Positions 1 to 64,000 of a stretch of DNA of 64,000 nucleotides are shown here, piece after piece. The notes under the pieces were generated by a model. It had not been told where the DNA came from, ran no database searches, and saw nothing but the letters and a program-made list of their open reading frames with translations. Every line of letters begins with the position of its first letter. Position 1 is the first letter of the stretch. Source of the DNA: an uncultured Clostridia bacterium (GTDB lineage: Bacteria > Bacillota > Clostridia > UMGS1883); the NCBI GenBank assembly GCA_947629005.1, contig CANRCD010000003.1:1-64000 (forward strand), read 5' to 3'. The translations under genes were made by a program, and so were the position numbers.

Positions 1-71
1 ATTAATCGAGCGATTATTTCTGACTAAAAACCGGCCTTGCGGAAACATTAAGAAGGAGGTAAAAAATTACT

Positions 72-2846
72 ATGAACAGTAAGAAAATTTTGGCTATGAT
101 AGTGGCCGTCGCCATGGTCGTAGCCATCGTTCCCGCTTTCACGCTGACAGCCGGCGCGGCGGATGCATCAGTAATCGAAACTCTTGGTGCAAAGACGCTT
201 TGGAGCGCTCCGAGCGGCGATTATTTCGACTATCCGATTGCGTCCGCTTTCCCAGGTTGGTCGGTAACTCCGGCAGACAAGGTCAACATGAATGTTCGCA
301 CATATGACGGCAGGACCGCTATTCAAGTATATGGCGACGGTGGCGGTAAAGTGAGCACACTGACTACACCGGGCTTCGGAGCCAACGCAGAAAAAATCGT
401 CGTTGAGTGGGTACACAAAAACAGCGGAAACAGTTCCGTAAACTATGTTTTCAAGGACATTGAAGGAAATGTTATATCCAACGCATGGATAGATGAAAGT
501 CACGCCACAGTTGAGGATCAAAATCCTTTCGGCAATCCTGCCGAGGATACTGTTTTGTCTGTAGTTGCATATAACGAGGGAGAAAATCACACGACTGAGT
601 TTTATGTAAATGGAGAGCTTTCCCGTAAAAGAACTGACGGAACAGGAAAAATAAACGGTTTCAAGAGCATTGAGATAACTAGATACTCCACAGGCACATG
701 GCGCTTTGAAAACCTCACCGTAGCTGCCGTTTATCCTGATACTTACACCGTGGTAACTGCACAGTACACTGTCAACGATAATGTTGTTGCAACTGAGGTT
801 GGCGCCTATGAGACCGCAACCGGTAGCGGCTTTACTTTCCCTGCAAAGGATTACGCCCCCGACGGAGACACTGCGATTTACCATACCGATGGCGAGATAC
901 TTGGTTCTGATGGGACCATTACAATGACGGCTATCGAAAACGACAGCCCCGAGGAAAAAACCGTAACCGCCAGAAACGGAAGGACTTATGCGATCGAGGG
1001 CAATAACCTTATTCCTAACGGCGACTTTTCCAAAGGAATGTTAGGCTGGTTTGACGGCAGAATGAACACTCCCGTTGAAATAATGGACAATGGAGACGGA
1101 ACTGTTAAATTAAACGCGCATCAAGGCCTAACAAATAACGAAACAAGAGGCGGCGTGTTCTATAGGAGCTTCCCCATTGAAGCAAATGAAACATATATAT
1201 TCACATCTTATGTTGACGTGAACAATGCTTACCACAGGGTAAGCCTGTGCAACGAGCTTGGCATTAACTCGGAAACCGAGCTGAAGGCTATATTCGGTAT
1301 AGGCGATTACGACCATCTTGCTTATGAAAACGCCCCGATAGGTCAGTCCTACTATGCCTTCACAAATACTGAGGGATATAAATATCTTAAGGTGCTTTTC
1401 CGCTGGAGCCAGAACAACAGCATTGGTAAGTTCGGGCTGTATAAGGCTCGGGCTGTCGATGCTCCGTTAGGAACAGTAAGCAATATTGAAGACGGTCTGA
1501 AAATAGTTGCCGGAAGCTGCCCCGTAATAGGCAATGTCGCCACAGTAGAGGGCGGAGTGTTCCAGACCGAATCTTCGTTAGATGCCGGTGAGCATAGTAG
1601 CTTTACCATCAAGGACAGACTGACAGGCGATGAATACATCGTAAATAAAAAAGTAACCGTTCTTCCGATGGCTTTTGAGAGCACCAAATCTACTAAGAAC
1701 ACCACCGTTAAATTTCCCGAGGAACGCGTACTTGAAAGCGGCGGATTTACTATAGAATTTGACTTCCGCGCCGAAAGCCTTAATGATCTGCACATATATA
1801 TAGGTAAAGACGGTGCAGAATGGGGTGCCGGCGGAATTCTTATCGGCTTTTCTAAAAACGATACCGAGGCAGACCTTATGCTCGGACAGAGGGGATCTCA
1901 CGGTACGGCTAACGCTGGCGTTAAACTAAATGCTAACACTGACTACCGTATGCTTGTTATGGGCTCGCTTGACGATTACACATACGGCGTTATTATCAGA
2001 GATTCTTCCGGTGCTGAGATTTATAATGACATTACTGCCGTAACAGATGACCATTGGTTCAGAACAAATCAAGGTCTGAACTCTATCCGTGTTACGGACA
2101 GAGGCAACGGCGTTTACGTGAGAAACGTAAAGGTACATACTCCCGAAGCCCCCAGTAATTTGAAGGCATCTCTCGGCTGGGACGAAGAAAACAGCAAGTT
2201 CACCGCCAACTTTACCGTTGACGAAGGCACGGCTTCAAGCTTCAAAATTACTCCTCAGAACGGCGAGCCTGTTGCCGCGGTGAGCAACGACGGAGTTATA
2301 GTTGACTCCGAAAAGACAAACCGTTATTATTCCGTAATGGCCGTAAATAACGGCGCTAGGAGCACAACAGTAAAAGCAAGTGTATACGGCCTTGTTATGG
2401 AAGCTATTGGAAACTATGCCAAGGCCGACGAGGTTGTCAAAATCAACTCCAAACAGCTTGATAAGGTTAATGAGGTTCTTAAGAATGGTGGTCTGTACCT
2501 TAAGAAGGACAGCTCCGAGGGCAACGCTAACGGCTACAAGCTCGCCGACGGGGTTGCGAACGTTCTCGCGCTCAGTACTGCCGGCACCGGCCTTAAGGTT
2601 GAAATCACCGAGGCGGCCGTCAAAGCCGGTCTGTCCTTCGGCGATACCGGCGCCGAGATAACAACCATAGAAGGCGCTACGGCTATAGTTGCCGAGGACG
2701 GCAAGTCCGTAATGATAACCCTTCCCGCCGATATGGAGGCGCTTGAAGACATCTTCCTAGAGGAAATAGAATTTGTTTTTGAGCCCGATGAGGTTGTCGA
2801 ATCAGCCGATGAGGTAGGTTCGGTAGACTTCGTTGAAGAGATATAA
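72..2846 (+). CDS. Secreted multi-domain carbohydrate-binding-like protein with novel C-terminal module
   Basis: This is a secreted protein of 924 residues. The first 30 residues are a signal peptide (MNSKK, a hydrophobic run, then AGAADA). An AAGGAGG ribosome binding site lies about 12 bases before the ATG. Around residues 313-450 there is a carbohydrate-binding-like region (NLIPNGDFSKG, GW), followed at about 530-690 by a concanavalin-like beta sandwich (FTIEFDFRAE). An Fn3-like stretch beginning SLGWDEENSKF leads into the last 150 residues, which end in an acidic tail, VDFVEEI. From the Fn3-like stretch onward, this end matches the C terminus of the heparinase-like protein at the other edge of the window. 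I see no catalytic motif, so it is more likely a binding or scaffold protein than an enzyme. The short gene behind it is probably cotranscribed. Confidence 0.85.
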   Translation: MNSKKILAMIVAVAMVVAIVPAFTLTAGAADASVIETLGAKTLWSAPSGDYFDYPIASAFPGWSVTPADKVNMNVRTYDGRTAIQVYGDGGGKVSTLTTPGFGANAEKIVVEWVHKNSGNSSVNYVFKDIEGNVISNAWIDESHATVEDQNPFGNPAEDTVLSVVAYNEGENHTTEFYVNGELSRKRTDGTGKINGFKSIEITRYSTGTWRFENLTVAAVYPDTYTVVTAQYTVNDNVVATEVGAYETATGSGFTFPAKDYAPDGDTAIYHTDGEILGSDGTITMTAIENDSPEEKTVTARNGRTYAIEGNNLIPNGDFSKGMLGWFDGRMNTPVEIMDNGDGTVKLNAHQGLTNNETRGGVFYRSFPIEANETYIFTSYVDVNNAYHRVSLCNELGINSETELKAIFGIGDYDHLAYENAPIGQSYYAFTNTEGYKYLKVLFRWSQNNSIGKFGLYKARAVDAPLGTVSNIEDGLKIVAGSCPVIGNVATVEGGVFQTESSLDAGEHSSFTIKDRLTGDEYIVNKKVTVLPMAFESTKSTKNTTVKFPEERVLESGGFTIEFDFRAESLNDLHIYIGKDGAEWGAGGILIGFSKNDTEADLMLGQRGSHGTANAGVKLNANTDYRMLVMGSLDDYTYGVIIRDSSGAEIYNDITAVTDDHWFRTNQGLNSIRVTDRGNGVYVRNVKVHTPEAPSNLKASLGWDEENSKFTANFTVDEGTASSFKITPQNGEPVAAVSNDGVIVDSEKTNRYYSVMAVNNGARSTTVKASVYGLVMEAIGNYAKADEVVKINSKQLDKVNEVLKNGGLYLKKDSSEGNANGYKLADGVANVLALSTAGTGLKVEITEAAVKAGLSFGDTGAEITTIEGATAIVAEDGKSVMITLPADMEALEDIFLEEIEFVFEPDEVVESADEVGSVDFVEEI

Positions 2847-2860
2847 GGAGGGCTAAAAAT

Positions 2861-3031
2861 ATGAAGAAATTTTTTGAAACCCCTGCCGTAAGCTCTGCCG
2901 AGCTTACGCGGGAGGACGTCATGATGAATTCCACTATCGCGTCTACAAACGGAGCATTTATCTCCGTTAAATTCGAAGATGAGCAGATATCAGACCAGTT
3001 TAATATGTGGAAAGGCTATGACGCCGAATAA
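2861..3031 (+). CDS. Small 56-residue peptide of unknown function
   Basis: This short reading frame begins 14 bases after the stop of the large secreted protein. It has its own strong ribosome binding site (AAGGAGGG, 8 bases before the ATG). A rho-independent terminator follows its stop within 15 bases, so it closes the operon. The peptide starts MKKFFETPAVSSAELTRED, has no hydrophobic signal segment, no cysteine and an acidic end (YDAE). The opening pattern of MKK, aromatic, proline, then ELTxEDV resembles short peptides that I recall as frequent in gut Firmicutes and that have no assigned role. It could be a regulatory peptide, a modified peptide precursor or a partner of the upstream protein. 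No maturation enzyme is visible next to it. Confidence 0.6.
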   Translation: MKKFFETPAVSSAELTREDVMMNSTIASTNGAFISVKFEDEQISDQFNMWKGYDAE

Positions 3032-3043
3032 TCACAAAACAGC

Positions 3044-3070
3044 AAAGGGCCCCTTTGGGGGCTCTTTTGT
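3044..3070 (+). terminator. Rho-independent terminator after the small peptide gene
   Basis: AAAGGGCCCC and GGGGGCTCTTTT form a stem with a TTT loop, with one G-U pair, ending in TTTT. It closes the two-gene operon that starts at 72. The following 260 bases up to 3333 show no gene or clear promoter. Confidence 0.8.
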
Positions 3071-3333
3071 CGTGTTAGTTTTTGCCGTTCCTTATTACGC
3101 TGGTGTTTAAACCTTTGCAAAACAAAAAGCTTGTGGCGGCGAACCTCCGTACCGCCTGCCGCCACACTGTCATTTTTACGTCATATCATTAGTGCTACTT
3201 TTTAATTATGGGATAGACAAACGAGCTCCGCTATGGTATATAAATCAAGGCTATTATAGCTCAGCAGAAATTTCCCCTGCTCCTTGGGCTCGGAAACAGT
3301 GATGCGCAATTTTAACCATAAATTTTTTAGCGG

Positions 3334-5451
3334 TTGGTGAGACGGAAATATCTGCAAAAGCCGTTGGAGGTATGGCAAGATTACGGCCTGATCAAAAAAA
3401 TCATTTATCTTTCTGCGGAAATCGTCGTGGCCTTTGGAATAATCGGCGGGACGCGGTGCGCAAAAGGCCTTTCGGGCACGCAGAGCGAGGTTCCGTTGCC
3501 GGCGCCTGTATTTGAGGACGAATTTGACGGGGCGAACTGGGCTCTGCCAAATGAGAGCGCTGCTGCGAAACGGAGCGCGGCGACGTCATGGATTTTTTGG
3601 GCAAATCGCTTTCACGCCTAAGCGGTGACGGCAGGCTTCTTCTGACAGCCAAGTGGAACGCAGAGGAAAACCGCGTACATTCGGGTGCAGTGCGCAGCGC
3701 AGCGGACTTCTCGGGCGGGTACGGCTACTATGAAGCCTCCATTCGCTTCCCCAAAACTTACGGTATATGGGGCGCGTTTTGGATGATGGCAGGCGATGTC
3801 ATGGGCGAGGATAACAGCAGCGAGGATGGTATCGAAATTGATATTATTGAAAGCATAGACAGCGCAGAGGGCCGCTGCGGCCACGCCATTCACTGGGACG
3901 GCTACGGTGAAAAAGCCAAAAACGATTCAAAAATTCATTCAAACTCGAAAATATACGACGGCAAATTTCACAAATTCGCCCTGTGGCGCACGGAAACCGA
4001 TTACATATTTTACGTGGACGGCAAGGAAACATGGCGCACCCGCAGCGCGGGCATCTGTCCGCTTGGCGGGGATATGCTGCTGATGGTCGAATCCGCTCCG
4101 TGGGCGGAGGCGGGACGGTCAAGGCCATTCAAGCCCTGCCTGCGCAGATGGAGGTGGACTACGTCCGCGTATGGGAAACAAATCCCTATCTCACAGAAAC
4201 AGCCGCTTTGGATGACGGTGAGCTCACCGTCCGGCTGCAAATAGACACCCCCGTGATGAAGGTGAACGGCGCTGAAAAGCTTATCGACCGGCAGGGCATG
4301 TCGCCGGTTTTGCAAGGCGGCCGAACGCTGCTGCCCGTCCGCGCGGTGGTGGAGTAATTTGGCGGGAACGTCAGTTGGGACGGAAAAACCCAAACCGTAA
4401 CGCTGACGCGCGGCGGCAACTCTGTGAATCTTCAAATCTGCAGTACCACCGCTTATCTGAACGGCAAGGCTCAGCTTCTAGACACGGCGCCCGCCATTCT
4501 CGGAGGGAGAACGATGCTGCCAATCCGCTTTGTTGCCGAGAGCCTGCACATGGACGTGGAGTGGCTCCCCCAAACGCGGGAAATTGTTATAACGAATCAA
4601 ATTCCTAGCGCCCAAGATTATGCAGGTTTCACTCTTGAAACACAGGCTATCGACGTCACTACCATCAGCAACGTCCGACAGCTTGGTGATTATCCGTGCA
4701 AGGATGGCCGCAAAGTGAGGGACGGAGCACTGCTTAGCGGAGGCGTACTGTCGTGGCTCAGCGACGAGGATAATAACACTCTGTTAGGCAGGTATAACCT
4801 AAAATATGTTGTGGACTTCCGCTCTGAGGCCGAGCGCAAAGACACTCCCGACATGGAAATTCCCGACGCGGAGTACATATATATTCCAGTTTACGGCGGC
4901 GATTTGTTCACAGAAAAAACGGCTAAAAAGCTCAGCGAAATCGAGCCCGAGGACGGCGACAGCCTTGCGAGGGCACTGGCCTACGCCGAGAACGGCATTA
5001 TAACAGAAAGGTATGAGCGGATACTGCTATCGAAAACCGCTCAGAACGCCTACTCCCGCTTCTTTGACGTGTTGCTCAACGCCGGCGGGGACGAAGCCGT
5101 GCTGTGGCATTGCTCGGCCGGCAAGGGGACAGAACAGGTCTCGCCTCCGCGCTGCTGCTCGCGCTGGGCTCCGACGGGGGCGTAGTCGAGCGGGATTTCC
5201 TTCTCACAAACGATTATTACGCCGGCAAAATCAAAAAGCTGCGCTCAATAGCCGCGGAAAAGGGCCTCGACGAGGCCACCGCCGCCGAGTTCATCTCCGC
5301 AGCCGACGGCATAGACGAAAAATACCTTCACATGGCGTTGGACAGCGTAAAGCGGGAATACGGTTCCGTGGACAATTATCTGAGATATGCGCTGAATCTC
5401 TCCGACGCGAAGCGGAAAGCTCTTCAGGATAAATTTCTGAGAATTAAATGA
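3334..5451 (+). pseudogene. Decayed GH16 glycosidase / copper amine oxidase-like / tyrosine phosphatase fusion
   Basis: Homology can be followed through several frames. A hydrophobic leader and PVFEDEFDG come first, in frame 1. From about 3588, in frame 3, follows a GH16 domain with the catalytic signature EIDIIE near 3834-3851 (ExDxxE of laminarinase-type enzymes). After another shift near 4110, frame 2 carries VDYVRVW, the end of GH16, and then a copper-amine-oxidase-like N-terminal domain (MKVNG, GGRTLLPVRAVVE). That domain is cut by an in-frame TAA at 4355-4357 and continues afterwards (FGGNVSWDG, GGRTMLPIRFVAE). The last part, from about 4610, is a Y_phosphatase3-type protein tyrosine phosphatase. 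Its P-loop HCSAGKDRTG is broken near 5118: the DNA reads HCSAGKG, and two extra G bases move the rest (TGLASALLLA) into frame 1. Three shifts plus a stop argue for a real pseudogene, though assembly errors at homopolymers could explain some. Confidence 0.8.
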
Positions 5452-5452
5452 C

Positions 5453-5489
5453 AAAACGGCTCTGAAAACATTTTCAGAGCCGTTTTTTT
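5453..5489. terminator. Bidirectional terminator between convergent genes
   Basis: AAAACGGCTCTGAAAA and its complement form a 16-bp perfect stem around a CAT loop, with T runs on both sides. It sits between the decayed gene on the plus strand and the RCC1 gene on the minus strand, so it can serve both. Confidence 0.85.
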
Positions 5490-5555
5490 CAGCCGAAGAT
5501 TAACTCTTATTAATAAATTTGGGATGACTACTTTTCATTTCTTTACAAATTCGTC

Positions 5556-7826
5556 TTAATATTTTTCCACGATTTCGACTTTGCTTATAGGATCCATGCG
5601 GTCAAGCCCGTTCCAAAGCATGACCTTGACGGCGTCAAAATCGCTCTCAATGGAAAAGCTTTCGTCCGATGAAGTATAGGCTCTGGTTTCCACCGCGGCC
5701 AGACATCCGTCCGAATATGCCGATAAAATTATCAGGCAGGGAGGCTCAACTACGGTGATCTTTACATTGACAATAGTATATTCGCCTCGATCCTCAATGG
5801 TAGTCTTTGTCCCGACACGCTCCCATTGGGCATACAGAATGACGGCGCTTCCATCTTCAGAGGCAAGATTTTTGACAACCGCCTCGTCGGCGTAAAATTC
5901 GCCGTTGCCGTCGGGATCGGTGTTCCAGCCCATGAAGGCGTAATTTCCCTTAGTGAATCCGTTCTTAGTCAGCGCCCTTTCGCTGTCATAGATGTGAACG
6001 CTGTCTGCCGTTATACCGGTTCCTCCGTTAGAGTCATACGTTATCGTATAAATATTGGCCTTCCAGTGCGCGTGCAGAGTTTGCGGTGCGGTGATTGTGA
6101 CCTCCGTATCGTCTTTTATCTGAACGTTATCGTCCGTGAACCAGCCCTCAAAGGTATAGCCTGTTCTCGTGGGAACGGGAAGCTCTCCGTACGTATCACC
6201 GTATGTAACAATGGTGTTTTCAACTTCCTCCTCGCCGCCTGCAACATCAAATGTTATGGTATATGTATTGGCTATCCAGTGCGCGTGCAGGGTTTGCGGC
6301 GCGGTGATTGTGACCTCCGTGTCGTCTTTTATCTGCACGTTATCGTCCGTGAACCAGCCCTCGAAGGTATAGCCCGTCCTCGTGGGAACGGGAAGCTCGC
6401 CGTATGTATCACCGTATGTAACAGTGGTGTTTTCAACTTCCTCCTCGCCGCCTGCAACATCAAATGTTATAGTATATGTATTGGCTATCCAGCGCGCGTG
6501 CAGGGTTTGCGGCGCGGTGATTGTGACCTCCGTGTCGTCTTTTATCTGCACGTTATCGTCCGTGAACCAGCCCTCAAAGGTATAGCCTGTTCTCGTGGGA
6601 ACGGGAAGCTCGCCATATTCATCTCCGCAGGTAACTGTAATTGTTTTTGTATCCACATCGCCGCCGTTAGGGTCAAAGGTCACTATATAAGTTTTTTTCT
6701 CTTCAATTGTTTTTACAGAACCTAAATTAACGGGAGAGGGCGTGAGCGTCCAGTTATTAGTCTCGCTGTTCCCGTCGCCCAGTTGTCCGTTATAATTTCT
6801 GCCACAGGATAGAAGGGTTCCGTCGTCTTTAAGTATAAGTGAATGGTCATATCCGGCTGACACTGAATTGACGCCGTCCATTATTTTTTTGGGGGAGTTT
6901 ACGGCGTTGATCTGGCCGTCTCCCAGCGCTCCGCCGGCGCCCCAGCCCCAAAGCTCGCCGTTAGTTTTAACGGCAAGCACATACCTGTAGCCCAGACTGA
7001 CTGACTTCACATCGCTGAGGACCTCCTTGAATACGGAACTGTCGCCATTCTGGTCGCCGAGCTGACCGTTATTGTTGCTTCCGCACATCCAAAGGGTGCC
7101 GTCTGTTTTTATTGCCGCAGTAAAATTTTCGCTTGCCTGCACGGATGCCACGTTCTCCATAACCATTTTAGGTATATGGCTGTCAACATTTGTGCCGTCC
7201 CCCAACTGACCTCTGATGTTGCTGCCCCATGTCCAAAGCTTGCCATCATCTGTGACGGCGGCGCTGTGCCAGAAACCGGCCGAAACAGCCTTCACATGAT
7301 CCATGATTTTTTGAGGATTTTCGTTGTTGCCTGTCGTATCGTCGCCGAGTTGCCCGTGGTTATTCAAACCCCAAAGCCACAGGCTTCCGTCGTCCTTAAT
7401 CGCTGCGGTGTGTTTGAAACCCAGCGAAGCGGCTTTCACGCCGGTCATAATCTGCTGAGGGGTAGCGCGGCCCGTTTGCGTACCGTCGCCCAGACGGCCA
7501 AAATAATTATCGCCCCAAGTCCAGAGCGTGCCGTCAGATTTTATTACAGCTGTGCACGGAGGCGAGTTCTCGGACGATGCGTATACTGAAATGACTTCAC
7601 TCATAAGCTCGGTCGGTATTACAACATTATCTGTTCCTCCAAAGCCGAGATATCCCGAGAAGCTTGCGCCCCACATCCAAAGCTTGCCGTCCTCGGTTAT
7701 CGCCGCAGAGTAATCATAGCCTGCGGCCGTTGTCTGTTCAATGTTGACCGATCCTGTATTTCCGGCAAATACCGTTGGCGCTGTCATTATAAAAATGATA
7801 GAAAAAGCAGCAAAAATTTTTTTCAT
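5556..7826 (-). CDS. Secreted RCC1-repeat protein with InlB-type B-repeats
   Basis: The N terminus is a signal peptide (MKKIFAAFSIIFIMTA, cut near VFAGN). I chose the ATG at 7826 because AGGAGG lies 8 bases upstream, which fits better than the TTG at 7844. Residues 30-370 are six to seven RCC1-type blade repeats of the form AAIKDDGSLWLWG...GQLGDGT. About 380-670 holds four InlB B-repeat (Flg_new) units of the form YTFEGWFTDDN...LHAHW, three of them nearly identical. The last 90 residues look like a small beta domain. RCC1 propellers in bacterial surface proteins usually serve in binding, so a role in contact with another cell or polymer is likely but unproven. There is no SLH, LPXTG or LysM anchor. 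It is a monocistron between its own promoter and a terminator. Confidence 0.85.
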   Translation of the reverse strand: MKKIFAAFSIIFIMTAPTVFAGNTGSVNIEQTTAAGYDYSAAITEDGKLWMWGASFSGYLGFGGTDNVVIPTELMSEVISVYASSENSPPCTAVIKSDGTLWTWGDNYFGRLGDGTQTGRATPQQIMTGVKAASLGFKHTAAIKDDGSLWLWGLNNHGQLGDDTTGNNENPQKIMDHVKAVSAGFWHSAAVTDDGKLWTWGSNIRGQLGDGTNVDSHIPKMVMENVASVQASENFTAAIKTDGTLWMCGSNNNGQLGDQNGDSSVFKEVLSDVKSVSLGYRYVLAVKTNGELWGWGAGGALGDGQINAVNSPKKIMDGVNSVSAGYDHSLILKDDGTLLSCGRNYNGQLGDGNSETNNWTLTPSPVNLGSVKTIEEKKTYIVTFDPNGGDVDTKTITVTCGDEYGELPVPTRTGYTFEGWFTDDNVQIKDDTEVTITAPQTLHARWIANTYTITFDVAGGEEEVENTTVTYGDTYGELPVPTRTGYTFEGWFTDDNVQIKDDTEVTITAPQTLHAHWIANTYTITFDVAGGEEEVENTIVTYGDTYGELPVPTRTGYTFEGWFTDDNVQIKDDTEVTITAPQTLHAHWKANIYTITYDSNGGTGITADSVHIYDSERALTKNGFTKGNYAFMGWNTDPDGNGEFYADEAVVKNLASEDGSAVILYAQWERVGTKTTIEDRGEYTIVNVKITVVEPPCLIILSAYSDGCLAAVETRAYTSSDESFSIESDFDAVKVMLWNGLDRMDPISKVEIVEKY
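6063..6620 (-). repeat. 213-bp tandem repeats coding InlB B-repeat units
   Basis: The DNA repeats with a period of 213 bp: positions 6169-6381 and 6382-6594 differ at only a handful of bases, and partial copies flank them on both sides. Each unit codes 71 residues. Such near identity at the DNA level points to recent duplication or gene conversion and suggests that copy number varies between strains. Confidence 0.85.
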
Positions 7827-7936
7827 AAAACCGTCCTCCTTCAAATACTCTTTTCGCCATCAGACACCATCCGTCCAGTCTTACCGTCAATTCTGTCCCT
7901 TACATTTAAAATGACTGTAGAGCTTTTCTCATGTAT

Positions 7937-7965
7937 ATTATACCACTTTAACGAACCGACGTCAA
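7937..7965 (-). promoter_or_regulatory. Sigma-70 type promoter of the RCC1 gene
   Basis: On the minus strand TTGACG, a 17-base spacer and TATAAT precede the RCC1 gene. The predicted leader is about 100 bases. The stretch from here to 8124 shows no gene or further site that I can support. Confidence 0.75.
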
Positions 7966-8124
7966 TATATTATTATCGGAGCAAATGCTGTTTTTGCTCC
8001 AACGACTCCGGCGGGCAACGGAAATACTAATAAACGTCTCAGCAATGGATTAAAAATTTGCGTAATTCCCGTAATATTGGATGCAGAATCGGAGAAACAT
8101 GGGGATAAGCGTCACAATTTCCCT

Positions 8125-8162
8125 AAAAAAGAAAGCCGGAGCAAAGATACTTTGCTCCGGCT
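8125..8162 (-). terminator. Terminator of the tRNA-Ser gene
   Basis: Directly after the tRNA on the minus strand, AAGCCGGAGCAAAG pairs with CTTTGCTCCGGCTT around a short loop, followed by TTCTTTTTT. The stem core GGAGCAAAG recurs in the terminator behind tRNA-Glu at 57.9 kb. Confidence 0.85.
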
Positions 8163-8253
8163 TGGCGGAGAGAAAGGGATTCGAACCCTTGATCGGGGTT
8201 AACCGATACACGATTTCCAGTCGTGCGCCTTAGACCAGCTCAGCCATCTCTCC
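8163..8253 (-). tRNA. tRNA-Ser (GGA)
   Basis: The acceptor arms GGAGAGA and TCTCTCC pair, the anticodon loop reads CTGGAAA with anticodon GGA, and there is a long variable arm (TATCGGTTAACCCCGATC) as expected for serine. The TTCGAAT motif of the T arm is present and the CCA end is encoded. This tRNA reads UCC and UCU codons. Confidence 0.95.
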
Positions 8254-8269
8254 GCGCTGTCCGAGGAAT

Positions 8270-8298
8270 ATTATACAGGAAAAGCGGGGGCTTGTCAA
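8270..8298 (-). promoter_or_regulatory. Consensus promoter of tRNA-Ser
   Basis: Perfect TTGACA and TATAAT boxes with a 17-base spacer stand just upstream of the tRNA on the minus strand. The divergent phosphatase promoter begins 35 bases away. Confidence 0.9.
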
Positions 8299-8333
8299 GT
8301 GTTTTTTCAAAAAAATAAAATTTGCCCGCGCCC

Positions 8334-8362
8334 TTGAAACCGGCCGTGTTTTCCTGTATAAT
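8334..8362 (+). promoter_or_regulatory. Promoter of the LMW phosphatase gene
   Basis: TTGAAA, 17 bases, TATAAT. The -10 box covers the in-frame ATG at 8361, so translation cannot start there; this supports the GTG start at 8385. Confidence 0.8.
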
Positions 8363-8384
8363 GGAGCCGAAGGGACGTGATAGC

Positions 8385-8843
8385 GTGAACAAAACAGGCA
8401 TACTTTTCGTCTGTCACGGCAATATATGCCGCTCGCCGATGGCTGAATTCGTTTTTAAGGATATGGTCAGGCGGCTGGGGCGGGAGGACGAGTTTTTCAT
8501 TTCCTCGGCTGCCACCAGCGACGAGGAAATTGGCAGCGACATCCACTCAGGCACTCGCCGTATTCTTGTAAACAATGGTATACCTTTCTCGCCTCGGCGG
8601 GCCAGACGGCTAACGAGAGAGGACGGAGAAAAATTCGACCTTATAGTCGGCATGGACAGGGCCAATATCAACAATATAAAGCGGATATGCGGCGTCTCCG
8701 CCGAGAACAAGGCGCGCCTTTTGCTAAGCTTTGCCGATCTCAGCCGCGACGTGGCCGATCCATGGTATACCGGCGATTTCGATACCGCCTACCGAGACAT
8801 CCTCAAGGGCTGCGAGGGGCTGCTTAAAGAGATATTGTCTTGA
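8385..8843 (+). CDS. Low-molecular-weight protein tyrosine phosphatase
   Basis: The product is 152 residues, the normal size for this family. The active-site loop is near the N terminus (FVCHGNICRSPMAE, the CX5RS signature with its nucleophilic cysteine). The general acid lies late in the protein (DVADPWYTGD). It removes phosphate from tyrosine or arginine residues in the cytoplasm; bacterial relatives often act on exopolysaccharide kinases, but none is nearby. The GTG start is chosen because the upstream ATG lies within the -10 box of the promoter, and AGGGA stands 9 bases before the GTG. The stop codon overlaps the -35 box of rnpB. Confidence 0.9.
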   Translation: MNKTGILFVCHGNICRSPMAEFVFKDMVRRLGREDEFFISSAATSDEEIGSDIHSGTRRILVNNGIPFSPRRARRLTREDGEKFDLIVGMDRANINNIKRICGVSAENKARLLLSFADLSRDVADPWYTGDFDTAYRDILKGCEGLLKEILS

Positions 8844-8868
8844 CAAAACCGCCGCGGCGTGGTATAAT
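8840..8868 (+). promoter_or_regulatory. Consensus promoter of rnpB
   Basis: TTGACA, a 17-base spacer and TATAAT are perfect consensus. The -35 box shares bases with the stop codon of the phosphatase gene. Transcription should begin near 8875. Confidence 0.92.
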
Positions 8869-8875
8869 AAAGCTC

Positions 8876-9211
8876 CAAGTGAGCTAAACAGCCGCGGCGG
8901 CGCTGACGCGCCGGTGAGGAAAGTCCGAGCTTCGCAGGGCAGGGTGCCGGAGAAATCCCGGTGGAGGCGACTCTAAGGAAAGTGCAACAGAAATAAACCG
9001 CCGCGTTATGCGGTAAGGATGGAAAGGCGGGGCAAGAGCCCACCGGTCCCCGGGTAATCGGGGACGCTATGTAAACCCCACCCGAAGCAACACCGACAGG
9101 GGCAGCGATTTGCCCGATCCATACCCCGAAGGGTGGCTTGAGCCGCGGGGAGACCCACGGCCTAGACAGATGGCTGTTCAAGACAGAACTCGGCTTACCG
9201 GCTCAGTTGGG
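8876..9211 (+). ncRNA. rnpB: RNase P RNA, class A
   Basis: This is the catalytic RNA that trims the 5' ends of tRNA precursors. Conserved blocks are visible in order: GAGGAAAGTCCGAGCT, GGCAGGGTGCC, GAAAGTGCAACAGAAA, the GGTAAGGATGGAAAGG stretch, AAGAGCCCACCGG, TGTAAACCCC and, at the 3' end, GACAGAACTCGGCTTA. The ends pair as helix P1 (GTGAGCT with GGCTCAG). The layout is the ancestral class A form found in Clostridia, not the Bacillus class B form. Exact ends are set from the promoter and terminator and may be off by several bases. Confidence 0.95.
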
Positions 9212-9243
9212 AAAGGCCCGCTCCGGCGGGCCTTTCTTCTTTA
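9212..9243 (+). terminator. Terminator of rnpB
   Basis: AAAGGCCCG pairs with CGGGCCTTT around a CTCCGG loop region, followed by CTTCTTT. It also faces the 3' end of the convergent flippase gene. Confidence 0.85.
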
Positions 9244-9245
9244 AT

Positions 9246-10769
9246 TCAGATTTCCGCGCGTCCGTGCTCAGCTACCTGTCCATGGCCGCGGAGCACGCCC
9301 TTAAACCACGCCACGTCGCCGCCGGCAACCACGCCGAAGAAACACAGCAGCAGCGTGTACGCCGCAGCCATGGCTGCCGCCGAGCATACGAGTCCAAGCC
9401 CCGCCGCCGATATGAGCAGTCCGGCCACGGCCGCTGCCAGCGGCGTTTTTATAAGCTCGCCGAGCGAAACATCCACCCGTGTCACCTTTAGCAGCCGTCC
9501 GAAGCTGAGCGCAAGATTAAAGCTTTCACACACGTATATGCTGATACCGTAGCCCAAAACCGCCAGCCGCGGCACCAGAAGCCAAAGCAGCAGCACGTTC
9601 AGCGTGGCCTCGGCGATGTTTATGTACATTGCCTGCATGTGCTGGCCCAGCCCCTTAAGGCAGCCGTCGGTTACCATATCGCAGTACATAACCGGCACCA
9701 GCGGCGCAAACACCCGCATGAATCTGCCGGCCTCGGCCGATTTGTATGCCGCCAAGCCGATACCGCCGCCGAAAAAGAACATTATTCCGGCCACGCAGAC
9801 CGAAAACAGAAATCCAATTTTTATCACCCGCGTCGTCATGTAGCTCACGCCGCGCTCTCGTCCCTCGCTCTGGGCGGCGGTGAGACGCGGGATAATCAGC
9901 TCGGCCAAGGCGGTCAGCAGCGCCGAGGGGAACAAAAGCGCCGGAAATACCATGCCGTGAATGACGCCGTAGGCCGCGAAGGCGCTTTCAAAGCTGGCGC
10001 CCGAGGCGCGCAACCCCCGAGGGATAAGTATGTGGCCAAGGGAGCTGAGTCCGGTACGCATATATGCGCTGACAGCAATGGGCATGGCCGTAGAAATCAT
10101 CCTGCGCCCGTAGCCTCCCTGACGGCGGCCCCGAGGCAGGCGGCGTATATCAATTGCAAAAAGCGCTCCATGGCACAGGCAGCTCATCGCCTCGCCAAAC
10201 ACCGCCGCCGCGGCCAGCGCGGAGCATACCCCGCCCACTCCGCCGCTTGAGCGGCCCAAAAGCGTCACCGCAACGGCTATGCGGCTAAGCTGCTCCAATA
10301 TGTTCACCGAGACCGAGCGCACCACGCGCTCCACGCCTGTAAAGTATCCGCCGAGCACCGACGTTACCGAAATAAACGGCAGACTTGCCGCCAGCAGGCG
10401 CAGGGCGGGCGTGACGGAGGGCGAGCCTATCCACCGCTCGCCGGCCAGCGGAGCTGCAAAAAACAGCGCTGCGCAGGCGAAAAGCCCTGTGCCGAGGGCG
10501 TATGCAAGGGCCGAAAAAACCGTCCTGCGGACGCTGCCGCCCGAGGCGAGGGCCGCCGCCGTCAGCCTTGTGACGGCAAAGCGGATTCCTCCGCTGCCGA
10601 GAGTTACAAACATGGTGTAAACCGTCATCATCAGCGAATACACGCCGAGCGGCGCAGCGCCTATCCTGCCGGCGAGGTAAAGCTGAAACGCGAGCCCCAC
10701 CCCTCGCATGACCAGCGAGGCAGCCGTGAGTAGAAGCGTGTTGACAAAAATTTTATGGGCGTTTGGCAT
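9246..10769 (-). CDS. SpoVB/MurJ-like polysaccharide or lipid flippase
   Basis: The protein has about 14 hydrophobic segments and opens with the SpoVB-like signature LTAASLVMRGVGLAFQLYLAGRIGAAPLG. It belongs to the MATE/MOP flippase superfamily, whose SpoVB branch moves lipid-linked precursors across the membrane for spore cortex or wall synthesis. Its length, 507 residues, fits the family. I chose the ATG at 10769 because GGGAGAT lies 8 bases before it; the TTG at 10790 has no such site. There is no clear -35 box upstream, only a TATAAT. Assignment as SpoVB itself rather than a related exporter is uncertain. Confidence 0.85.
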   Translation of the reverse strand: MPNAHKIFVNTLLLTAASLVMRGVGLAFQLYLAGRIGAAPLGVYSLMMTVYTMFVTLGSGGIRFAVTRLTAAALASGGSVRRTVFSALAYALGTGLFACAALFFAAPLAGERWIGSPSVTPALRLLAASLPFISVTSVLGGYFTGVERVVRSVSVNILEQLSRIAVAVTLLGRSSGGVGGVCSALAAAAVFGEAMSCLCHGALFAIDIRRLPRGRRQGGYGRRMISTAMPIAVSAYMRTGLSSLGHILIPRGLRASGASFESAFAAYGVIHGMVFPALLFPSALLTALAELIIPRLTAAQSEGRERGVSYMTTRVIKIGFLFSVCVAGIMFFFGGGIGLAAYKSAEAGRFMRVFAPLVPVMYCDMVTDGCLKGLGQHMQAMYINIAEATLNVLLLWLLVPRLAVLGYGISIYVCESFNLALSFGRLLKVTRVDVSLGELIKTPLAAAVAGLLISAAGLGLVCSAAAMAAAYTLLLCFFGVVAGGDVAWFKGVLRGHGQVAEHGRAEI

Positions 10770-10868
10770 TTTCTTATCTCCCGAAAGCAATTTTGTTACA
10801 TTATATGAGCTCTCGGGCGGCGGTTTTTCAGCAATATTGACGAAATTGTAAAATTTTCGTTAAAGCAC

Positions 10869-10897
10869 TTTACTAATCATAAAAAATGATGTAAAAT
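10869..10897 (+). promoter_or_regulatory. Promoter of the substrate-binding lipoprotein gene, with palindromic spacer
   Basis: TTTACT, 17 bases, TAAAAT. The spacer contains the inverted repeat ATCAT-AAAAA-ATGAT, which could be an operator for a dimeric regulator. Confidence 0.6.
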
Positions 10898-10927
10898 GTA
10901 TGCAAATCCAAAAAGGAGATGTTTACA

Positions 10928-11755
10928 TTGAAAAAAATCATTGCTCTTACGCTCGCTCTCGCGCTTTGCCTTGCCTTTGCGGGCTGCGGGACAACCGAAA
11001 CTCCCGACGTTGACACCGACGCACAGGACGTTGTGACCGACCTTGACGAGGCCGCCGCCCTGCCCAACCCCTTCAAGCTCGGTCTTGACGCCTCGTTCCC
11101 TCCCATGGGCTTCACCTCTGAGACCGGCGACATCGTGGGCTTTGATATCGACCTCGCTCAGGCCGTGTGCGACTATTACGGCGTTGAGCTCGAGTGCGTG
11201 CCCATCGTTTGGGACAACAAGGACGCCGAACTTGCCGCCGGCAATATCGACTGCATTTGGAACGGCCTCACCGTTACCGACGAGCGCCTTGAAAACTACT
11301 GCATGAGCGCTCCCTACCTCGCCAACCGTCAGGTAGTCGTTGTGAACAACGACAGCGGCATTGCCGCCCTCGCCGACTTGGCCGGCAAGAAGGTAGCCCT
11401 CCAGAGCGACTCCTCCGCCTCCGAGGCTCTTGAGGCGAACGAGGAGCTTAACGCCTCAATCGCCGAAAAGGTTGAAATGGAGGATAACCTCACCGCGCTT
11501 ATGGACCTTCAGGCCGGCAACGTAGACGCCGTTATTCTGGATGAAGTCGTAGCCAACTACGTTATCAACGAGAACAACTATCCTCTCACCGTGCTTGAAG
11601 AGAGCCTTGCTCCCGAGGAGTACGCCATTGGCTTTGCTAAAGACAATACCGCCCTCTGTGAGGCCGTTGAGGCCGCGCTGGCCTCTCTTAAAGCCGACGG
11701 CGCCCTTGCCGAAATCTCCGAGAAGTGGTTCGGCGAGGATAAGATACTTCTGTAA
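10928..11755 (+). CDS. ABC transporter substrate-binding lipoprotein, amino acid type
   Basis: A lipoprotein signal (KKIIALTLALALCLAFAGCG) is followed by a periplasmic-binding fold of family 3. The sequence LGLDASFPPMGF...GDIVGFDIDLAQAVCDYYG is typical of polar amino acid binders. It should capture an amino acid outside the membrane for an ABC importer. I place the start at the TTG at 10928: AGGAGA lies 8 bases upstream, whereas the in-frame ATG at 10919 directly abuts that site. No permease or ATPase gene is next to it, so it is an orphan receptor whose partners must lie elsewhere. Confidence 0.9.
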   Translation: MKKIIALTLALALCLAFAGCGTTETPDVDTDAQDVVTDLDEAAALPNPFKLGLDASFPPMGFTSETGDIVGFDIDLAQAVCDYYGVELECVPIVWDNKDAELAAGNIDCIWNGLTVTDERLENYCMSAPYLANRQVVVVNNDSGIAALADLAGKKVALQSDSSASEALEANEELNASIAEKVEMEDNLTALMDLQAGNVDAVILDEVVANYVINENNYPLTVLEESLAPEEYAIGFAKDNTALCEAVEAALASLKADGALAEISEKWFGEDKILL

Positions 11756-11769
11756 ATTTTGCGGATAAT

Positions 11770-11797
11770 AAAACAGCCTCCCTATGGGGCTGTTTTG
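11770..11797. terminator. Bidirectional terminator
   Basis: AAACAGCCTCC and GGGGCTGTTT form a stem around CTAT with T runs on both strands, between two convergent genes. Confidence 0.75.
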
Positions 11798-11807
11798 TGT
11801 CTGACAC

Positions 11808-13103
11808 TCAGTTATCCGCATCCATTGGCGGCAGCTCCTCGTACCCGAGGAGCTTTTCGTTTTCCATGTCTATCTTTGCCAAATAGGTTTTTTTGTCGTC
11901 CACGACAGTAACTGTCACAGTAATATTTAACACGCTGCCATCAAGCCACGGCACAATGTCCGACGGCCTTTCCGTATTATAACTGTCAAGCGCATAACCG
12001 AGCCGCACATATCTGCCCAGTTCCGCAAGGCACTCCGCTCCAAAGCGCTTTTCCGGCTGCCCCCTGCGCCGCCAAATCAGCCTTTTATCGCTGCCGTCGG
12101 TATTCATGCCGGCGATGAAATATCCCGCGTAGCAATCTTCCCCAATTACATATTTTTCCACACTGAACTGTGCGCCGAGCATACCGTGGCTCTGGGGGCT
12201 GCTCCAGCTGGGGCGAAAGGCATCGGCGGTACTAAGCGCGAGGCCGGCTTTCGGATCGAAGCTCAACTCCCAGTCGAGCGTTTGGCACACGTCCCAAGTC
12301 AGGGGCATATAGGTCATTCCGCGGAGGGTTATAAGGGGCCAGTTGAGTTCCTGATTTTCAACCGGATCCTGGCTGCTGATATACACATTGTAATTTATTA
12401 TCTCCGCCGTCAGCTCCCCGCCGTTATTACTGACTGCGGGAGCAAATTCCAGCGTATCGGCGCTTATCCCGCCGTTTGTGACCGCGGCGGTCAGCCTGTT
12501 AAGATAGCTGCTGCAATCGCTATTGAGCCCGAGAAAGCGGCAATAGCCATCTTCCAAGGGAAGGTAAACCACGTCCCTGTATGTAAGGATGGGGTACTCC
12601 CCCGCATCCGGCTCGACGAGCTGCCCGTTCAGCTTCACGGGGAATACGGGGATCGTGACCGCCGCGGGCTTTGGCCTCCTGTCGCAGCTGATGAGGAAGC
12701 AATTGCCGTCCTCGTCAAAGGCTATTCTGGCGTCGTAGGGCTCGCCGTCAATATAGCAGCGTATGTAAAGAATATTTGTGGGCGGCCGGCTGTTTCCCGG
12801 AGGTTGGATGCGGGGGCGCTCACCCTCCGGCAAGTCGCCGATTTTTGGGAACGATACCCGCTCGCCGGGAAAGATGCCGTAGCTGATGATATGCTCCTCA
12901 CCGCCGTCGAACCTAATCACAAGCCCTTTCTCGAATGGCCGGCGACTGTCGCTGTCGTCCGGCACGCTTTCGGTACTGCCGCCCGTGGGGTCGTAGGCCA
13001 CATAGCAGCCCTCGCCGTAAATGTACTCCGGCAAAGCCTCCGCCGCGGCGCAGAGCCACGGCATAAGAGCCGCACAGATAATCAATAAAAATATTTTTTT
13101 CAT
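11808..13103 (-). CDS. Secreted protein with copper-amine-oxidase-like N-terminal domains
   Basis: The first 22 residues are a signal peptide (MKKIFLLIICAALMPWLCAAA). In the middle (about 150-290) two halves resemble the copper amine oxidase N-terminal domain: FPVKLNGQLVEPDAGEYPIL...YLPLE and NYNVYIS...YMPLTWDVCQTLDWE. In Firmicutes this domain is a common extracellular binding module and has no oxidase activity by itself. The flanking parts, including YVIGEDCYAGYFIAGMNTDG, are not recognised. AAAGGAGG precedes the ATG by 9 bases. It has its own promoter and probably forms a single-gene unit. Confidence 0.7.
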   Translation of the reverse strand: MKKIFLLIICAALMPWLCAAAEALPEYIYGEGCYVAYDPTGGSTESVPDDSDSRRPFEKGLVIRFDGGEEHIISYGIFPGERVSFPKIGDLPEGERPRIQPPGNSRPPTNILYIRCYIDGEPYDARIAFDEDGNCFLISCDRRPKPAAVTIPVFPVKLNGQLVEPDAGEYPILTYRDVVYLPLEDGYCRFLGLNSDCSSYLNRLTAAVTNGGISADTLEFAPAVSNNGGELTAEIINYNVYISSQDPVENQELNWPLITLRGMTYMPLTWDVCQTLDWELSFDPKAGLALSTADAFRPSWSSPQSHGMLGAQFSVEKYVIGEDCYAGYFIAGMNTDGSDKRLIWRRRGQPEKRFGAECLAELGRYVRLGYALDSYNTERPSDIVPWLDGSVLNITVTVTVVDDKKTYLAKIDMENEKLLGYEELPPMDADN

Positions 13104-13167
13104 AACTGAAAACCTCCTTTCGAGCTTCTGTAATTTAGACGAAAAAGGCTGAAAAAAGTTCCCGCTT

Positions 13168-13195
13168 TTTATAATTTTTCCGCTGGTATAGTCAA
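13168..13195 (-). promoter_or_regulatory. Promoter of the copper-amine-oxidase-domain gene
   Basis: On the minus strand TTGACT, a 16-base spacer and TATAAA. Confidence 0.65.
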
Positions 13196-13230
13196 ACTGT
13201 TAATACTATATGGCGAGAGTAATTATTAAA

Positions 13231-13272
13231 AATAAAAAAAGACCCGAGCTTATTTCTAAGCCCGGGTCTTTA
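13231..13272 (-). terminator. Terminator of the lipoprotein/DUF2974 operon
   Basis: On the minus strand AAAGACCCGGGCTTA and TAAGCTCGGGTCTTT pair, followed by a run of seven T. It lies 45 bases behind the DUF2974 stop codon. Confidence 0.85.
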
Positions 13273-13317
13273 TATCTGCCTTGCTTAATGACATTGTCCC
13301 AATGGGGTACTTTTAGT

Positions 13318-14358
13318 TTATCCCAGTATCAGCTCCGACAAAGTATCAGTCAGCACCTCGCGCGTCTTATCGTCGAGGTCTATATAGGCGGAAAGAATCT
13401 TTTTACTGTTTCTCAGCCAATGCTTGCCAAAGTCCGCCAAATTATCCACATCGGCGTCCTTAAGCACGCCGAACAGCGCCTCGACAAAGCGTTCAAGCTG
13501 CTCGGGCGAAAGCTGCGCTACGTTGGCGTTCAGCCGCGCGGTCAGCGGGCGAAAACCGTCTATGCCGCCGTCGAGATAGATAAAATCGCCGTGCTCGTCG
13601 GTTTTCCAGTTAAAGATGTCGTGCTGCAAAACTGCGGGGCCGTCGCTGTCCACACGGATAGCGGCGGCGTCGCTTTGAAACAGCCTGCCCACAAGCGAGA
13701 GCCTTGGCGTCAGTTTGGTGATTTTGCCGCCAAGGTCGCCTATGTCCGGCAGGGAGCCCTCCGAAGAGAAGCCCGGGCCGTCAAGGTCGTAGACCATTTT
13801 TATCCTTGAGCGGACGTCCTCGGCGGCATGGAGCGCCGCGTAACGGGCAAGATTGCCGCCCTTGCTGTGGCCGCAGACAAAGAAATCGCCTATTCCCGCC
13901 GTTTCGCGGGCAAGGTACTCGGCGGCGAGCGTCTGCGAGGGGACGGGGCTCTTATAGGCCATGGCAAAGTCCTCTTTCCAGCCCACAACGTATTCGTCGG
14001 TGCCGCGAAAAACCACAACGCTTTCACAGTCCTCGGGCTCGAATATCATGGCGCAAAAGCAGGTGTCGCTGCCCTCGTCGCGGACAGAGTGCACGCTTTT
14101 TATCCTCATGTTTTGGTAGCGCGGGCTGAAGGCCGCCTCGAACAGCAGACGGCGTTGGTCGTCGCCGAAGCGCGAGTCCTCGAAAAGGCGTGCGCGCCCG
14201 CCGTCGCGCAGGGTGTCGAGCAGGGTTTCGCCGGCCTTGACGTATTCAAATTTAAGGTAGCTCAGCTGGCACAGCACGGCGGCGTCCACCGGACAGAAGG
14301 GCAGTTCTCCGAAGCCCTTGCCGCCATGTATCAAGATAAAATCAATAATTCCGGCCAT
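13318..14358 (-). CDS. DUF2974 (Mbeg1-like) alpha/beta hydrolase family protein
   Basis: The 346-residue protein contains the lipase-type elbow FVCGHSKGGNLARYAA, with serine as the probable nucleophile, and VVVFRGTDEYVVGWKEDF, typical of the DUF2974 family. There is no signal peptide, so it should act in the cytoplasm. The substrate is unknown. Its ATG lies 3 bases after the stop of the upstream lipoprotein gene, so translation is likely coupled and the three genes act together. The start (MAGIIDFILIHGGKGFGELPF) matches the family's usual beginning. Confidence 0.8.
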   Translation of the reverse strand: MAGIIDFILIHGGKGFGELPFCPVDAAVLCQLSYLKFEYVKAGETLLDTLRDGGRARLFEDSRFGDDQRRLLFEAAFSPRYQNMRIKSVHSVRDEGSDTCFCAMIFEPEDCESVVVFRGTDEYVVGWKEDFAMAYKSPVPSQTLAAEYLARETAGIGDFFVCGHSKGGNLARYAALHAAEDVRSRIKMVYDLDGPGFSSEGSLPDIGDLGGKITKLTPRLSLVGRLFQSDAAAIRVDSDGPAVLQHDIFNWKTDEHGDFIYLDGGIDGFRPLTARLNANVAQLSPEQLERFVEALFGVLKDADVDNLADFGKHWLRNSKKILSAYIDLDDKTREVLTDTLSELILG

Positions 14359-14361
14359 CGC

Positions 14362-16137
14362 TTAATACCCGTAATTCAAAAGATAAAAGAAGTTGTCCTC
14401 TATCCCGTCAAAGGTAAAGGCTTGGTTTTCTGCCCTGTCAACGGTCAGCACGGAGCCTTCCAAATTAAAAACATAGCCTTCCGTTTCCAGTACGTTGCTC
14501 AACTCCAAATACGGCTCCCCGTCCTCGGTAAATATCAGGTCGTCCACTGAGATACCGTCAAGGGCGGCTATTGCGGCGGCCTGCCCTGCGGTAAGCTCTC
14601 CGCCGGTGTATTCACCGTCGCCGTAGTCGCTGCCATCCAAATACTCCCAATATATCTCTCTGCCCTCGTCGCCGAACACGCCGATTTTCTCTCCGTCAAT
14701 CTCAAGCACATAAGCGTCAATGTCGGCATTGTAGTCACCGCCGCAGCCCAAAATCGCCTCAATCTCGGACGCGGGAATATACGTGCCGTAATCGTCGTCG
14801 GGATTCACAAAGGGCGTAACGGTCAGTTCAACGCCATTCGCAAGGTTTTTCACCGTAAGCGGGGCTCCGTCGGGATTTTCCTCATTGTATTTTTCGGATA
14901 ATCTATAATATCCCTTCCATGTTTCGTCATGCTCGATTTTCGCCCGTAAATACCGATTGTATTCCTCCGTTTCGGCGGCATAGTCAACGCTGTTTTCGGC
15001 TGTGACCTCGGGGAAGGAAATCTCCACGGGGGAGTAATCGTAAGACGTAACGGCCCTGCCGGTCACAGTAAAGCTGCCCTCCGTCACATACGGGGGCTCG
15101 TAGTCAGAGGGCTCCTCGCCGGAAATAATGGCGCCAATGGCCTTGACGGCCTCGCTTATGGCCTCAATGTCCACATCGAGCGCAAATTCGGTCTCCTGCT
15201 TTTCGATAAGGCCGTTCTTAACAGTATATTTTATCGTGAGGCCGTTCTTCAGGAGGCCGCTCTTTTCTATTTGCTCGCCTATGGCCGGAGCGTAGGCCCG
15301 CGCATTCTTAATGGCCTCGTCATATCCCGCGAGGAACGTCTCCCTCGAAGCCTTAAGCACGGCGAGGTCGTCCTCGTCCACGCCGTTTTCCTCCGCGGTG
15401 GCAAGCGCAACGTCGATATAGGCGTTCGCGAGCCTTTGCACCCGCTCCCTGCCCTCGTTATCGGCAAGGGCGGCGATTATCTTATCGGCCGCGAAGCGCA
15501 GAGCCGCCGCGTCGAGCCGAACGGTATAGACCTCGGCCCCGCCGGTAATTTGAGCCTGACCGGCAAGAGACGGCAGCACGGATTTTATATATTCGGTAAA
15601 GTCCGTTATTTCCTTTGTGTATGCCTCAATCGCGTCCCCGGAGAGCGTTTCATTCCTAACGGGCTTCATTGTAATATAGTCCTTGCCGCGGAAGGCCGCG
15701 CCGGTCAGGTAGCTCGGTATCTTAAATATAACGGAGGGCGAGGTCTCGTCCGTACCGTCCGTCCACGCAGCGAACTTAAAGCGCATATCGGGTTTGGCGA
15801 CGGTAAAGTCAAACCGAGCGAGGCCGCCCTGCTTTTTCTGCGTCGCGCCGAAGGTGAAATCCTCAAGAAACAGGCTCACGGCCTTAAGGGCCTCGGAATA
15901 GGCGTCGTCATAAGGCATATAAAATTCGTCATAGCCGTTTTCGCGGCCCGCCTCGGTGAGCTTGGTTTCTATGGGGACGTTTTCGGTCACGCTCCAGCTC
16001 AGCGTCTCGGTCGCGGTAAAGTCGGCCTCGGAGGTACGCTGAAGGGCCGCCCAAAGCTCCGCGTCGGCGGGGGAGCAGCCGGCTAAAAGGCCGAACGCAA
16101 GCGCCAGCGCGAGAATTACGAAAATATGCTTTTTCAC
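14362..16137 (-). CDS. Lipoprotein of unknown function, paralogue A
   Basis: The lipobox LLAGC at residues 17-21 follows a short signal sequence. The mature protein begins SPADAELWAALQRTSEADF. The rest is about 570 residues with no family that I can name. The C-terminal 200 residues, from LTVKNLANGVELTVTPFVNPDDDYGTY, resemble a copper-amine-oxidase-like or stalk domain and end with FDGIEDNFFYLLNYGY. It is a clear paralogue of the gene upstream (about the same length, same order, both ending near GIEDNFFY) but lacks the glycine-rich tail. Start is GTG with GGGGGA upstream. It is the second gene of a three-gene operon. Confidence 0.75.
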   Translation of the reverse strand: MKKHIFVILALALAFGLLAGCSPADAELWAALQRTSEADFTATETLSWSVTENVPIETKLTEAGRENGYDEFYMPYDDAYSEALKAVSLFLEDFTFGATQKKQGGLARFDFTVAKPDMRFKFAAWTDGTDETSPSVIFKIPSYLTGAAFRGKDYITMKPVRNETLSGDAIEAYTKEITDFTEYIKSVLPSLAGQAQITGGAEVYTVRLDAAALRFAADKIIAALADNEGRERVQRLANAYIDVALATAEENGVDEDDLAVLKASRETFLAGYDEAIKNARAYAPAIGEQIEKSGLLKNGLTIKYTVKNGLIEKQETEFALDVDIEAISEAVKAIGAIISGEEPSDYEPPYVTEGSFTVTGRAVTSYDYSPVEISFPEVTAENSVDYAAETEEYNRYLRAKIEHDETWKGYYRLSEKYNEENPDGAPLTVKNLANGVELTVTPFVNPDDDYGTYIPASEIEAILGCGGDYNADIDAYVLEIDGEKIGVFGDEGREIYWEYLDGSDYGDGEYTGGELTAGQAAAIAALDGISVDDLIFTEDGEPYLELSNVLETEGYVFNLEGSVLTVDRAENQAFTFDGIEDNFFYLLNYGY

Positions 16138-16152
16138 TGTCGTTTTCCCCCT

Positions 16153-17895
16153 TTACATATCGCTTTGCGTGGAAAAAATCGCGGTAGGGCCGTCGGCTCC
16201 GCCGATTATGCCGATGTTCGGCAGAGCGTCTTCGCGGGAATAGAAGAAGTTATCCTCAATGCCCTCATACTCAAATTCAGCGTTTTGAACGGTGTCGATG
16301 GTCAGCGTACCGACGCCGGCTCGCTGGGCGTAACCAAGGAGAAAATATACGTGGGTCATGTCAATATAGGCCGTGCCGTCCTCGGTGAAGTAGCCGTTGA
16401 AAATAATTTTTTTATCGGCGCGCCCCATAGCCGCCGTCTGCTCGGGTGTGAGCGCGGAGCCTACGTACCGTCCGGCTTCATCATCAAAATTATCCCAATA
16501 TTCGTCAAATATGGCTTTGCCGTCGGCGTTCAGCACGCAAGCCGTGTACTGCCTTTCCCGCATCGTCACGGGAAATTCGGCGGCCATTGCGGAGGGGTCC
16601 CAGCTTACTGACGAGCCGATAACGGCGGCGAAGTCCTTAACGGATACCATAAGGCTCTCGCCGTCATAGCCGTCGCCGACAATTATGGGCGTTGTCACGA
16701 CCTCGGCGCCGGAGGCCCTGTTTATCAGCCGAACCGGCCCGCCGTTCGGGTTAAGCGCAAGATACTCGTCAGCATCGGCATAGGTATGAAGGGCGGTTTT
16801 GTCAAACTCGCTTTTCGCGGCCAGATACTTTTTGTATTCCTCATATTCCGCGTCAAGATCGACGGAATTTTCGGCGGTGAGGCTTGGCAGCTCCACGCTT
16901 GCCGCGCCGTAGGCCACGTCGGTCACGGCGTTCACCGTCACGGTAAAACGGCCCGAGGCGTTTTCCTCCCCGAGGATAAGGCCGCTGACGGCAGGCTTTG
17001 AAAGGTCGAAATCAAGCTTAAGGGTAAGCTCGCGGCGGGTGACGAGGCCGTTTGCCACAGCGAAGCGCAGCGTCAGGCCGTCCTTTAGCGCGCCCGAGTC
17101 CGCAATCGCGTCCATAAGCTCGTCTACGTCCGCCTTCGCGCCGGCAATTCCGTCGGCAACGGCGGCCTTAACGTCGTCGATTGTTCCCGCGTCCTTGGAG
17201 TTCGTATACAGGGCGAGGGCAAGCAGGCCGATAACCTCCGGCTCGGAGGCGATGCCCATTATATCGGAGCTTAAGCCCCTGAGCGCGGCGGCGTCCAGCC
17301 TTACGGTATAGAGCGTTTCGCGCCCGCGGGCAAGGCTTTCCGTAACAAGGGGATAGCTGATTTTGCCGGCCACCGCGTCGCAAAGGCTGCCGCCAAGCTC
17401 ACTGATAAGCGCGTCTTGGCTGCCGGTGGCCATCCTTTCAAGCAGGCCCTTGTCGGCGTAAAGGTATTTCACGCCGCGTATGCCCTCCGAGCTGAAGGGC
17501 AGAAGCACGGTCGGGGTTTTCACTATCCTCCTATCGCCCTGCCCGTAGAAGGTGAAATCGGCCTCCGCGTCCGGATAGGCGAGGGTTATATCGGTTTTCG
17601 AGCTTTCGCCGCTTTTGGCGCGGCTCACGCGCACCTCGGGGACAAGCCCGTTGGCAAGGCTGTCAAGGTCGCCGTTGACGCTGCGGACGTAGCTCTCCAC
17701 ATAAACGTTGTCGCCGTAAACGGCGACGGGTTCGGCCACGTCGAGAGCAAAGGTCAGCGTGGTTGTCGAAACCGAGTTTTCGGCCTCGCCTGTACGCTTT
17801 ATCGCCGAGTAAAGCTCGGCGTCATCGGGGGCGCAGCCCGCCAGCGAAGCCGCAAGCAGCGCGAGCGGCAAAAGCGCGGACAGTATTTTTCGCAT
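16153..17895 (-). CDS. Lipoprotein of unknown function, paralogue B, with IIGGADGPTAIF tail
   Basis: The signal sequence ends in the lipobox LAGC near residues 18-21, followed by APDDAELYSAIKRTGEAEN, matching paralogue A. The 580 residues have the same domain order as A and reach the shared GIEDNFFY, but then continue into PNIGIIGGADGPTAIFS. That tail resembles a conserved motif of the beta subunit of sodium-translocating decarboxylases, yet nothing else in the protein is related to them. AGGAGGG lies 7 bases before the ATG. It heads the operon and has its own promoter about 60 bases upstream. Function unknown; extracytoplasmic location follows from the lipobox. Confidence 0.75.
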   Translation of the reverse strand: MRKILSALLPLALLAASLAGCAPDDAELYSAIKRTGEAENSVSTTTLTFALDVAEPVAVYGDNVYVESYVRSVNGDLDSLANGLVPEVRVSRAKSGESSKTDITLAYPDAEADFTFYGQGDRRIVKTPTVLLPFSSEGIRGVKYLYADKGLLERMATGSQDALISELGGSLCDAVAGKISYPLVTESLARGRETLYTVRLDAAALRGLSSDIMGIASEPEVIGLLALALYTNSKDAGTIDDVKAAVADGIAGAKADVDELMDAIADSGALKDGLTLRFAVANGLVTRRELTLKLDFDLSKPAVSGLILGEENASGRFTVTVNAVTDVAYGAASVELPSLTAENSVDLDAEYEEYKKYLAAKSEFDKTALHTYADADEYLALNPNGGPVRLINRASGAEVVTTPIIVGDGYDGESLMVSVKDFAAVIGSSVSWDPSAMAAEFPVTMRERQYTACVLNADGKAIFDEYWDNFDDEAGRYVGSALTPEQTAAMGRADKKIIFNGYFTEDGTAYIDMTHVYFLLGYAQRAGVGTLTIDTVQNAEFEYEGIEDNFFYSREDALPNIGIIGGADGPTAIFSTQSDM

Positions 17896-17950
17896 TAATA
17901 TCCCTCCTGTCGCCCCTGAGGCGGGGCGAAATATTTTAAATTACGGTTTT

Positions 17951-17980
17951 ATTTTACCATGTTTTGCGCCGAAAAGTCAA
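17951..17980 (-). promoter_or_regulatory. Promoter of the paralogous lipoprotein operon
   Basis: TTGACT, 18 bases, TAAAAT on the minus strand, within the 109-base gap behind apbE. Confidence 0.65.
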
Positions 17981-18004
17981 TATATAGGGCAAAGTTTAAT
18001 TTTT

Positions 18005-18979
18005 TTATTCAACAATTTCGTATTTTCCCGCTCTCTCAAAGCAGTTCCCGAGGCCGGCAGTCACATAAACTCCGCCGTCCGCCGCGACGAAAACGGCCTC
18101 GAAACCGCCCTCTGTTCGCCAAAACTCCAGCGCCTTATCCATGCCCATAACAAACAAAGCTGTGGATAGGCCGTCCGCCAGAGCAGGGTCGGCGCAGACC
18201 ACCGTCACCGAGCGGAGACCGCTTTCGGCGGGATAGCCGGTTTTTGGGTCAATAATATGGTGGTAGATTTTGCCGTTATCCTCGAAAAATCGCTGATAAT
18301 CGCCGGAGGTCACGGCGCAGGCATCCGTGAGGCTGAGAACGCCAATGTATTCGCCGCCGTCAGGGTTCTGTACGGCCACGCGCCACGGCTTGCCGCCTCG
18401 GCTGCCTATAGCCTGAATATTGCCGCCGAGGTTCAGCAGCGCGGACGTAATCCCTCTCTCGCGCAGCAGCTCCGCCGCCTGTCCCGAGGCCCAGCCCTTT
18501 GCTATGCCGCCGAGGTCTATCCTCCCGCCGCCGAGCTCCACACGCGCGCCCGAAACGCCTACCCTCTCCCCGCCCACAATCGGCAGGGCGGCGGCTATTT
18601 CCGCCTCGCTCGGCACGCGGTAGTTCTGGTCATAAAAGCCCCAAAGGTCCATCAGCGGGGCAACGGTTATGTCGAAGGCCCAGTCCGTGGACGCACCGAG
18701 TTCCAGCGCACGGGAAATGAGCTCCGCCGTCTCTGGCGAAGCCTCGCCCCCGCCCGCGGCGTTGAGGGCATAAACCTCGCTGTCCTCATTGCCTCGGCTT
18801 AGCAAGCTGTCAAGGCGAAAAAGCTCGCTCTCTGCGGCGGAGATTGCCTCGGCGGCCTCGGGGCCGAAAGCGGTTATTTCCATAACGGTGTCCATGGCGA
18901 AGAATATGCGTTTTTCCTCCTTAGGAGCGCAAGCCGCAAGCAGCGGAAGCGTCAGGAGCAGGGCGGCAATACGTTTCAT
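18005..18979 (-). CDS. apbE: FAD:protein FMN transferase (ApbE), lipoprotein
   Basis: ApbE attaches FMN covalently to threonine residues of exported flavoproteins. The lipobox LLAAC at residues 12-16 puts it on the outer face of the membrane. Family motifs are visible: FFAMDTVMEI, the flavin-binding IDLGGIAKGWA, LLNLGGNIQAIG, TSGDYQRFF, HHIIDPKTGYPA and DGLSTALFVMG. It overlaps the upstream Gx-transporter gene by four bases (ATGA), so the two are coupled. No FMN-binding substrate protein (FMN_bind domain with SGAT motif) or RNF/NQR gene is in the window, so its substrate is elsewhere. Confidence 0.95.
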   Translation of the reverse strand: MKRIAALLLTLPLLAACAPKEEKRIFFAMDTVMEITAFGPEAAEAISAAESELFRLDSLLSRGNEDSEVYALNAAGGGEASPETAELISRALELGASTDWAFDITVAPLMDLWGFYDQNYRVPSEAEIAAALPIVGGERVGVSGARVELGGGRIDLGGIAKGWASGQAAELLRERGITSALLNLGGNIQAIGSRGGKPWRVAVQNPDGGEYIGVLSLTDACAVTSGDYQRFFEDNGKIYHHIIDPKTGYPAESGLRSVTVVCADPALADGLSTALFVMGMDKALEFWRTEGGFEAVFVAADGGVYVTAGLGNCFERAGKYEIVE

Positions 18980-19473
18980 TGCTCTTTCCTTCTTTTCAGT
19001 CGTTTTACAATAATTTGTGCGCAGAGGCCGGTGAACGCGCCGGTCAGCACTCCGGACATGACCAACACCGGCAGGTAAGCAATTACGGCGGCGGAGTGTG
19101 CCAGTGCGGCGGCGGCGGCAATCTGCCCCAAATTATGCGTAACTGCGCCGAACACGCTCACCACCCACAGCCTTTCTCCGAGAGGGCCGACAAGCGCGGC
19201 CATTACGATATAGCACAGCAGCCCGCCGCAAAGGCTGTATATAAAGCTTACGGCCTGTCCGGCAAAAATGCTTCCAAGTATAATCCGTCCAAGCAGCGTC
19301 GCAAGAGCTTCACGGCGCCCCAAAAGCGACAACGCGGCCAGCGTTACCACGTTCGCGAGCCCTAACTTTACGCCGGGCAGTGGCACAGGAGGCGGAAGCT
19401 GAGCCTCAGCCACAAATATCGTCAGGGCCACGGCTAAAAGCAAAGCCGTAGCGGTTATTTTTTTTACGTTCAT
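18976..19473 (-). CDS. Gx transporter family membrane protein (HepI-like)
   Basis: This 165-residue protein has about five hydrophobic segments and the family sequence PPPVPLPGVKLGLANVVTLAAL with TLLGRIILGSIFAG. The family is often labelled heptaprenyl diphosphate synthase component I, although it looks like an ECF-type substrate-binding membrane subunit. The ATG at 19473 is preferred because GGAGG stands 6 bases before it; it shares one base with the stop of the NusG-II gene. Together with that gene and apbE it forms a conserved trio linked in other Firmicutes to flavin-based electron transfer to extracytoplasmic acceptors; the link here is inferred. Confidence 0.88.
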   Translation of the reverse strand: MNVKKITATALLLAVALTIFVAEAQLPPPVPLPGVKLGLANVVTLAALSLLGRREALATLLGRIILGSIFAGQAVSFIYSLCGGLLCYIVMAALVGPLGERLWVVSVFGAVTHNLGQIAAAAALAHSAAVIAYLPVLVMSGVLTGAFTGLCAQIIVKRLKRRKEQ

Positions 19474-19838
19474 CACATACCTCCGGCCACTGCGTCCACG
19501 CCGGATTTGCCCACCTCCACCGTCAGCCGGTGAGGCAGGCACACCAGCGGCAAATCGCCGGCCTTGACGCTTCCCCGCTTCACGCAGAGCTTGTCGGGGC
19601 AGTCGGCTTCAACCACCGATATGCGGCCTTTTTCCACACGCAGGCGGTTATAGCCTCGCTCGGTCTTTATGTCAAACTCGTGAGGCTCGGCAGCGTTAAG
19701 CTCAACGACGGAATAGACCTCGCCGTCAATTTTTATCACGGCCCGTCCGCCGTCCGTTCCGCCGCGCAGCAGCAGCGCCGCAGCGCAGAGGGCGCAGACC
19801 GCCGCAAAAAACGCGGCCCATTTCATATCGGTTTTCAT
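19473..19838 (-). CDS. NusG domain II-containing membrane-anchored protein
   Basis: The 121-residue protein has one N-terminal transmembrane segment (WAAFFAAVCALCAAALLL) and a small extracytoplasmic NusG-II-like beta domain (VIKIDGEVYSVVELN, YNRLRVEKGRISVVEADCPDKLC, LVCLPHRLTVEV). It has nothing of the transcription factor NusG apart from this fold. The pair of cysteines in DCPDKLCV and a third in LVCLPH are typical of this branch and might bind a metal or form a disulfide. It is the first gene of the trio with the Gx transporter and apbE. Confidence 0.88.
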   Translation of the reverse strand: MKTDMKWAAFFAAVCALCAAALLLRGGTDGGRAVIKIDGEVYSVVELNAAEPHEFDIKTERGYNRLRVEKGRISVVEADCPDKLCVKRGSVKAGDLPLVCLPHRLTVEVGKSGVDAVAGGM

Positions 19839-19869
19839 AAAAGCCTCCTTCCGCGGCCCGCGCGGCCAA

Positions 19870-19907
19870 GTTTTAAGGCGGAGCCGCCAATGGCAGCCCC
19901 GCCTTAA
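19870..19907 (-). terminator. Hairpin behind the SLH operon
   Basis: TTAAGGCGG and CCGCCTTAA form a nine-pair outer stem around a GC-rich inner hairpin. The T tail is poor, so it may work as a weak terminator or an RNA-end stabiliser. Confidence 0.5.
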
Positions 19908-19923
19908 TGGTCAGATATTACAA

Positions 19924-22900
19924 TTACTCCTCAGAGATTTCTTCTTCATCGCTGTATTCAAAGAAGGGAATCTCCTCAATATCGTCTACGCTGCTTTCGG
20001 TATAGTCAGAAACCTCCTGAGGCTCGATCTCGTCATAAATCGAGGCGGTTGTGGCGTCGCCGAAGTCATAATCACTGTAGATATTCTGGTAAAGCTTTTT
20101 CTGAGCTTCGTTGAACTGACTGGGCTCGTAAAGAATGAAGATTTCCTTGACGCGGAAATTGATTCTCGCGCGGTCACCCTGCTTTCTTACAAGCACAAGC
20201 TGATCCTCGGACAGCGCGCCAATGCCGACGCTTTCAACATTGGTCAGATATCCGCGGCTGTCGTATACGAACCTGTAAGCGTTGCCCTCGAGAGGCTCGT
20301 CGGTCAGGCTGGCGTTGCCGCGCAGACTGAATATGGACGAGGACACAATAGTCTCAAGGTCGGTTACGCGGCCCACATAATAATGCTGCAAAGCGTAGCC
20401 CTCACGGCCATCGTTCGTTATTTCCCAAGGAGCGCCATCCATGGGGAACAAATACCTATGGTCGGCTTCCTTTTCACCGAAGCTCTCAAGAACGCTCGGG
20501 TTATTCCACGAGTTTCCGCCTCCAAAAATGGATCTTACGTGAACAATTTGACTTCCGCTCATGTAGAGGTTGACCAAATCGCCGCGGCGCCAGAACTGAT
20601 TCTGCATTTCCTGAACGGGATCGTCGGAGTTATTGACACTGTCGTTGCTGGCCGAGCCGTTGCGGTACTGGGCGTAATAGTAGTCAACTCGGTCCTGATT
20701 GAAGGCCGAAGTTTTCTGCATACCGCCGTCCCAGTATACGAGGGAGTAGCCGTGCTCATTCTGGCCGTTGTAGGTTTCAATAACACGGTCAACCACCTTC
20801 ACCGTTACGTTCCAACGGGCGTCGTTAACATTGTAATTTACGGTTCCTTCGGTATCGTAGTTGTCGTAAATTACGGCAAAATCCGCAACATTGTCGTCGT
20901 CCAAATAGTAGAAGTGGTATTCGGGCCAGTATTTATCGGGTTCGGTATTAGTGGAGTATACGTGATAGATATCGCTGTTGCTGCTCTTTGAGAACTTGTC
21001 ATCCGAGCTGAAGATCACGGCGTTGTCGTTGATATAATAGAGCGTGTTGGCATTATCCTGATGGTAGCAGTGATAGGTGCCGTTATAATAGAAGTTCTGC
21101 TGCATCCAGCTTTTTTGTTCGCTCCTGAGCTCATTACCGTTTGTGGTCGTCATCTCGGTAATCCTGTTGTTCTTATCCGCCTTATAGATGAAAGCGGCCT
21201 TGGCAGGGTCCGGAATATATTTGCCTGCAGCGTTGGAATCGCCGGAGCGTATGCCGAACAGGTGACTTTCAGAGTTCGATATCATGTTGAACACATCAGA
21301 GCCGCTGTACTCAACGCCGTCAAGCTTAACCTTGTTGGCCATGGTGAATGTTGCGAAGGTGCCGTCCGCCTTTATAACCTCAATGGTGTTGCCGCCGTTA
21401 AAGGGACCGCCGGCGGTGTAGGTGATCATCATAGCGATGTTCTTGTTCACCTTTTCCTCGCCGTCAAAGCCGGCAATCTTTCCGTCATAGGAGAGATAGA
21501 ACGTGCCCTCATCGCCAATGGAAAGGTCATAATTTTTGAGAACAAAATCGTAATAGCTGTAATAGTTACCGTTAATCTTAAAGTCCTGATCGGAATTGCG
21601 GCCGCTTATGGAGCCGGTAACGCTGTCATTGGACACGATAACCGTTCTTACGCTCTGGTCCTCGTCACGGCTGAAGGCAAAGTGCAGCACGCTGCCCTTT
21701 TTTATGGTGTTGAAGGGAACATTATTGCCCTTGCCATCCATTATTCTTACGATGTAATCCTCGTTATCATCCTCAAGAGTAATGGAGCGCGCGCCCGTAC
21801 TGTACGAGGACGTAACCGTCTTGGTTCTGTCGGAAGAATTGTATACGACCATGATTTCATAATCCACAACGTCGAGGATGTCATAGCGGCCGTCATCGTT
21901 GTTATCAATAAGGGTAACGCGGCCGTACTCGGGCGCGATGTCGGATATCCTGTAGTCGTCAATCGCCACGCCATTATAAATAACCAACGGAGTTATGGAC
22001 GTCTTGACGGACTTGGTATTTTTGTCGTTATCATTGCGGCGGTACTCGTATACGTAGGACGAGGAAATCAAGGACACATTCTCTATCATATCGGCGTCCA
22101 GAGAGATATAGTTGTTCTTTGACGACTCAACCTTAAAGGCTATGACCGTCCTGTTGGCAACGGTATCGTCGCCGTATGCGTAGAAGCTGACATAGTACCC
22201 AAGATAATTGCCTATGCCGGTGCCGCCGTCCTTAAATATCTCGTCGCCGATACGAACCATGCCGCTGTCAAGGGTGGACTCGCCGGATATGCCGGTGTTC
22301 TCGTTTTCCTCAACAATACCTGTGATTTTGGCCGTATCGTAATACTCGCTGAGAATATTCTTATCTTCGGAGGCCTGATAAACGGCGTCGCCGTTTCCAC
22401 GGTAGCCGATAACCTCCATAAGATCGGCGGTAAGAGAGTTATAAACCATCTTGGCCACATCGCCGCGGGTTATATAGGCGCCCATGGTGAGCCCTACGCC
22501 CTTGGTAAGATTGAGCCTGGTGGCAACATTAAGATAGCCGCCCGGATAGCCGCCGTTAAGGGTGGCGTAGTAGTCGTAGCCGAGCGTGGCGGTTATCATC
22601 TTGATGGCCTGCTCGTAGGTGACGGGCTCGTCAGGGTAGAAATTACCGTCGGCGTGACCGTCGATTATACCGAAGCTTCGGGCATAGGCCACGGCGGCCC
22701 TTGCCCAGTGATCCTGCATATCGTCAAACTGGACCTCTTCGATGGAAACGTCCTCGCCGTAGTCCTTTATGTTGAGCATGTGCAGGCATATTACGGCCAT
22801 TTCGGCCCTTGTGACGGTCACATAGGGGTGAAAGCTTCCGTCGGCATAGCCGTTCATGATACCCAGCGTGCGAAGTATCGCGACGGGAGTTTCATAGTTT

Positions 22901-23010
22901 GTGCCGTCAACGTCGCTGAAGCCCGTCATGCCGACGGCGGAAGCGGTCGGAACGACCGCCGCCGTCAAAAGCATTGTCAGCGAAACAATTAAACACAATA
23001 CCTTTTTCAT
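19924..23010 (-). CDS. Large S-layer protein with N-terminal SLH domains
   Basis: A signal peptide (MKKVLCLIVSLTMLL, cut near ASA-VG) precedes three SLH domains within residues 27-215: TGFSDVDG...NGYADGSFHP...TRAEMAVI; FDDMQDHWARAAVAYA...DGHADGNFYPDEPVTYEQA; then a third, degenerate one. SLH domains bind pyruvylated secondary wall polymers, so it is anchored at the surface. The remaining 800 residues are acidic, rich in D, N and Y, and unlike any family that I recognise; they may form the S-layer lattice. The end is very acidic (FFEYSDEEEISEE). It lies 21 bases behind the upstream SLH gene and is the last gene of the operon. Confidence 0.88.
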   Translation of the reverse strand: MKKVLCLIVSLTMLLTAAVVPTASAVGMTGFSDVDGTNYETPVAILRTLGIMNGYADGSFHPYVTVTRAEMAVICLHMLNIKDYGEDVSIEEVQFDDMQDHWARAAVAYARSFGIIDGHADGNFYPDEPVTYEQAIKMITATLGYDYYATLNGGYPGGYLNVATRLNLTKGVGLTMGAYITRGDVAKMVYNSLTADLMEVIGYRGNGDAVYQASEDKNILSEYYDTAKITGIVEENENTGISGESTLDSGMVRIGDEIFKDGGTGIGNYLGYYVSFYAYGDDTVANRTVIAFKVESSKNNYISLDADMIENVSLISSSYVYEYRRNDNDKNTKSVKTSITPLVIYNGVAIDDYRISDIAPEYGRVTLIDNNDDGRYDILDVVDYEIMVVYNSSDRTKTVTSSYSTGARSITLEDDNEDYIVRIMDGKGNNVPFNTIKKGSVLHFAFSRDEDQSVRTVIVSNDSVTGSISGRNSDQDFKINGNYYSYYDFVLKNYDLSIGDEGTFYLSYDGKIAGFDGEEKVNKNIAMMITYTAGGPFNGGNTIEVIKADGTFATFTMANKVKLDGVEYSGSDVFNMISNSESHLFGIRSGDSNAAGKYIPDPAKAAFIYKADKNNRITEMTTTNGNELRSEQKSWMQQNFYYNGTYHCYHQDNANTLYYINDNAVIFSSDDKFSKSSNSDIYHVYSTNTEPDKYWPEYHFYYLDDDNVADFAVIYDNYDTEGTVNYNVNDARWNVTVKVVDRVIETYNGQNEHGYSLVYWDGGMQKTSAFNQDRVDYYYAQYRNGSASNDSVNNSDDPVQEMQNQFWRRGDLVNLYMSGSQIVHVRSIFGGGNSWNNPSVLESFGEKEADHRYLFPMDGAPWEITNDGREGYALQHYYVGRVTDLETIVSSSIFSLRGNASLTDEPLEGNAYRFVYDSRGYLTNVESVGIGALSEDQLVLVRKQGDRARINFRVKEIFILYEPSQFNEAQKKLYQNIYSDYDFGDATTASIYDEIEPQEVSDYTESSVDDIEEIPFFEYSDEEEISEE

Positions 23011-23031
23011 TCTGCGTAAACCCTCTTTCCT

Positions 23032-24855
23032 TTATATAAGATTCCTTATGCTGTAGATGGCGACCGCGGCCTGAGCCCTGGAGGTGCCCTCCTTGGGACC
23101 GTATACGCCGTTCGTCGCGCTGATAACTCCGCTTGCCGCCAGAATCCTTACGGCGTCAACAGCGTAGGGAGAAACCTCGCTTAAGTCGGAATAGGGGGTG
23201 TTTACCGAAGTGGGTACGGTGAGCTTGGCATTGGCGTTAACGGCGGCCCTGTAGATGAGGGCGGCCATTTCCTCACGGGTAACGTCGTCGCCTATGCCGA
23301 AGGTGCCGTCGCCGCGGCCGGAGGTTATGCCGGCCTTCTCCGCGCTGGCTATATACATATAGTACCAGGCGTTGGTGTCGGATACGTCGGAGAACGAGCT
23401 GGTGGCCTTCATGTCCGCAAGACCAAAGGCGTTTACGAGCAGTTTCATGAACTCCTCGCGCTTCAAGGTTCTTGCGGGTTCAAACTTTTTGTTGCCGGTA
23501 CCGCTGATAATACCCGCCTGTGTGAGGTCAAGAATGGCAACCTGCGCCCATGCGTAATCGGCAACGTCGTCATAGTACTCGGTTACAAGAAGCTTCTTGT
23601 CAAGCGGGTCGTCACGTACAAGGCCCGGATTTACGGTGAAGCTGGGGTTTTTGTTCTTTTTGCTGCTGCTGCCGCTTCCGCCGCTGCTGCCGCTTCCGCC
23701 GCCGGAGCCGCCGCTGGTCTTATTCTCCTTATCGTACTCATCCTTGGCTTTCTTCTTCATCTGCTCCCATGCTTCAAGGAATTCATCCCTTGTGTATACG
23801 GGGAGTTCGGCTTCCAAAGCCGCGTAGTAGTAGTCAGCCATCTTCTTATCCTTCGCTATCGAATTTATCTCCGCAGTGGGGATTCTGAAGAAAGCAACAT
23901 TGTTGTTCTTTATAAAATCAATGCGCGCGCGGTGAGGCGTTTCGTTAAGCGCCGCAAGATATAACGCCGCGGGCATAACCTGGTTCATTTCCTCGACGGA
24001 ATTGAAGTCCTCAGGGTGATTTTTCTTTATGGCCTTTATCAAGTTCTCGCCGTTGCTGATACGCTGGAAGCGGTCGTCGGCTTCGGGGTCTATATTAAAC
24101 TGATCCTTGGAATACTCCTTGATAACATTGAGCGCGTCCTCATAGCCGCTCTTGGTGGCATAGCTGCTGTCCACGGCGGCCACAATCAAAGCGCCGTTCG
24201 TGAGGCCCCGCATATCGGCGTAGGTCATTTCGGTCAGTTTGTTCGCGGCCTTATATTCGTCAACGGCCTTGAGCAGCAGCTCGGCATAGCGAAGCTTCGC
24301 CGCGGTGTTAAGCTTGCCGTATACCGCGCCGTTTACGCCCATGGCGTCCATGGTCAAGGGCTGAGGCATCGAGGAAAGCTTTTCAACTATCTGCTCGGCG
24401 GTAACGCCCTCGGCGTTAATCGTTTCCATAAGGGAATTTCTGTCGGCGGCGCCAAGGTATTCCATTTCTGCGTAAAGGACGTTTGAAGCCACGGAAGCCC
24501 CGACAAAAACGTCGTACTTGCCGGTGGGAGCGGAATCGGGCATTACGACATACATCGCAAAATCGAACGTATCCTGATTGCGGCCGCCGTTCACAGCAAG
24601 AGTGTCTACGGCGACAATGTTGTCATTTTCAAAGTCGGGATCGCCGCCGGCAGTCACATAAGCGGTGATAACGGCGCCCTTATCATTGTCTGTGCACCGT
24701 CCCGTGAGAAACAGTGTGTTTACGATGATCGAGCCGAGGTTCATTTCGGGGATAGTATCAATATGCCCCACGTTGACCGCCATGGACGGCGCGGCAAAAA
24801 CAAGCACACAAAGCGCGAGGATAGCCGATATAATTCTTTTGGAATTGGTTTTCAT
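23032..24855 (-). CDS. Surface protein with C-terminal SLH domains
   Basis: The signal peptide (KRIISAILALCVLVFAAPSMA) is followed by a roughly 380-residue alpha-rich region, a Gly/Ser linker (GGSGGGSGSSGGSGSSS) and three SLH repeats at the C terminus (YAWAQVAILDLTQAGIISG, FSDVSDTNAWYYMYIASAEKAG, YSDLSEVSPYAVDAVRILAASG). I place the start at the ATG at 24855 because a GGACGGGG site stands just before it; the in-frame GTG at 24876 has none and would overlap the upstream gene. It is the middle gene of a surface operon. Its SLH domains are C-terminal whereas the downstream partner has them N-terminal, so the two could occupy different faces of the layer. Confidence 0.85.
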   Translation of the reverse strand: MKTNSKRIISAILALCVLVFAAPSMAVNVGHIDTIPEMNLGSIIVNTLFLTGRCTDNDKGAVITAYVTAGGDPDFENDNIVAVDTLAVNGGRNQDTFDFAMYVVMPDSAPTGKYDVFVGASVASNVLYAEMEYLGAADRNSLMETINAEGVTAEQIVEKLSSMPQPLTMDAMGVNGAVYGKLNTAAKLRYAELLLKAVDEYKAANKLTEMTYADMRGLTNGALIVAAVDSSYATKSGYEDALNVIKEYSKDQFNIDPEADDRFQRISNGENLIKAIKKNHPEDFNSVEEMNQVMPAALYLAALNETPHRARIDFIKNNNVAFFRIPTAEINSIAKDKKMADYYYAALEAELPVYTRDEFLEAWEQMKKKAKDEYDKENKTSGGSGGGSGSSGGSGSSSKKNKNPSFTVNPGLVRDDPLDKKLLVTEYYDDVADYAWAQVAILDLTQAGIISGTGNKKFEPARTLKREEFMKLLVNAFGLADMKATSSFSDVSDTNAWYYMYIASAEKAGITSGRGDGTFGIGDDVTREEMAALIYRAAVNANAKLTVPTSVNTPYSDLSEVSPYAVDAVRILAASGVISATNGVYGPKEGTSRAQAAVAIYSIRNLI

Positions 24856-24872
24856 TTTTAATCCCCGTCCTT

Positions 24873-26216
24873 TCACTCAGCTTCATGCGGTTCTAACGTG
24901 AACACGCCGCCTGCCGGTTCCTGCTGCAGAGCCGCTTGACTCACAATGGTCGAAGAATGAGCTGTTTTGCCCACGTAAACCGGATTGGAAACGTGCGTTT
25001 TTCCGTCCGTGTCAACATAAGTGGATGCGCGCGGACGGCCCTGAACCGCGAACGGATTGTCGCGCTCGATCACAAACACGCTGTAGCCGTAATCCGCGGG
25101 ATCCTCGCCCTCGGGAATTTCAAAGCGTATATCTATGGTTCCCTCGGCCGCGACGGGGCCCTCGTCGGTAAACATACCTTGATTCGCCCTTGTGTTGACG
25201 GTGTAGATTTTATCCTTAACTCCGTTTTTGTAAAGCACAAGCACGCCCGTGAGAAGGTATTCCTCGGGCAGCTCGTTGCCGTAGGTAATGATGTGATAAT
25301 ATGTGCCCGCGCCGGGGATAGCGGTACCGTTATCCACACTGAGCGATACGGTCTCGCCGTTGGCCTCATATTCGAGCTTGTGGCTCTTAAGGTTGAGCTC
25401 GGCCTCTATCTCCTCGACCTCGTAAATGCAGAAATCATCGAAATACAGCGTGCCGGAGCCCTGAAGCTCAAGGTAATAGAACTGGGGCGCGGAGTTGGTG
25501 TTCGGGTCAACGAACACGCAGAGATCCTGCTGCCAGCCGCCGGTTATGGGCGTGCCGCTGCCGAAGTCAACACTGTGTTCGCTGCTGGTGATCACATCCC
25601 GAGCGCCGGCAACGCGGCGCTGGACATCGTTAAGGTTTGCGCCGCCCTCAAACTTCATCCATGCGGAAAGTACGTACATTTTGCCGGGCTCAAAATCATG
25701 TCTCCAGATAAGAAGGCTGGTCGTCTGAAGGCAGCCGGCGGCGCTATGGCCCTCGGCGGAGTTCCAGCTTACGGACCGTCCCATATAAGTATCCACAACG
25801 CCGGACGTTTCATCGTTGTTTCTGATGTTTGTGGGCGCGGTGTCAAAAGCGCCGCCGCCGGCCACGACGTTAGACTGGCCCGTTACCTTAAAATATCTGT
25901 TGCCGTATTTTATAACGGCGCCGGGAACTACGTTGACGCCTTCATCGTCCACAGCAAGGGGAACGGCCTCGTCGCCGACATTAAGTACGGCGGCAGCCTC
26001 CTCCTGCGAAGATTGCCCGTCGTCAGATGGCAGCTCCTCGGGTAATTCCTCGGGCAGCTCCTCAGGCAGCTCCTCGGGCAATTCCTCAGGCAGCTCCTCG
26101 AATACATACACGCCGTCCTGCGGGGGCTCGCTCGCATAGGCGAAGCCGAACGCATTCAGAGCGAGCGCGAGAGCCAGAACCGCAATGAGCGCTTTTGCCT
26201 TGTTACCTTTTCTCAC
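24873..26216 (-). CDS. Secreted protein with EELP repeats and a carbohydrate-binding-like domain
   Basis: A GTG start with GGAGGGA upstream opens a signal peptide (ALIAVLALALALNAFGFAYA). Residues 41-64 are six tandem EELP units, acidic and probably extended. About residues 100-270 look like a CBM4/9-type jelly roll (GRSVSWNSAEGHSAAGCLQ, FEPGKMYVLSAWMKFEG, YYLELQGSGTLYFDDFCIYEVEE). The last 170 residues form another beta-rich region. No anchor motif is present, so it may be held by the two SLH proteins encoded behind it in the same operon, or be released. Two promoters precede it. Confidence 0.75.
   Translation of the reverse strand: MRKGNKAKALIAVLALALALNAFGFAYASEPPQDGVYVFEELPEELPEELPEELPEELPEELPSDDGQSSQEEAAAVLNVGDEAVPLAVDDEGVNVVPGAVIKYGNRYFKVTGQSNVVAGGGAFDTAPTNIRNNDETSGVVDTYMGRSVSWNSAEGHSAAGCLQTTSLLIWRHDFEPGKMYVLSAWMKFEGGANLNDVQRRVAGARDVITSSEHSVDFGSGTPITGGWQQDLCVFVDPNTNSAPQFYYLELQGSGTLYFDDFCIYEVEEIEAELNLKSHKLEYEANGETVSLSVDNGTAIPGAGTYYHIITYGNELPEEYLLTGVLVLYKNGVKDKIYTVNTRANQGMFTDEGPVAAEGTIDIRFEIPEGEDPADYGYSVFVIERDNPFAVQGRPRASTYVDTDGKTHVSNPVYVGKTAHSSTIVSQAALQQEPAGGVFTLEPHEAE
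26029..26100 (-). repeat. Six tandem 12-bp units coding EELP
   Basis: Six units of 12 bp such as GGCAGCTCCTCG (plus strand) lie head to tail and code EELP six times. Unit differences are limited to third positions and one variant, GGTAATTCCTCG. Slippage could vary the number of units without changing the frame. Confidence 0.9.
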
Positions 26217-26284
26217 TTTAAGGTCCCTCCCATAAAAGTTAATAAATTAATAAAGCGTTTACATTCTGATAATGCCATATACAT

Positions 26285-26313
26285 ATTTTACATTAAAATT
26301 TAACAAATTGCAA
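26285..26313 (-). promoter_or_regulatory. Proximal promoter of the SLH operon
   Basis: TTGCAA, 17 bases, TAAAAT on the minus strand, giving a leader of about 60 bases. Confidence 0.6.
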
Positions 26314-26370
26314 GAGCAAACTTAAAAATTTTTATGTTAAATATATATAACAACGCTACAATACACGTTT

Positions 26371-26399
26371 ATTATACAATACAAAACACCGTATGTAAA
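26371..26399 (-). promoter_or_regulatory. Distal promoter of the SLH operon
   Basis: TTTACA, 17 bases, TATAAT on the minus strand. It would yield a leader of about 150 AU-rich bases. Two stacked promoters fit the high expression that an S-layer operon needs. Confidence 0.65.
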
Positions 26400-26693
26400 T
26401 AATGATTTTTGACTTTGCGAACAAATTGTTAGATTTGGACAATTTTTTTGTGAAATTTTGTGCAAAACCACAACGCCAATTTATGCCTTTGCCCCTTTGG
26501 GTTTAATGCCCTTAGCATAAAATTTTCACTAAAATTTGAATACATTATGAAAAACCCGCCTACGGCGGGCTGTTTTGCTTCCATTTTGAGGGCGGGCCGC
26601 ACAGCTTATCCATGAGCGGCAGGATTTACATGGAGCTTTTTCGGAACTTTTATGTTAAAATGGTATTACAGCATGAAGAAAGGAGTAAAAATT
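26400..26693. other. AT-rich intergenic region with a stray terminator-like hairpin
   Basis: Between the divergent SLH operon and LysM gene there is no reading frame of note. At 26549-26580 the sequence holds CCCGCC-TAC-GGCGGG flanked by A and T runs, which looks like a terminator on either strand, but no gene ends there. A seven-base inverted repeat, TTTATGC/GCATAAA, lies at about 26483-26521. Confidence 0.5.
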
Positions 26694-27908
26694 ATGAATA
26701 AAAAACGATTGCTGTCAATTTTTGCGGCTCTGGCGCTGGCCTCACAGCCCTGCGCGGCCGCGGTCCACACCGCCCAAAAGGGCGACACCTACTGGCTCAT
26801 CGCACAGAAGTACGGCGTTAGCCTATCGGCTCTCCTCGCCGCGAACGGCGCAAACGAAGGCTCTGTCCTCAATATCGGAGACAAGGTGGTTATCCCCGAC
26901 TCCTCCGAAAACGTCCACGTTGTGCAGAAGGGCGATACATACTGGCTCATCGCACAGAAGTACGGCGTCAGCCTATCGGCTCTCCTCGCCGCGAACGGCG
27001 CAAACGAAAGCTCCGTCCTCAACATAGGCGATCGGGTGGTTATCCCCGGCTCCTCCAAAAACGTTCACGTTGTGCAAAAGGGCGATACATACTGGCTCAT
27101 CGCGCAGAAGTACGGCGTCAGCCTATCGGCCCTTCTCGCCGCGAACGGCGCAAATGAGAGCTCCGTCCTCAACATAGGCGATCGGGTGGTTATCCCCTCT
27201 CAGGGGGGCTCCGGCGGCGGTTCCGCTCAGAATAACTCCGGCGGCGCGCCTTACGTTACATATATAAAATACACAGTCAGAAGCAACGACACTCTCTGGA
27301 GTATCGCCATAGACCATGGTATTCCGTTCAGCGAGCTGCTGGAGGCCAACGGTCTGAACGAGAACAGCTTTGTCAAGGACGGGCAGGTTCTGACAGTGCC
27401 CGTCCACCATATACCCGTAAAATCTGCCCCGTCCGGCTGCGGCGAGCTGCTGGACTGGTGGAGCGAGGCCCAGTACGTAGTACCCATAAACGCGGTGTTC
27501 ACGGTTTATGATATAGGTACGGGGAAGAGCTTCCGCGCCAAGCGCACCGTCGGGGCCAACCATGCCGACTGCGAGCCCCTGACCGCCGCCGACACCGCCA
27601 CCATGAAGCAGATTTGGGGCGGCACGCTTAACTGGAACAAGCGGCCGGTGCTCATTAAAATTGACGGACGCACCGTGGCCGCCAGCGCCGCCGGAGCCAT
27701 GCACGCCGGCAACGAATGGGCGGCAGGCGGCGTGTGGACCGACTGGCGCAGCGGCGATTACGGTGCCGGCATAAACTATGACTACGTCAAGGGCAACGAC
27801 GCCAGCGGCCACTTCGACATACATTTCTATAACTCTCTCAAGCACAACGACGGCAAGACCGACTCCGCACATCAGGCCAACGTAAAAAAAGCCGCCGGAC
27901 TTGGCTAA
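26694..27908 (+). CDS. Secreted protein with four LysM domains and an unrecognised C-terminal domain
   Basis: After a signal peptide (MNKKRLLSIFAALALAS) come three nearly identical 50-residue LysM units (KGDTYWLIAQKYGVSLSALL...VLNIGDKVVIP) and a fourth divergent one (VRSNDTLWSIAIDHGIPFSELL), binding peptidoglycan or chitin-like glycans. The last 165 residues contain no YkuD, NlpC or amidase motif that I recognise. They do carry several conserved-looking histidines (GANHADCEP, AMHAGNEW, GHFDIHFYNS, SAHQANV), which suggests a metal-dependent or structural domain of the cell wall. The ATG at 26694 is chosen because AAAGGAG stands 10 bases upstream, and it directly precedes the signal peptide. 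Confidence 0.85.
   Translation: MNKKRLLSIFAALALASQPCAAAVHTAQKGDTYWLIAQKYGVSLSALLAANGANEGSVLNIGDKVVIPDSSENVHVVQKGDTYWLIAQKYGVSLSALLAANGANESSVLNIGDRVVIPGSSKNVHVVQKGDTYWLIAQKYGVSLSALLAANGANESSVLNIGDRVVIPSQGGSGGGSAQNNSGGAPYVTYIKYTVRSNDTLWSIAIDHGIPFSELLEANGLNENSFVKDGQVLTVPVHHIPVKSAPSGCGELLDWWSEAQYVVPINAVFTVYDIGTGKSFRAKRTVGANHADCEPLTAADTATMKQIWGGTLNWNKRPVLIKIDGRTVAASAAGAMHAGNEWAAGGVWTDWRSGDYGAGINYDYVKGNDASGHFDIHFYNSLKHNDGKTDSAHQANVKKAAGLG
26763..27200 (+). repeat. 150-bp tandem repeats coding LysM units
   Basis: Units beginning at 26763, 26913 and 27063 are spaced exactly 150 bp and are almost identical in DNA. This indicates recent duplication of the LysM unit; the fourth LysM farther on is divergent. 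Confidence 0.85.
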
Positions 27909-28101
27909 GCGCAGAGCAGTTGACTCCTGTGCGCCGTGCGAGGTTTATTTTTCCGCACGGTCCGAAGGAGCTTAAAGCGAGCGAAACTTTTCTCAGGCAA
28001 GGCAAAAAGCGCAGGAAGGCTGACGCCTGCCGAGTATTTTTAACACGGCATGAGGGAAATCTCGCCGCTTTAAGCCGTCACGGGGTTCGGCTCACCTGTG
28101 C
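27909..28101. other. Structured intergenic region between convergent genes
   Basis: No gene is visible. CCGTGCG and CGCACGG (27931-27962) make a hairpin. An outer inverted repeat, CTTAAAGCG at 27971 with CGCTTTAAG at 28066, encloses a further GCAGG/CCTGC stem. The whole stretch can fold and may serve as a two-way terminator or be a dispersed repeat. Confidence 0.45.
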
Positions 28102-28944
28102 TTAAGGCAGAATCCTGACCACAGTGCCCACCGGCACAATGGAGAACAGGGCCTCCACATCCTCGTTAAACATACGCACGCAGCCGTTGGAAGCGGCCTT
28201 CCCGATAGAGGACGGATCATTTGTTCCGTGAATCCCGTACCCTCGGCGGCTCAGTCCCAGCCAGCGCGTCCCGTAAGGACCGCCGGGATCGATCTGCTTG
28301 TTTATCACGGTGAAAACTCCCGTGGGCGTGGGCGTTTCCTCCTTGCCCGTAGCCACAACATATTGGCGGAAGACCCTGCCGTTTTTGTAAACGGTCAACC
28401 GTTTCGCGCCTATGTTTATAATAATTTCCACCGGCGAGGGAGCAAGCGGCAGGCACAGCACCTGTCCTATCTGCAAATTGTTAGGCCTTATGCCGGGATT
28501 TGCCGTCAAAAGCTCCCTCTGCTCAACGCCAAAGGCGGCGGCGATGCTCCCCACAGTGTCGCCCCGCCTTATTACGTAGTAGTTTTCGTCCGGACAGGGC
28601 GGCAGATCGCCTATGGGCTGAGATATGCACAGCCTTTGCCCAACCTGAAGGTTCAGCGGGTCAACATCCGGATTCGACGCCTTCAGCGCGTCCACAGTGG
28701 TGGCGAACCGCATTGCTATCGAGGCCAGCGTGTCGCCCTGACTGATGGTGTAGGGTATGCTCCCCAAAGGGCAGACAACCCCCTCGTCCCCGTCGCCGCG
28801 CACGCATATACTCTGCCCCGGCCTCAGATTATCAGGGTCTATACCGGGGTTTAGGCGCAGCAGCTCCCCCACCGTCGTCCCGCGCCGCTGCGCTATGAGG
28901 AACAGCGTGTCTCCCGGACGCACCGAGTAAAATTCCGAACACAT
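28102..28944 (-). CDS. L,D-transpeptidase with three LysM domains
   Basis: Three LysM domains (SVRPGDTLFLIAQRRGTTVGE, then ISQGDTLASIAMRFATTVDA, then IRRGDTVGSIAAAFGVEQRE) precede a YkuD catalytic domain. The active site is plain: HGTNDPSSIGKAASNGCVRM, with the HG...SxGCxR signature whose cysteine attacks the donor peptide. It makes 3-3 cross-links in peptidoglycan or attaches proteins to it. No signal peptide is present, as in Bacillus YkuD-type spore proteins. The start at 28944 is supported by GGAGGTG just upstream; the ribosome binding site lies within a hairpin (next entry). Confidence 0.92.
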   Translation of the reverse strand: MCSEFYSVRPGDTLFLIAQRRGTTVGELLRLNPGIDPDNLRPGQSICVRGDGDEGVVCPLGSIPYTISQGDTLASIAMRFATTVDALKASNPDVDPLNLQVGQRLCISQPIGDLPPCPDENYYVIRRGDTVGSIAAAFGVEQRELLTANPGIRPNNLQIGQVLCLPLAPSPVEIIINIGAKRLTVYKNGRVFRQYVVATGKEETPTPTGVFTVINKQIDPGGPYGTRWLGLSRRGYGIHGTNDPSSIGKAASNGCVRMFNEDVEALFSIVPVGTVVRILP

Positions 28945-28946
28945 AA

Positions 28947-28984
28947 AAAACACCTCCGCCACATTTTATGAGCGGAGGCGTTTT
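28947..28984 (-). promoter_or_regulatory. Terminator-like hairpin enclosing the L,D-transpeptidase ribosome binding site
   Basis: On the minus strand AAAACGCCTCCGC pairs with GCGGAGGTGTTTT over 13 positions (one G-U pair) around a 12-base loop, and T residues follow. The 3' arm contains the GGAGGTG ribosome binding site of the gene starting at 28944. When folded, it should block translation and may also end transcription. Confidence 0.6.
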
Positions 28985-29017
28985 GTTGTTACCCATGTAA
29001 ACTTTTTGATAAAGGTA

Positions 29018-29046
29018 TTGCAAAGATCCCCTTTTTATGATATATT
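29018..29046 (+). promoter_or_regulatory. Probable promoter of argJ
   Basis: TTGCAA, 17 bases, TATATT, followed by a leader of roughly 50 bases to the ATG. Confidence 0.55.
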
Positions 29047-29100
29047 TATCTATGATATGTTCGGATAAGGAATTATATAACTTGAAAAGGGGAAAATATA

Positions 29101-30327
29101 ATGAGTATAAAAATTATCGAGGGCGGCGTAACCGCCCCGCAGGGCTTCTCGGCATGGGGACTGCGCGCCGGAATTAAGGTCGGCAAAACCAACCGCGACA
29201 TGGCCATGATAGCGAGTTCCGTCCCCGCGGAGGCGGCGGGCGTGTTTACTAAAAACCGCGTCAAGGCCGCGCCCGTTAAGTGGGACGCAAAGGTCGTCGA
29301 AAGCGGCGCGAAGGTCAGCGCCGCGGTAATAAACACCGGCTTCGCCAACGCCTGCACCGGCGCTCAGGGCGAGGCCGACGCCGCCGCCACGGCGGCCCTC
29401 GCGGCGGAGCTGCTGGGGGTTGAAAGCGGGAACGTGTTTGTCGCTTCCACCGGAGTCATCGGCGGCAGGCTCCCGATGGACGCCGTCGGGCGCGGCGTGC
29501 GGGAGCTTGTTCCCGAGCTCAGCCGCGGGCCCGAGGCCGACTCTTTTGCCGCCGAGGCCATTATGACTACCGACACCCGTCCCAAGAAAATCGCTCTTGA
29601 GTTTAGCGTCGGCGGCAAAATTTGCCGCATGGGCGGAATGTGCAAGGGCAGCGGAATGATACATCCTAATCTGGGCACCATGCTCTGTTTCGTAACCACC
29701 GACGCGGCCGTAGGCCGCGAGCTGCTTCAGGGGTTGCTGGCCGAGGTCGCGGACGATACATTCAACATGATATCCGTTGACGGCGACACCTCCACCAACG
29801 ACAGCGTGCTCGTCATGGCGAACGGCCTGAGCGGAGCCGAGGTCAAAACCGAGGCCGACGCCAACGCCCTGCGCGAGGCCCTTTATGAAACGCTCAGGTT
29901 TCTCTCCATGCGCATAGCCGAGGACGGCGAAGGCGCAACCAAGCTGTTTGAGGTGACCGTAAACGGCGCCGCCACCAAGGCCGACGCTCGGCTGCTGGCC
30001 AAGAGCGTCGTCACAAGCAGCCTGACAAAGGCCGCCATCTATGGTCGCGACGCCAATTGGGGCCGCATACTCTGCGCCATGGGCTACAGCGCCGCCTCAT
30101 TCGACCCCGACAAGGTGGACATAGCCTTCGTCAGCGAGCGAGGCGAGCTAATGATAGTAAAAAACGGCGTGGCCGCCGAATACAGCGAGGAAAAGGCCAC
30201 CGACATCCTCTCCGCACCCAAGGTCACCGCCCTTATCGACGTGCATGACGGCGGCTTTTCCGCCACGGCGTGGGGCTGCGACCTTACGCACGGCTACGTT
30301 GACATAAACGCCGACTACCGCTCTTAA
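29101..30327 (+). CDS. argJ: ArgJ, glutamate N-acetyltransferase / ornithine acetyltransferase
   Basis: ArgJ recycles the acetyl group from N-acetylornithine to glutamate in arginine synthesis, in the cytoplasm. The full 408-residue length and the signatures VINTGFANACTG, FVASTGVIGG, IMTTDTRPK and CKGSGMIHPNLGTML are present. The protein cleaves itself before the nucleophilic threonine, here Thr193. The residue before it is Gly192 where most ArgJ have alanine. The end, GYVDINADYRS, is the usual one. The window contains no other arg genes, so the pathway is scattered or partial. AAAAGGGG stands before the ATG. The gene behind it follows after 17 bases. Confidence 0.95.
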   Translation: MSIKIIEGGVTAPQGFSAWGLRAGIKVGKTNRDMAMIASSVPAEAAGVFTKNRVKAAPVKWDAKVVESGAKVSAAVINTGFANACTGAQGEADAAATAALAAELLGVESGNVFVASTGVIGGRLPMDAVGRGVRELVPELSRGPEADSFAAEAIMTTDTRPKKIALEFSVGGKICRMGGMCKGSGMIHPNLGTMLCFVTTDAAVGRELLQGLLAEVADDTFNMISVDGDTSTNDSVLVMANGLSGAEVKTEADANALREALYETLRFLSMRIAEDGEGATKLFEVTVNGAATKADARLLAKSVVTSSLTKAAIYGRDANWGRILCAMGYSAASFDPDKVDIAFVSERGELMIVKNGVAAEYSEEKATDILSAPKVTALIDVHDGGFSATAWGCDLTHGYVDINADYRS

Positions 30328-30344
30328 AGAAAGGAAGCTGTTCC

Positions 30345-31271
30345 ATGAAAAAACGAGTTGCCATAATCGCCGTAATCGCCGCTGCGGTTCTGGCGGCGCT
30401 GGCCGCCGCGCTGTTCGCGTTTCTTCCCCGAGGGATACGTACCGAGCTCCCCGCCGAGGGCATACGCTCCATGATTTCCGCGGGCGACGGAACGGTGTTC
30501 TTTTTAAGCGGTGAGGGACTTATCCGCTATAACCTCTCCAGCGACAAAAAGCTAATCAACGTATACGACGCCAAAGAGCTGGCCGACGCAACCTTTGAGG
30601 TTGACTACAACGGCGCCGATATCACCTATTCCGACCTGCAAATCGACCGACTTGTGCTGGTAGCCGACGACGGCGTTACAATGGTCGGAAAGTACGCCAA
30701 AAACTCTCTCGGCCGCGACGCTGATATGTTCGTGCTTCAGGACGCCGCCGACTTAGGCTTCTCCGCCGGATACTACACCGAGGTCGAAAGGAGCGACAGC
30801 CTTGTGAACGGCGTTGCCGCCTACGAGTACGGAATGTATTTCAAGCTCGGCGCAAACGGCACCAACGGCCACGTCTATACCGATGGCAGCCGCTTTGTTT
30901 TCATTGGGCATACCGAGGACGCGCCCATGCCCGACGGCGTCACCGGAGTGATAACGGCCGAGGGCGACGCTGCCGCCGAGCGTCCGCTGTTCCTTGTGGA
31001 GACCCGCGCCGCTGTGGAGCTCACAGACGGCTCCTCCGCAGTGCATAGCTTTGACCGCGCCCGCGTAGCCGACGCCTTTGTGGACGGCGGCAAGGTTTAC
31101 GCGGTGTATAAGGACGGCGCCGTAACCGTGACCGGCGCCGACGGCAAGGAGACCGCCTTCGCCGAACTGCCGATGAAGGTGAACGATGTGAACGACGCTC
31201 AGTTTATTGATGGCCGCCTCTATTGGTTCGATAAGGAGGGCATAAAAACCTGCGCCGCGCGGGAAAAGTAA
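30345..31271 (+). CDS. Membrane-anchored protein of unknown function
   Basis: The 308-residue protein has one N-terminal membrane segment (VAIIAVIAAAVLAALAAALFAFL) and an exported beta-rich remainder, with short repeats of the form DGTVFFLSGEGLIRYN and DGGKVYAVYKDGAVTVTG that suggest a propeller of few blades. I do not recognise a family. Its layout, one anchor and a propeller-like body, recalls the DUF5711 protein at 39.6 kb. It follows argJ closely and has its own site, AAAGGAAG, so it is probably cotranscribed with argJ; a link in function is not evident. Confidence 0.65.
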   Translation: MKKRVAIIAVIAAAVLAALAAALFAFLPRGIRTELPAEGIRSMISAGDGTVFFLSGEGLIRYNLSSDKKLINVYDAKELADATFEVDYNGADITYSDLQIDRLVLVADDGVTMVGKYAKNSLGRDADMFVLQDAADLGFSAGYYTEVERSDSLVNGVAAYEYGMYFKLGANGTNGHVYTDGSRFVFIGHTEDAPMPDGVTGVITAEGDAAAERPLFLVETRAAVELTDGSSAVHSFDRARVADAFVDGGKVYAVYKDGAVTVTGADGKETAFAELPMKVNDVNDAQFIDGRLYWFDKEGIKTCAAREK

Positions 31272-31387
31272 CGCCGCCGCAAAAAACGGGCTGTAAAAAA
31301 ACCGTATAGACCGTTTAATGGCTAAAACCCTTAATTAAAGTCAGATTATATTCGGTCAGTAAACATAATACAATCAATTAATGCAGG

Positions 31388-31421
31388 AAATCCGCCCTTA
31401 CGAGCGGATTTGCTTTTTTAA
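31388..31421 (+). terminator. Terminator of the argJ operon
   Basis: AAATCCGC pairs with GCGGATTT around CCTTACGA, followed by GCTTTTTTA. It lies about 115 bases behind the last stop; the bases in between hold no gene. Confidence 0.75.
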
Positions 31422-31435
31422 GCCCTTGAACTACG

Positions 31436-31523
31436 AACGAAAATCACCCTCGGCGTACCTATGTACGCTGTCGGGAGGGTTTGCTCCGGCGGCTAAAGCC
31501 GCCTTCGCAAACTGATTTTCGTT
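31436..31523. repeat. 88-bp palindromic element that folds as a three-way junction
   Basis: Ends are an 11-bp perfect inverted repeat (AACGAAAATCA / TGATTTTCGTT). Inside, two hairpins fill nearly all of the space: CCCTC...GAGGG with an inner CGTAC/GTACG stem, and TTTGC...GCAAA with an inner GGCGGC/GCCGCC stem. This could be a small miniature transposable element, a structured RNA or a two-way terminator behind spoIVA. Confidence 0.6.
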
Positions 31524-31580
31524 TTTTGCCAGCCCCATGCGTTTTTGTTCACACAGCGACTTTTTTACGACTCATTTTTA

Positions 31581-33053
31581 TTACAATATTATGCAAATCA
31601 GTCCCCCGCTGCCCTCGTTAATTATCCGCTCCAGCGTTTCCTGAAGCTTGAATCGGGCGTCGTCGGGCATTTTACTGAGCTTGGTATTCAGCCCCTCGTT
31701 CACAAGGTCGTGCAGCGATTTGCCGAAGATATTGCTTTCCCAAATTTTGACAGGGTCGTTTTCAAACTCCGAAAGCAGATAGTTAACTAAATCCTCGCTC
31801 TGCTTTTCACTGCCGACGATGGGGTTTATCTCGGTTTCTATCTGAGCCTTTATAAGGTGTATGCTGGGGGCGCTGGCCCGAAGGCGCACGCCGAAACGGC
31901 CGCCCTGCTTCATTATTTCGGGCTCCTTCAGCGTCAGCTCCTCCACCGAGGGGAACACTATGCCGTAGCCGGTCTGATCCACCTCGTGCAGGGCGTATTC
32001 CAGCTTGCCGTACTTTTTCTTCACCCTCGCCATCTCGGTAATGAAATCAATAAGGGCCTCGTCGTCGCTGAGCTCCACGCCGGTGGTCTCGCTTATGACC
32101 TTATAGAACAGTTCGTCACGAACTGCCATCTCTATTACGGCGTTGCCGCAGTCGGGCGAAATGCGCGCTACCGAAGCGGATTTTATGTATTCGTTGCCGG
32201 AGAGGGCCTCGGCGGCGGCGCCGAGCTGGCTTATTTTGCTCAGCGGCAGCAGAGCCTCGCGCACAGAGGTAAACAGCGACGCCTTAAGGTAGTGTTCCAT
32301 AGGCAGGGCGTCTATCCATCTTGGCAGATCGACGCTGACCTCGTTTAGCGGAAACTCGTAGAGCACGGCCTTGATTATCTCCTCGATGTTACGGGAGGTC
32401 AGTTCCAGGCACGATACGGCAATAACCGGCGTGGCGTATTTTTCCGAAAGCTCGGCTCTGAGCTTTTCGGCTCGGGGCGAGGTCGGCTCGGCGGAGTTCA
32501 GCACGATGATGAAGGGCTTGTCGATTTCCTTCAGCTCCGAAACAACCCTCTCCTCGGCCTCCACATAGTCGCGGCGGGGTATGTCGCAGATAGTGCCGTC
32601 GGTAGTCATCACCACGCCTATGGTGCTGTGCTCGCGTATGACCTTTCTGGTGCCTATTTCAGCGGCTTTGTCGAACTCCACGTCCTCTTCGAACCACGGC
32701 GTGCTGACCATGCGGGGATGATCGTCCTCGGTGTGACCCATGGCCGAATCCACTATGTATCCCACGCAGTCGATAAGGCGCACGCGGAAATCGGTATTCT
32801 TGTCAAGGCTTATTTTGACGGCCTCGTTAGGAATGAACTTCGGCTCGGTAGTCATGATGGTGCGGCCCGCGGCGCTCTGTGGCAGTTCATCCTGCGCCCG
32901 CTCGCGCTGGTATTCGTCCTCTATGTTGGGGATCACGATAGTGTCCATGAATTTTTTGATGAAGGTGGATTTGCCCGTGCGCACCGGTCCCACGACGCCT
33001 ATGTATATGTCGCCCTTGGTCCGTTTCGCCACGTCGCTGTATATGCTGTTCAT
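31581..33053 (-). CDS. spoIVA: Stage IV sporulation protein A
   Basis: SpoIVA is the ATPase that polymerises on the forespore surface as the base of the spore coat. The protein has the N-terminal nucleotide-binding motif GPVRTGKST, then DCVGYIVDSAMGHTEDDHPRM, the conserved middle and the C-terminal end region (GGLICIIL) that anchors to SpoVM and the membrane. Its 490 residues match the usual length. AGGAGG lies 7 bases before the ATG. Its presence shows that the host belongs to a spore-forming lineage. A candidate sigma-E promoter is upstream. Confidence 0.97.
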   Translation of the reverse strand: MNSIYSDVAKRTKGDIYIGVVGPVRTGKSTFIKKFMDTIVIPNIEDEYQRERAQDELPQSAAGRTIMTTEPKFIPNEAVKISLDKNTDFRVRLIDCVGYIVDSAMGHTEDDHPRMVSTPWFEEDVEFDKAAEIGTRKVIREHSTIGVVMTTDGTICDIPRRDYVEAEERVVSELKEIDKPFIIVLNSAEPTSPRAEKLRAELSEKYATPVIAVSCLELTSRNIEEIIKAVLYEFPLNEVSVDLPRWIDALPMEHYLKASLFTSVREALLPLSKISQLGAAAEALSGNEYIKSASVARISPDCGNAVIEMAVRDELFYKVISETTGVELSDDEALIDFITEMARVKKKYGKLEYALHEVDQTGYGIVFPSVEELTLKEPEIMKQGGRFGVRLRASAPSIHLIKAQIETEINPIVGSEKQSEDLVNYLLSEFENDPVKIWESNIFGKSLHDLVNEGLNTKLSKMPDDARFKLQETLERIINEGSGGLICIIL

Positions 33054-33082
33054 GGAATTTCCTCCTTTAGCTTGATACAGTT

Positions 33083-33114
33083 AAATTATATTTTGCCTCC
33101 GGCGGAAATATGTC
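33083..33114 (-). promoter_or_regulatory. Candidate sigma-E type promoter of spoIVA
   Basis: On the minus strand ACATATT, then 14 bases and AATATAAT, resembling the mother-cell sigma-E pattern (CATATT, spacer, CATACAAT). The -10 match is partial; knowledge that spoIVA belongs to the sigma-E regulon supports it. Confidence 0.35.
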
Positions 33115-33124
33115 TTTATTTTGC

Positions 33125-33153
33125 TTGAAAAGAAGCTAAATGTGTGGTATCAT
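33125..33153 (+). promoter_or_regulatory. Promoter of mnmA
   Basis: TTGAAA, 17 bases, TATCAT, about 25 bases before the start codon; divergent from spoIVA. Confidence 0.65.
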
Positions 33154-33178
33154 AGAATAAAGTCCGTGAGGAAAGGAA

Positions 33179-34249
33179 ATGGCTGTTATGAAGGCTCTTA
33201 TCGCAATGAGCGGAGGCGTGGATTCCTCCGTGGCCGCATATTTAATGAAGCAAAAGGGCTTTGACTGCGTCGGGGCCACCATGAAGCTGCTGTCGGACGA
33301 TCTGGGCGTAACGGACGGGGGCTGCTGCTCGCTGGACGACATTCAGGACGCCCGCGCCGTGGCCGACAAGCTTGACATACCTTACTACGTTTTCAATTTT
33401 ACGGGACGCTTCCGTGAGGAGGTCATCTGCCGCTTTGTCCGCGCCTACGAGAACGGGCTTACGCCCAACCCCTGCATAGACTGCAACCGCTATCTTAAGT
33501 TCAGTGCCCTGCTGCGCCGTGCGGAGGAAATCGGAGCCGACGTCGTGACCACCGGTCACTACGCCCGCGTGGAGCGCGAACCTTCCGCCGGACGGTATCT
33601 GCTTAAAAAGGCCCTTGACGCGGACAAGGATCAGAGCTATGTGCTCTACTCTCTCACGCAGGAGCAGCTCGCCCATACGGCCTTTCCCCTCGGTTCCCTG
33701 TCGAAGCGCGAGGTTCGCGCCGCGGCCGAGGCTCAGGGCTTTGTAAACGCGCATAAGCGCGACAGTCAGGACGTGTGCTTTGTCCGAGGCGAGAGTTACG
33801 CCGGCTTTATCGAGCGTATTACCGGCAAGACCTACCCATCCGGCGACTTTGTGGACGAAAGCGGCCGCGTTCTTGGGCGGCACAAAGGCGTTATACACTA
33901 CACTGTGGGCCAGCGGCGGGGGCTGGGCGTACCCGCGGCCGAGCGGCTTTACGTCGCCGCGGTGGACCCTGCTGCCAACACAGTAACGCTCGCCGGAGGC
34001 GGAGGCCGGTATTCCGACAGTCTCACCGCAACGGACGTGAACCTGATTTCCGTACCCTCCATCGAAAGCCCCATGCGTGTGACCGCCAAGATACGCTACC
34101 GTCAAAAGGAGCAGCCCGCCACGGCCGTGCAGGATGAAAACGGTGACCTAATAGTGCGCTTTGACGAGCCTCAGCGCGCCGTGGCCGCCGGTCAGGCCGT
34201 AGTGCTGTACGACGGCGACACGGTCGTCGGCGGAGGAACGATTGTGTAG
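33179..34249 (+). CDS. mnmA: tRNA-specific 2-thiouridylase MnmA
   Basis: MnmA puts sulfur on U34 of tRNAs for Lys, Glu and Gln. The PP-loop SGGVDSS is at residues 11-17, and the two catalytic cysteines are in NPCIDCN (Cys99) and DSQDVCF. The 356 residues include the C-terminal beta barrel (HKGVIHYTVGQRRGLG). GAGG stands 7 bases before the ATG at 33179; the ATG at 33188 is an alternative and would match the common start MKALIAMSGG. No cysteine desulfurase is adjacent. Confidence 0.96.
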   Translation: MAVMKALIAMSGGVDSSVAAYLMKQKGFDCVGATMKLLSDDLGVTDGGCCSLDDIQDARAVADKLDIPYYVFNFTGRFREEVICRFVRAYENGLTPNPCIDCNRYLKFSALLRRAEEIGADVVTTGHYARVEREPSAGRYLLKKALDADKDQSYVLYSLTQEQLAHTAFPLGSLSKREVRAAAEAQGFVNAHKRDSQDVCFVRGESYAGFIERITGKTYPSGDFVDESGRVLGRHKGVIHYTVGQRRGLGVPAAERLYVAAVDPAANTVTLAGGGGRYSDSLTATDVNLISVPSIESPMRVTAKIRYRQKEQPATAVQDENGDLIVRFDEPQRAVAAGQAVVLYDGDTVVGGGTIV

Positions 34250-34284
34250 GGCCGGGAAAAAACGGCGCTGAGTGTCTAAAGCAA

Positions 34285-34328
34285 TCAATGAAGAAAATCC
34301 GCTCAAACGAGCGGATTTTCTTCATTGA
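34285..34328. terminator. Perfect 20-bp inverted repeat between convergent genes
   Basis: Arms at 34285-34304 and 34309-34328 are exact complements around AAAC, with T-rich ends on both strands. It ends mnmA and the gerW operon. Confidence 0.85.
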
Positions 34329-34359
34329 TTCAAATTTGCCGAAGCAAGCCGGCCGGCCA

Positions 34360-34749
34360 CTATTGATTGCTCTTATTCTTGTTTATTATACCGTTCACCT
34401 TATCAAACATTTCGGGCACGCTGTCGATGAGCTTGTCAACGGTAGTGTTAGCCGAATTTACGGGCAGCAGCTTGACATTGTCTCCGTTCACCACAAGGAA
34501 GCCCACCGGCGATATGGATATTCCCGCGCCGCTTCCTCCGCCGAAATTGGCGTTCGCGGAGGTGGACGGCGACTTGCTTGATATGTCGGTGCCTCCGGCG
34601 GCGAAGCCGAAGCCCACGCGGGACACCGGTATTATCACCGTGCCGTTGGCGGTTTCGACGGGGCTGCCGATGATGGTGTTGACGTCCACCATGGTTTTAA
34701 TGTTGCTGAGTGCCGTGCTGATAAGGTCGTTCAAAGGGTGCTCGCTCAT
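34360..34749 (-). CDS. GerW/YtfJ family spore protein
   Basis: The 129-residue protein shows the family's core: MVDVNTIIGSPVETANGTVIIPVSRVGFGFAAGG and GGGSGAGISISPVGFLVV. In Bacillus, YtfJ/GerW is a small spore protein needed for proper germination. The ATG at 34749 overlaps the stop of the DUF2953 gene by four bases (ATGA) and GGAGG lies upstream, so the two are coupled. It is the last gene of a long block. Position next to DUF2953 and scpAB is common in Clostridia. Confidence 0.9.
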   Translation of the reverse strand: MSEHPLNDLISTALSNIKTMVDVNTIIGSPVETANGTVIIPVSRVGFGFAAGGTDISSKSPSTSANANFGGGSGAGISISPVGFLVVNGDNVKLLPVNSANTTVDKLIDSVPEMFDKVNGIINKNKSNQ

Positions 34750-35510
34750 TTTTTCTTCCTCCCATGCTTCAGTTTGTATCTGACAAACGCAATTCCTAAA
34801 ATTGCCGCCGCACATATAATATTTGCAATATTCGTCCTTAATATGCAGTCCGCCTCAGCCCCAAAGGCCCGCCTCCTGTATTCCGGCACGATTCTGAGGT
34901 CATGGCTTTCCACAAGAAAAAGCCTGTTGACGAGACCTATCAGCCCGTAGCCCACGCCCCACAGCAGTCCGGCTGTCTCGGCGGTTTTATCCGCCTCGCC
35001 CGCGCCGACGGTGACGTGCGCACGGATGCTTTCGGCCTTTATCAGCCGTCGCACGGCCTTTCTTAACGGGCCTAAGAACTCAGCCGCAAGGTCGAGGTAG
35101 CGCGCCAGCTTTTCGGCAAGGCTCTCGGCCTTTTCCTCAGACGTAGGCGGCGCGGCGTTCTTTGCCTCATTATTTTTATTCTTTTTCGCCGGACGGGCCT
35201 TTTTTTTCGGTTCCTTATTCGCAGCCGGCTTGGCCTCCCGAGTTATTTCCGCCGTGGGCTCCCGCTTAGGCGCGGGAACACTCGCGGCGGATCCCGTCCC
35301 TCCTGCGGCAAGCGACGGTACGGGCGACGCTTCCGCCATACGCGGAGGGTTTTGTTCTTCCGCCTTTGGTCTCTCTTTCGGGAAAAGTCTCTTCGTAAAA
35401 AACGGCAGACGAAGGACGACGGAGACCGAGCCTCGGTATTCGGCCTCTATTCTTATTGGGATAAGGGCTATCAGCACAATAAGCGCCAATATCACAGCCG
35501 CGACAATCAA
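34746..35510 (-). CDS. DUF2953 family membrane protein
   Basis: There is an N-terminal membrane segment (VAAVILALIVLIALIPI), a charged, alanine- and lysine-rich middle (about 60-130), and a conserved C-terminal half (ESIRAHVTVGAGEADKTAETAGLLWGVG ... LRIVPEY) with a second membrane segment near the end. DUF2953 proteins nearly always precede ytfJ and are thought to act in the forespore or germination, but the function is not known. A TTG start at 35510 is used, with GGAGATG upstream; it overlaps the scpB stop by four bases. Confidence 0.82.
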   Translation of the reverse strand: MIVAAVILALIVLIALIPIRIEAEYRGSVSVVLRLPFFTKRLFPKERPKAEEQNPPRMAEASPVPSLAAGGTGSAASVPAPKREPTAEITREAKPAANKEPKKKARPAKKNKNNEAKNAAPPTSEEKAESLAEKLARYLDLAAEFLGPLRKAVRRLIKAESIRAHVTVGAGEADKTAETAGLLWGVGYGLIGLVNRLFLVESHDLRIVPEYRRRAFGAEADCILRTNIANIICAAAILGIAFVRYKLKHGRKKK

Positions 35511-36124
35511 GCTGATTCATCTCCGTTGGCCACCTCGGCCTCCTCGCGGGCGGCGCGCTCCAGCACGTCGTCGGGAGCGGGCGGTTCGGGCGGAGAGGGC
35601 CGCTGCTTTTCGGGCAAGGGCGGGAGCTCGCTCAGGTTTTTAAGCCCGAAGCACCGCAAAAACTCCGCCGTGGTGGCGTAAAGTATGGGGCGGCCCGGCG
35701 TATCGGCGCGGCCGGCCTCGTCCACGAAGCCGCGCTCCGTCAGACGCTGAACGCTGTGGGAGCAGTCCACTCCCCGTATAAATTCTATTTTGCCCTTTGT
35801 CACGGGCTGATTATACGCGATGACGGAAAGAGTTTCCAGAGCGGCGGCGCTTAAGCCGAGCTGCTTTTTGAGCTGCACCGCGTTTTTAATATACTCAAAG
35901 AACTCCGGCGCGGAGCAAAGCTGAACGCTGCTTTCGATTTCTATCAGCCTTATGCCGCTGCCGCTGTCCTCAAGCCTTTTTTTAAGCGAGGCGGCGGCCA
36001 GCTCGGCCTCCTCCCGCGTGATGGCAAGGGCCTCCGCCAATCGGCTCAGCTCCACGGCCTCGCCCACGGAAAACAGCACCGCCTCCATAGCCGGTTCAAT
36101 ATTCCTCGGCGATGTATTCTCCAT
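35507..36124 (-). CDS. scpB: Segregation and condensation protein B
   Basis: ScpB is the winged-helix partner of Smc-ScpA condensin, which organises and separates chromosomes. Typical blocks are MEAVLFSVGEAVELSRLAEAL, ETLSVIAYNQPVTKGKIEFIRGVDCSHSVQRL and GRPILYATTAEFLRCFGL. The C terminus is extended by a proline- and acid-rich tail (LPEKQRPSPPEPPAPDD). I choose the ATG at 36124, which keeps the usual 15 residues before EAVLF and overlaps scpA by 29 bases; an ATG at 36088 is possible. Confidence 0.93.
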   Translation of the reverse strand: MENTSPRNIEPAMEAVLFSVGEAVELSRLAEALAITREEAELAAASLKKRLEDSGSGIRLIEIESSVQLCSAPEFFEYIKNAVQLKKQLGLSAAALETLSVIAYNQPVTKGKIEFIRGVDCSHSVQRLTERGFVDEAGRADTPGRPILYATTAEFLRCFGLKNLSELPPLPEKQRPSPPEPPAPDDVLERAAREEAEVANGDESA

Positions 36125-36839
36125 CCTTTTCACCACGCAAACAGTAAATTTTTCCGTCCTGCTCAAAAACGTAGACAAAGCTTTCCTTTATCAGTTCAAG
36201 CAAAGCGAGGAAGGTAGCCACGTACTCGCCCCGGGCCGAAAGGCCCTCGAACAAATCCGAAAACTCCACAGCGTCGCCCTCATCCACGCGTGAGAGCAGG
36301 CGCGCCGTCGCCTGACGTATGCTGTAATTCGTCCTGCCCACAACGCTGCGGAAGCTTTCGGGACGAAGCCGCCCGCGCTCTTCGCTCCGCTCCAGCACAG
36401 CCCTGAAGGCCGAAAGCAGGCTTTCGGGGCTGAGGATTTTATTTTCAAGCTTTATTTTAGGGAATGGCAGCGGCTCGGGCCCCTTGAATACCACGTCGTC
36501 GCGGGCGTGCTGTAGTTTGTCCAGCTCGCCGGCGGCCAGCTTGTAGCGGCGGTATTCCTCCAGCCTCTCGGCCAGCTCCATTCGCGGGTCCTCCTCGTCC
36601 TCTTCCGGAGCGGGGAGCAGCATCCGCGATTTTATCAGCAAAAGCTGCGACGCCATCACAAGGAACTCACCGCCGAGCTCCATGTCAAATTTCTCCATGG
36701 CGGAGATGTATTCAAAATATTGGTCGGTTATTTCCGCAATAGGAATATCGTATATATTCACCTTGTTCTTTGCTATAAGGTGCAGCAGCAGATCCAGCGG
36801 CCCCTCAAAGGCGGCGAGCTTAAACGAAAGCTCATCCAT
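36096..36839 (-). CDS. scpA: Segregation and condensation protein A
   Basis: ScpA is the kleisin subunit of condensin and bridges the Smc heads with ScpB. The N terminus (LAAFEGPLDLLLHLIAKNKVNIYDIPIAEITDQYFEYI) and the MASQLLLIKSRMLLP helix are diagnostic; the C-terminal winged helix ends with FVYVFEQDGKIYCLR. The ATG shares one base with the stop of the protease gene upstream (TAATG), so translation is coupled. Length 247 is usual. Confidence 0.95.
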   Translation of the reverse strand: MDELSFKLAAFEGPLDLLLHLIAKNKVNIYDIPIAEITDQYFEYISAMEKFDMELGGEFLVMASQLLLIKSRMLLPAPEEDEEDPRMELAERLEEYRRYKLAAGELDKLQHARDDVVFKGPEPLPFPKIKLENKILSPESLLSAFRAVLERSEERGRLRPESFRSVVGRTNYSIRQATARLLSRVDEGDAVEFSDLFEGLSARGEYVATFLALLELIKESFVYVFEQDGKIYCLRGEKDGEYIAEEY

Positions 36840-37510
36840 TAAAGTCCCCCCATAAGCCTTAATACCAAATTGAGGAGGAAAGTGGCGAACATCGACCACA
36901 ACCGGTACACGGGGTTGATTATCACGCCGAGAACTCTGCCGAGCACGCCGGTGACCGAAAGTATCAAAAGCACCGGAAAGCCAAAGCGCTCGTAGTCGAG
37001 CAGCTTCATGTAGGTGGAGTTCGGCAGCGCCGCGCCGAGTATCTTACTGCCGTCAAGCGGCGGGAAGGGGATAAGGTTGAACACGGCAAAGCCGATGTTA
37101 AGGGAAACAAGGCTCTGGAGAGTGCCCACAACGAAGCCGAGTATGCCGTTATAGCCCGACATATAATACAACACCGTGAGAGGCACGTAAATGACCGTCG
37201 AGGCAAAGGCAAGCGCAATGTTCGCGGCCGGGCCTGCCAGCGCCACCAACGCCGTATCGCGCTTACGATTGCGGAAATAGTATGGGTTAAAGGGCACCGG
37301 CTTCGCCCAGCCGAAGCCGAAAAGTATCATGCACAGCGCGCCGATGGGGTCAAGGTGCGAGATAGGATTCAGCGTCAAGCGGCCGCTGTTTCTCGGAGTG
37401 GGGTCGCCAAGCCGATCCGCCACGAAGCCGTGTGCATATTCGTGGATAGTTATGGCCGTGAACAGCACCAGAAAGCGCTGAGCGTAGCCGGTGAGTGTAG
37501 AGATGAGCAT
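36839..37510 (-). CDS. Site-2 protease family membrane metalloprotease
   Basis: This M50-type protease has HEYAH at residues 23-27 in its first membrane segment and the second metal-binding motif PPLDGSKIL near residue 150. About five to six membrane segments are visible. Proteins of this group cut membrane-bound substrates; the group next to scpAB has no assigned substrate. It follows lysA by 38 bases. The family in Clostridia is regularly found upstream of scpA, as here. Confidence 0.92.
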
Positions 37511-37548
37511 TCGGGACGCCTCCTACGCTTGCAGATTTTCAGCGGGTC

Positions 37549-38847
37549 TCAGATATCATTTCTCACAAGGTCCTCGTATGTTTCGCGCCGCACGATAAGG
37601 CGGCTCTCCCCGTTCCTTGTCATCACCATCGCGGAGCGGGGAACGCGGTTGTAGTTCGACGCCATGGAATAGTTATACGCCCCCGTGGTGAGCACAGCCA
37701 AAGTGTCGCCCGCGGCCACGCTCTGAAGCGGCATATTCTCGCCCACAAGGTCGCCGCTCTCGCAGCACCTGCCCGCCACGGTGACCTTCTGCACGGGCTT
37801 GTCGCCCGCGCGGTTTGCCACGAGAGCCGTGTATTCAGACTGATAAAGTATATAGCGCGGATTGTCGCACATACCGCCGTCCACGCTGACATAGCGGCGC
37901 ACGTTCGGGATATCCTTTATTGCTCCCACGGTGTAAAGCGTCACACCCGCGGCGGCGACAATACTCCTGCCGGGCTCCATCATCACGAAGGGCAGCGACA
38001 CGCCGCGCTTTTCGCAGGTATCCTTGAGCACAAGGCTCACAGCCTCGATATATTTGTCAAACTCTATGGGGTCGTCGGCCTCGGTATACATAACGCCGTA
38101 GCCGCCGCCGAGGTTCAGTTCCTTCATCTCATAGCCGGTCTCGTCCTTTATGTCGGCGATAAAGCCGACCAATACCTCAGCCGCGCGGCGGAAGGGCTCG
38201 AGCTCGTGTATCTGCGAACCGATGTGGCAGTGGACGCCGCCCACCTCCACGCCGGGGAGCGAAAGCGCCTTTAGCACGATGTCGCGGGCCTCGCCGGTTT
38301 CAAGTGCAAAGCCGAACTTGGAATCTATCTGGCCCGTCATGATGAAATTGTGGGTATGGGCGTCTATGCCGGGCTTTATTCTGAAAAGCACCTTCTGACA
38401 AAGGCCCCTTTCGGCGCATATAGCGCTGATAGCCTCAAGCTCGGGCGCGTTGTCCACCACAATGCGGCCCACGCCGCTCTCAATAGCGTAAACAAGCTCG
38501 TCATAAGTTTTGTTGTTGCCGTGCATGCACAGCCTTTCCGCCGGCATACCCGCCTTTAATGCGGTGTAAAGCTCTCCGCCCGAAACAACGTCGGCCCCAA
38601 GGCCCTCGCTGTTCACTATGCGCAGCACCTCGAGGCAGCACAAAGCCTTCGAGGCGTAGAATACCAACCCCCGCCCGCCGTAGAATTTATCTATTGAATC
38701 CCTGTAAAGGGCCGCCGCGCGGCGCATGGCCGTCTCGTCCAGAACGTAGAGCGGCGTGCCGTATTTTTTTGCGAGCTCCACCGCGTCGCAGCCGCCCACC
38801 GTCAGATGATTTTTTTCGTTTATGCTGAGTGCGTCCGATACAAACAT
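37549..38847 (-). CDS. lysA: Diaminopimelate decarboxylase
   Basis: LysA makes L-lysine from meso-diaminopimelate. The PLP lysine is Lys67 in FYASKA; HCHIGSQI, ELNLGGGYGV and the second-chain EPGRSIVAAAG are present, as is the active-site cysteine in GRCCESGD. Length 432 is typical. AAAGGAG stands 8 bases before the ATG. It has its own promoter, which overlaps the end of cvpA, so it heads a unit leading into the protease and scpAB. Confidence 0.97.
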   Translation of the reverse strand: MFVSDALSINEKNHLTVGGCDAVELAKKYGTPLYVLDETAMRRAAALYRDSIDKFYGGRGLVFYASKALCCLEVLRIVNSEGLGADVVSGGELYTALKAGMPAERLCMHGNNKTYDELVYAIESGVGRIVVDNAPELEAISAICAERGLCQKVLFRIKPGIDAHTHNFIMTGQIDSKFGFALETGEARDIVLKALSLPGVEVGGVHCHIGSQIHELEPFRRAAEVLVGFIADIKDETGYEMKELNLGGGYGVMYTEADDPIEFDKYIEAVSLVLKDTCEKRGVSLPFVMMEPGRSIVAAAGVTLYTVGAIKDIPNVRRYVSVDGGMCDNPRYILYQSEYTALVANRAGDKPVQKVTVAGRCCESGDLVGENMPLQSVAAGDTLAVLTTGAYNYSMASNYNRVPRSAMVMTRNGESRLIVRRETYEDLVRNDI

Positions 38848-38887
38848 GGCTTTTCTCCTTTGTTAAACGCAAATATTTACAGAGTAT

Positions 38888-38916
38888 ATTTTACCACATA
38901 ACGCGCGGAAAATCAA
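38888..38916 (-). promoter_or_regulatory. Promoter of lysA
   Basis: TTGATT, 17 bases, TAAAAT on the minus strand. The -35 box covers the cvpA stop codon. Confidence 0.75.
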
Positions 38917-39506
38917 GACAATTTTAGAATTGACTCCAGCAGAGGGTTGTTATTGTACAGAAGCGAGGCAAAGCGGCTGCCCCGCAGCAATTCTCCCATA
39001 ATGTTTATCTTGCCGAAGGCCTCCAGCGCGCCGAGGCACGCAAAGACGACGAGCGCAAAAACCGCGCCGAGGGCAAAGCCCAGCGCGCCTCCGGCAAGGC
39101 CGTTTGCCTGCCGCACCACCGGCAGCGACGAGGCCGCGCCCAGCACTCCCGAAATAATCAGCAGCGCCAGCTTTACCACAATGACCACGGCCATAAAGCC
39201 CAGCACGTCCACGGCGGCCTGCGCCACCGCGCCGTAAAGCCCGTCCGTCGCTGCCGAGGCTATGGGCAGGTCGCGCATTACGCCGGGGAGATTTTCGAGC
39301 ATATTGCTTTCGCTCAGCTTTTTTGCTATTGCGCCGGCCACCTCCAGCCGTGAAAGCATGGCGCTCACGGGGCGGAACAGCAGATAGCCCGCCACCAGCG
39401 ACACCGCCATGCTCACAAGGCTGAGCACGGTTTTCATAAGGCCGCGGCGGCTGCCCCAAAGCACGAACGCCAGCAAAAAGACCAGCGTGGCAATATCAAG
39501 CTTCAA
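38913..39506 (-). CDS. CvpA family membrane protein
   Basis: Four to five hydrophobic segments and the family's opening (DIATLVFLLAFVLWGSRRGLMKTVLSL) are seen; CvpA was first described in colicin V production and is now linked to envelope stress. The start is a TTG at 39506, which has AAGGAG eight bases before it. The GTG at 39515 overlaps that site. It follows the DUF5711 gene in the same direction. Confidence 0.85.
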   Translation of the reverse strand: MKLDIATLVFLLAFVLWGSRRGLMKTVLSLVSMAVSLVAGYLLFRPVSAMLSRLEVAGAIAKKLSESNMLENLPGVMRDLPIASAATDGLYGAVAQAAVDVLGFMAVVIVVKLALLIISGVLGAASSLPVVRQANGLAGGALGFALGAVFALVVFACLGALEAFGKINIMGELLRGSRFASLLYNNNPLLESILKLS

Positions 39507-39549
39507 AGAAATCACTCCTTATTTTGGCGTATCGGCGGGCGGATTCGCC

Positions 39550-40677
39550 CTACTTTATTATATTCCCCGCGCTGCCGCTCATGACAAAGGCGGCCTTGCC
39601 GCTGCTGAACAGCGCCATGCGTTTGACGGCAAAATCCGAAAGCAGCTCCTTCTGAAGCTGGCATTTTTCATTGTAGATAAACACCCGATTTCCGGCCGAG
39701 GCTGCGATGTGCCCGCCGCTGACGCTGAGGGCCTCGCACAGGCCGTTCATCTCTGTGGAAGCCGTGACCTCGCCCATGCGGTTTACCATCTCGATTTGGG
39801 TGGATTTGCCCATAAGGCCGCTGGCCGCGCTTTCGCAGCAGATAATCATGGCGTCCGGGTTCGAAATATCGGCCCCGAGCAGAGTGCGCCCGTCGTAGCC
39901 CAGCTCCCAGCGCAGCGCTCCGTCGGAGTTATAGAGCGCAAGCCGCTCGCTGCCGAGAGCCGATATAGTGTAATCGCGGTTTATCTTCACGTTGAAGTAT
40001 ATCTCGTCCTCCTGAAAGCCAGCTGCCTGCCGCTCGGTCTTGTCTAACCGCACGACGGTCAGCTCGCCGCGGAGCTCGTCCTCGGCGTCGCTCACCGAGG
40101 ATATGACAAGCCGCGAGTTGTCCGCGCTTAAATCCATGTCCACAAACTCCCCGCTGCCCATGTTCCATGCGTAAATTGCGGCGCCCTTGTCGTTATACAC
40201 TCTTATCTCCGCCCCGCCGCCGGAAGGCTCGCCCGCCACAAAGGCATAACCGTTTTTGTTTACCTTTGCCGATATTATAGGATATTCCGTTCTAAGGGCG
40301 TAAATCTGCTTATCGTCCTTATAGAGGGAAAAGTCGCGGCCCTCCCTGTCATAAACCACAATATACTCTCCCTCGGCCCAAGCTGCGGGCGAGGCTATGC
40401 TTATGTCCTTCGCGCTGCCGCGGCCGTTTTCGTCCATCAGCAGAAAGGTGTTGGTCGTGAGCAGCAGAGCCTTCTTCCCCACCGTCAGGGCGGCGCCTCC
40501 GGCATAGCCTTCTACGCTGCGGTTTTCGTCCGCTCCGCGCCCCGAGCCCAGTATATCCACAATCTCACCGCCGAGACTGCGGTCGCGGTTCTGATAGGCT
40601 ATAACAAAGACCAGCAGGGCCAGAACCACAGCCGCCATAATTATTCTCAGCACGGATTTTTTCGTTTCGTTTTTCAT
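39550..40677 (-). CDS. DUF5711 family membrane-anchored propeller protein
   Basis: One membrane segment (IIMAAVVLALLVFVIAY) near the N terminus is followed by about 340 residues of WD40-like repeats of the form GRGSAKDISIASPAAWAEGEYIVVYDREG, expected outside the cell. DUF5711 proteins are common in Clostridia beside truA and cvpA; no function is known. AAAGGAG lies 8 bases before the ATG at 40677, which I prefer over the more distal start at 40710. The truA stop is 13 bases upstream. Confidence 0.8.
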   Translation of the reverse strand: MKNETKKSVLRIIMAAVVLALLVFVIAYQNRDRSLGGEIVDILGSGRGADENRSVEGYAGGAALTVGKKALLLTTNTFLLMDENGRGSAKDISIASPAAWAEGEYIVVYDREGRDFSLYKDDKQIYALRTEYPIISAKVNKNGYAFVAGEPSGGGAEIRVYNDKGAAIYAWNMGSGEFVDMDLSADNSRLVISSVSDAEDELRGELTVVRLDKTERQAAGFQEDEIYFNVKINRDYTISALGSERLALYNSDGALRWELGYDGRTLLGADISNPDAMIICCESAASGLMGKSTQIEMVNRMGEVTASTEMNGLCEALSVSGGHIAASAGNRVFIYNEKCQLQKELLSDFAVKRMALFSSGKAAFVMSGSAGNIIK

Positions 40678-40690
40678 GCCCGCGCTCCTT

Positions 40691-41422
40691 TCAGTACTCC
40701 ACATTAACAAGGCAAAGTCCCTGCGGCGGGGCCGTCAGCCCCAGCGCACGGCGGTCGCGCCCCTCGATTAGAGCGGTAAGGTCGTCCGCGCGGAGCTTGC
40801 CCGCGCCGACGTATACCAGCGTGCCCACGATTATGCGTACCATGTTGTATAAAAACCCGTTCGCCGAGGCCGTCACGGTAATAAGCCCACCGTCCTTAAC
40901 AAGGCTGAGCTCCGACAAATCGCGGACGGTGGTTTTGGCCTTGCCGCCCGCCGCCATAAAGCAGCGGAAGTCCCGCCTGCCGCGTATCAGACCGCAGGCC
41001 CGCTCTATCTCGGCAATATCCAGCGCGGCGGGGTAATGCCACGCATAATTGCGCAGAAAGGGGTCGGCGTGAACGGTATTAAGTATCCTGTATTCATAAG
41101 TTTTTTTCACCGCGTCAAAACGGGCGTTGAAGCTGTCGGGCGCGGTTTCGCCCTTCACGGCCCGTATGTCGGGCGGCAGAGCCGCGTTCAGCACGAAGGG
41201 CAGCTTGTCGGCCGGTATGGAGGTATCGGCGGAAAAACCGCAAACGAACATTCTCGCATGGACGCGGGCGTCGGTGCGGGAACAGCCCACAACGGCTGTC
41301 TCGGCGCCAAAAACGCCGTAAAGAACGTCCTCCAAAACCTCCTGCACGGTCACGCCGTTTTTCTGCCGCTGCCAGCCGTGATAATTCGTGCCGTCGTACA
41401 TAAGAGTGAGCTTGAATTTCAT
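40691..41422 (-). CDS. truA: tRNA pseudouridine synthase A
   Basis: TruA isomerises U38-U40 in the tRNA anticodon arm. The catalytic aspartate is Asp51 in GCSRTDARVHA, and YDGTNYHGWQRQ and NGFLYNMVRIIVGTL are the usual flanking motifs. The 243 residues are a full-length protein. Its ATG overlaps the ecfT stop by four bases. The order ecfA1-ecfA2-ecfT-truA is a conserved Firmicutes string, usually after rplQ, which is not here. Confidence 0.97.
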   Translation of the reverse strand: MKFKLTLMYDGTNYHGWQRQKNGVTVQEVLEDVLYGVFGAETAVVGCSRTDARVHARMFVCGFSADTSIPADKLPFVLNAALPPDIRAVKGETAPDSFNARFDAVKKTYEYRILNTVHADPFLRNYAWHYPAALDIAEIERACGLIRGRRDFRCFMAAGGKAKTTVRDLSELSLVKDGGLITVTASANGFLYNMVRIIVGTLVYVGAGKLRADDLTALIEGRDRRALGLTAPPQGLCLVNVEY

Positions 41423-42225
41423 CTTGTCACTACCTTAATGGTTATGATTGCCGCCAGCAGCCCCACGGCCCAGACAAGGGCAAAAAAGTCGTCCCTGCCG
41501 AACGCGAAGCGGCGAAGCGAGGTGCGCCCCGTCCCGCCGTGGTAGCAGCGGCACTCCATGGCCACGGCCAGCTCGTCGGCGCGGCGGAAGGCCCCCACAA
41601 ACAACGGCACCAAAATGGGCGCCATGGCCCTCACCCTTTTTATCGGGCCGCCGCTTTCAAAGTCGGCCCCGCGGGAGGTCTGGGCCTTGATTATTTTGTC
41701 GGTCTCCTCCATCAGAGTGGGGATAAAGCGCAGGGCTATGCTCATCATCATGGCTATCTCGTGGGAGGGCAGGCCCAGCCTCGCGAAGGGCGAAAGCAGC
41801 CTTTCAATGCCGCCCGTCAGCACGATGGGCGAGGTCGTCAGCGTGAGCAGCGAGCTGCCGATTATCAGCAACACCAGCCGCACCGCCATTTTCACTGCGA
41901 TAACAACGCCGTCGTCGGTTATTTTAAGGAAGCCCCAACGCCACAGCTCGCTGCCGGTTGGCGTCATGAAAAGGTTGAGCCCAACCGTGAACAGCATAAG
42001 TATGACAATGGGCTTTAGCCCGCGTGTTATAAAGCTCAGCGGCACCCGCGAGGCTCTGACGGCGATAGCCGTGAAAATGACTATCAGCGCGTATTCCCAC
42101 GCCGACGAGGCCATAAAGAGCAGCGTCATGTAATATATAACCCAGAGCAGCTTGGTTCTGGGGTCCATGCGGTGCAGCGGCGAATCGACGCTGTAATACT
42201 GGCCGAGGGTTATGTCTCTAAGCAT
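41419..42225 (-). CDS. ecfT: ECF transporter transmembrane subunit EcfT
   Basis: EcfT is the shared membrane scaffold of group II energy-coupling-factor importers for vitamins and metals. It has five to six hydrophobic segments and coupling-helix signatures near the C terminus (AQTSRGADFESGG and VPLFVGAFRRADELAVAMECR). The opening GQYYSVDSPLHRMDPRTKL is diagnostic. It overlaps ecfA2 by eight bases. No substrate-binding S component is encoded nearby, so it serves S components encoded elsewhere. Confidence 0.95.
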   Translation of the reverse strand: MLRDITLGQYYSVDSPLHRMDPRTKLLWVIYYMTLLFMASSAWEYALIVIFTAIAVRASRVPLSFITRGLKPIVILMLFTVGLNLFMTPTGSELWRWGFLKITDDGVVIAVKMAVRLVLLIIGSSLLTLTTSPIVLTGGIERLLSPFARLGLPSHEIAMMMSIALRFIPTLMEETDKIIKAQTSRGADFESGGPIKRVRAMAPILVPLFVGAFRRADELAVAMECRCYHGGTGRTSLRRFAFGRDDFFALVWAVGLLAAIITIKVVTR

Positions 42226-43075
42226 TCTTTCCGCCTCCCATCAGCGCGGCTATGGCGTCGGCGGCGTCGGCCACGGTGAAGATATCGCGCCGCAGCGGCA
42301 GGCCGGCCTTTATCAGCCCATCCACAATGCGCGATATTTGAGGGGTGTCGAGCCCCATGGAGCGGAGCTCCTCCCCGCGCGAGAATACCTCGGCCACGGA
42401 GCCGCTCATAACGAGACGGCCGCCGTTCATCACCGCGACGGTCTTTACGGTTTTTGCCACGTCCTCCATGGAGTGCGAGGCGAGGATTATGGTTTTGCAC
42501 CAGTCGCCGTGCAGACTCCCAAGCATAGCCAGCAGCTCGCGGGCGCCCTCGGGGTCAAGCCCCGCGGTAGGTTCGTCCAGAATGAGCAGCTCGGGCTTCA
42601 TGGCCACCACTCCGGCGATGGCCACGCGGCGCTTCTGCCCGCCTGAAAGGTCGAAGGGCGACTTGTCGAGCAGCGTCTCAACGCCGACGCGGCGCGCGGC
42701 CTCGCGCACGCGGGAATCGGCCTCGTCCGCGGAAAGTCCGCGGTTGAGCGGGCCAAATGCTATATCCTTGTAAACAGTCTCCTCAAAGAGCTGGTGCTCC
42801 GGATACTGAAAAACGAGTCCGGTGCTTTTACGGGCCACTCTCGCTGCCGACTTGTAGTCGGGGTAGCTTTTGCCCTCGGGCAGAAGCTCGCCCTCGTTTG
42901 GTGGCAGCAAGCCTGCCAGCACCTGCATGAGCGTGGATTTTCCGCTGCCGGTGTGACCGATAAGGCCCACGAAGTCGCCGTCGTCAAGGCGCAGACTTAC
43001 GTTTTTCAACGCCACGCGGGCCGAGGGCTCGTCCTTGTTGTAGGTATAGGTTATATTTCTGAGTTCAACGGACAT
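42218..43075 (-). CDS. ecfA2: ECF transporter ATP-binding subunit EcfA2
   Basis: An ABC ATPase with Walker [10 protein letters not shown], signature LSGGQKRR and Walker [14 protein letters not shown]. It pairs with EcfA1 to power the ECF module. The ATG at 43075 has GAGGAA just upstream and overlaps the ecfA1 stop by 11 bases. Confidence 0.95.
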
Positions 43076-43919
43076 TTGCGATTCCTCTGTCATTGTACAT
43101 TTTTACGAGGGCTTCCACGCAGGGCGCGCTGCGAAGTACTCCCTCCGGCGCGTCTATACCGCGCTTTCTGAGCTCGTACATAAGCTCCGTCGCCTGCGGC
43201 ACGTCAAGCCCAAGTGCGCGGAGCTCCTCCACTCGGGAGAAAATCGTGGAAGGGGGCCCGTCCATAACGACCTCGCCGCCGTCCATGACAATGCAGCGGT
43301 CGGCCTTGACGGCCTCGTCCATATAGTGGGTTATGTGGATTATCGTTATCCCTTTTTCTCGATTAAGGCGGCGCACGGTCTCCATAACCTCGGCGCGGCC
43401 CGAGGGGTCGAGCATGGCGGTGGGCTCGTCGAGTACAATGCACTTTGGCTCCATGGCAAGGATACCCGCAATGGCAACCCGCTGCTTCTGCCCGCCGGAG
43501 AGTAGGTGCGGCGCGTGCAGGCGGTAGTCGTACATACGCACCGTTTTAAGCGCCTCATCCACGCGGCGGCGCATTTCCTCCCGGGGTACGCCGAGGTTTT
43601 CCAGCCCAAAGGCCACATCCTCCTCCACAACGGTGGCGACTATCTGGTTGTCGGGGTTTTGGAACACCATGCCCACGTTTTTCCTAAGTTCAAACACGCT
43701 GCCATCGTCCGAGGTGTCGATGCCGAACACCGACACTTTCCCGCCGCTTGGGGTGAGAATGGCGTTGAGCTGCTTGGCGAAAGTGGATTTACCGCTTCCG
43801 TTATGGCCCAAAATCGCCACAAACTCTCCGCCGGCGATATCTATATTCAGTTTTTTCAAAACCTCTACCGCACCCTCGTCCCCCTGATATGAGAACGAGA
43901 GATTTTCGGCTTTAATCAT
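43065..43919 (-). CDS. ecfA1: ECF transporter ATP-binding subunit EcfA1
   Basis: ABC ATPase with Walker [10 protein letters not shown], signature LSGGQKQR, Walker [14 protein letters not shown] and the family's Q-loop segment ([21 protein letters not shown]). It forms a heterodimer with EcfA2. The start ATG follows the methyltransferase gene by 13 bases. Confidence 0.95.
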
Positions 43920-43932
43920 AGCAACACCCTTC

Positions 43933-44787
43933 TTACGGCATTTCCCAACGGCCCGCCGCGCCGCAGGGCAGCGCCAGCGCGGACGAGCTTATCGGGAGCC
44001 CCAGCTCGTCGGCGGTTATTTTTCCCTTGGGCAGCGCCAGCGAAAGTATATTTTTGAGCACCCCTGCCTGTAGGCCGGTGGTGTAAGAATTTATCACAAA
44101 GAACAGCGGCTCGTCGCTGAGCAGCAGCGCGCAGCGGCTCACAAAGTTCCACAGGCTGTCCTCCAGCTTCCAAAGCTCGCCGGACGGCCCGCGTCCGTAG
44201 GACGGAGGGTCCATTATTATTGCGTCGTATTTGCTGCCTCGGCGGATCTCACGCTCGACGAGCTTCATACAGTCGTCCACGAGGAATCGCAGGTTTTCCG
44301 CCTTCACCCCGCTCGACTGAGCGTTCTCCTTGGCCCATGCGACCATGCCCTTGGCGGCGTCCACATGGGTGACGTGGGCGCCCTCCTTCGCGCAGGCCGC
44401 GGTGGCCGCGCCGGTATAGGCGAAAAGGTTCAGAACCTTGGCTCCTCCGCGGGCGCGTATTTTTTCGCGCATCCAGTCCCAGTTGACGGCCTGCTCCGGA
44501 AAAAGACCGGTGTGTTTGAAGCCCATGGGCTTTACGATGAAGGTCAAATCCTTATACCCGATATCCCAGCGTTCGGGCAGGGTCTTGTTGTAGCTCCAGC
44601 TCCCCCCGCCGCTCCTGCTGCGATTGTAAACGGCGTGGGCCCCGCCCCATTTTTCGGGGGCGCGGCGTTCGCCCCATATAACCTGAGGGTCAGGGCGGCA
44701 AAGGATGAAATCGCCCCAGCGTTCAAGCTTTTCGCCGTCCGCCGCGTCTATGCACTCGTAGTCCTTCCAGCCTTCCGCCACCCACAT
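43933..44787 (-). CDS. Class I SAM-dependent methyltransferase (RlmI/RlmK-like)
   Basis: The 284-residue protein resembles the catalytic half of 23S rRNA cytosine or guanine methyltransferases (PF10672 type) and lacks a PUA domain. The SAM-binding motif [20 protein letters not shown] and the catalytic-type DPPSYGRG are clear. It probably methylates rRNA, though the site cannot be told. It leads the ecf-truA block and has a strong promoter. The ribosome binding site is poor (GGGGC). Confidence 0.88.
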
Positions 44788-44816
44788 ATAAAAGCCCCCA
44801 TTTTATGTTTGTTACC

Positions 44817-44845
44817 ATTATAGCACGGTTCCCCCAATTATGCAA
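44817..44845 (-). promoter_or_regulatory. Promoter of the methyltransferase-ecf-truA operon
   Basis: TTGCAT, 17 bases, TATAAT on the minus strand, 30 bases before the start codon. Confidence 0.75.
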
Positions 44846-44855
44846 GATAAAAATA

Positions 44856-44892
44856 CCAAAAAGTAAAAGCGGGAGCGCAATGCGCCCTCCGC
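44856..44892 (-). terminator. Terminator behind yraN
   Basis: GCGGAGGGCGCA and TGCGCTCCCGC form a stem, followed by TTTTACTTTTT on the minus strand. It ends the lepB-rbgA-rnhB-yraN unit. Confidence 0.75.
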
Positions 44893-44907
44893 GGTTCGTG
44901 CGTTATT

Positions 44908-45303
44908 TTAATCAGCGTAAAACGCGTCCTTAATTATCTCAACCCGCGGCGGCTCTGCGCCGGCGTAGACCTCGGCCACGTCGAATCGCGCGGGCGCGTT
45001 TTCGAGGCCGTTTTGCAGTATGTACGCCTCCGCCGCGCGGACAAGGCGGGCCCTTTTTGCGGCGGAAACAGTCTCGGCGGGGGAGCCGTAATCCTCGCGG
45101 CTGCGGGTGCGAACCTCCACAAAGCAGAGGTATTCCCCGTCCATTGCCACTATGTCCAGCTCGCCCACTCGGTGGACCGAAAAATTCCGCGCCAGAATTT
45201 TGTAGCCCTTTTTCTTCAGCAAACGGGCGGCAAGCTCCTCGCCGCGGTCGCCGATTTCCTTTTTAGATAAATTTTTTGACGAAAAGATCTCTGTGAGCTT
45301 CAC
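44908..45303 (-). CDS. YraN family (UPF0102) endonuclease-like protein
   Basis: The 131 residues show the family core: IGDRGEELAARLLKKKGYKILARNFSVHRVGELDIVAMDGEYLCFVEVRTRS, with the nuclease-fold residues E, D and ExK/R. Function is unproven; related to archaeal Holliday-junction resolvases in fold. The GTG at 45303 is chosen; AGGGAG lies 10 bases upstream. It overlaps the end of rnhB by about 40 bases, a common arrangement. Confidence 0.88.
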   Translation of the reverse strand: MKLTEIFSSKNLSKKEIGDRGEELAARLLKKKGYKILARNFSVHRVGELDIVAMDGEYLCFVEVRTRSREDYGSPAETVSAAKRARLVRAAEAYILQNGLENAPARFDVAEVYAGAEPPRVEIIKDAFYAD

Positions 45304-45886
45304 AAGCCCCAAACTCCCTAAGCGCCTCGATGTGCCGCTTCGTGCCGTAGCCCTTGTGGGCGGCGAAGCCGTACTGAGGATATTTTTTATCGAGCTCCAG
45401 CATATAGCGGTCTCGGCTGACCTTGGCCAAAATTGACGCGGCGGCCACGTTGGCGCTTTTGCTGTCGCCCCCAACAAGCGTCATAAAAGGTATCGGGCAG
45501 TCGTTAAAGGCGTTGCCGTCGATTATGGCGAAGTCGGCGTTTATACTCCCGATGGCCCTTTTCATCGCGAGAAAAGCGGCGTTGCGAATATTAATTTCCG
45601 CAATTTCGGCCACGGTGGCTCTCGCCACCGCGTAGCAGACCGACCTTTCGCATATAACGTCAAAAAGCTCCTCGCGGCGCTTTTCCGTCAGCTTTTTACT
45701 GTCGTTAAGGCCGGGAATTATGAGCCCGCGCGGCAGTACCACCGCCGCGGCAAAAACATCGCCCGCAAGCGGGCCGCGGCCGGCCTCGTCGGACCCGCAC
45801 ACGGCGCGGTAACCTCCGCCGTACAGCCGTTCCTCCTCCTGCCACATGGAAATGAGGCGCCGCTCCTCTTCCTCTTTTGTTTTCAT
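45263..45886 (-). CDS. rnhB: Ribonuclease HII
   Basis: RNase HII removes ribonucleotides from DNA. The catalytic DEAGRGPLAG begins at Asp33, and a further aspartate lies in FAIIDG; SILAKVSRDRYM is the usual late motif. The 207 residues fit. It follows rbgA by 12 bases. Confidence 0.96.
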   Translation of the reverse strand: MKTKEEEERRLISMWQEEERLYGGGYRAVCGSDEAGRGPLAGDVFAAAVVLPRGLIIPGLNDSKKLTEKRREELFDVICERSVCYAVARATVAEIAEINIRNAAFLAMKRAIGSINADFAIIDGNAFNDCPIPFMTLVGGDSKSANVAAASILAKVSRDRYMLELDKKYPQYGFAAHKGYGTKRHIEALREFGACEAHRDLFVKKFI

Positions 45887-45898
45887 ATTTTCTCTCCA

Positions 45899-46750
45899 TT
45901 AATTACCGGCGAACTCCACCGTTATGCGCCCGAGCTTTCCCGCGCGGAACTCGTCCAGCACGATATTCGCGCCGCGCAGCAAATCGGCCTCGCCGCCCTT
46001 TACCACAAAGCCGCGGCGGCGGCACACGGCTTCGAGTACCGCAAGGCCGTCGGGCTCGTCCGATGGACTCACCTTGTATCTTTCCTCCAGCGCGGAGGGG
46101 CGGTTTTCCTTCAAAAACGCGCACAGCTCGGCGGCAATCTCCTCCACGTCGAGGACGTTATCCTTAATTGCGCCGGTGAAGGCAAGATTCAGCGCCGTCC
46201 GCCTGTCGCCGAGCTTGGGCCAGAGTATGCCGGGGGTATCGAGCAAAAGATAGCCGTTTTTAAGCGTTATCCACTGCTTCCCCCTCGTGACGCCAGGGCG
46301 GTCGCCCACTTTAGCCGCGGCCCTGCCGCCCAGCTTGTTTATAACGGAGCTCTTGCCCACGTTGGGTATGCCGCAGACCATGATTTTAAGGGGCTTGCTT
46401 ACGAACCCCTTTTCCTTGTCTTTTTCGCGTTTGCCGGCCATAAGCCGTTCGGCGGCTTCTGTAATTTTTGCCGCGCCGCGGCTATCGGCGGCCGATGTGC
46501 AGACCGCGGGCGTGCCCTCCGCCTCGAAGCGGCGCCGCCAGTTCTCGGTCGCCGTCGGGTCGGCAAGGTCGCACTTATTTATAACGATAAAGCTCTTTTT
46601 ATTCCCCATAAGGGCGGGCAGCTCGGGGTTGCGGCTGCTTTGAGGACAGCGCGCGTCAACAATTTCGGCCACGCAGTCGCACTGGCGGATGTTCTCCTCA
46701 ATCATGCGGCGGGTTTTGGCCATGTGCCCCGGAAACCACTGAATATCCAC
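45899..46750 (-). CDS. rbgA: Ribosome biogenesis GTPase YlqF/RbgA
   Basis: RbgA matures the 50S subunit. It is a circularly permuted GTPase: NKCD (G4, residues 58-61) comes before GIPNVGKSS (G1) and DTPG (G3). The opening MDIQWFPGHMAKTRR is diagnostic. The C-terminal RNA-binding domain is present. The start shares one base with the lepB stop (46750). The lepB-rbgA-rnhB order after rplS is standard in Firmicutes. Confidence 0.97.
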   Translation of the reverse strand: MDIQWFPGHMAKTRRMIEENIRQCDCVAEIVDARCPQSSRNPELPALMGNKKSFIVINKCDLADPTATENWRRRFEAEGTPAVCTSAADSRGAAKITEAAERLMAGKREKDKEKGFVSKPLKIMVCGIPNVGKSSVINKLGGRAAAKVGDRPGVTRGKQWITLKNGYLLLDTPGILWPKLGDRRTALNLAFTGAIKDNVLDVEEIAAELCAFLKENRPSALEERYKVSPSDEPDGLAVLEAVCRRRGFVVKGGEADLLRGANIVLDEFRAGKLGRITVEFAGN

Positions 46751-47367
46751 TACTTCACCCCGCCGAAGGAGCCGAACGGCCAGAAGCGCAGCACGGCCCT
46801 GCCGACAAGGTCCTCCTTTTTTACGGCGCCTATATAGCGGCTGTCCTGACTGTTGTTGCGGTTATCTCCCATGAGGAAGAGCTCACCCTCCTGAAGGTCG
46901 ATGGAGGTGATGGTATTGGGGGACTGGGGCTGTTCCATGGGCTCGGCGATGTAAGGCTCGTCAAGCTTTTCACCGTCCACATAAACGGCGTTTTCGGCGT
47001 AGTCGATATCAACGTGCTGGCCCTCGGTGGCGATCACGCGCTTCACCCAGTAAATCCTGTTCAGGACGTTCGTATCAGTATTCTTGCTTTCGGGCGCAAA
47101 AATTACGATGTCGCCCTGCTCCGGCTCATAGCCGAGACGCCACACAATAAGGCGGTCGTTGTTGGCGAGAGTATTGTTCATGGAGCTGCCGTCAACCCTT
47201 ACCACGGTGAAAACAAAGCTGCGTATCACAAGGGCGGCCAGCACCGCAATCACTATTGCCTCTACCCACTCCATAAGCTCGCGCCCCATAGATTTTTTCT
47301 TATTGCCGCCCTCGCCCTCCGCTTGGGCCTCCTGCCCGTTCCCGACGGGCTGCGTATTTTCATCCAT
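46750..47367 (-). CDS. lepB: Signal peptidase I
   Basis: Cuts signal peptides from exported proteins at the outer face of the membrane. One membrane segment (WVEAIVIAVLAALVIRSFVF) is followed by the catalytic serine Ser62 in DGSSM, the general base Lys109 in WVKRVIA, and GDNRNNSQDSR. The N-terminal 30 residues are a polar, glutamate- and lysine-rich cytoplasmic extension. With so many secreted proteins in the window, it is well placed, though its locus is the usual one next to rplS. Confidence 0.96.
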   Translation of the reverse strand: MDENTQPVGNGQEAQAEGEGGNKKKSMGRELMEWVEAIVIAVLAALVIRSFVFTVVRVDGSSMNNTLANNDRLIVWRLGYEPEQGDIVIFAPESKNTDTNVLNRIYWVKRVIATEGQHVDIDYAENAVYVDGEKLDEPYIAEPMEQPQSPNTITSIDLQEGELFLMGDNRNNSQDSRYIGAVKKEDLVGRAVLRFWPFGSFGGVK

Positions 47368-47403
47368 TTATATGTCTCCTTTCCGATAACCGCCGATTAT
47401 ACG

Positions 47404-47434
47404 CACAAAGGGCTGTCCGGCGGACAACCCTTTT
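47404..47434 (-). terminator. Hairpin behind rplS
   Basis: AAAGGG, one mismatch, TGTCC pairs around GCC with GGACAGCCCTTT on the minus strand. The T run is short, so part of transcription may continue into lepB. Confidence 0.6.
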
Positions 47435-47438
47435 CGCT

Positions 47439-47780
47439 TTACAGTTTTTCTGTAACCTTTGCCGCCTTGCCAACCCTGCCGCGCAGGTAGTAGAGCTTGG
47501 CGCGCCTTACCTTACCGTGGCGAACGACCTCAATATGGTCGATACTGGGGGAGTTGACGGGGAACGTCCTCTCCACGCCTACGCCGTAGGAAATGCGGCG
47601 AACGGTGAAGGTTTCCTGGATGCCGCCGTGCTTTTTGCTGATGACCGTTCCCTCGAACATCTGCACGCGCTCCTTGTTGCCCTCCTTAATCTTCACATAA
47701 AGCTTGATGGTGTCGCCAATCTGAAGCTTGGGGAGGTCTGTCCTGATCTGATCCTGAGTGATTGCCTTTAATACGTCCAC
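47439..47780 (-). CDS. rplS: 50S ribosomal protein L19
   Basis: The 113-residue protein carries the L19 signature: [38 protein letters not shown] and the end [20 protein letters not shown]19 lies at the interface of the two ribosomal subunits. AGAAAGGAG stands before the ATG. The leader between promoter and start, about 80 bases, contains the hairpin CCGCC-GCA-CGGCGG and may act like the Firmicutes L19 leader in autoregulation; that is not shown. Confidence 0.98.
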
Positions 47781-47868
47781 TCTGACCGCTCCTTTCTAAA
47801 CCCGCCGTGCGGCGGTAAATATATGAGCGTTCTTACGAAGGTTGCAGCGGACCGCCCATCATTTTTGG

Positions 47869-47897
47869 ATTATACCATAAGATTTAATTAATTGCAA
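47869..47897 (-). promoter_or_regulatory. Promoter of rplS
   Basis: TTGCAA, 17 bases, TATAAT on the minus strand. Transcription starts about 80 bases before the L19 ATG. Confidence 0.85.
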
Positions 47898-47937
47898 GAG
47901 TTTTTTTCATTTTTTTCAATTTTTTTGCCGCGTGCGC

Positions 47938-49896
47938 TTAAAACTCCTGCGTAAAGCCGATTACGTCAAAATTCAGGCCGGAGCCGTTTTCTATCAAGGC
48001 CATGGAGTTCAGCTCGTCGGTCTTGGTGCGGAAGGCCACGTTTGACGCGACGCGTCTGCCGTCCGCCCACAAATCGTATCTTTGAGCGGCCACGTCGGCC
48101 TCTATCCTTATGTCTATATCGGTGCTGCGGCCGTTAGCGGGAGCCTTATAGCTTGCGACGAGCGTTTTTTCTTCTCTTTCATTGTTGCGGTAATAAAGTT
48201 TTCCGTTGTTAAACAGTATGACGATAGAGCCGTCCGCGAAGGGATTTATGGAATTAGAGTTCATATACGAGCTGTTCCCTATCATCACGCCGCTGTCGAG
48301 GGAGCCGTTATCCCTGACGGTGAAGCTGTATGTCACATTGCCGGTCGCAGCGCGCAGGGCGGTAAAAAATTCGGGGCGGTCATGAAACCAGCTTGAGGAA
48401 AGCGGCTTAAGCGGCTCGTAAACCGCGGTTTTTTTCATCAGCGGAGCGCCGTCCTCGCCAAAGGCCAGAACCGCCGCGCTGTCCGCGCCGGGCTCCGCCG
48501 CGGCGCGAAGCTCCGTTTCGCCCCCGCTTTCAACGGCCTCGGACGTAACGCCAATAAGATTGCCGTCCTTGTCGTAGGACGCGAGATAAAGCCTGCCGCC
48601 CTCGGGCGAGGCCGCCGTGACGGTGATTTCGCCGTTTTCATCTCTCACCTCGGCTTCGAGCGGGAACAGCTTTTCGTCCGTCACCGTAACGTCGCACCTT
48701 ACCTTTTGGCCCGTTTCCTGCGACATGACGAAAACATTCGACGTACCGGGCTTAAGGCCCGTCACCACGCCGTGGTCTATCCTCGCCACGGATTTATCGC
48801 CGTAGTACGAGGTGTTCCAGAAAACATATTTATTGGAGGCGTTATAAGGCTCGACTGTGGGCGTGAGCCTTACCGACTCGCCCTGCCTTAAAACAATGTT
48901 TTTTTCGGCAAGGTCCACGCTTTGCACGGGGACCTCCGGCATCTGCCTCGGATAGTCGTACTCGGCCATGGGGTAGGCCTCGTTCCATTCGGCGGTGGTA
49001 TACTTCTCCTCCCGCGTATGGTTCTTGCCAAACTCCGATTCGCGCATGAGGAAGTAGGGATAGCTGTTAAACGGAGGATCGCTGCTGTTCTCGGCGTCCC
49101 ACGTGGCGTCAATGTCGTAATATTCTCCGCCCAGCCCGACAATATTCCATGCGTGGCCGCCACCCGAGATAAAGCGGCAGTCGATACACTCCGAGAGAAG
49201 CATACGGTAGAGCAGCACGGCGTAGCCCTGACACACGCAGGTGCGGTCGATAAGTCCGCCGTAAGCGGAATGAGCTATCACGTATTTGTCGTCGTCGACG
49301 TTATCATAGTCGTATGTGATATTACCGCAGACCCACTGATATATGGCCTCGGTCTTTTCGTAGTCGCTTTTGCCCTCCAAATCGAGAGAGTTCATCACCC
49401 GCTCGAGCTCGGCGTCAAATTCCCTTTCCTGCTCGGCGTCGGTGAAGTACTCAACGCTGTACCTCATGGTGTATTTATTGCCGCCGTAGGAGAAGCGCGC
49501 GGCGCTCCAGTAACTCCACTGGCCGTTAATATAGTCGCCCTCGTTTGGCACGCCCGTATGAGCCATAGCCAGCTTAATCAGGTCGTTGTAAAGATTGTTC
49601 ACGTTATACGAGCTGTCGGTAACGGTAACGTCAACGTCTATTACCGGCTCGCGGGCCACCATTCCGGCGCGGAGCTGCGCCGCGGCCTCGAGAAGGAAAT
49701 CGTTCTCGGTCGACATAAGGCTCGCCTGCGACTCGAGCGGCAGCGTGGCGACGTGGTAGTCCTCCCGAGACACCATGGGGTAATACACAACCTCAACGTT
49801 TTCCTCCGATGCGCCCGCGCCGAAAGCCGCGAGCGGCACAAGCGTCATTGCGGCGCAAAGCAGCAGCGCAGTCAGCCTTTTAAGTTTACTGTCCAT
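47938..49896 (-). CDS. Secreted transglutaminase-like protein with Ig-like domain
   Basis: The signal peptide (LTALLLCAAMTLVPLAAFGAGA) leads into a transglutaminase/protease-like domain (about 165-290) with the full triad: cysteine in DRTCVCQGYA, histidine in GGGHAWNIV, aspartate in YDIDATWD. A BIG2-type Ig-like domain follows (VDLAEKNIVLRQGESVRLTPTVEP ... SVARIDHGVVTGLKPGTS). The C-terminal 200 residues are a lectin-like beta region. It may cross-link or cut surface proteins or wall peptides. It lies 5 bases behind the lipoprotein gene and ends the operon that starts with maf. Confidence 0.88.
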   Translation of the reverse strand: MDSKLKRLTALLLCAAMTLVPLAAFGAGASEENVEVVYYPMVSREDYHVATLPLESQASLMSTENDFLLEAAAQLRAGMVAREPVIDVDVTVTDSSYNVNNLYNDLIKLAMAHTGVPNEGDYINGQWSYWSAARFSYGGNKYTMRYSVEYFTDAEQEREFDAELERVMNSLDLEGKSDYEKTEAIYQWVCGNITYDYDNVDDDKYVIAHSAYGGLIDRTCVCQGYAVLLYRMLLSECIDCRFISGGGHAWNIVGLGGEYYDIDATWDAENSSDPPFNSYPYFLMRESEFGKNHTREEKYTTAEWNEAYPMAEYDYPRQMPEVPVQSVDLAEKNIVLRQGESVRLTPTVEPYNASNKYVFWNTSYYGDKSVARIDHGVVTGLKPGTSNVFVMSQETGQKVRCDVTVTDEKLFPLEAEVRDENGEITVTAASPEGGRLYLASYDKDGNLIGVTSEAVESGGETELRAAAEPGADSAAVLAFGEDGAPLMKKTAVYEPLKPLSSSWFHDRPEFFTALRAATGNVTYSFTVRDNGSLDSGVMIGNSSYMNSNSINPFADGSIVILFNNGKLYYRNNEREEKTLVASYKAPANGRSTDIDIRIEADVAAQRYDLWADGRRVASNVAFRTKTDELNSMALIENGSGLNFDVIGFTQEF

Positions 49897-49901
49897 CTTT
49901 T

Positions 49902-50690
49902 TTACTCCTTATCTTCCTTACTTTCCGTTTTGGCGGCCCTTTTTCGCCGAACGAGCCACGCGCAGAGGACGCAGGCTGCTGCCGCCGCGAGCGCGAACGC
50001 TGTCCACACCGTGACGATGGTACCCTTTCCCGCCGCACGACCGCTCTCGTCCGCCGTCCCGCTTTCCTCCGGGGCGGCCTCGCCGGCCTTTTCTTCACCG
50101 GTCTCGCCGCCATCCTCAAGCGGGGCCGAGCTTAAGCTCACCGGCACGCTGTCGGCGGCGGTACCGCTCCAGCTGTGGGGCTCGGTTTCGTCGGGCAGTA
50201 TCACGCTAAGGCTGCCGCCGAAGCTCTCCTCGTTTCCCTGCGCCACAAGCTCCCGTGCGCCGAAAGCTTCGACGTTCAGTGTGCCGTCAATTTTAAGGCG
50301 GCCGTCCTCATACCTCGTCCACAGGCCTCCACCGCCGGAATCGGCGGTAAATTTCGGCGCCATGCCTATCCCGCGCCAGCTTTCCTCGCTCGTGAGCTCA
50401 TCTATATCCTTAAAATCACGGCTGACGCTGAAATACACAAAGCTTTCGTCCTCCGACTCGGCATACTCAACCCCGTTTTCGTCGAGGGCCGAGGCCACCA
50501 TGTCCTTTAGCTGCTCCAGAACCTCGTCGCTGCCCATAGCAGCCTTTTCGATACCGTAGACGACATCGGCGGTGAAGCTGCCGTCTCCATTGACGGTGAG
50601 CGTTACGTCGCTGCGGCCGCAGCCCGCGAGCAGCAGCGCGCAAAATGCCGCCGCCATAAGGCGGAATAGCTTTTTCATCCTCATCTTCAT
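49902..50690 (-). CDS. Lipoprotein with C-terminal membrane segment (LppM/DUF3153-like)
   Basis: The lipobox LLLAGC at residues 20-25 follows a signal sequence. The mature part (DVTLTVNGDGSFTADVVYGIEKAAMG) resembles the beta domain of LppM/DUF3153 proteins. A Ser/Glu/Gly-rich linker leads to a C-terminal transmembrane helix (TVWTAFALAAAAACVLCAWLV) and a basic-acidic tail. Thus it would be tethered at both ends. Start is the ATG at 50690, 9 bases after the small peptide stop; another ATG lies at 50678. It precedes the transglutaminase gene and may act with it. Confidence 0.72.
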   Translation of the reverse strand: MKMRMKKLFRLMAAAFCALLLAGCGRSDVTLTVNGDGSFTADVVYGIEKAAMGSDEVLEQLKDMVASALDENGVEYAESEDESFVYFSVSRDFKDIDELTSEESWRGIGMAPKFTADSGGGGLWTRYEDGRLKIDGTLNVEAFGARELVAQGNEESFGGSLSVILPDETEPHSWSGTAADSVPVSLSSAPLEDGGETGEEKAGEAAPEESGTADESGRAAGKGTIVTVWTAFALAAAAACVLCAWLVRRKRAAKTESKEDKE

Positions 50691-50699
50691 TTGCCGCGC

Positions 50700-50837
50700 C
50701 TACCCTATGAACATAGTTTCGCCGTCGTACTCGTAGAGCGCGGCTTTTTCGGCCTGCCGCCCGAACAGGGCGGCCAGAGCGGCGAATACCGACATAAGGG
50801 CCGCCGCGGCCAGAATAAATTTTATTACGTCCTTCAT
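50700..50837 (-). CDS. Small 45-residue membrane peptide
   Basis: A short reading frame between mgsA and the lipoprotein gene has an excellent ribosome binding site (AAAGGAG, 8 bases before ATG). It codes one hydrophobic helix (FILAAAALMSVFAALAALF) and a short outside or inside tail, LYEYDGETMFIG. Spacing on both sides (21 and 9 bases) fits an operon member. No homologue comes to mind; it could be a membrane partner of the lipoprotein behind it. Confidence 0.65.
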   Translation of the reverse strand: MKDVIKFILAAAALMSVFAALAALFGRQAEKAALYEYDGETMFIG

Positions 50838-50858
50838 TTTTGTCACTCCTTTGACATA

Positions 50859-51284
50859 TTACTTAAAATCGTCGCCGGAAGCGCTTTTCGGATTGACGAT
50901 GTCTCGCCAGCCGAGGTCGCCCCTGCCGAGGCCGCGCACCAGCACCTCGGCGGTAGCCACATTGGTGGCCAGCGGGATGTTGTGCACGTCGCAAAGGCGG
51001 AACAGGGCGCTGACGTCGGGCTCGTGCGGCTGAGCCGTCAGCGGGTCGCGGAAAAAGAGCACGAGGTCGATTTCGTCATAGGCTATCCTCGCGCCTATTT
51101 GCTGGTCGCCGCCCTGCGGGCCCGACAAAAAGCGGTGCACCTTGAGACCGGTTGCCTCGGTCACAAGGCCGCCGGTGGTGCCGGTGGCGCAAAGCGTGTG
51201 CTTTTCCAGTATGCCCTTGTAGGCGATGCAGAACTGAACCATCAGTTCCTTTTTCTGGTCGTGGGCAATCAATGCGATGTTCAT
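50859..51284 (-). CDS. mgsA: Methylglyoxal synthase
   Basis: MgsA turns dihydroxyacetone phosphate into methylglyoxal and phosphate, a bypass used when sugar phosphates build up. The catalytic aspartate is Asp60 in [24 protein letters not shown] and [13 protein letters not shown] are also seen. The 141 residues are standard. It lies 24 bases behind minD, a neighbourhood common in Clostridia. Confidence 0.96.
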
Positions 51285-51308
51285 GTTTTTCCCTCCGTAT
51301 GTATTTGT

Positions 51309-52091
51309 CTAAGCGCCCATGAGCCGTTTTATCAGGCCCCTTCGCGCTTTGAAATCAATCAGGTCAACGCTTTCGCCGCAAAGCCTCGCGGCAATATTGC
51401 GAAAGGCGCGTCCCGCCTCGCTCTTGGTGTCTAAGATTACGAGGTCAAGGCTGTTTGCCGCTATGGCAAGGGCCTCATCCTCGGGAACCGCGCCGAGCAA
51501 ATCGACGCTGAGCTCCGACACAACGCCCTCCACGTCCGGCATCAGGCCGCGGCGCACCAGCGAAGGGCGCAGTCGGTTGATAATGAGGCGCGCCTTGTCA
51601 ACGCCCTCCCTCTCCAAAAGGCCGAGCGTCCTGTCGGCGCCGCGCAGGGCGGCAGCCTCGGGCAGAACCACGACTATGACCTCGTCCGCGGCCGCCGCCG
51701 CGGCCCGAAAGCCCGGGCCCACGCCGGACGGACAGTCGATCAGCACAAAATCGTAATCGGGAGCGGCGGCCTCGGTCAGGCATCGCAGCTGCGTGGCCGT
51801 GACGGAGCCGCTGTCCTTCGTCTGAGAGGCGGGCAGCAGATAAAGCCCCGACAGAGTCTCGTGTCTCACGATAGCTTTCGCAAGATCGCAGCTTCCCTCG
51901 GTCACGTCCGTCAGGTCGTATACCACCTCGCCGTCGAGTCCCAGCGCCAAATCAAGGCTTCTTAGCCCGATGTCGGTATCAATAAGCAGCGCCTTCTTCC
52001 CGCGCTGCGCCAAGGCCGCGCCAAGATTGGCCGTTACGGCGGTTTTGCCCGTGCCGCCCTTGCCGCTTGTCACCGCTATTACACTGCCCAT
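51309..52091 (-). CDS. minD: Septum site-determining ATPase MinD
   Basis: MinD is the membrane-bound ATPase that places the division site. The deviant Walker A motif is GKGGTGKT near the N terminus (threonine at the place where many have valine), with DTDIGLRSLDLALGL and LIDCPSGVG following. The C-terminal amphipathic helix (ARRGLIKRLMGA) binds the membrane. Genes for MinC and MinE are not adjacent: mrdA lies upstream and mgsA downstream. Thus the usual minCDE cluster is broken up or MinC is lost. Confidence 0.93.
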   Translation of the reverse strand: MGSVIAVTSGKGGTGKTAVTANLGAALAQRGKKALLIDTDIGLRSLDLALGLDGEVVYDLTDVTEGSCDLAKAIVRHETLSGLYLLPASQTKDSGSVTATQLRCLTEAAAPDYDFVLIDCPSGVGPGFRAAAAAADEVIVVVLPEAAALRGADRTLGLLEREGVDKARLIINRLRPSLVRRGLMPDVEGVVSELSVDLLGAVPEDEALAIAANSLDLVILDTKSEAGRAFRNIAARLCGESVDLIDFKARRGLIKRLMGA

Positions 52092-52107
52092 TCCTTCGCC
52101 TCCCGCG

Positions 52108-54192
52108 CTATTTCTTGAGTCTGTTTGGCGGATTCTCCTCGTCCTCGCCGCCGCCGCTGAAATACTGCTCTATGGCCGCGCGCACGATAGGAGCCGCCTT
52201 ACTGCCGCCGCCCGACTTTTCCAGCACGCAGGCCACGGCTATCTGAGGATTTTCGTAAGGCGCGTAGGCGATATACACGCCGTTTGTGTAAAGCTCGCTT
52301 ATCTGCGCGCTGCCGGTCTTGGCCGCTACGGGCACCTTGCAGCCCTCAAAGGCTTCCCTTGCCGTGCCCGAGGTAACCACCATGCGCATACCCTCGGTGA
52401 CGGCCTTGTAGTATTCGGGGCTCATTTTCACCCGCGAGACCTCCTCCGGACGGGTAACAATTTCGGCCGAGCCCCCGCCTGCCTGAATGCTTTTGACAAG
52501 GTGGGGCTTGTAAAGCGCGCCGCCGTTAGCGATAGCAGCCGCGTAGCAGGCCAACTGGAGCGGCGTGGCCAGAGTGTCGGACTGGCCGATGGCCGTTTGG
52601 AGCACGTCGCCGGGGAACCATGTGCCGCCGCGGCTTTCGCGGTTCTGCGGACTGGCCACGCTTCCGGCGCTCTCCTCGTTTTCCAGCTCTATTCCCGTTT
52701 TTTTACCAAAGCCGAAGCTTTTGGCGTATTCGTCTATCTTTTCAATGCCCAGCCGGCGGCCCGCCTCGAAGAAAAACACGTTGCACGAGTCTCTTATCGC
52801 CTCGCTGACGGTCTCGCTGCCATGGGTGTCGCCGCTCTGATTATAGAGCCAGCAGCCGGGCTGGTAGTCCTTGTAATAGGTGTATTTTCCTGTGTCCTCA
52901 ATTGTCTCGTCTACGGTTATAACGCCCTCGTTCAGCGCCCCAAAGGCCACACAGGGCTTAAACGTGGAACCCGGGGTATAGGTGCCCATGAGCGCCCTGT
53001 TCACAAGCGGGCGGGCTGGGTTTTCCATCAGCTCGGAATACTCGCTGCTGAACTTTTCCACGTCATAAGTGGGGTACGAGGCCATAGCCAGAACATCGCA
53101 GTTGTTTACATCCAGCACCACGATGGCGCCGCTGTCACACTCGCTGCCGCCCTCGGCGCTGCCGGCCTCGCCGGCAATTTTGGTTATGTTGTCGCGCAGG
53201 GCCTCCTCACAGGCCTTTTGCAGCTCAAAATCCAGCGTAAGGCTGACGTTTCGCCCGTTTACTGCGGGCTTCTCCACCGAGGCGCCGATGTCCCCGCCAC
53301 CGGAAGTCTGCTGAGCCGCACTGAGGCCATCCTCGCCGCGCAGATACTTTTCAAGGTATTTTTCAAGGCCCTGCTTGCCTACGCGGGAGTTTATGCCGTA
53401 ACCCTCGTCCCTCAGCTCGTCGTACTCCTCGCGGCTGATTGTGCCGACCCTGCCGAGAATATGCGAAGCGATGCCGGGGGCGGCGTAGTCGCGCACCGGC
53501 TGGACCACCACGCTCGCACCGGAAAAGCCGGCGGACTGCTCCTTTATCGCCGTCACGACGCCTATACTGACGTCGCTGCCGAAAACATAGGGCGTATAGG
53601 ACGAAAAGTCGCGTTCCTCCATATCCAGCCTCACGGCGGCGATTTCGGCCAACTCCTCCCCGCTGTAGGCGGAAAGCGAGTACTTTTCTGAAAGCTCTTC
53701 TATTATGTCATTTGCCGAGGCCGAGGCCTCAAAGCCGTGCTCGCTTTTCCAGTCCGCCTCAAGCTCGGCAGGCAACGCCTCGGGCGAAGGCACGGAAGCG
53801 TCCGCGGTTCCGTCCGGATCCGCCTCGCCTGCGAGGTCAAACGCGTAGCCCCCTCCGTCGTAGAAAATAGCCTGCTCAGCGTTCTTGGCCTGGCCCCAGC
53901 GGCCAAACACATAGCAAAGGTTGCCGATGAGCCGGTTCAGATTTTCTTCGTCCATGGAGCCGCGCTTCGTCACCTGCACGCTGTAGCCGCTTCGGTTGGT
54001 GACGATATCGCGGCCGTAGCGGTCATAAATTTCACCGCGGGGAGCCTCGAGGGTTATGCTCTTTGTTGTGCGGCGGTCGCTGCGCTGGCGGTAGTCCTGC
54101 CCCTGCACTATCTGAAGCTGCACGAGGCTGGCGAATATGGCGACGGCGCAGAGCGTTATAAGAACCCTCGCGGCGGTAAATCTGCCCTTCAT
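52108..54192 (-). CDS. mrdA: Penicillin-binding protein 2, transpeptidase
   Basis: A class B PBP that cross-links wall peptides with the elongation machinery. There is an N-terminal membrane anchor (RVLITLCAVAIFASLVQLQ), a dimerisation domain (EAPRGEIYDRYGRDIVTNRSGY) and a transpeptidase domain with STFK, SCN (in DSCNVFFFE) and KTGSAQ. The middle of the dimerisation domain is extended by acidic and alanine-rich inserts. 694 residues. It overlaps mreD by four bases. Confidence 0.95.
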   Translation of the reverse strand: MKGRFTAARVLITLCAVAIFASLVQLQIVQGQDYRQRSDRRTTKSITLEAPRGEIYDRYGRDIVTNRSGYSVQVTKRGSMDEENLNRLIGNLCYVFGRWGQAKNAEQAIFYDGGGYAFDLAGEADPDGTADASVPSPEALPAELEADWKSEHGFEASASANDIIEELSEKYSLSAYSGEELAEIAAVRLDMEERDFSSYTPYVFGSDVSIGVVTAIKEQSAGFSGASVVVQPVRDYAAPGIASHILGRVGTISREEYDELRDEGYGINSRVGKQGLEKYLEKYLRGEDGLSAAQQTSGGGDIGASVEKPAVNGRNVSLTLDFELQKACEEALRDNITKIAGEAGSAEGGSECDSGAIVVLDVNNCDVLAMASYPTYDVEKFSSEYSELMENPARPLVNRALMGTYTPGSTFKPCVAFGALNEGVITVDETIEDTGKYTYYKDYQPGCWLYNQSGDTHGSETVSEAIRDSCNVFFFEAGRRLGIEKIDEYAKSFGFGKKTGIELENEESAGSVASPQNRESRGGTWFPGDVLQTAIGQSDTLATPLQLACYAAAIANGGALYKPHLVKSIQAGGGSAEIVTRPEEVSRVKMSPEYYKAVTEGMRMVVTSGTAREAFEGCKVPVAAKTGSAQISELYTNGVYIAYAPYENPQIAVACVLEKSGGGSKAAPIVRAAIEQYFSGGGEDEENPPNRLKK

Positions 54193-54680
54193 GCCTTATC
54201 GCCGCCTTTCCTCAGCTTCAGCGCGGCCCAAAATACGGGCAGCGATAAAACCATATTGAGCAAGGCGCATACGAAGGCCGTCGCCAGCCATCGTCCCACG
54301 CTCACGTCCCCGCGGGGCGCGGCAAGCGACAAGAGGCCGTAGGCCAGATAGTACAGCGCCGTGAAAAGCCACACGCTTCCCGCCATAAAGGCGGGGGAGT
54401 TGTTTATTTTTTCGCTGACCGTGAGCTTCACGCCTACAGCCAGATACATATAAAGCAGCAGATTCACACCGAAGCCGCGTCCTACGGCTCCGTCGATAAT
54501 CAGCCCGTATATACCGCCGGTTATTATTGCCTCGGCGGGAGCGCAGAACAGGCATACTCCCACAAAGGCCAGCACGCACAAATTTGCCGAAAACGAGAAC
54601 ACTCTCATTCCCTGCGCCGGCCCAAACTGGAGCAGCAGCGCCGCCAGCAGCAGAGCCGCGCGGATTATTCTGTTTTTCAC
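54189..54680 (-). CDS. mreD: Rod shape-determining protein MreD
   Basis: Membrane component of the elongasome with five hydrophobic segments; the sequence AIITGGIYGLIIDGAVGRGFGVNLLLYMYLAVGVKL is typical. A GTG at 54680 preceded by GGGAGG is the chosen start. It lies between mreC and mrdA, the classical order. No mreB lies in this window. Confidence 0.9.
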   Translation of the reverse strand: MKNRIIRAALLLAALLLQFGPAQGMRVFSFSANLCVLAFVGVCLFCAPAEAIITGGIYGLIIDGAVGRGFGVNLLLYMYLAVGVKLTVSEKINNSPAFMAGSVWLFTALYYLAYGLLSLAAPRGDVSVGRWLATAFVCALLNMVLSLPVFWAALKLRKGGDKA

Positions 54681-54711
54681 GGCTCCGCCTCCCTTCCGAA
54701 GTTTCGCGCGT

Positions 54712-55527
54712 CTATTCCTTAATTTCCACAAGCACCTCGGTTATGCCGTCCAAATCGGCCGAGGTCTCGACCTCGCAGCTCAGCGTCAGGCCGTCGCCGC
54801 TTTCAACGATCTCCGTTACCTTGCCTATCCTTATCCCCTTCGGGAAAATCCCGCCCATGCCGGAGGTCTCTATGTTGTCTCCCACAACTATGCGGGCGTT
54901 TTTATCCAGATAGTTCATGCGGCACTTGCCCATCGGCGTCAGGCCGCTTTTGCCCTCTATAAGGCCCATATCGTTGGTGCGGCCGCACACAGCGCCCACC
55001 GACGATTCGACGTCAGCCACGGTCTTCACCTTGGCGTAGTTCGGCCCCACCTCATAAACGCTTCCCACAAGTCCCTCCGGCACAATGACAACGGAGCTCA
55101 TGCCAACGCCGTCGGCGCTGCCTTTGTCGATGACAAGAGTTTCGTACCAGTCGCCGCCGTCGCGGGAGATGACGTTCGCTCCCTCGTACTCGGCCTCGGT
55201 CCGCAGGTCCTTCATATCGAGCAGGGCGCGCAGGCGCTGGTTTTCGCTTACGTAGGCGTCCATATTTACGGTCTCCTGCTCAAGGTTGGCCACGCGCTCC
55301 TTAAGAGCCTCGTTTTCGCCCTTATATTTGCCGCTGTTAATAATACTGTCAAAGAAATCTCCCACCGCGCCCAGCGAGGCCGCCGCCTTCTCAATAGGGG
55401 TTATCAGCGTCCCCACAGCGGCGTTGACCGCCTCTGAGCCCGTCACGGCCGAGGCCGCCATTATTCCCAAGACCGCACCCGTCGCAATGAGAAGGGCTAT
55501 CCACAGCTTTTTTGAAAATTTCTTCAC
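54712..55527 (-). CDS. mreC: Rod shape-determining protein MreC
   Basis: A single membrane helix (WIALLIATGAVLGIMAASAV) and a coiled coil (ENEALKERVANLEQETVNMD, residues about 75-105) precede the double beta barrel (VISRDGGDWYETLVIDKGSADGVGMSSVV ... GDNIETSGMGGIFPKGIRIGKV). MreC links MreB to the synthases. The start is a GTG with GGAGG upstream. It follows maf. Confidence 0.95.
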   Translation of the reverse strand: MKKFSKKLWIALLIATGAVLGIMAASAVTGSEAVNAAVGTLITPIEKAAASLGAVGDFFDSIINSGKYKGENEALKERVANLEQETVNMDAYVSENQRLRALLDMKDLRTEAEYEGANVISRDGGDWYETLVIDKGSADGVGMSSVVIVPEGLVGSVYEVGPNYAKVKTVADVESSVGAVCGRTNDMGLIEGKSGLTPMGKCRMNYLDKNARIVVGDNIETSGMGGIFPKGIRIGKVTEIVESGDGLTLSCEVETSADLDGITEVLVEIKE

Positions 55528-55569
55528 GCCGTAACCTCCTTAGCTGGCGGCCGATAAATCCGCGCCCGC

Positions 55570-56151
55570 CTACAGCAGGCTGATACCAAATTCCTTTTTC
55601 AGCCTTTCCCCGAGGGCGCACACCGGCAGCCCGACAACATTGAAATAATCGCCCTCTATTTTCTCGATAAGAAGACTGCCCTTTTCCTGAATACCGTAAG
55701 CTCCGGCCTTGTCCATCGGCTCGCCGCTTCGCACGTAGGCCGCTATTTCTCCGTCGGAAAGCGGCTTCATACGGACCCGCGTCTCCTCCGAGCCGGCCAC
55801 GGTCTGCATATCCTCGCAGCGCACCGCTGCGTAGCCTGTGTAAACCTCGTGAGACCTGCCGCTTAGCAGGGCCAGCATTTCCTTCGCCTCGTCCTCGGAC
55901 TTGGGCTTACCCAGCACACGGCCGTCCACGTGCACGCAGGTGTCCGCGCCGATTACCAGCACGTCCTTTCCGGCGTAGGCTTTCGCCACATGGAGAGCCT
56001 TCATCATGGCAAGCCTTTTCACCATCATTTTCGGCTCCTCGTCGGGGAGCGGCGTTTCGTCCACATCGGCCGGCATAACGCGCGGCCTGAGCCCAAGGTT
56101 GTTCAAAAGCTCGCTTCGTCGGGGCGAGCCGGATGCAAGGATATAAAGCAT
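55570..56151 (-). CDS. maf: Maf family nucleoside triphosphate pyrophosphatase
   Basis: Maf proteins break down non-canonical or UTP/dTTP nucleotides and slow septation. Diagnostic motifs are ILASGSPRRSELL, DETPLPDEEP, IGADTCV and GKPKSEDEA, with DKAGAYGIQEKGS. The 193 residues are full length. It heads the mreCD-mrdA-minD-mgsA operon under a strong promoter with a GC-rich leader of about 120 bases. Confidence 0.95.
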   Translation of the reverse strand: MLYILASGSPRRSELLNNLGLRPRVMPADVDETPLPDEEPKMMVKRLAMMKALHVAKAYAGKDVLVIGADTCVHVDGRVLGKPKSEDEAKEMLALLSGRSHEVYTGYAAVRCEDMQTVAGSEETRVRMKPLSDGEIAAYVRSGEPMDKAGAYGIQEKGSLLIEKIEGDYFNVVGLPVCALGERLKKEFGISLL

Positions 56152-56280
56152 AGTTACAAGGCCTTTCCGCCCGCAAACCGCAAAAGCGAGCCTTCCTGCC
56201 GCGGGCCGGCGGGGCTCGGCAAACGTATGCCAAAAGCGGCGCGTGATTTTTTGCGCCCACTTTCCATTATCTCACTTTAC

Positions 56281-56309
56281 AGTATACCACAGCCTGCCCT
56301 TTTTTTCAA
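56281..56309 (-). promoter_or_regulatory. Promoter of the maf-mreCD-mrdA-minD operon
   Basis: TTGAAA, 17 bases, TATACT on the minus strand. Confidence 0.8.
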
Positions 56310-56336
56310 TAGAAAACTTTCAAATTTACAGTTTTT

Positions 56337-56678
56337 TTACCATCGGCGCTGAAAAAAGGAGGGGTGGATAAAACGCTCTGCAAGGAAGCCGTACCGGGCC
56401 AAAGAGTTGCGGAACGACTTTTGGGATATTGAAAGAGCCGCCGATAAGCAGTTAAAAGGCATAAACGCAGAAAATCCGCCAACAAGGGCGGATCTTCTCG
56501 GGAAGCGGCACACGGGCGGTCTGCGCCGCGGTATTTTATTGCGGGCTATTTTAAACCTCATGCCTTCCAATTCGCTGTTAAATACTTTTGTGACCTCAAG
56601 TATCGCCTTATCCCCGTCGGTGGTGATTTTGTAATCCTTTAGCACGGGGAATTTCTCGCCCTTGAATTTCAGGACCAT
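56337..56678 (-). pseudogene. Probable gene remnant of unknown family
   Basis: The first 45 codons read like real protein (FPVLKDYKITTDGDKAILEV and FNSELEGMRFKI). The frame then turns arginine- and proline-rich and runs straight through a terminator hairpin at 56468-56496 (GATCCGCC/GGCGGATT). There is no ribosome binding site before the ATG. I read this as the truncated start of a lost gene whose terminator survives; a short intact gene is possible. Confidence 0.35.
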
Positions 56679-56732
56679 AGAACGTAAAAAACAGCGCGCA
56701 AAACGACAGTAAACTTAACTCATTTGTTAACA

Positions 56733-56793
56733 AACGCCCGTCTCCGGCGCGGCTGACAAGCTCAACTGCCGAAAGCGGGCGTTTCTGTTTAAT
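56733..56793 (-). terminator. Nested hairpin behind the acidic-tailed gene
   Basis: AAACGCCCG and CGGGCGTTT pair around an inner CGGC/GCCG stem; short T runs follow on both strands. Likely ends the gene starting at 57369. Confidence 0.45.
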
Positions 56794-56847
56794 ATTTCGG
56801 ATTTGGCCGCCTGCGCCGCGCGTTACGCGGCCCCATGCGTACCGGCC

Positions 56848-57369
56848 TTATTCCTCGTCGTCCTCATCGTCGTAATCGTAATCGTCATCGTCCTCGTCAT
56901 AATCGTCGTCGTCCTCGTCGTCGCCCTTGCCCTTCGTCAGGGTACTGATGGCGACAAACAGGGCGCTGATTAGCACAACAACAATAATAAGAATGATTAT
57001 CAGCTTACCAAACCACCCGCCGGACTTGCCCTCGGGTTCCTCGGCGTTGGCCGCGTCGGTATCGTTATCCTCGGCCCCGTCCTCGTCCAAAACCTCGGCG
57101 GCGGGGGCGCCAGCCTCATCGAGAAGCCTTTGCTTTTCGGCTATCTCGCTTTCGTAGGCGGCGATTTTTTCATCGTACATACTCTGTATTCTGGCGAGCT
57201 CTTCAGTGGTGCGCTCAAGGTCTTTAGTAACGCTCTTAACGCGCCCGCTCTGTATCGCCGCGCCCACAATGCCGCCAATCAGCAGCAGGGCAACGGCGAG
57301 TATAACAACCAGCGTGGTTTTCTGCTGCTTCTTGTTTCCGCGTCTGGCCCTCGTGTTTCTTTCGTCCAT
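56848..57369 (-). CDS. Membrane protein with coiled coil and extreme acidic tail
   Basis: Two membrane segments (TTLVVILAVALLLIGGIVGAA and LIIILIIVVVLISALFVAI) flank a coiled-coil and acidic linker (TKDLERTTEELARIQSMYDEKIAAYESEIAEKQRLLDE as its core, residues about 52-90). After the second helix comes a tail made almost only of D, E and Y, starting GDDEDDDDYDEDDDD. Such tails can bind calcium or basic proteins. No family recognised. The ATG at 57369 is preferred: GGAGGGACC is 4-8 bases before it. It has its own consensus promoter. Confidence 0.75.
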   Translation of the reverse strand: MDERNTRARRGNKKQQKTTLVVILAVALLLIGGIVGAAIQSGRVKSVTKDLERTTEELARIQSMYDEKIAAYESEIAEKQRLLDEAGAPAAEVLDEDGAEDNDTDAANAEEPEGKSGGWFGKLIIILIIVVVLISALFVAISTLTKGKGDDEDDDDYDEDDDDYDYDDEDDEE

Positions 57370-57403
57370 ATTAGGTCCCTCCATCACTTCAATACTTATA
57401 ATA

Positions 57404-57432
57404 ATTATACCACAGGATTTATAACTAATCAA
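57404..57432 (-). promoter_or_regulatory. Promoter of the acidic-tailed membrane protein gene
   Basis: TTGATT, 17 bases, TATAAT on the minus strand. Confidence 0.8.
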
Positions 57433-57498
57433 GACAAATTTCGATTTTTTTATTAAATTTTTTGTTAATATGGAGAGCGAGACTTTTTACGGAAATTA

Positions 57499-57801
57499 GG
57501 AGCAGCGGAACGAGCCGCGTTCCGATTTTTCACAAAAAAAATCGGAGCAAGCGATGTGACGCTTGCTACAAAGCCGCCGAAGGCGGCATACCCGCGAAAA
57601 GCCGTTAGCGACAGCGAGCCGTTATGAGGGCGGCTTATCCGCCCGAATAGGCAAACCGAGCGTGGCTTTTCGCGATAAAGGAGGAGCAGCGGAACGAGCC
57701 GCGTTCCGATTTTTCACAAAAAAATCGGAGCAAGCGATGTGACGCTTACTTCAAAGCCGCCGAAGGCGGCATACTCGCAAAAAGCCGTTAGCGGCAGCAA
57801 G
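57499..57801. repeat. Hairpin-rich direct repeats, two copies 184 bp apart
   Basis: A unit of about 118 bp beginning GGAGCAGCGGAACGAGCCG occurs at 57499 and again at 57683, nearly identical. Each copy holds hairpins CGGAACG/CGTTCCG, CCGATTTTT/AAAAATCGG, AAGCG/CGCTT and GCCGCC/GGCGGC. Between the copies CGCGAAAAGCC (57593) and GGCTTTTCGCG (57664) form an 11-bp stem around a further GGGCGG/CCGCCC hairpin. A shorter degenerate relative lies at about 57815-57890. There is no reading frame of value. Confidence 0.75.
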
Positions 57802-57854
57802 GCTTTTTGCGAAAAGGAGGAGCAAGCTTTCGCGCGACGACCTTTTTTCGCATG

Positions 57855-57893
57855 AAAAAAGCGTCGGAGCAAAGACAAGCTTTGCTCCGACGC
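57855..57893 (-). terminator. Terminator of the tRNA-Glu gene
   Basis: GCGTCGGAGCAAAG and CTTTGCTCCGACGC pair on the minus strand, followed by TTTTTT. The core GGAGCAAAG matches the tRNA-Ser terminator. Confidence 0.85.
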
Positions 57894-57895
57894 CG

Positions 57896-57971
57896 TGGTG
57901 ACCCCACGGGGAATCGAACCCCGGTCTTCGCCGTGAGAGGGCGACGTCCTAGGCCGCTAGACTATGGAGCC
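57896..57971 (-). tRNA. tRNA-Glu (CTC)
   Basis: Acceptor arms GGCTCCA and TGGGGTC pair, the anticodon stem-loop is TCGCC-CTCTCAC-GGCGA with anticodon CTC, the T arm holds GGTTCGATTCC, and CCA is encoded. It reads GAG codons. Confidence 0.95.
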
Positions 57972-58021
57972 GAATGCAGGCCGAACTCCGTTTAGCGGTA
58001 TCCACTTTCGGCTGCTTGTCT

Positions 58022-58050
58022 ATTATAGCACAGCGTTCCCCCTTTGTCAA
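58022..58050 (-). promoter_or_regulatory. Consensus promoter of tRNA-Glu
   Basis: Perfect TTGACA, 17 bases, TATAAT on the minus strand, about 50 bases before the tRNA. The -35 box reaches into the end of the GCS2 gene. Confidence 0.9.
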
Positions 58051-59273
58051 GAACTTTTTTTAAATTTTTTCACCGGCAGAAGCAGCCTCTCCTCGCCGAG
58101 GCCGCGGCTCTCCAGCGCTTCGAGCGTGAGGGCAAGCATATCGTTTTTATAGGCCGTAACCTCGGACGCGGGCGCAACGGAGCCAAGCCCCGCGCCCTCG
58201 CACACAAGGTCGCGGAGTTCGGAGTTTTTGGCCGTAATACCGTTCTCTTTGAAAAATCTCTCCGTCCTCTCGGCGGCTGCGTCCATAGCGCAAAGCACGC
58301 CCAGATTGAACGCCGGCGGCGCGAAGACGCGGTCAAAGGGCTGGGCGCAGTCTCCGCGCACTTCGAGGGTGCCGCGGGCCGTCAGCTCCACCGACTTAAA
58401 GGAAAGGTAACACTCTATGTCGCGCTCCTCGCCTCCGTACCTTGGGTCGGAGAAATAGTCGGCAATCGTCACGGGGGCAAAGGTTTCATACCGGCCTCCT
58501 CGAATACGGTTGAACAACCCCTTTTGAAGGAAGAAGTCCACAAGCTCCTCTACGTTCGCGAACGAGCCGTCTACCTTGCCGGTAATGTTCGGACAGCCGC
58601 CAAAAGCGCTATTTCCCCACAGAAAATCGCGGTACAGCACATAGCCGAGGCCGTCCCAGTCGGGTGAGTTGGCGAATAGCAGAGCCCTAAGAAAGTCCAG
58701 CCGCGCAAAGAGGGTGTAAGCTTGGGGCACGTCGGCGAGGCTCACGTCCAGATGAGTTTGCACCGAGGACAGATAGGCCGGAAAATCCGGAAATTCATGG
58801 CGGGAAGGGGCCTCGTGCAGAAATTTATCCACCATGTCATAGGTGGAAAACGGCACATGATGTTGACTTATGCGCTTTTTATTGGGGTTGGTGCCGCGCC
58901 CTATGAGCTCCATGCCGCCCCTTTTGAAATAATCCTGCGCAAGGACAAGGTATTCGCGGAAGCGGGCGTCGAGCTCGGTCAGGCCGGATGCGTGGTTAAG
59001 CGAAAATTCAAAATTATTGTACGAGTTGTCGAAGCTGAGGCAGTCGCCGAGGCTGTTTTCCATGAACAAGGGTTCGCCGCCGGTGCCGCGCAGCGCGCAG
59101 CTCCAGCCGATGCCGCCCAGATAGTACATTATCGCGGCGGCGTAGGCTTCGTCTATTTCGCCGCCGTCAAGGCTCACGAGCGGGAACTCCAGCTCGACGC
59201 CGACCCTGCCGGCGGTCGTTTTGCCCTCGAAGGGGCGGAAAAATCGGTTGTAGACAATTTCACGCGGATCCAT
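58047..59273 (-). CDS. GCS2-family glutamate-cysteine ligase-like enzyme
   Basis: The 408 residues from the ATG at 59273 (AAAGGAAA nine bases upstream) resemble the glutamate-cysteine ligase family 2: VGVELEFPLVSLDG at the start, DNSYNNFEFSL, HHVPFSTYDM, SSVQTHLDVSL and ARGTLEVRGD. This family joins the gamma-carboxyl of glutamate to an amine using ATP. The true acceptor could be cysteine, giving gamma-glutamylcysteine, or another amine. No glutathione synthetase gene is adjacent. It ends next to the tRNA-Glu promoter. Confidence 0.8.
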   Translation of the reverse strand: MDPREIVYNRFFRPFEGKTTAGRVGVELEFPLVSLDGGEIDEAYAAAIMYYLGGIGWSCALRGTGGEPLFMENSLGDCLSFDNSYNNFEFSLNHASGLTELDARFREYLVLAQDYFKRGGMELIGRGTNPNKKRISQHHVPFSTYDMVDKFLHEAPSRHEFPDFPAYLSSVQTHLDVSLADVPQAYTLFARLDFLRALLFANSPDWDGLGYVLYRDFLWGNSAFGGCPNITGKVDGSFANVEELVDFFLQKGLFNRIRGGRYETFAPVTIADYFSDPRYGGEERDIECYLSFKSVELTARGTLEVRGDCAQPFDRVFAPPAFNLGVLCAMDAAAERTERFFKENGITAKNSELRDLVCEGAGLGSVAPASEVTAYKNDMLALTLEALESRGLGEERLLLPVKKFKKSS

Positions 59274-59329
59274 AAGAATTTTCCTTTCGTGGCGTCGGAA
59301 TAAGGGTCTTAAGGCGCGGCGCGGCCGCG

Positions 59330-59368
59330 CTTTACAAAGGCGAGGGCTGCCCGAAGGCAGCCCCGTCT
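59330..59368 (-). terminator. Terminator of the heparinase-like gene
   Basis: GGGGCTGCC and GGGCAGCCC pair around TTC on the minus strand, followed by CTCGCCTTT. The T tail is modest. Confidence 0.6.
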
Positions 59369-59376
59369 TGGCTGTA

Positions 59377-62300
59377 TCAAATCTCCTCGACAAAATCAAC
59401 CTCGCCGTAGTCGTCGCCGAATTCCTCTACGGCTTCGTCGTCAAAGACGAATTCTATCTCCTCAAGGAAGATAACGTCGGCCTCCGAGGCGGCAAGTCCA
59501 TCAATCGTGACAGTTTTGCCGTCGGCGGATACGGTGGTCTTAATGTCATCGGCGGCGTCGCTCGTCGCGTAGCCAACCTCGGCAAACCTCAGGCCCGCGT
59601 TGTAAACCTCATCTTTAAGGGTCACCTTTCCGTCGGCATAGCTCATGAGCATATCGCCCTCCTTGGTGAGCCTGTAGTTCGAGCCGTCCTTGATGAGATA
59701 TATGCCGCCGTTATTCAGAACCTCGGCCGCCTTGTCAAGCTGAGCCTTGGCAATGACGGTATTGGGATTTTTCTCCACAAAGCCCGCTATAGCTTCAGCC
59801 ACAAGCGCGTAAACGCCCGTAGGCTCGGTGGGAAGGCCGGCGTTGCGGCCTATTATTCCTCTGGCCCGATAAAGGGCGTTAGTGTCGGCGGTGGAGAAGG
59901 CCACGCCTTTCTCGCCATCCCCTATATCGCCGGTAAAGCTGCCGCCGCCGGACTTGAACACCTTAACGCTGTCGCCGCCGAACAGGAAGTCGACTGTAAA
60001 TCCGCTTCCGTCCCAGCCGAGGCCGATCTCGGGAGCAGCGGGAACCATAGCGTCAATTTCACTCCCCGTCATAGCGCGGTCGTATACCCTGAATTCGTCG
60101 ATAAGGCCGTTGTAATACTCGCCGCTTCCCCAGTTGGCCTTGCCTATCTGGAGCACGGGCGATAAGCCGAGAATGTCGGCAAGCTTAAATTTGCTGGATT
60201 CGGACTTGACAAGCTTGCCGTCGATATAAAGCTCTGTGCTGCCGCTCTTTACCACGACCGCGACAAGCTTCCAATCCGTGCCGAGGCCGGACGCCTCGGG
60301 CGCGGCGGGACGCTCTTTGTCATTATAACGCTGAATGGCGAGCTTTCCCCCATTTTCAAACGCGCCGAGATAATGCTTATTTTCTTCGCCGCTGAAGTTA
60401 TTTCCGCTGTTCGAGGCGAAGAAGGGCCAGTTCGTATTTGTATCGTTCACCTTGTTGTAATAGGTTATGGTGAGCTCTTCGACATTGGCAAGCAGGGAAC
60501 TGCCGTCGGCCATAACGGCGTTGAGCCAGCCGCTGTTCGCAAACGAAGCCGCGTTGCCCACAAGGCCGTCGGCCAATGTGACGCCGCCGCCCTTTATTTC
60601 CGCCTTGCCGAGGCCGCCGGCGAAGCCGTCCGCCTCATCGTCAAAGCTGAGGTCGAGCAGAATTCCGTCGTAATCTTTCACGCTGTATTTGAGCTCGGCA
60701 ACATTGCCGTAGCCCTTTGTAACGGCGAGCTCGGCGCTGCCGGTCTGCTCGGCGTCAAATTCATAGAGCTTACCGCTTTCCTTCCAAATGGGGCCGACCA
60801 CGTAATCTGCGGCGTTGACGTTATCGCCCTCGTCCGCGCGGAAGATGTCGGTCGGGGCGACTTTTGCGCCGTCCGAAGTATGCTTTATCGTCACATAGGT
60901 GGGGATAAGGTCGCTTTCGACCTCGCGGAGCTCAAAGTCAGAGAAGTAGAGGATTCCGGCGCCAGTCCAGCCAAACATACTCAGCATTAGGTTGTCGGCT
61001 TCCAGACCGTAGGGTACGGTAAACAGGTATTCCTTATGGTTCATGCCAGGCGAATATGGCATATCATAGCGGTCGCGCTGTACCTCGGACTGTTTTTCGG
61101 GGCTCCAGGAATTCTGGCCGCCGTACTCGGCGTAATCCTTAAAGATTATACCGTCGAAGCTGCCAAAAGCACTGCCCTTAACAGGGACAAAGGCGCTCAT
61201 CTTGCTGTTGGTACCGATAACCCCGCCGGTGTTGTATGCGTAGAAGGACAGGTAGTAGCTCTTGCCCTCTTCGATGGGAACAAAGCGGCGTACAACGGAC
61301 GCGGTGCTGCCGCCCTTACTATCGGCAGAGTTCGTCAGGGACTTGCCATTGCCGTGAACGTAAGAGTCGGAAATCGTGCCCACATAGTTGCCGCCGTTTT
61401 CGGCGTTGGTCCAGCCTTCGGCTCCATTCGAGAAGTCGCCGTTGGTAATGAGGTTTTCTTCGCCCAAAGTCGCCTCAACAAGAGCAACGCTGATTTTTTC
61501 GCCCGAGCCGGTCTTAACGGTCAGCAGGGAGTTATTCATATCGGTCAGATAGGTTTTCCCGTTTATGGTGTAGAGCAGCTCCGGCGTATAGCTGTAGCTG
61601 CCGGGCTCGGCTGTGACGCTATCCGACTTGATCTCGCCATCGTTACCGACAAAGCTTATCTCCACCTCGGCGGCGGGCGCGTAGACCGCCTTGAGCTCGT
61701 ATGTGCCGCCCTCCGCTATCATCACGCTAAGGTCTGATTTGGCCTTGTCAAGGTAATAGGTCTTTTGATTATATTCAATGGTATCGAGGGCGGGATAAGT
61801 GTAGAGCTTGCCGTCGCTGAGGCCCTCGGTAACGGCGGCGGGCTCTTTGATTGTAGCTCCGTCCACGTCGGTAAAGGTGACATTTACCTTGGTCTCCTTC
61901 TGTTCGCCAACGGTCTCCTTTACGGTAAGAACGAAAGTAGGCCCTTCATGCTTACTGCTATTGATGGAAGCAAACTTTCTGCTGCCGCTTTCGCTTATCA
62001 TGGCAAGGGTAAACTGAGAATCTTTACCCGCCTTAAGATAATCCTTAAGGTTCTTGGTAAAGTCAACCTCAAAAACATCTCCCTCGGCCTTTGTGCCGCT
62101 AGCGTCACCCTCAGTTCGGTAATCATAGCCGGTAAAGCCAGCGTCGGAGCCCGCAGTTGTTCTTTTAGGCATCTTGCTTTCATCAAGAACAAGGCTACTG
62201 AGACTGTCCCTATCCCATACCGGATCGTTATAGTTTAAGAAGTACAGATGCATTTTTCCCGCAGCGCCCATATCCTCAGTTCCATTGGGTGTAACCATGG

Positions 62301-64000
62301 TCAAGCGCAGCACCGCCTTATCAAAGCTGTCGGGATCAACACCCGTCAAGTCGAAGCCCATGTAAGCATTTCTGGCTGTGTAGTTTGAAATCGCCGCTTG
62401 AATTATTTCTCTATTGGCTTCTTCTTTACCTTCATTAACCTCTTGTGCCTGCAAATTATAAGCCGTAAAGCCATCCTTGGTGGCCTTTATCTTATTCTCA
62501 ACAATATTGGTGACGCTTCCGACGCCAACGGCGTAGATGTAGTCGCCCTCTTTAACAAAGTCGACAACTGATTCGCCGTTAAGGGTAACGGTGGTGGCAT
62601 CTGGGGCGTATATTTTTATAGCCTGCTCCTTATTGTTAGTCGCGGTGAGGCTCTCGCCGGTTATGGAAACCGCGCTGCCGTCGCTTTCAACAGCTATTGA
62701 GGCAATTTGTAAATCGGAGGCAATAATGTCACTTTCGCCGTTCTTAAGGCTCTTGCCGCCCACAAGGCCGTACTCCCCGTCAGAGGCATAGGCCATCTTC
62801 GCGTCGGTGGTATAATCGCCGAAGGAGCCGTCAGCCGAATCGGTGTTCTTGACATAATAATACAAGGTATTTCCGTCAACCGTAAACTTCGCCGCGCCCT
62901 TGTTCACATCGTTCTGAGCAAGATCCTCGGCGGATACATCGGCTGTTTCTCCAACTCTTGTGGGATAAAGTATAGTATTGAACTTGACCGCCGTGCCGGA
63001 CTTTTCAAATCTGCCGTATTCGCACTGTGTGGCAAGGCCGTAATCCGCACTGTGAACGCCGGTTGCAAGGTCAGCGGTCGCTCCTGCGGAGGCCATTACA
63101 ATGTTAGCCTTGCCGTCAAAGGCGGTAGAAATGACGCCGTTGCCCGCCTTGGCGTTGCTCGAAGGCAAAAAATGCCAGTTCTGTCGGTAATTCTTAGCCG
63201 TTGTGCCGGTCACATAGTCGGAAACTATAGCGAAGCCGTCGTGCAGGAACAGCACGTTTCTGGTGTGACTTATGTTGTTGGAAACAAAGTTGCTGTGGCT
63301 GCCCTCGGCAAAGTCGAAGCTGTCATTGGAAACAGTGTACTCAAGCGCCTTGGCATTGCTATGGAAGTGGTCCTTATCCGAACCCATATTTATGCCCTCG
63401 GCCTCGATGGTATTATGGGCTTGAGCTGTTCGCACCTCATTATACAGTGGGCTGCCGCTGTAGCCAACGCGGCCGCTGTCAACAAGCAGGGGCTGGCCAT
63501 ACGCATACATGAGCACCTGATTAAGGTCGGGGTGGGCGTGGCCGTTTGAGGGGTTGTTTGTGTAGCTGATATACACAGCTTCATCGGGATTCCAACTATT
63601 GCGCATATAGGCAGAGTTGGCATCCTTGTAGTATTTGGTGAGATATTCGCCGGTACCTTCCTTGCCGCCGTTAACATAATTTGTTATATGCGGGTCGCCA
63701 AGAGCCGCGGCAAGAGTTATAAACTTATCCATTCTTGGACGGTAGTTGGAGTCGCCGATGTTCGTGTCGTAGCCGTTGGGGTATGCACATTCCATCGCAA
63801 AGCGGGTAGCGTAGGTGAGCATTGACTTATACTCATTGCCTATGTCATTGCCGTTAAGTATGCCCATGCGGTAAGCATCGCCGAACAGCTCGGCGCACCA
63901 AATGGCATAAGCGGGGCCGGACTCGGTAAAGCTCATGTCATCGTTATAGAGCTCCTTAAACTTGTCAATGAGGCGGCTCTCGTTATAGGCCTTCCATTCG
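59377..64000 (-). CDS. Giant secreted heparinase II/III-like polysaccharide lyase, 5' end missing
   Basis: The frame is open to the window edge, so the start and signal peptide lie outside; about 1540 residues are visible. First comes a heparinase II/III-like domain with SNGHAHPDLNQVLMYAYGQPLLVDSG, which holds the probable catalytic and metal-binding residues (H, D, N), and the family-type AHNTIEAEG. Then a DNRLRE/CBM96-like beta domain (about 500-690), two MucBP-like repeats (VNVTFTDVDGATIKEP), a CBM4/9-like domain (NLITNGDFSNGAEGW), a LamG/concanavalin domain (GLIDEFRVYDRAM) and finally the same C-terminal module as the protein at 72-2846, ending VDFVEEI. It should cleave uronic-acid polysaccharides outside the cell. 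The substrate cannot be told. Confidence 0.9.
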   Translation of the reverse strand, partial: EWKAYNESRLIDKFKELYNDDMSFTESGPAYAIWCAELFGDAYRMGILNGNDIGNEYKSMLTYATRFAMECAYPNGYDTNIGDSNYRPRMDKFITLAAALGDPHITNYVNGGKEGTGEYLTKYYKDANSAYMRNSWNPDEAVYISYTNNPSNGHAHPDLNQVLMYAYGQPLLVDSGRVGYSGSPLYNEVRTAQAHNTIEAEGINMGSDKDHFHSNAKALEYTVSNDSFDFAEGSHSNFVSNNISHTRNVLFLHDGFAIVSDYVTGTTAKNYRQNWHFLPSSNAKAGNGVISTAFDGKANIVMASAGATADLATGVHSADYGLATQCEYGRFEKSGTAVKFNTILYPTRVGETADVSAEDLAQNDVNKGAAKFTVDGNTLYYYVKNTDSADGSFGDYTTDAKMAYASDGEYGLVGGKSLKNGESDIIASDLQIASIAVESDGSAVSITGESLTATNNKEQAIKIYAPDATTVTLNGESVVDFVKEGDYIYAVGVGSVTNIVENKIKATKDGFTAYNLQAQEVNEGKEEANREIIQAAISNYTARNAYMGFDLTGVDPDSFDKAVLRLTMVTPNGTEDMGAAGKMHLYFLNYNDPVWDRDSLSSLVLDESKMPKRTTAGSDAGFTGYDYRTEGDASGTKAEGDVFEVDFTKNLKDYLKAGKDSQFTLAMISESGSRKFASINSSKHEGPTFVLTVKETVGEQKETKVNVTFTDVDGATIKEPAAVTEGLSDGKLYTYPALDTIEYNQKTYYLDKAKSDLSVMIAEGGTYELKAVYAPAAEVEISFVGNDGEIKSDSVTAEPGSYSYTPELLYTINGKTYLTDMNNSLLTVKTGSGEKISVALVEATLGEENLITNGDFSNGAEGWTNAENGGNYVGTISDSYVHGNGKSLTNSADSKGGSTASVVRRFVPIEEGKSYYLSFYAYNTGGVIGTNSKMSAFVPVKGSAFGSFDGIIFKDYAEYGGQNSWSPEKQSEVQRDRYDMPYSPGMNHKEYLFTVPYGLEADNLMLSMFGWTGAGILYFSDFELREVESDLIPTYVTIKHTSDGAKVAPTDIFRADEGDNVNAADYVVGPIWKESGKLYEFDAEQTGSAELAVTKGYGNVAELKYSVKDYDGILLDLSFDDEADGFAGGLGKAEIKGGGVTLADGLVGNAASFANSGWLNAVMADGSSLLANVEELTITYYNKVNDTNTNWPFFASNSGNNFSGEENKHYLGAFENGGKLAIQRYNDKERPAAPEASGLGTDWKLVAVVVKSGSTELYIDGKLVKSESSKFKLADILGLSPVLQIGKANWGSGEYYNGLIDEFRVYDRAMTGSEIDAMVPAAPEIGLGWDGSGFTVDFLFGGDSVKVFKSGGGSFTGDIGDGEKGVAFSTADTNALYRARGIIGRNAGLPTEPTGVYALVAEAIAGFVEKNPNTVIAKAQLDKAAEVLNNGGIYLIKDGSNYRLTKEGDMLMSYADGKVTLKDEVYNAGLRFAEVGYATSDAADDIKTTVSADGKTVTIDGLAASEADVIFLEEIEFVFDDEAVEEFGDDYGEVDFVEEI

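Follow-up and report, generated by a model that had tools for sequence, protein, structure and literature searches.

The question raised by this locus is what function is served by a C-terminal module that two secreted proteins of an uncultured Clostridia bacterium have in common. The window, by which we mean the whole stretch of 64,000 nucleotides that was analyzed, contains one copy of the module in each of these proteins. The first-pass annotation had described the C-termini of "two giant secreted proteins" as alike along their length and had proposed a role of the module in sorting, anchoring, or docking. The features concerned are listed below.

72–2846, plus strand: P0001, secreted protein of 924 aa (Sec-type signal peptide; no Pfam domain above the cut-off)
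2172–2843, plus strand: C-terminal module, copy 1, 224 aa (alignment with copy 2)
2751–2843, plus strand: genome-specific signal formed by the 31 C-terminal residues of copy 1, with DFVEEI before the stop codon (tail pattern match at 2826–2846)
59377–63999, minus strand: ORF of a heparinase II/III-family lyase, 1540 aa inside the window (Pfam and NCBIfam scans)
63028–63567, minus strand: Hepar_II_III_C domain (PF07940) of the lyase (Pfam)
60055–60495, minus strand: LamG-like domain (PF13385), directly before the lyase module (Pfam, E 5.8e-23)
59380–60021, minus strand: C-terminal module, copy 2, of the lyase, 214 aa (alignment; AlphaFold2 pLDDT 84.4)
59827–60021, minus strand: predicted N-terminal Ig/FN3-like beta-sandwich half of copy 2, residues 1–65 (AlphaFold2; weak Ig/FN3-like Foldseek matches)
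59422–59826, minus strand: predicted alpha/beta body of copy 2 with two helices, residues 66–200 (AlphaFold2; fold without a match)
59380–59472, minus strand: genome-specific signal formed by the 31 C-terminal residues of copy 2, predicted as a last strand, a short helix, and a disordered acidic tail, with DFVEEI before the stop codon (AlphaFold2; pattern match at 59377–59397)

The lyase ORF extends beyond the window edge to contig position 65364, and the complete protein consists of 1995 aa with a Sec-type signal peptide at its start. P0001 also has a signal peptide, but because it is 924 aa long, the lyase alone can be called giant. The two module copies were aligned end to end over 224 and 214 aa (BLASTP, 89.7 bits, E 1e-26, 36% identity; 38% identity in the multiple alignment), and their Smith-Waterman score of 257 was far above those obtained with 1,000 shuffles (mean 41, maximum 82). 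The likeness of the two C-termini is therefore well above chance, and the motifs pointed out previously, LGWD..F, LVxEAI, LDK..EVL.NGG.YL.KD, FLEEIEFVF, and the terminal VDFVEEI, are present. The module is the exact C-terminal end of both proteins. The statement that it follows a binding domain in both was borne out for the lyase, in which the LamG-like domain precedes it, but not for P0001, in which the Pfam scan found no significant domain ahead of the module. As had been noted, neither protein matched SLH, LysM, or LPXTG models in Pfam (SLH at E up to 1), and no named domain matched the module in Pfam, NCBIfam, or a profile search of PDB sequences.

Structure prediction had been suggested as a way to recognize a known fold. 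The lyase module was modeled by AlphaFold2 with 30 relatives as input (pLDDT 84.4, pTM 0.78), and the predicted structure consisted of the Ig/FN3-like half and the alpha/beta body, followed by residues 201–214, which were disordered with a pLDDT below 50. When this model was compared by Foldseek with PDB and with BFVD, a set of viral structures, no match had an E value of 0.001 or less, and no known fold was assigned.

The module family comprises about 90–100 copies and is found in all eight genomes of one genus, with 2–26 copies per genome. In the genome from which the window comes (2.04 Mb, 97% complete), a single-sequence search detected 9 copies and a profile search 12. Four other genera of the same family, represented by 13 genomes, yielded no copy. 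At the level of the class, six of 391 genomes, all belonging to this genus (one of 223 genera), carried it and the other 385 did not; at the level of the phylum, it was found in only one of 398 genomes (one of 267 genera), that of the window itself, and was absent from the other 397. When a nine-residue stretch of the genus consensus, which detects solely those relatives that retain this stretch, was searched against 84,980 named species genomes, 26 loci were obtained, all of them in metagenome-assembled genomes of uncultured Clostridia labelled Lapin (rabbit). A scan of the same kind with an alignment of three copies from the window's genome gave no matches. Within the genomes searched, the module family is restricted to one genus of rabbit-gut Clostridia.

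In 62 of the 67 copies inspected, the module had the characteristic end and extended as far as the stop codon; of the other five, four were odd copies and one was truncated by its contig. Module proteins with readable starts had Sec-type signal peptides. The regions in front of the module differed widely among 59 module proteins and included LamG (22 proteins), aBig_2, Big_4, BNR_4, GH43, GH32, GH39, GH78, GH88, heparinase, alginate lyase, CBM4_9, CBM35, CBM96, F5/8, LRR_5, RicinB, and PI-PLC-X domains. The module is, in other words, a conserved extreme C-terminal end on otherwise unrelated exported proteins, which is the distribution that had been expected of a sorting domain. None of the 59 proteins had an SLH, dockerin, LysM, or LPXTG anchor in the Pfam scan. 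Since the eight genomes of the genus contain 32–54 SLH domains each, the module proteins form a separate class of exported proteins.

The signal peptides were also nearly identical among paralogs of one genome (e.g., MRIKKVLSLAVVLAMVLTVVPMFGLTASA), and both ends of these proteins are therefore more alike within a genome than their middles. Acidic C-termini were observed outside the module family as well: a 1035-aa surface protein encoded in the window (19927–23031, minus strand) has an SLH-like start and a strongly acidic end (FEYSDEEEISEE), and several SLH proteins of the genus have acidic tails (L201).

The last approximately 31 residues of the module differed from the rest in their pattern of conservation. 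Each genome was characterized by its own terminal sequence, or dialect: DFVEEI in the window's genome (G000), DFIEEV in G005, DF[IVT]PEL in G002, G006, and G007, [AG]L[TVI]PEL in G003, DADE[VI]L or ELEP[VL]L in G001, and EFIEEI or DFVEVI in G004. In 259 distant paralog pairs from the same genome, the tails were 62% identical and the cores 28% identical, whereas in 22 close pairs from different genomes the corresponding values were 52% and 61%. Agreement of the terminal hexapeptides within a genome was 0.75–0.88 in the populated bands of core identity, even where core identity was only 15–25%, and it reached 1.00 in the two closest pairs. For genomes whose dialects differ, the agreement was 0.42–0.50 at any core identity, even above 0.6. 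For example, one copy in G001 and one in G006 have cores that are 87% identical, yet end in DADEIL and DFTPEL, respectively. The genome-specific alignment columns were nearly all located in residues 184–214, with isolated ones outside this region (residues 99 and 154). Common descent of the copies in each genome was rejected as the origin of this pattern: a tree of the cores, built without the last 31 residues, mixed the genomes (38 label changes) to nearly the same extent as shuffled labels (mean 40.9), which indicates that the paralogs predate the species and that their ends changed in concert. The signal co-varies with the species and not with the carrier protein. The special status that the first-pass annotation gave to the conserved acidic end is therefore well founded, and its proposal of a sorting or docking domain agrees with the C-terminal position on exported proteins; the part that requires adjustment is the signal itself, which lies mainly in the last approximately 31 residues and not in the module as a whole. 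As a separate observation, the module cores at L073:8863–9594 and L090:2360–3091, from G006 and G007, were 100% identical, compared with 30–90% for other copies; a recent transfer or a misbinned contig may account for this.

The tail was also detected apart from the complete module. A pattern consisting of the tail and the stop codon gave 40 matches in three genomes, compared with 0, 0, and 1 for the reversed pattern; 9, 7, and 22 of the matches were ends of these proteins in the respective genomes, and of the other two, one was ended by its contig and one lacked the stop codon. One of the matching proteins, a BNR_4/ricin-lectin protein, has a short acidic linker followed by the tail and no module. 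In addition, there is a second variant of the module, which shares the back half and the tail with the first and differs from it in front (E 3.8e-18 by profile comparison). The front half of the module was compared with a C-terminal Ig-like domain of the sister genus g5 (P 6.7e-4 and probability 27% for variant 2; P 0.014 for variant 1), and these values are only suggestive of homology.

Relatives of the lyase core with 45–56% identity were found in three sister genera (g2, g3, and g5) and, within the order, in one further family; those in g4 had approximately 28–34% identity. The g4 relatives have three SLH domains at the same C-terminal end, and those of g2, g3, and g5 have other C-terminal domains without SLH or a known anchor; within the genus, the lyase relatives of three genomes carry the second module variant, and those of two genomes carry the variant seen in the window. 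These differences suggest that the C-terminal modules at this place can be exchanged, and a known anchor is among them. This arrangement supports an anchoring role of the module, though it is not proof of one. The ends in g2, g3, and g5 indicate that the place is not always occupied by an anchor. A wholesale replacement of SLH by the module was rejected, as SLH proteins are as common in the module genus as in the other genera.

Dockerin and cohesin families are both present in the genus. At L123:4127–10651, and likewise at L121, L124, and L074, an M60 peptidase of approximately 1,800 aa with a type I dockerin is followed downstream by a module protein at a distance of a few bases (18 bp in L123, from the Lapin-008 genome). 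This module protein, found in four genomes of the genus, consists of 367–370 aa comprising a signal peptide, approximately 120 residues, and the module. If these 120 residues were cohesin-like, the module would stand where SLH does, and by eye the 369-aa protein made an attractive candidate for a cohesin adaptor; the tests gave this idea no support, as its N-terminal domain had an hhalign probability of 0.2% against cohesin and a pLDDT below 50 in the AlphaFold2 model. In a g5 genome (G011, L200:876–7535), a dockerin-bearing subtilase-like protein adjoins a protein that has three SLH domains and weakly matches cohesin, and this pair is possibly a minimal anchoring scaffold. Cohesin-bearing surface proteins, in many of which the cohesins flank a dockerin of the same polypeptide, were also observed at L201, L202, L204, L205, L207, and L210; their C-terminal domain, "AFVWD..M.PL", is a recurrent protein end in the family.

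Address signals at the C-terminus are an established type of element, and we compared the module with those described. SLH is a repeated domain of approximately 44 residues that binds wall polysaccharide. Like the module, SLH (PF00395) occurs at the C-termini of secreted modular enzymes, but the two have no sequence or Pfam similarity, and the element of the module that varies between species is a C-terminal peptide. The dockerin-cohesin pair (PF00404/PF00963) likewise places a module on many enzymes and lets one partner collect them; however, the module lacks the two calcium-binding loop repeats of type I dockerins and did not match PF00404, while the same model detected true dockerins elsewhere in these genomes. 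LPXTG/sortase and PEP-CTERM systems also use a C-terminal tag on exported proteins, but the module C-termini contain no LPXTG-like cleavage motif, hydrophobic segment, or basic tail, being acidic with a hydrophobic last residue, and no Pfam or NCBIfam model of such tags matched them. Searches of the 59 modules with NCBIfam and Pfam models of T9SS and PEP-CTERM sorting signals gave only scattered single-member matches at chance level; the T9SS C-terminal domain, which is also Ig-like, C-terminal, and carried by many secreted enzymes of one lineage, belongs to a different phylum. The signal at the C-terminus of outer membrane beta-barrel proteins (OMPs), which similarly resides in terminal residues on the final strand, reportedly varies from species to species together with BamA, which reads it (PMC3582582, PMC3869937). 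The clients of the module are, in contrast, secreted modular enzymes of SLH-bearing Clostridia and not beta-barrels, and there is no homology. In sequence, genus restriction, and dialects, the module matches none of the systems compared, and the nearest analogy for its dialects is the reported species-specificity of the OMP signal and BamA.

Taken together, the C-terminal position, the unrelated exported clients, and the tail that follows the species make one shared reader per cell the simplest account of these data. We slightly favor the interpretation that the module acts as an address or docking element at the C-terminus of Sec-exported proteins, most of them carbohydrate-active, and that it is recognized by one putative partner in each species, probably for retention at the surface. 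According to this model, the Ig/FN3-like spacer and the alpha/beta body would present the final beta-strand, the flexible acidic tail, and the free hydrophobic carboxyl terminus; after export, one partner common to all clients of the cell would read the end of the tail outside the membrane and hold or sort them, most likely so that they are retained at the cell surface. As one partner would serve many clients, a change in the partner would cause the tails of all of them to drift together, giving each species its own dialect. Recognition of the tail in trans is the part of the model in which we place strong confidence. Given such recognition, surface retention seems a reasonably good expectation, favored because the clients have no other anchors and related lyases use SLH at this place, although the clients could act in solution.

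Another explanation is docking in a multi-enzyme complex, in which the tail or the module would bind a scaffold and the enzymes would assemble together instead of singly on the wall. The clients are largely carbohydrate-active enzymes and binding proteins, the genus has dockerin and cohesin families, the dockerin-bearing M60 peptidase lies upstream of a module protein in four genomes, and in the g5 genome a dockerin-bearing peptidase is encoded beside the protein with SLH domains and a weak cohesin match; nevertheless, the module contains no dockerin motif, the N-terminal domain of the 369-aa protein showed no sequence similarity to cohesin, and a scaffold with repeated receptors was not found. 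We regard this explanation as unlikely, though ahead of the remaining ones. A signal for export, folding, or maturation, read and perhaps removed by an extracytoplasmic chaperone, protease, or secretion component, is less likely still. A free hydrophobic C-terminus would suit PDZ-like readers. A species-specific end also recalls the species-specificity reported for the C-terminal OMP signals and BamA. Against this, many related secreted proteins of the sister genera and SLH proteins of the same genomes manage without the tail, and homology to T9SS or OMP signals was not found.

Self-assembly, in which the strand and tail of one module would enter a groove of another to form polymers or a lattice, would fit the flexible conserved tail after a terminal strand and the many copies per genome. 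A co-evolving groove should, however, leave genome-specific columns in the body, where only the isolated ones at residues 99 and 154 are seen, and the tail occurs also without the module; for both reasons we consider self-assembly improbable. We give equally little weight to the view that there is no trans-acting reader at all and that the tails of a genome owe their likeness to gene conversion or to the shuffling of 3′ cassettes. Identical codons at identical tail residues were indeed moderately more frequent than expected in G003 and in G005–G007 (0.55–0.61 compared with 0.42–0.46 expected in the latter), so that partial homogenization of the tails by gene conversion is likely, and the likeness of signal peptides within a genome and the module core identical between two genomes point in the same direction. 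In G000, on the other hand, the value was near expectation (0.505 compared with 0.447), and the eight DFVEEI copies of this genome are encoded by seven different DNA strings; furthermore, the homogenized stretch stops at about residue 184, at the amino acid level. Homogenized DNA by itself does not explain the agreement of the tail peptides.

Recognition by a shared partner, the reading that we prefer, bears on how bacteria direct their secreted proteins, for which few kinds of C-terminal address tags are known. The tag described here is carried by dozens of large glycan-active proteins of rabbit-gut bacteria and matches no curated model. We see an even chance that it represents a new, genus-confined addressing system, in which a C-terminal peptide code with species dialects would allow a putative extracellular partner to bring dozens of enzymes and lectins together, either in a complex or at the cell surface. 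The dialects would be the signature of co-evolution with one shared putative partner per species, which makes the search for this partner concrete. If confirmed, the system would provide a new route of enzyme display on Gram-positive-type cells and a case of a tag and its reader changing together.
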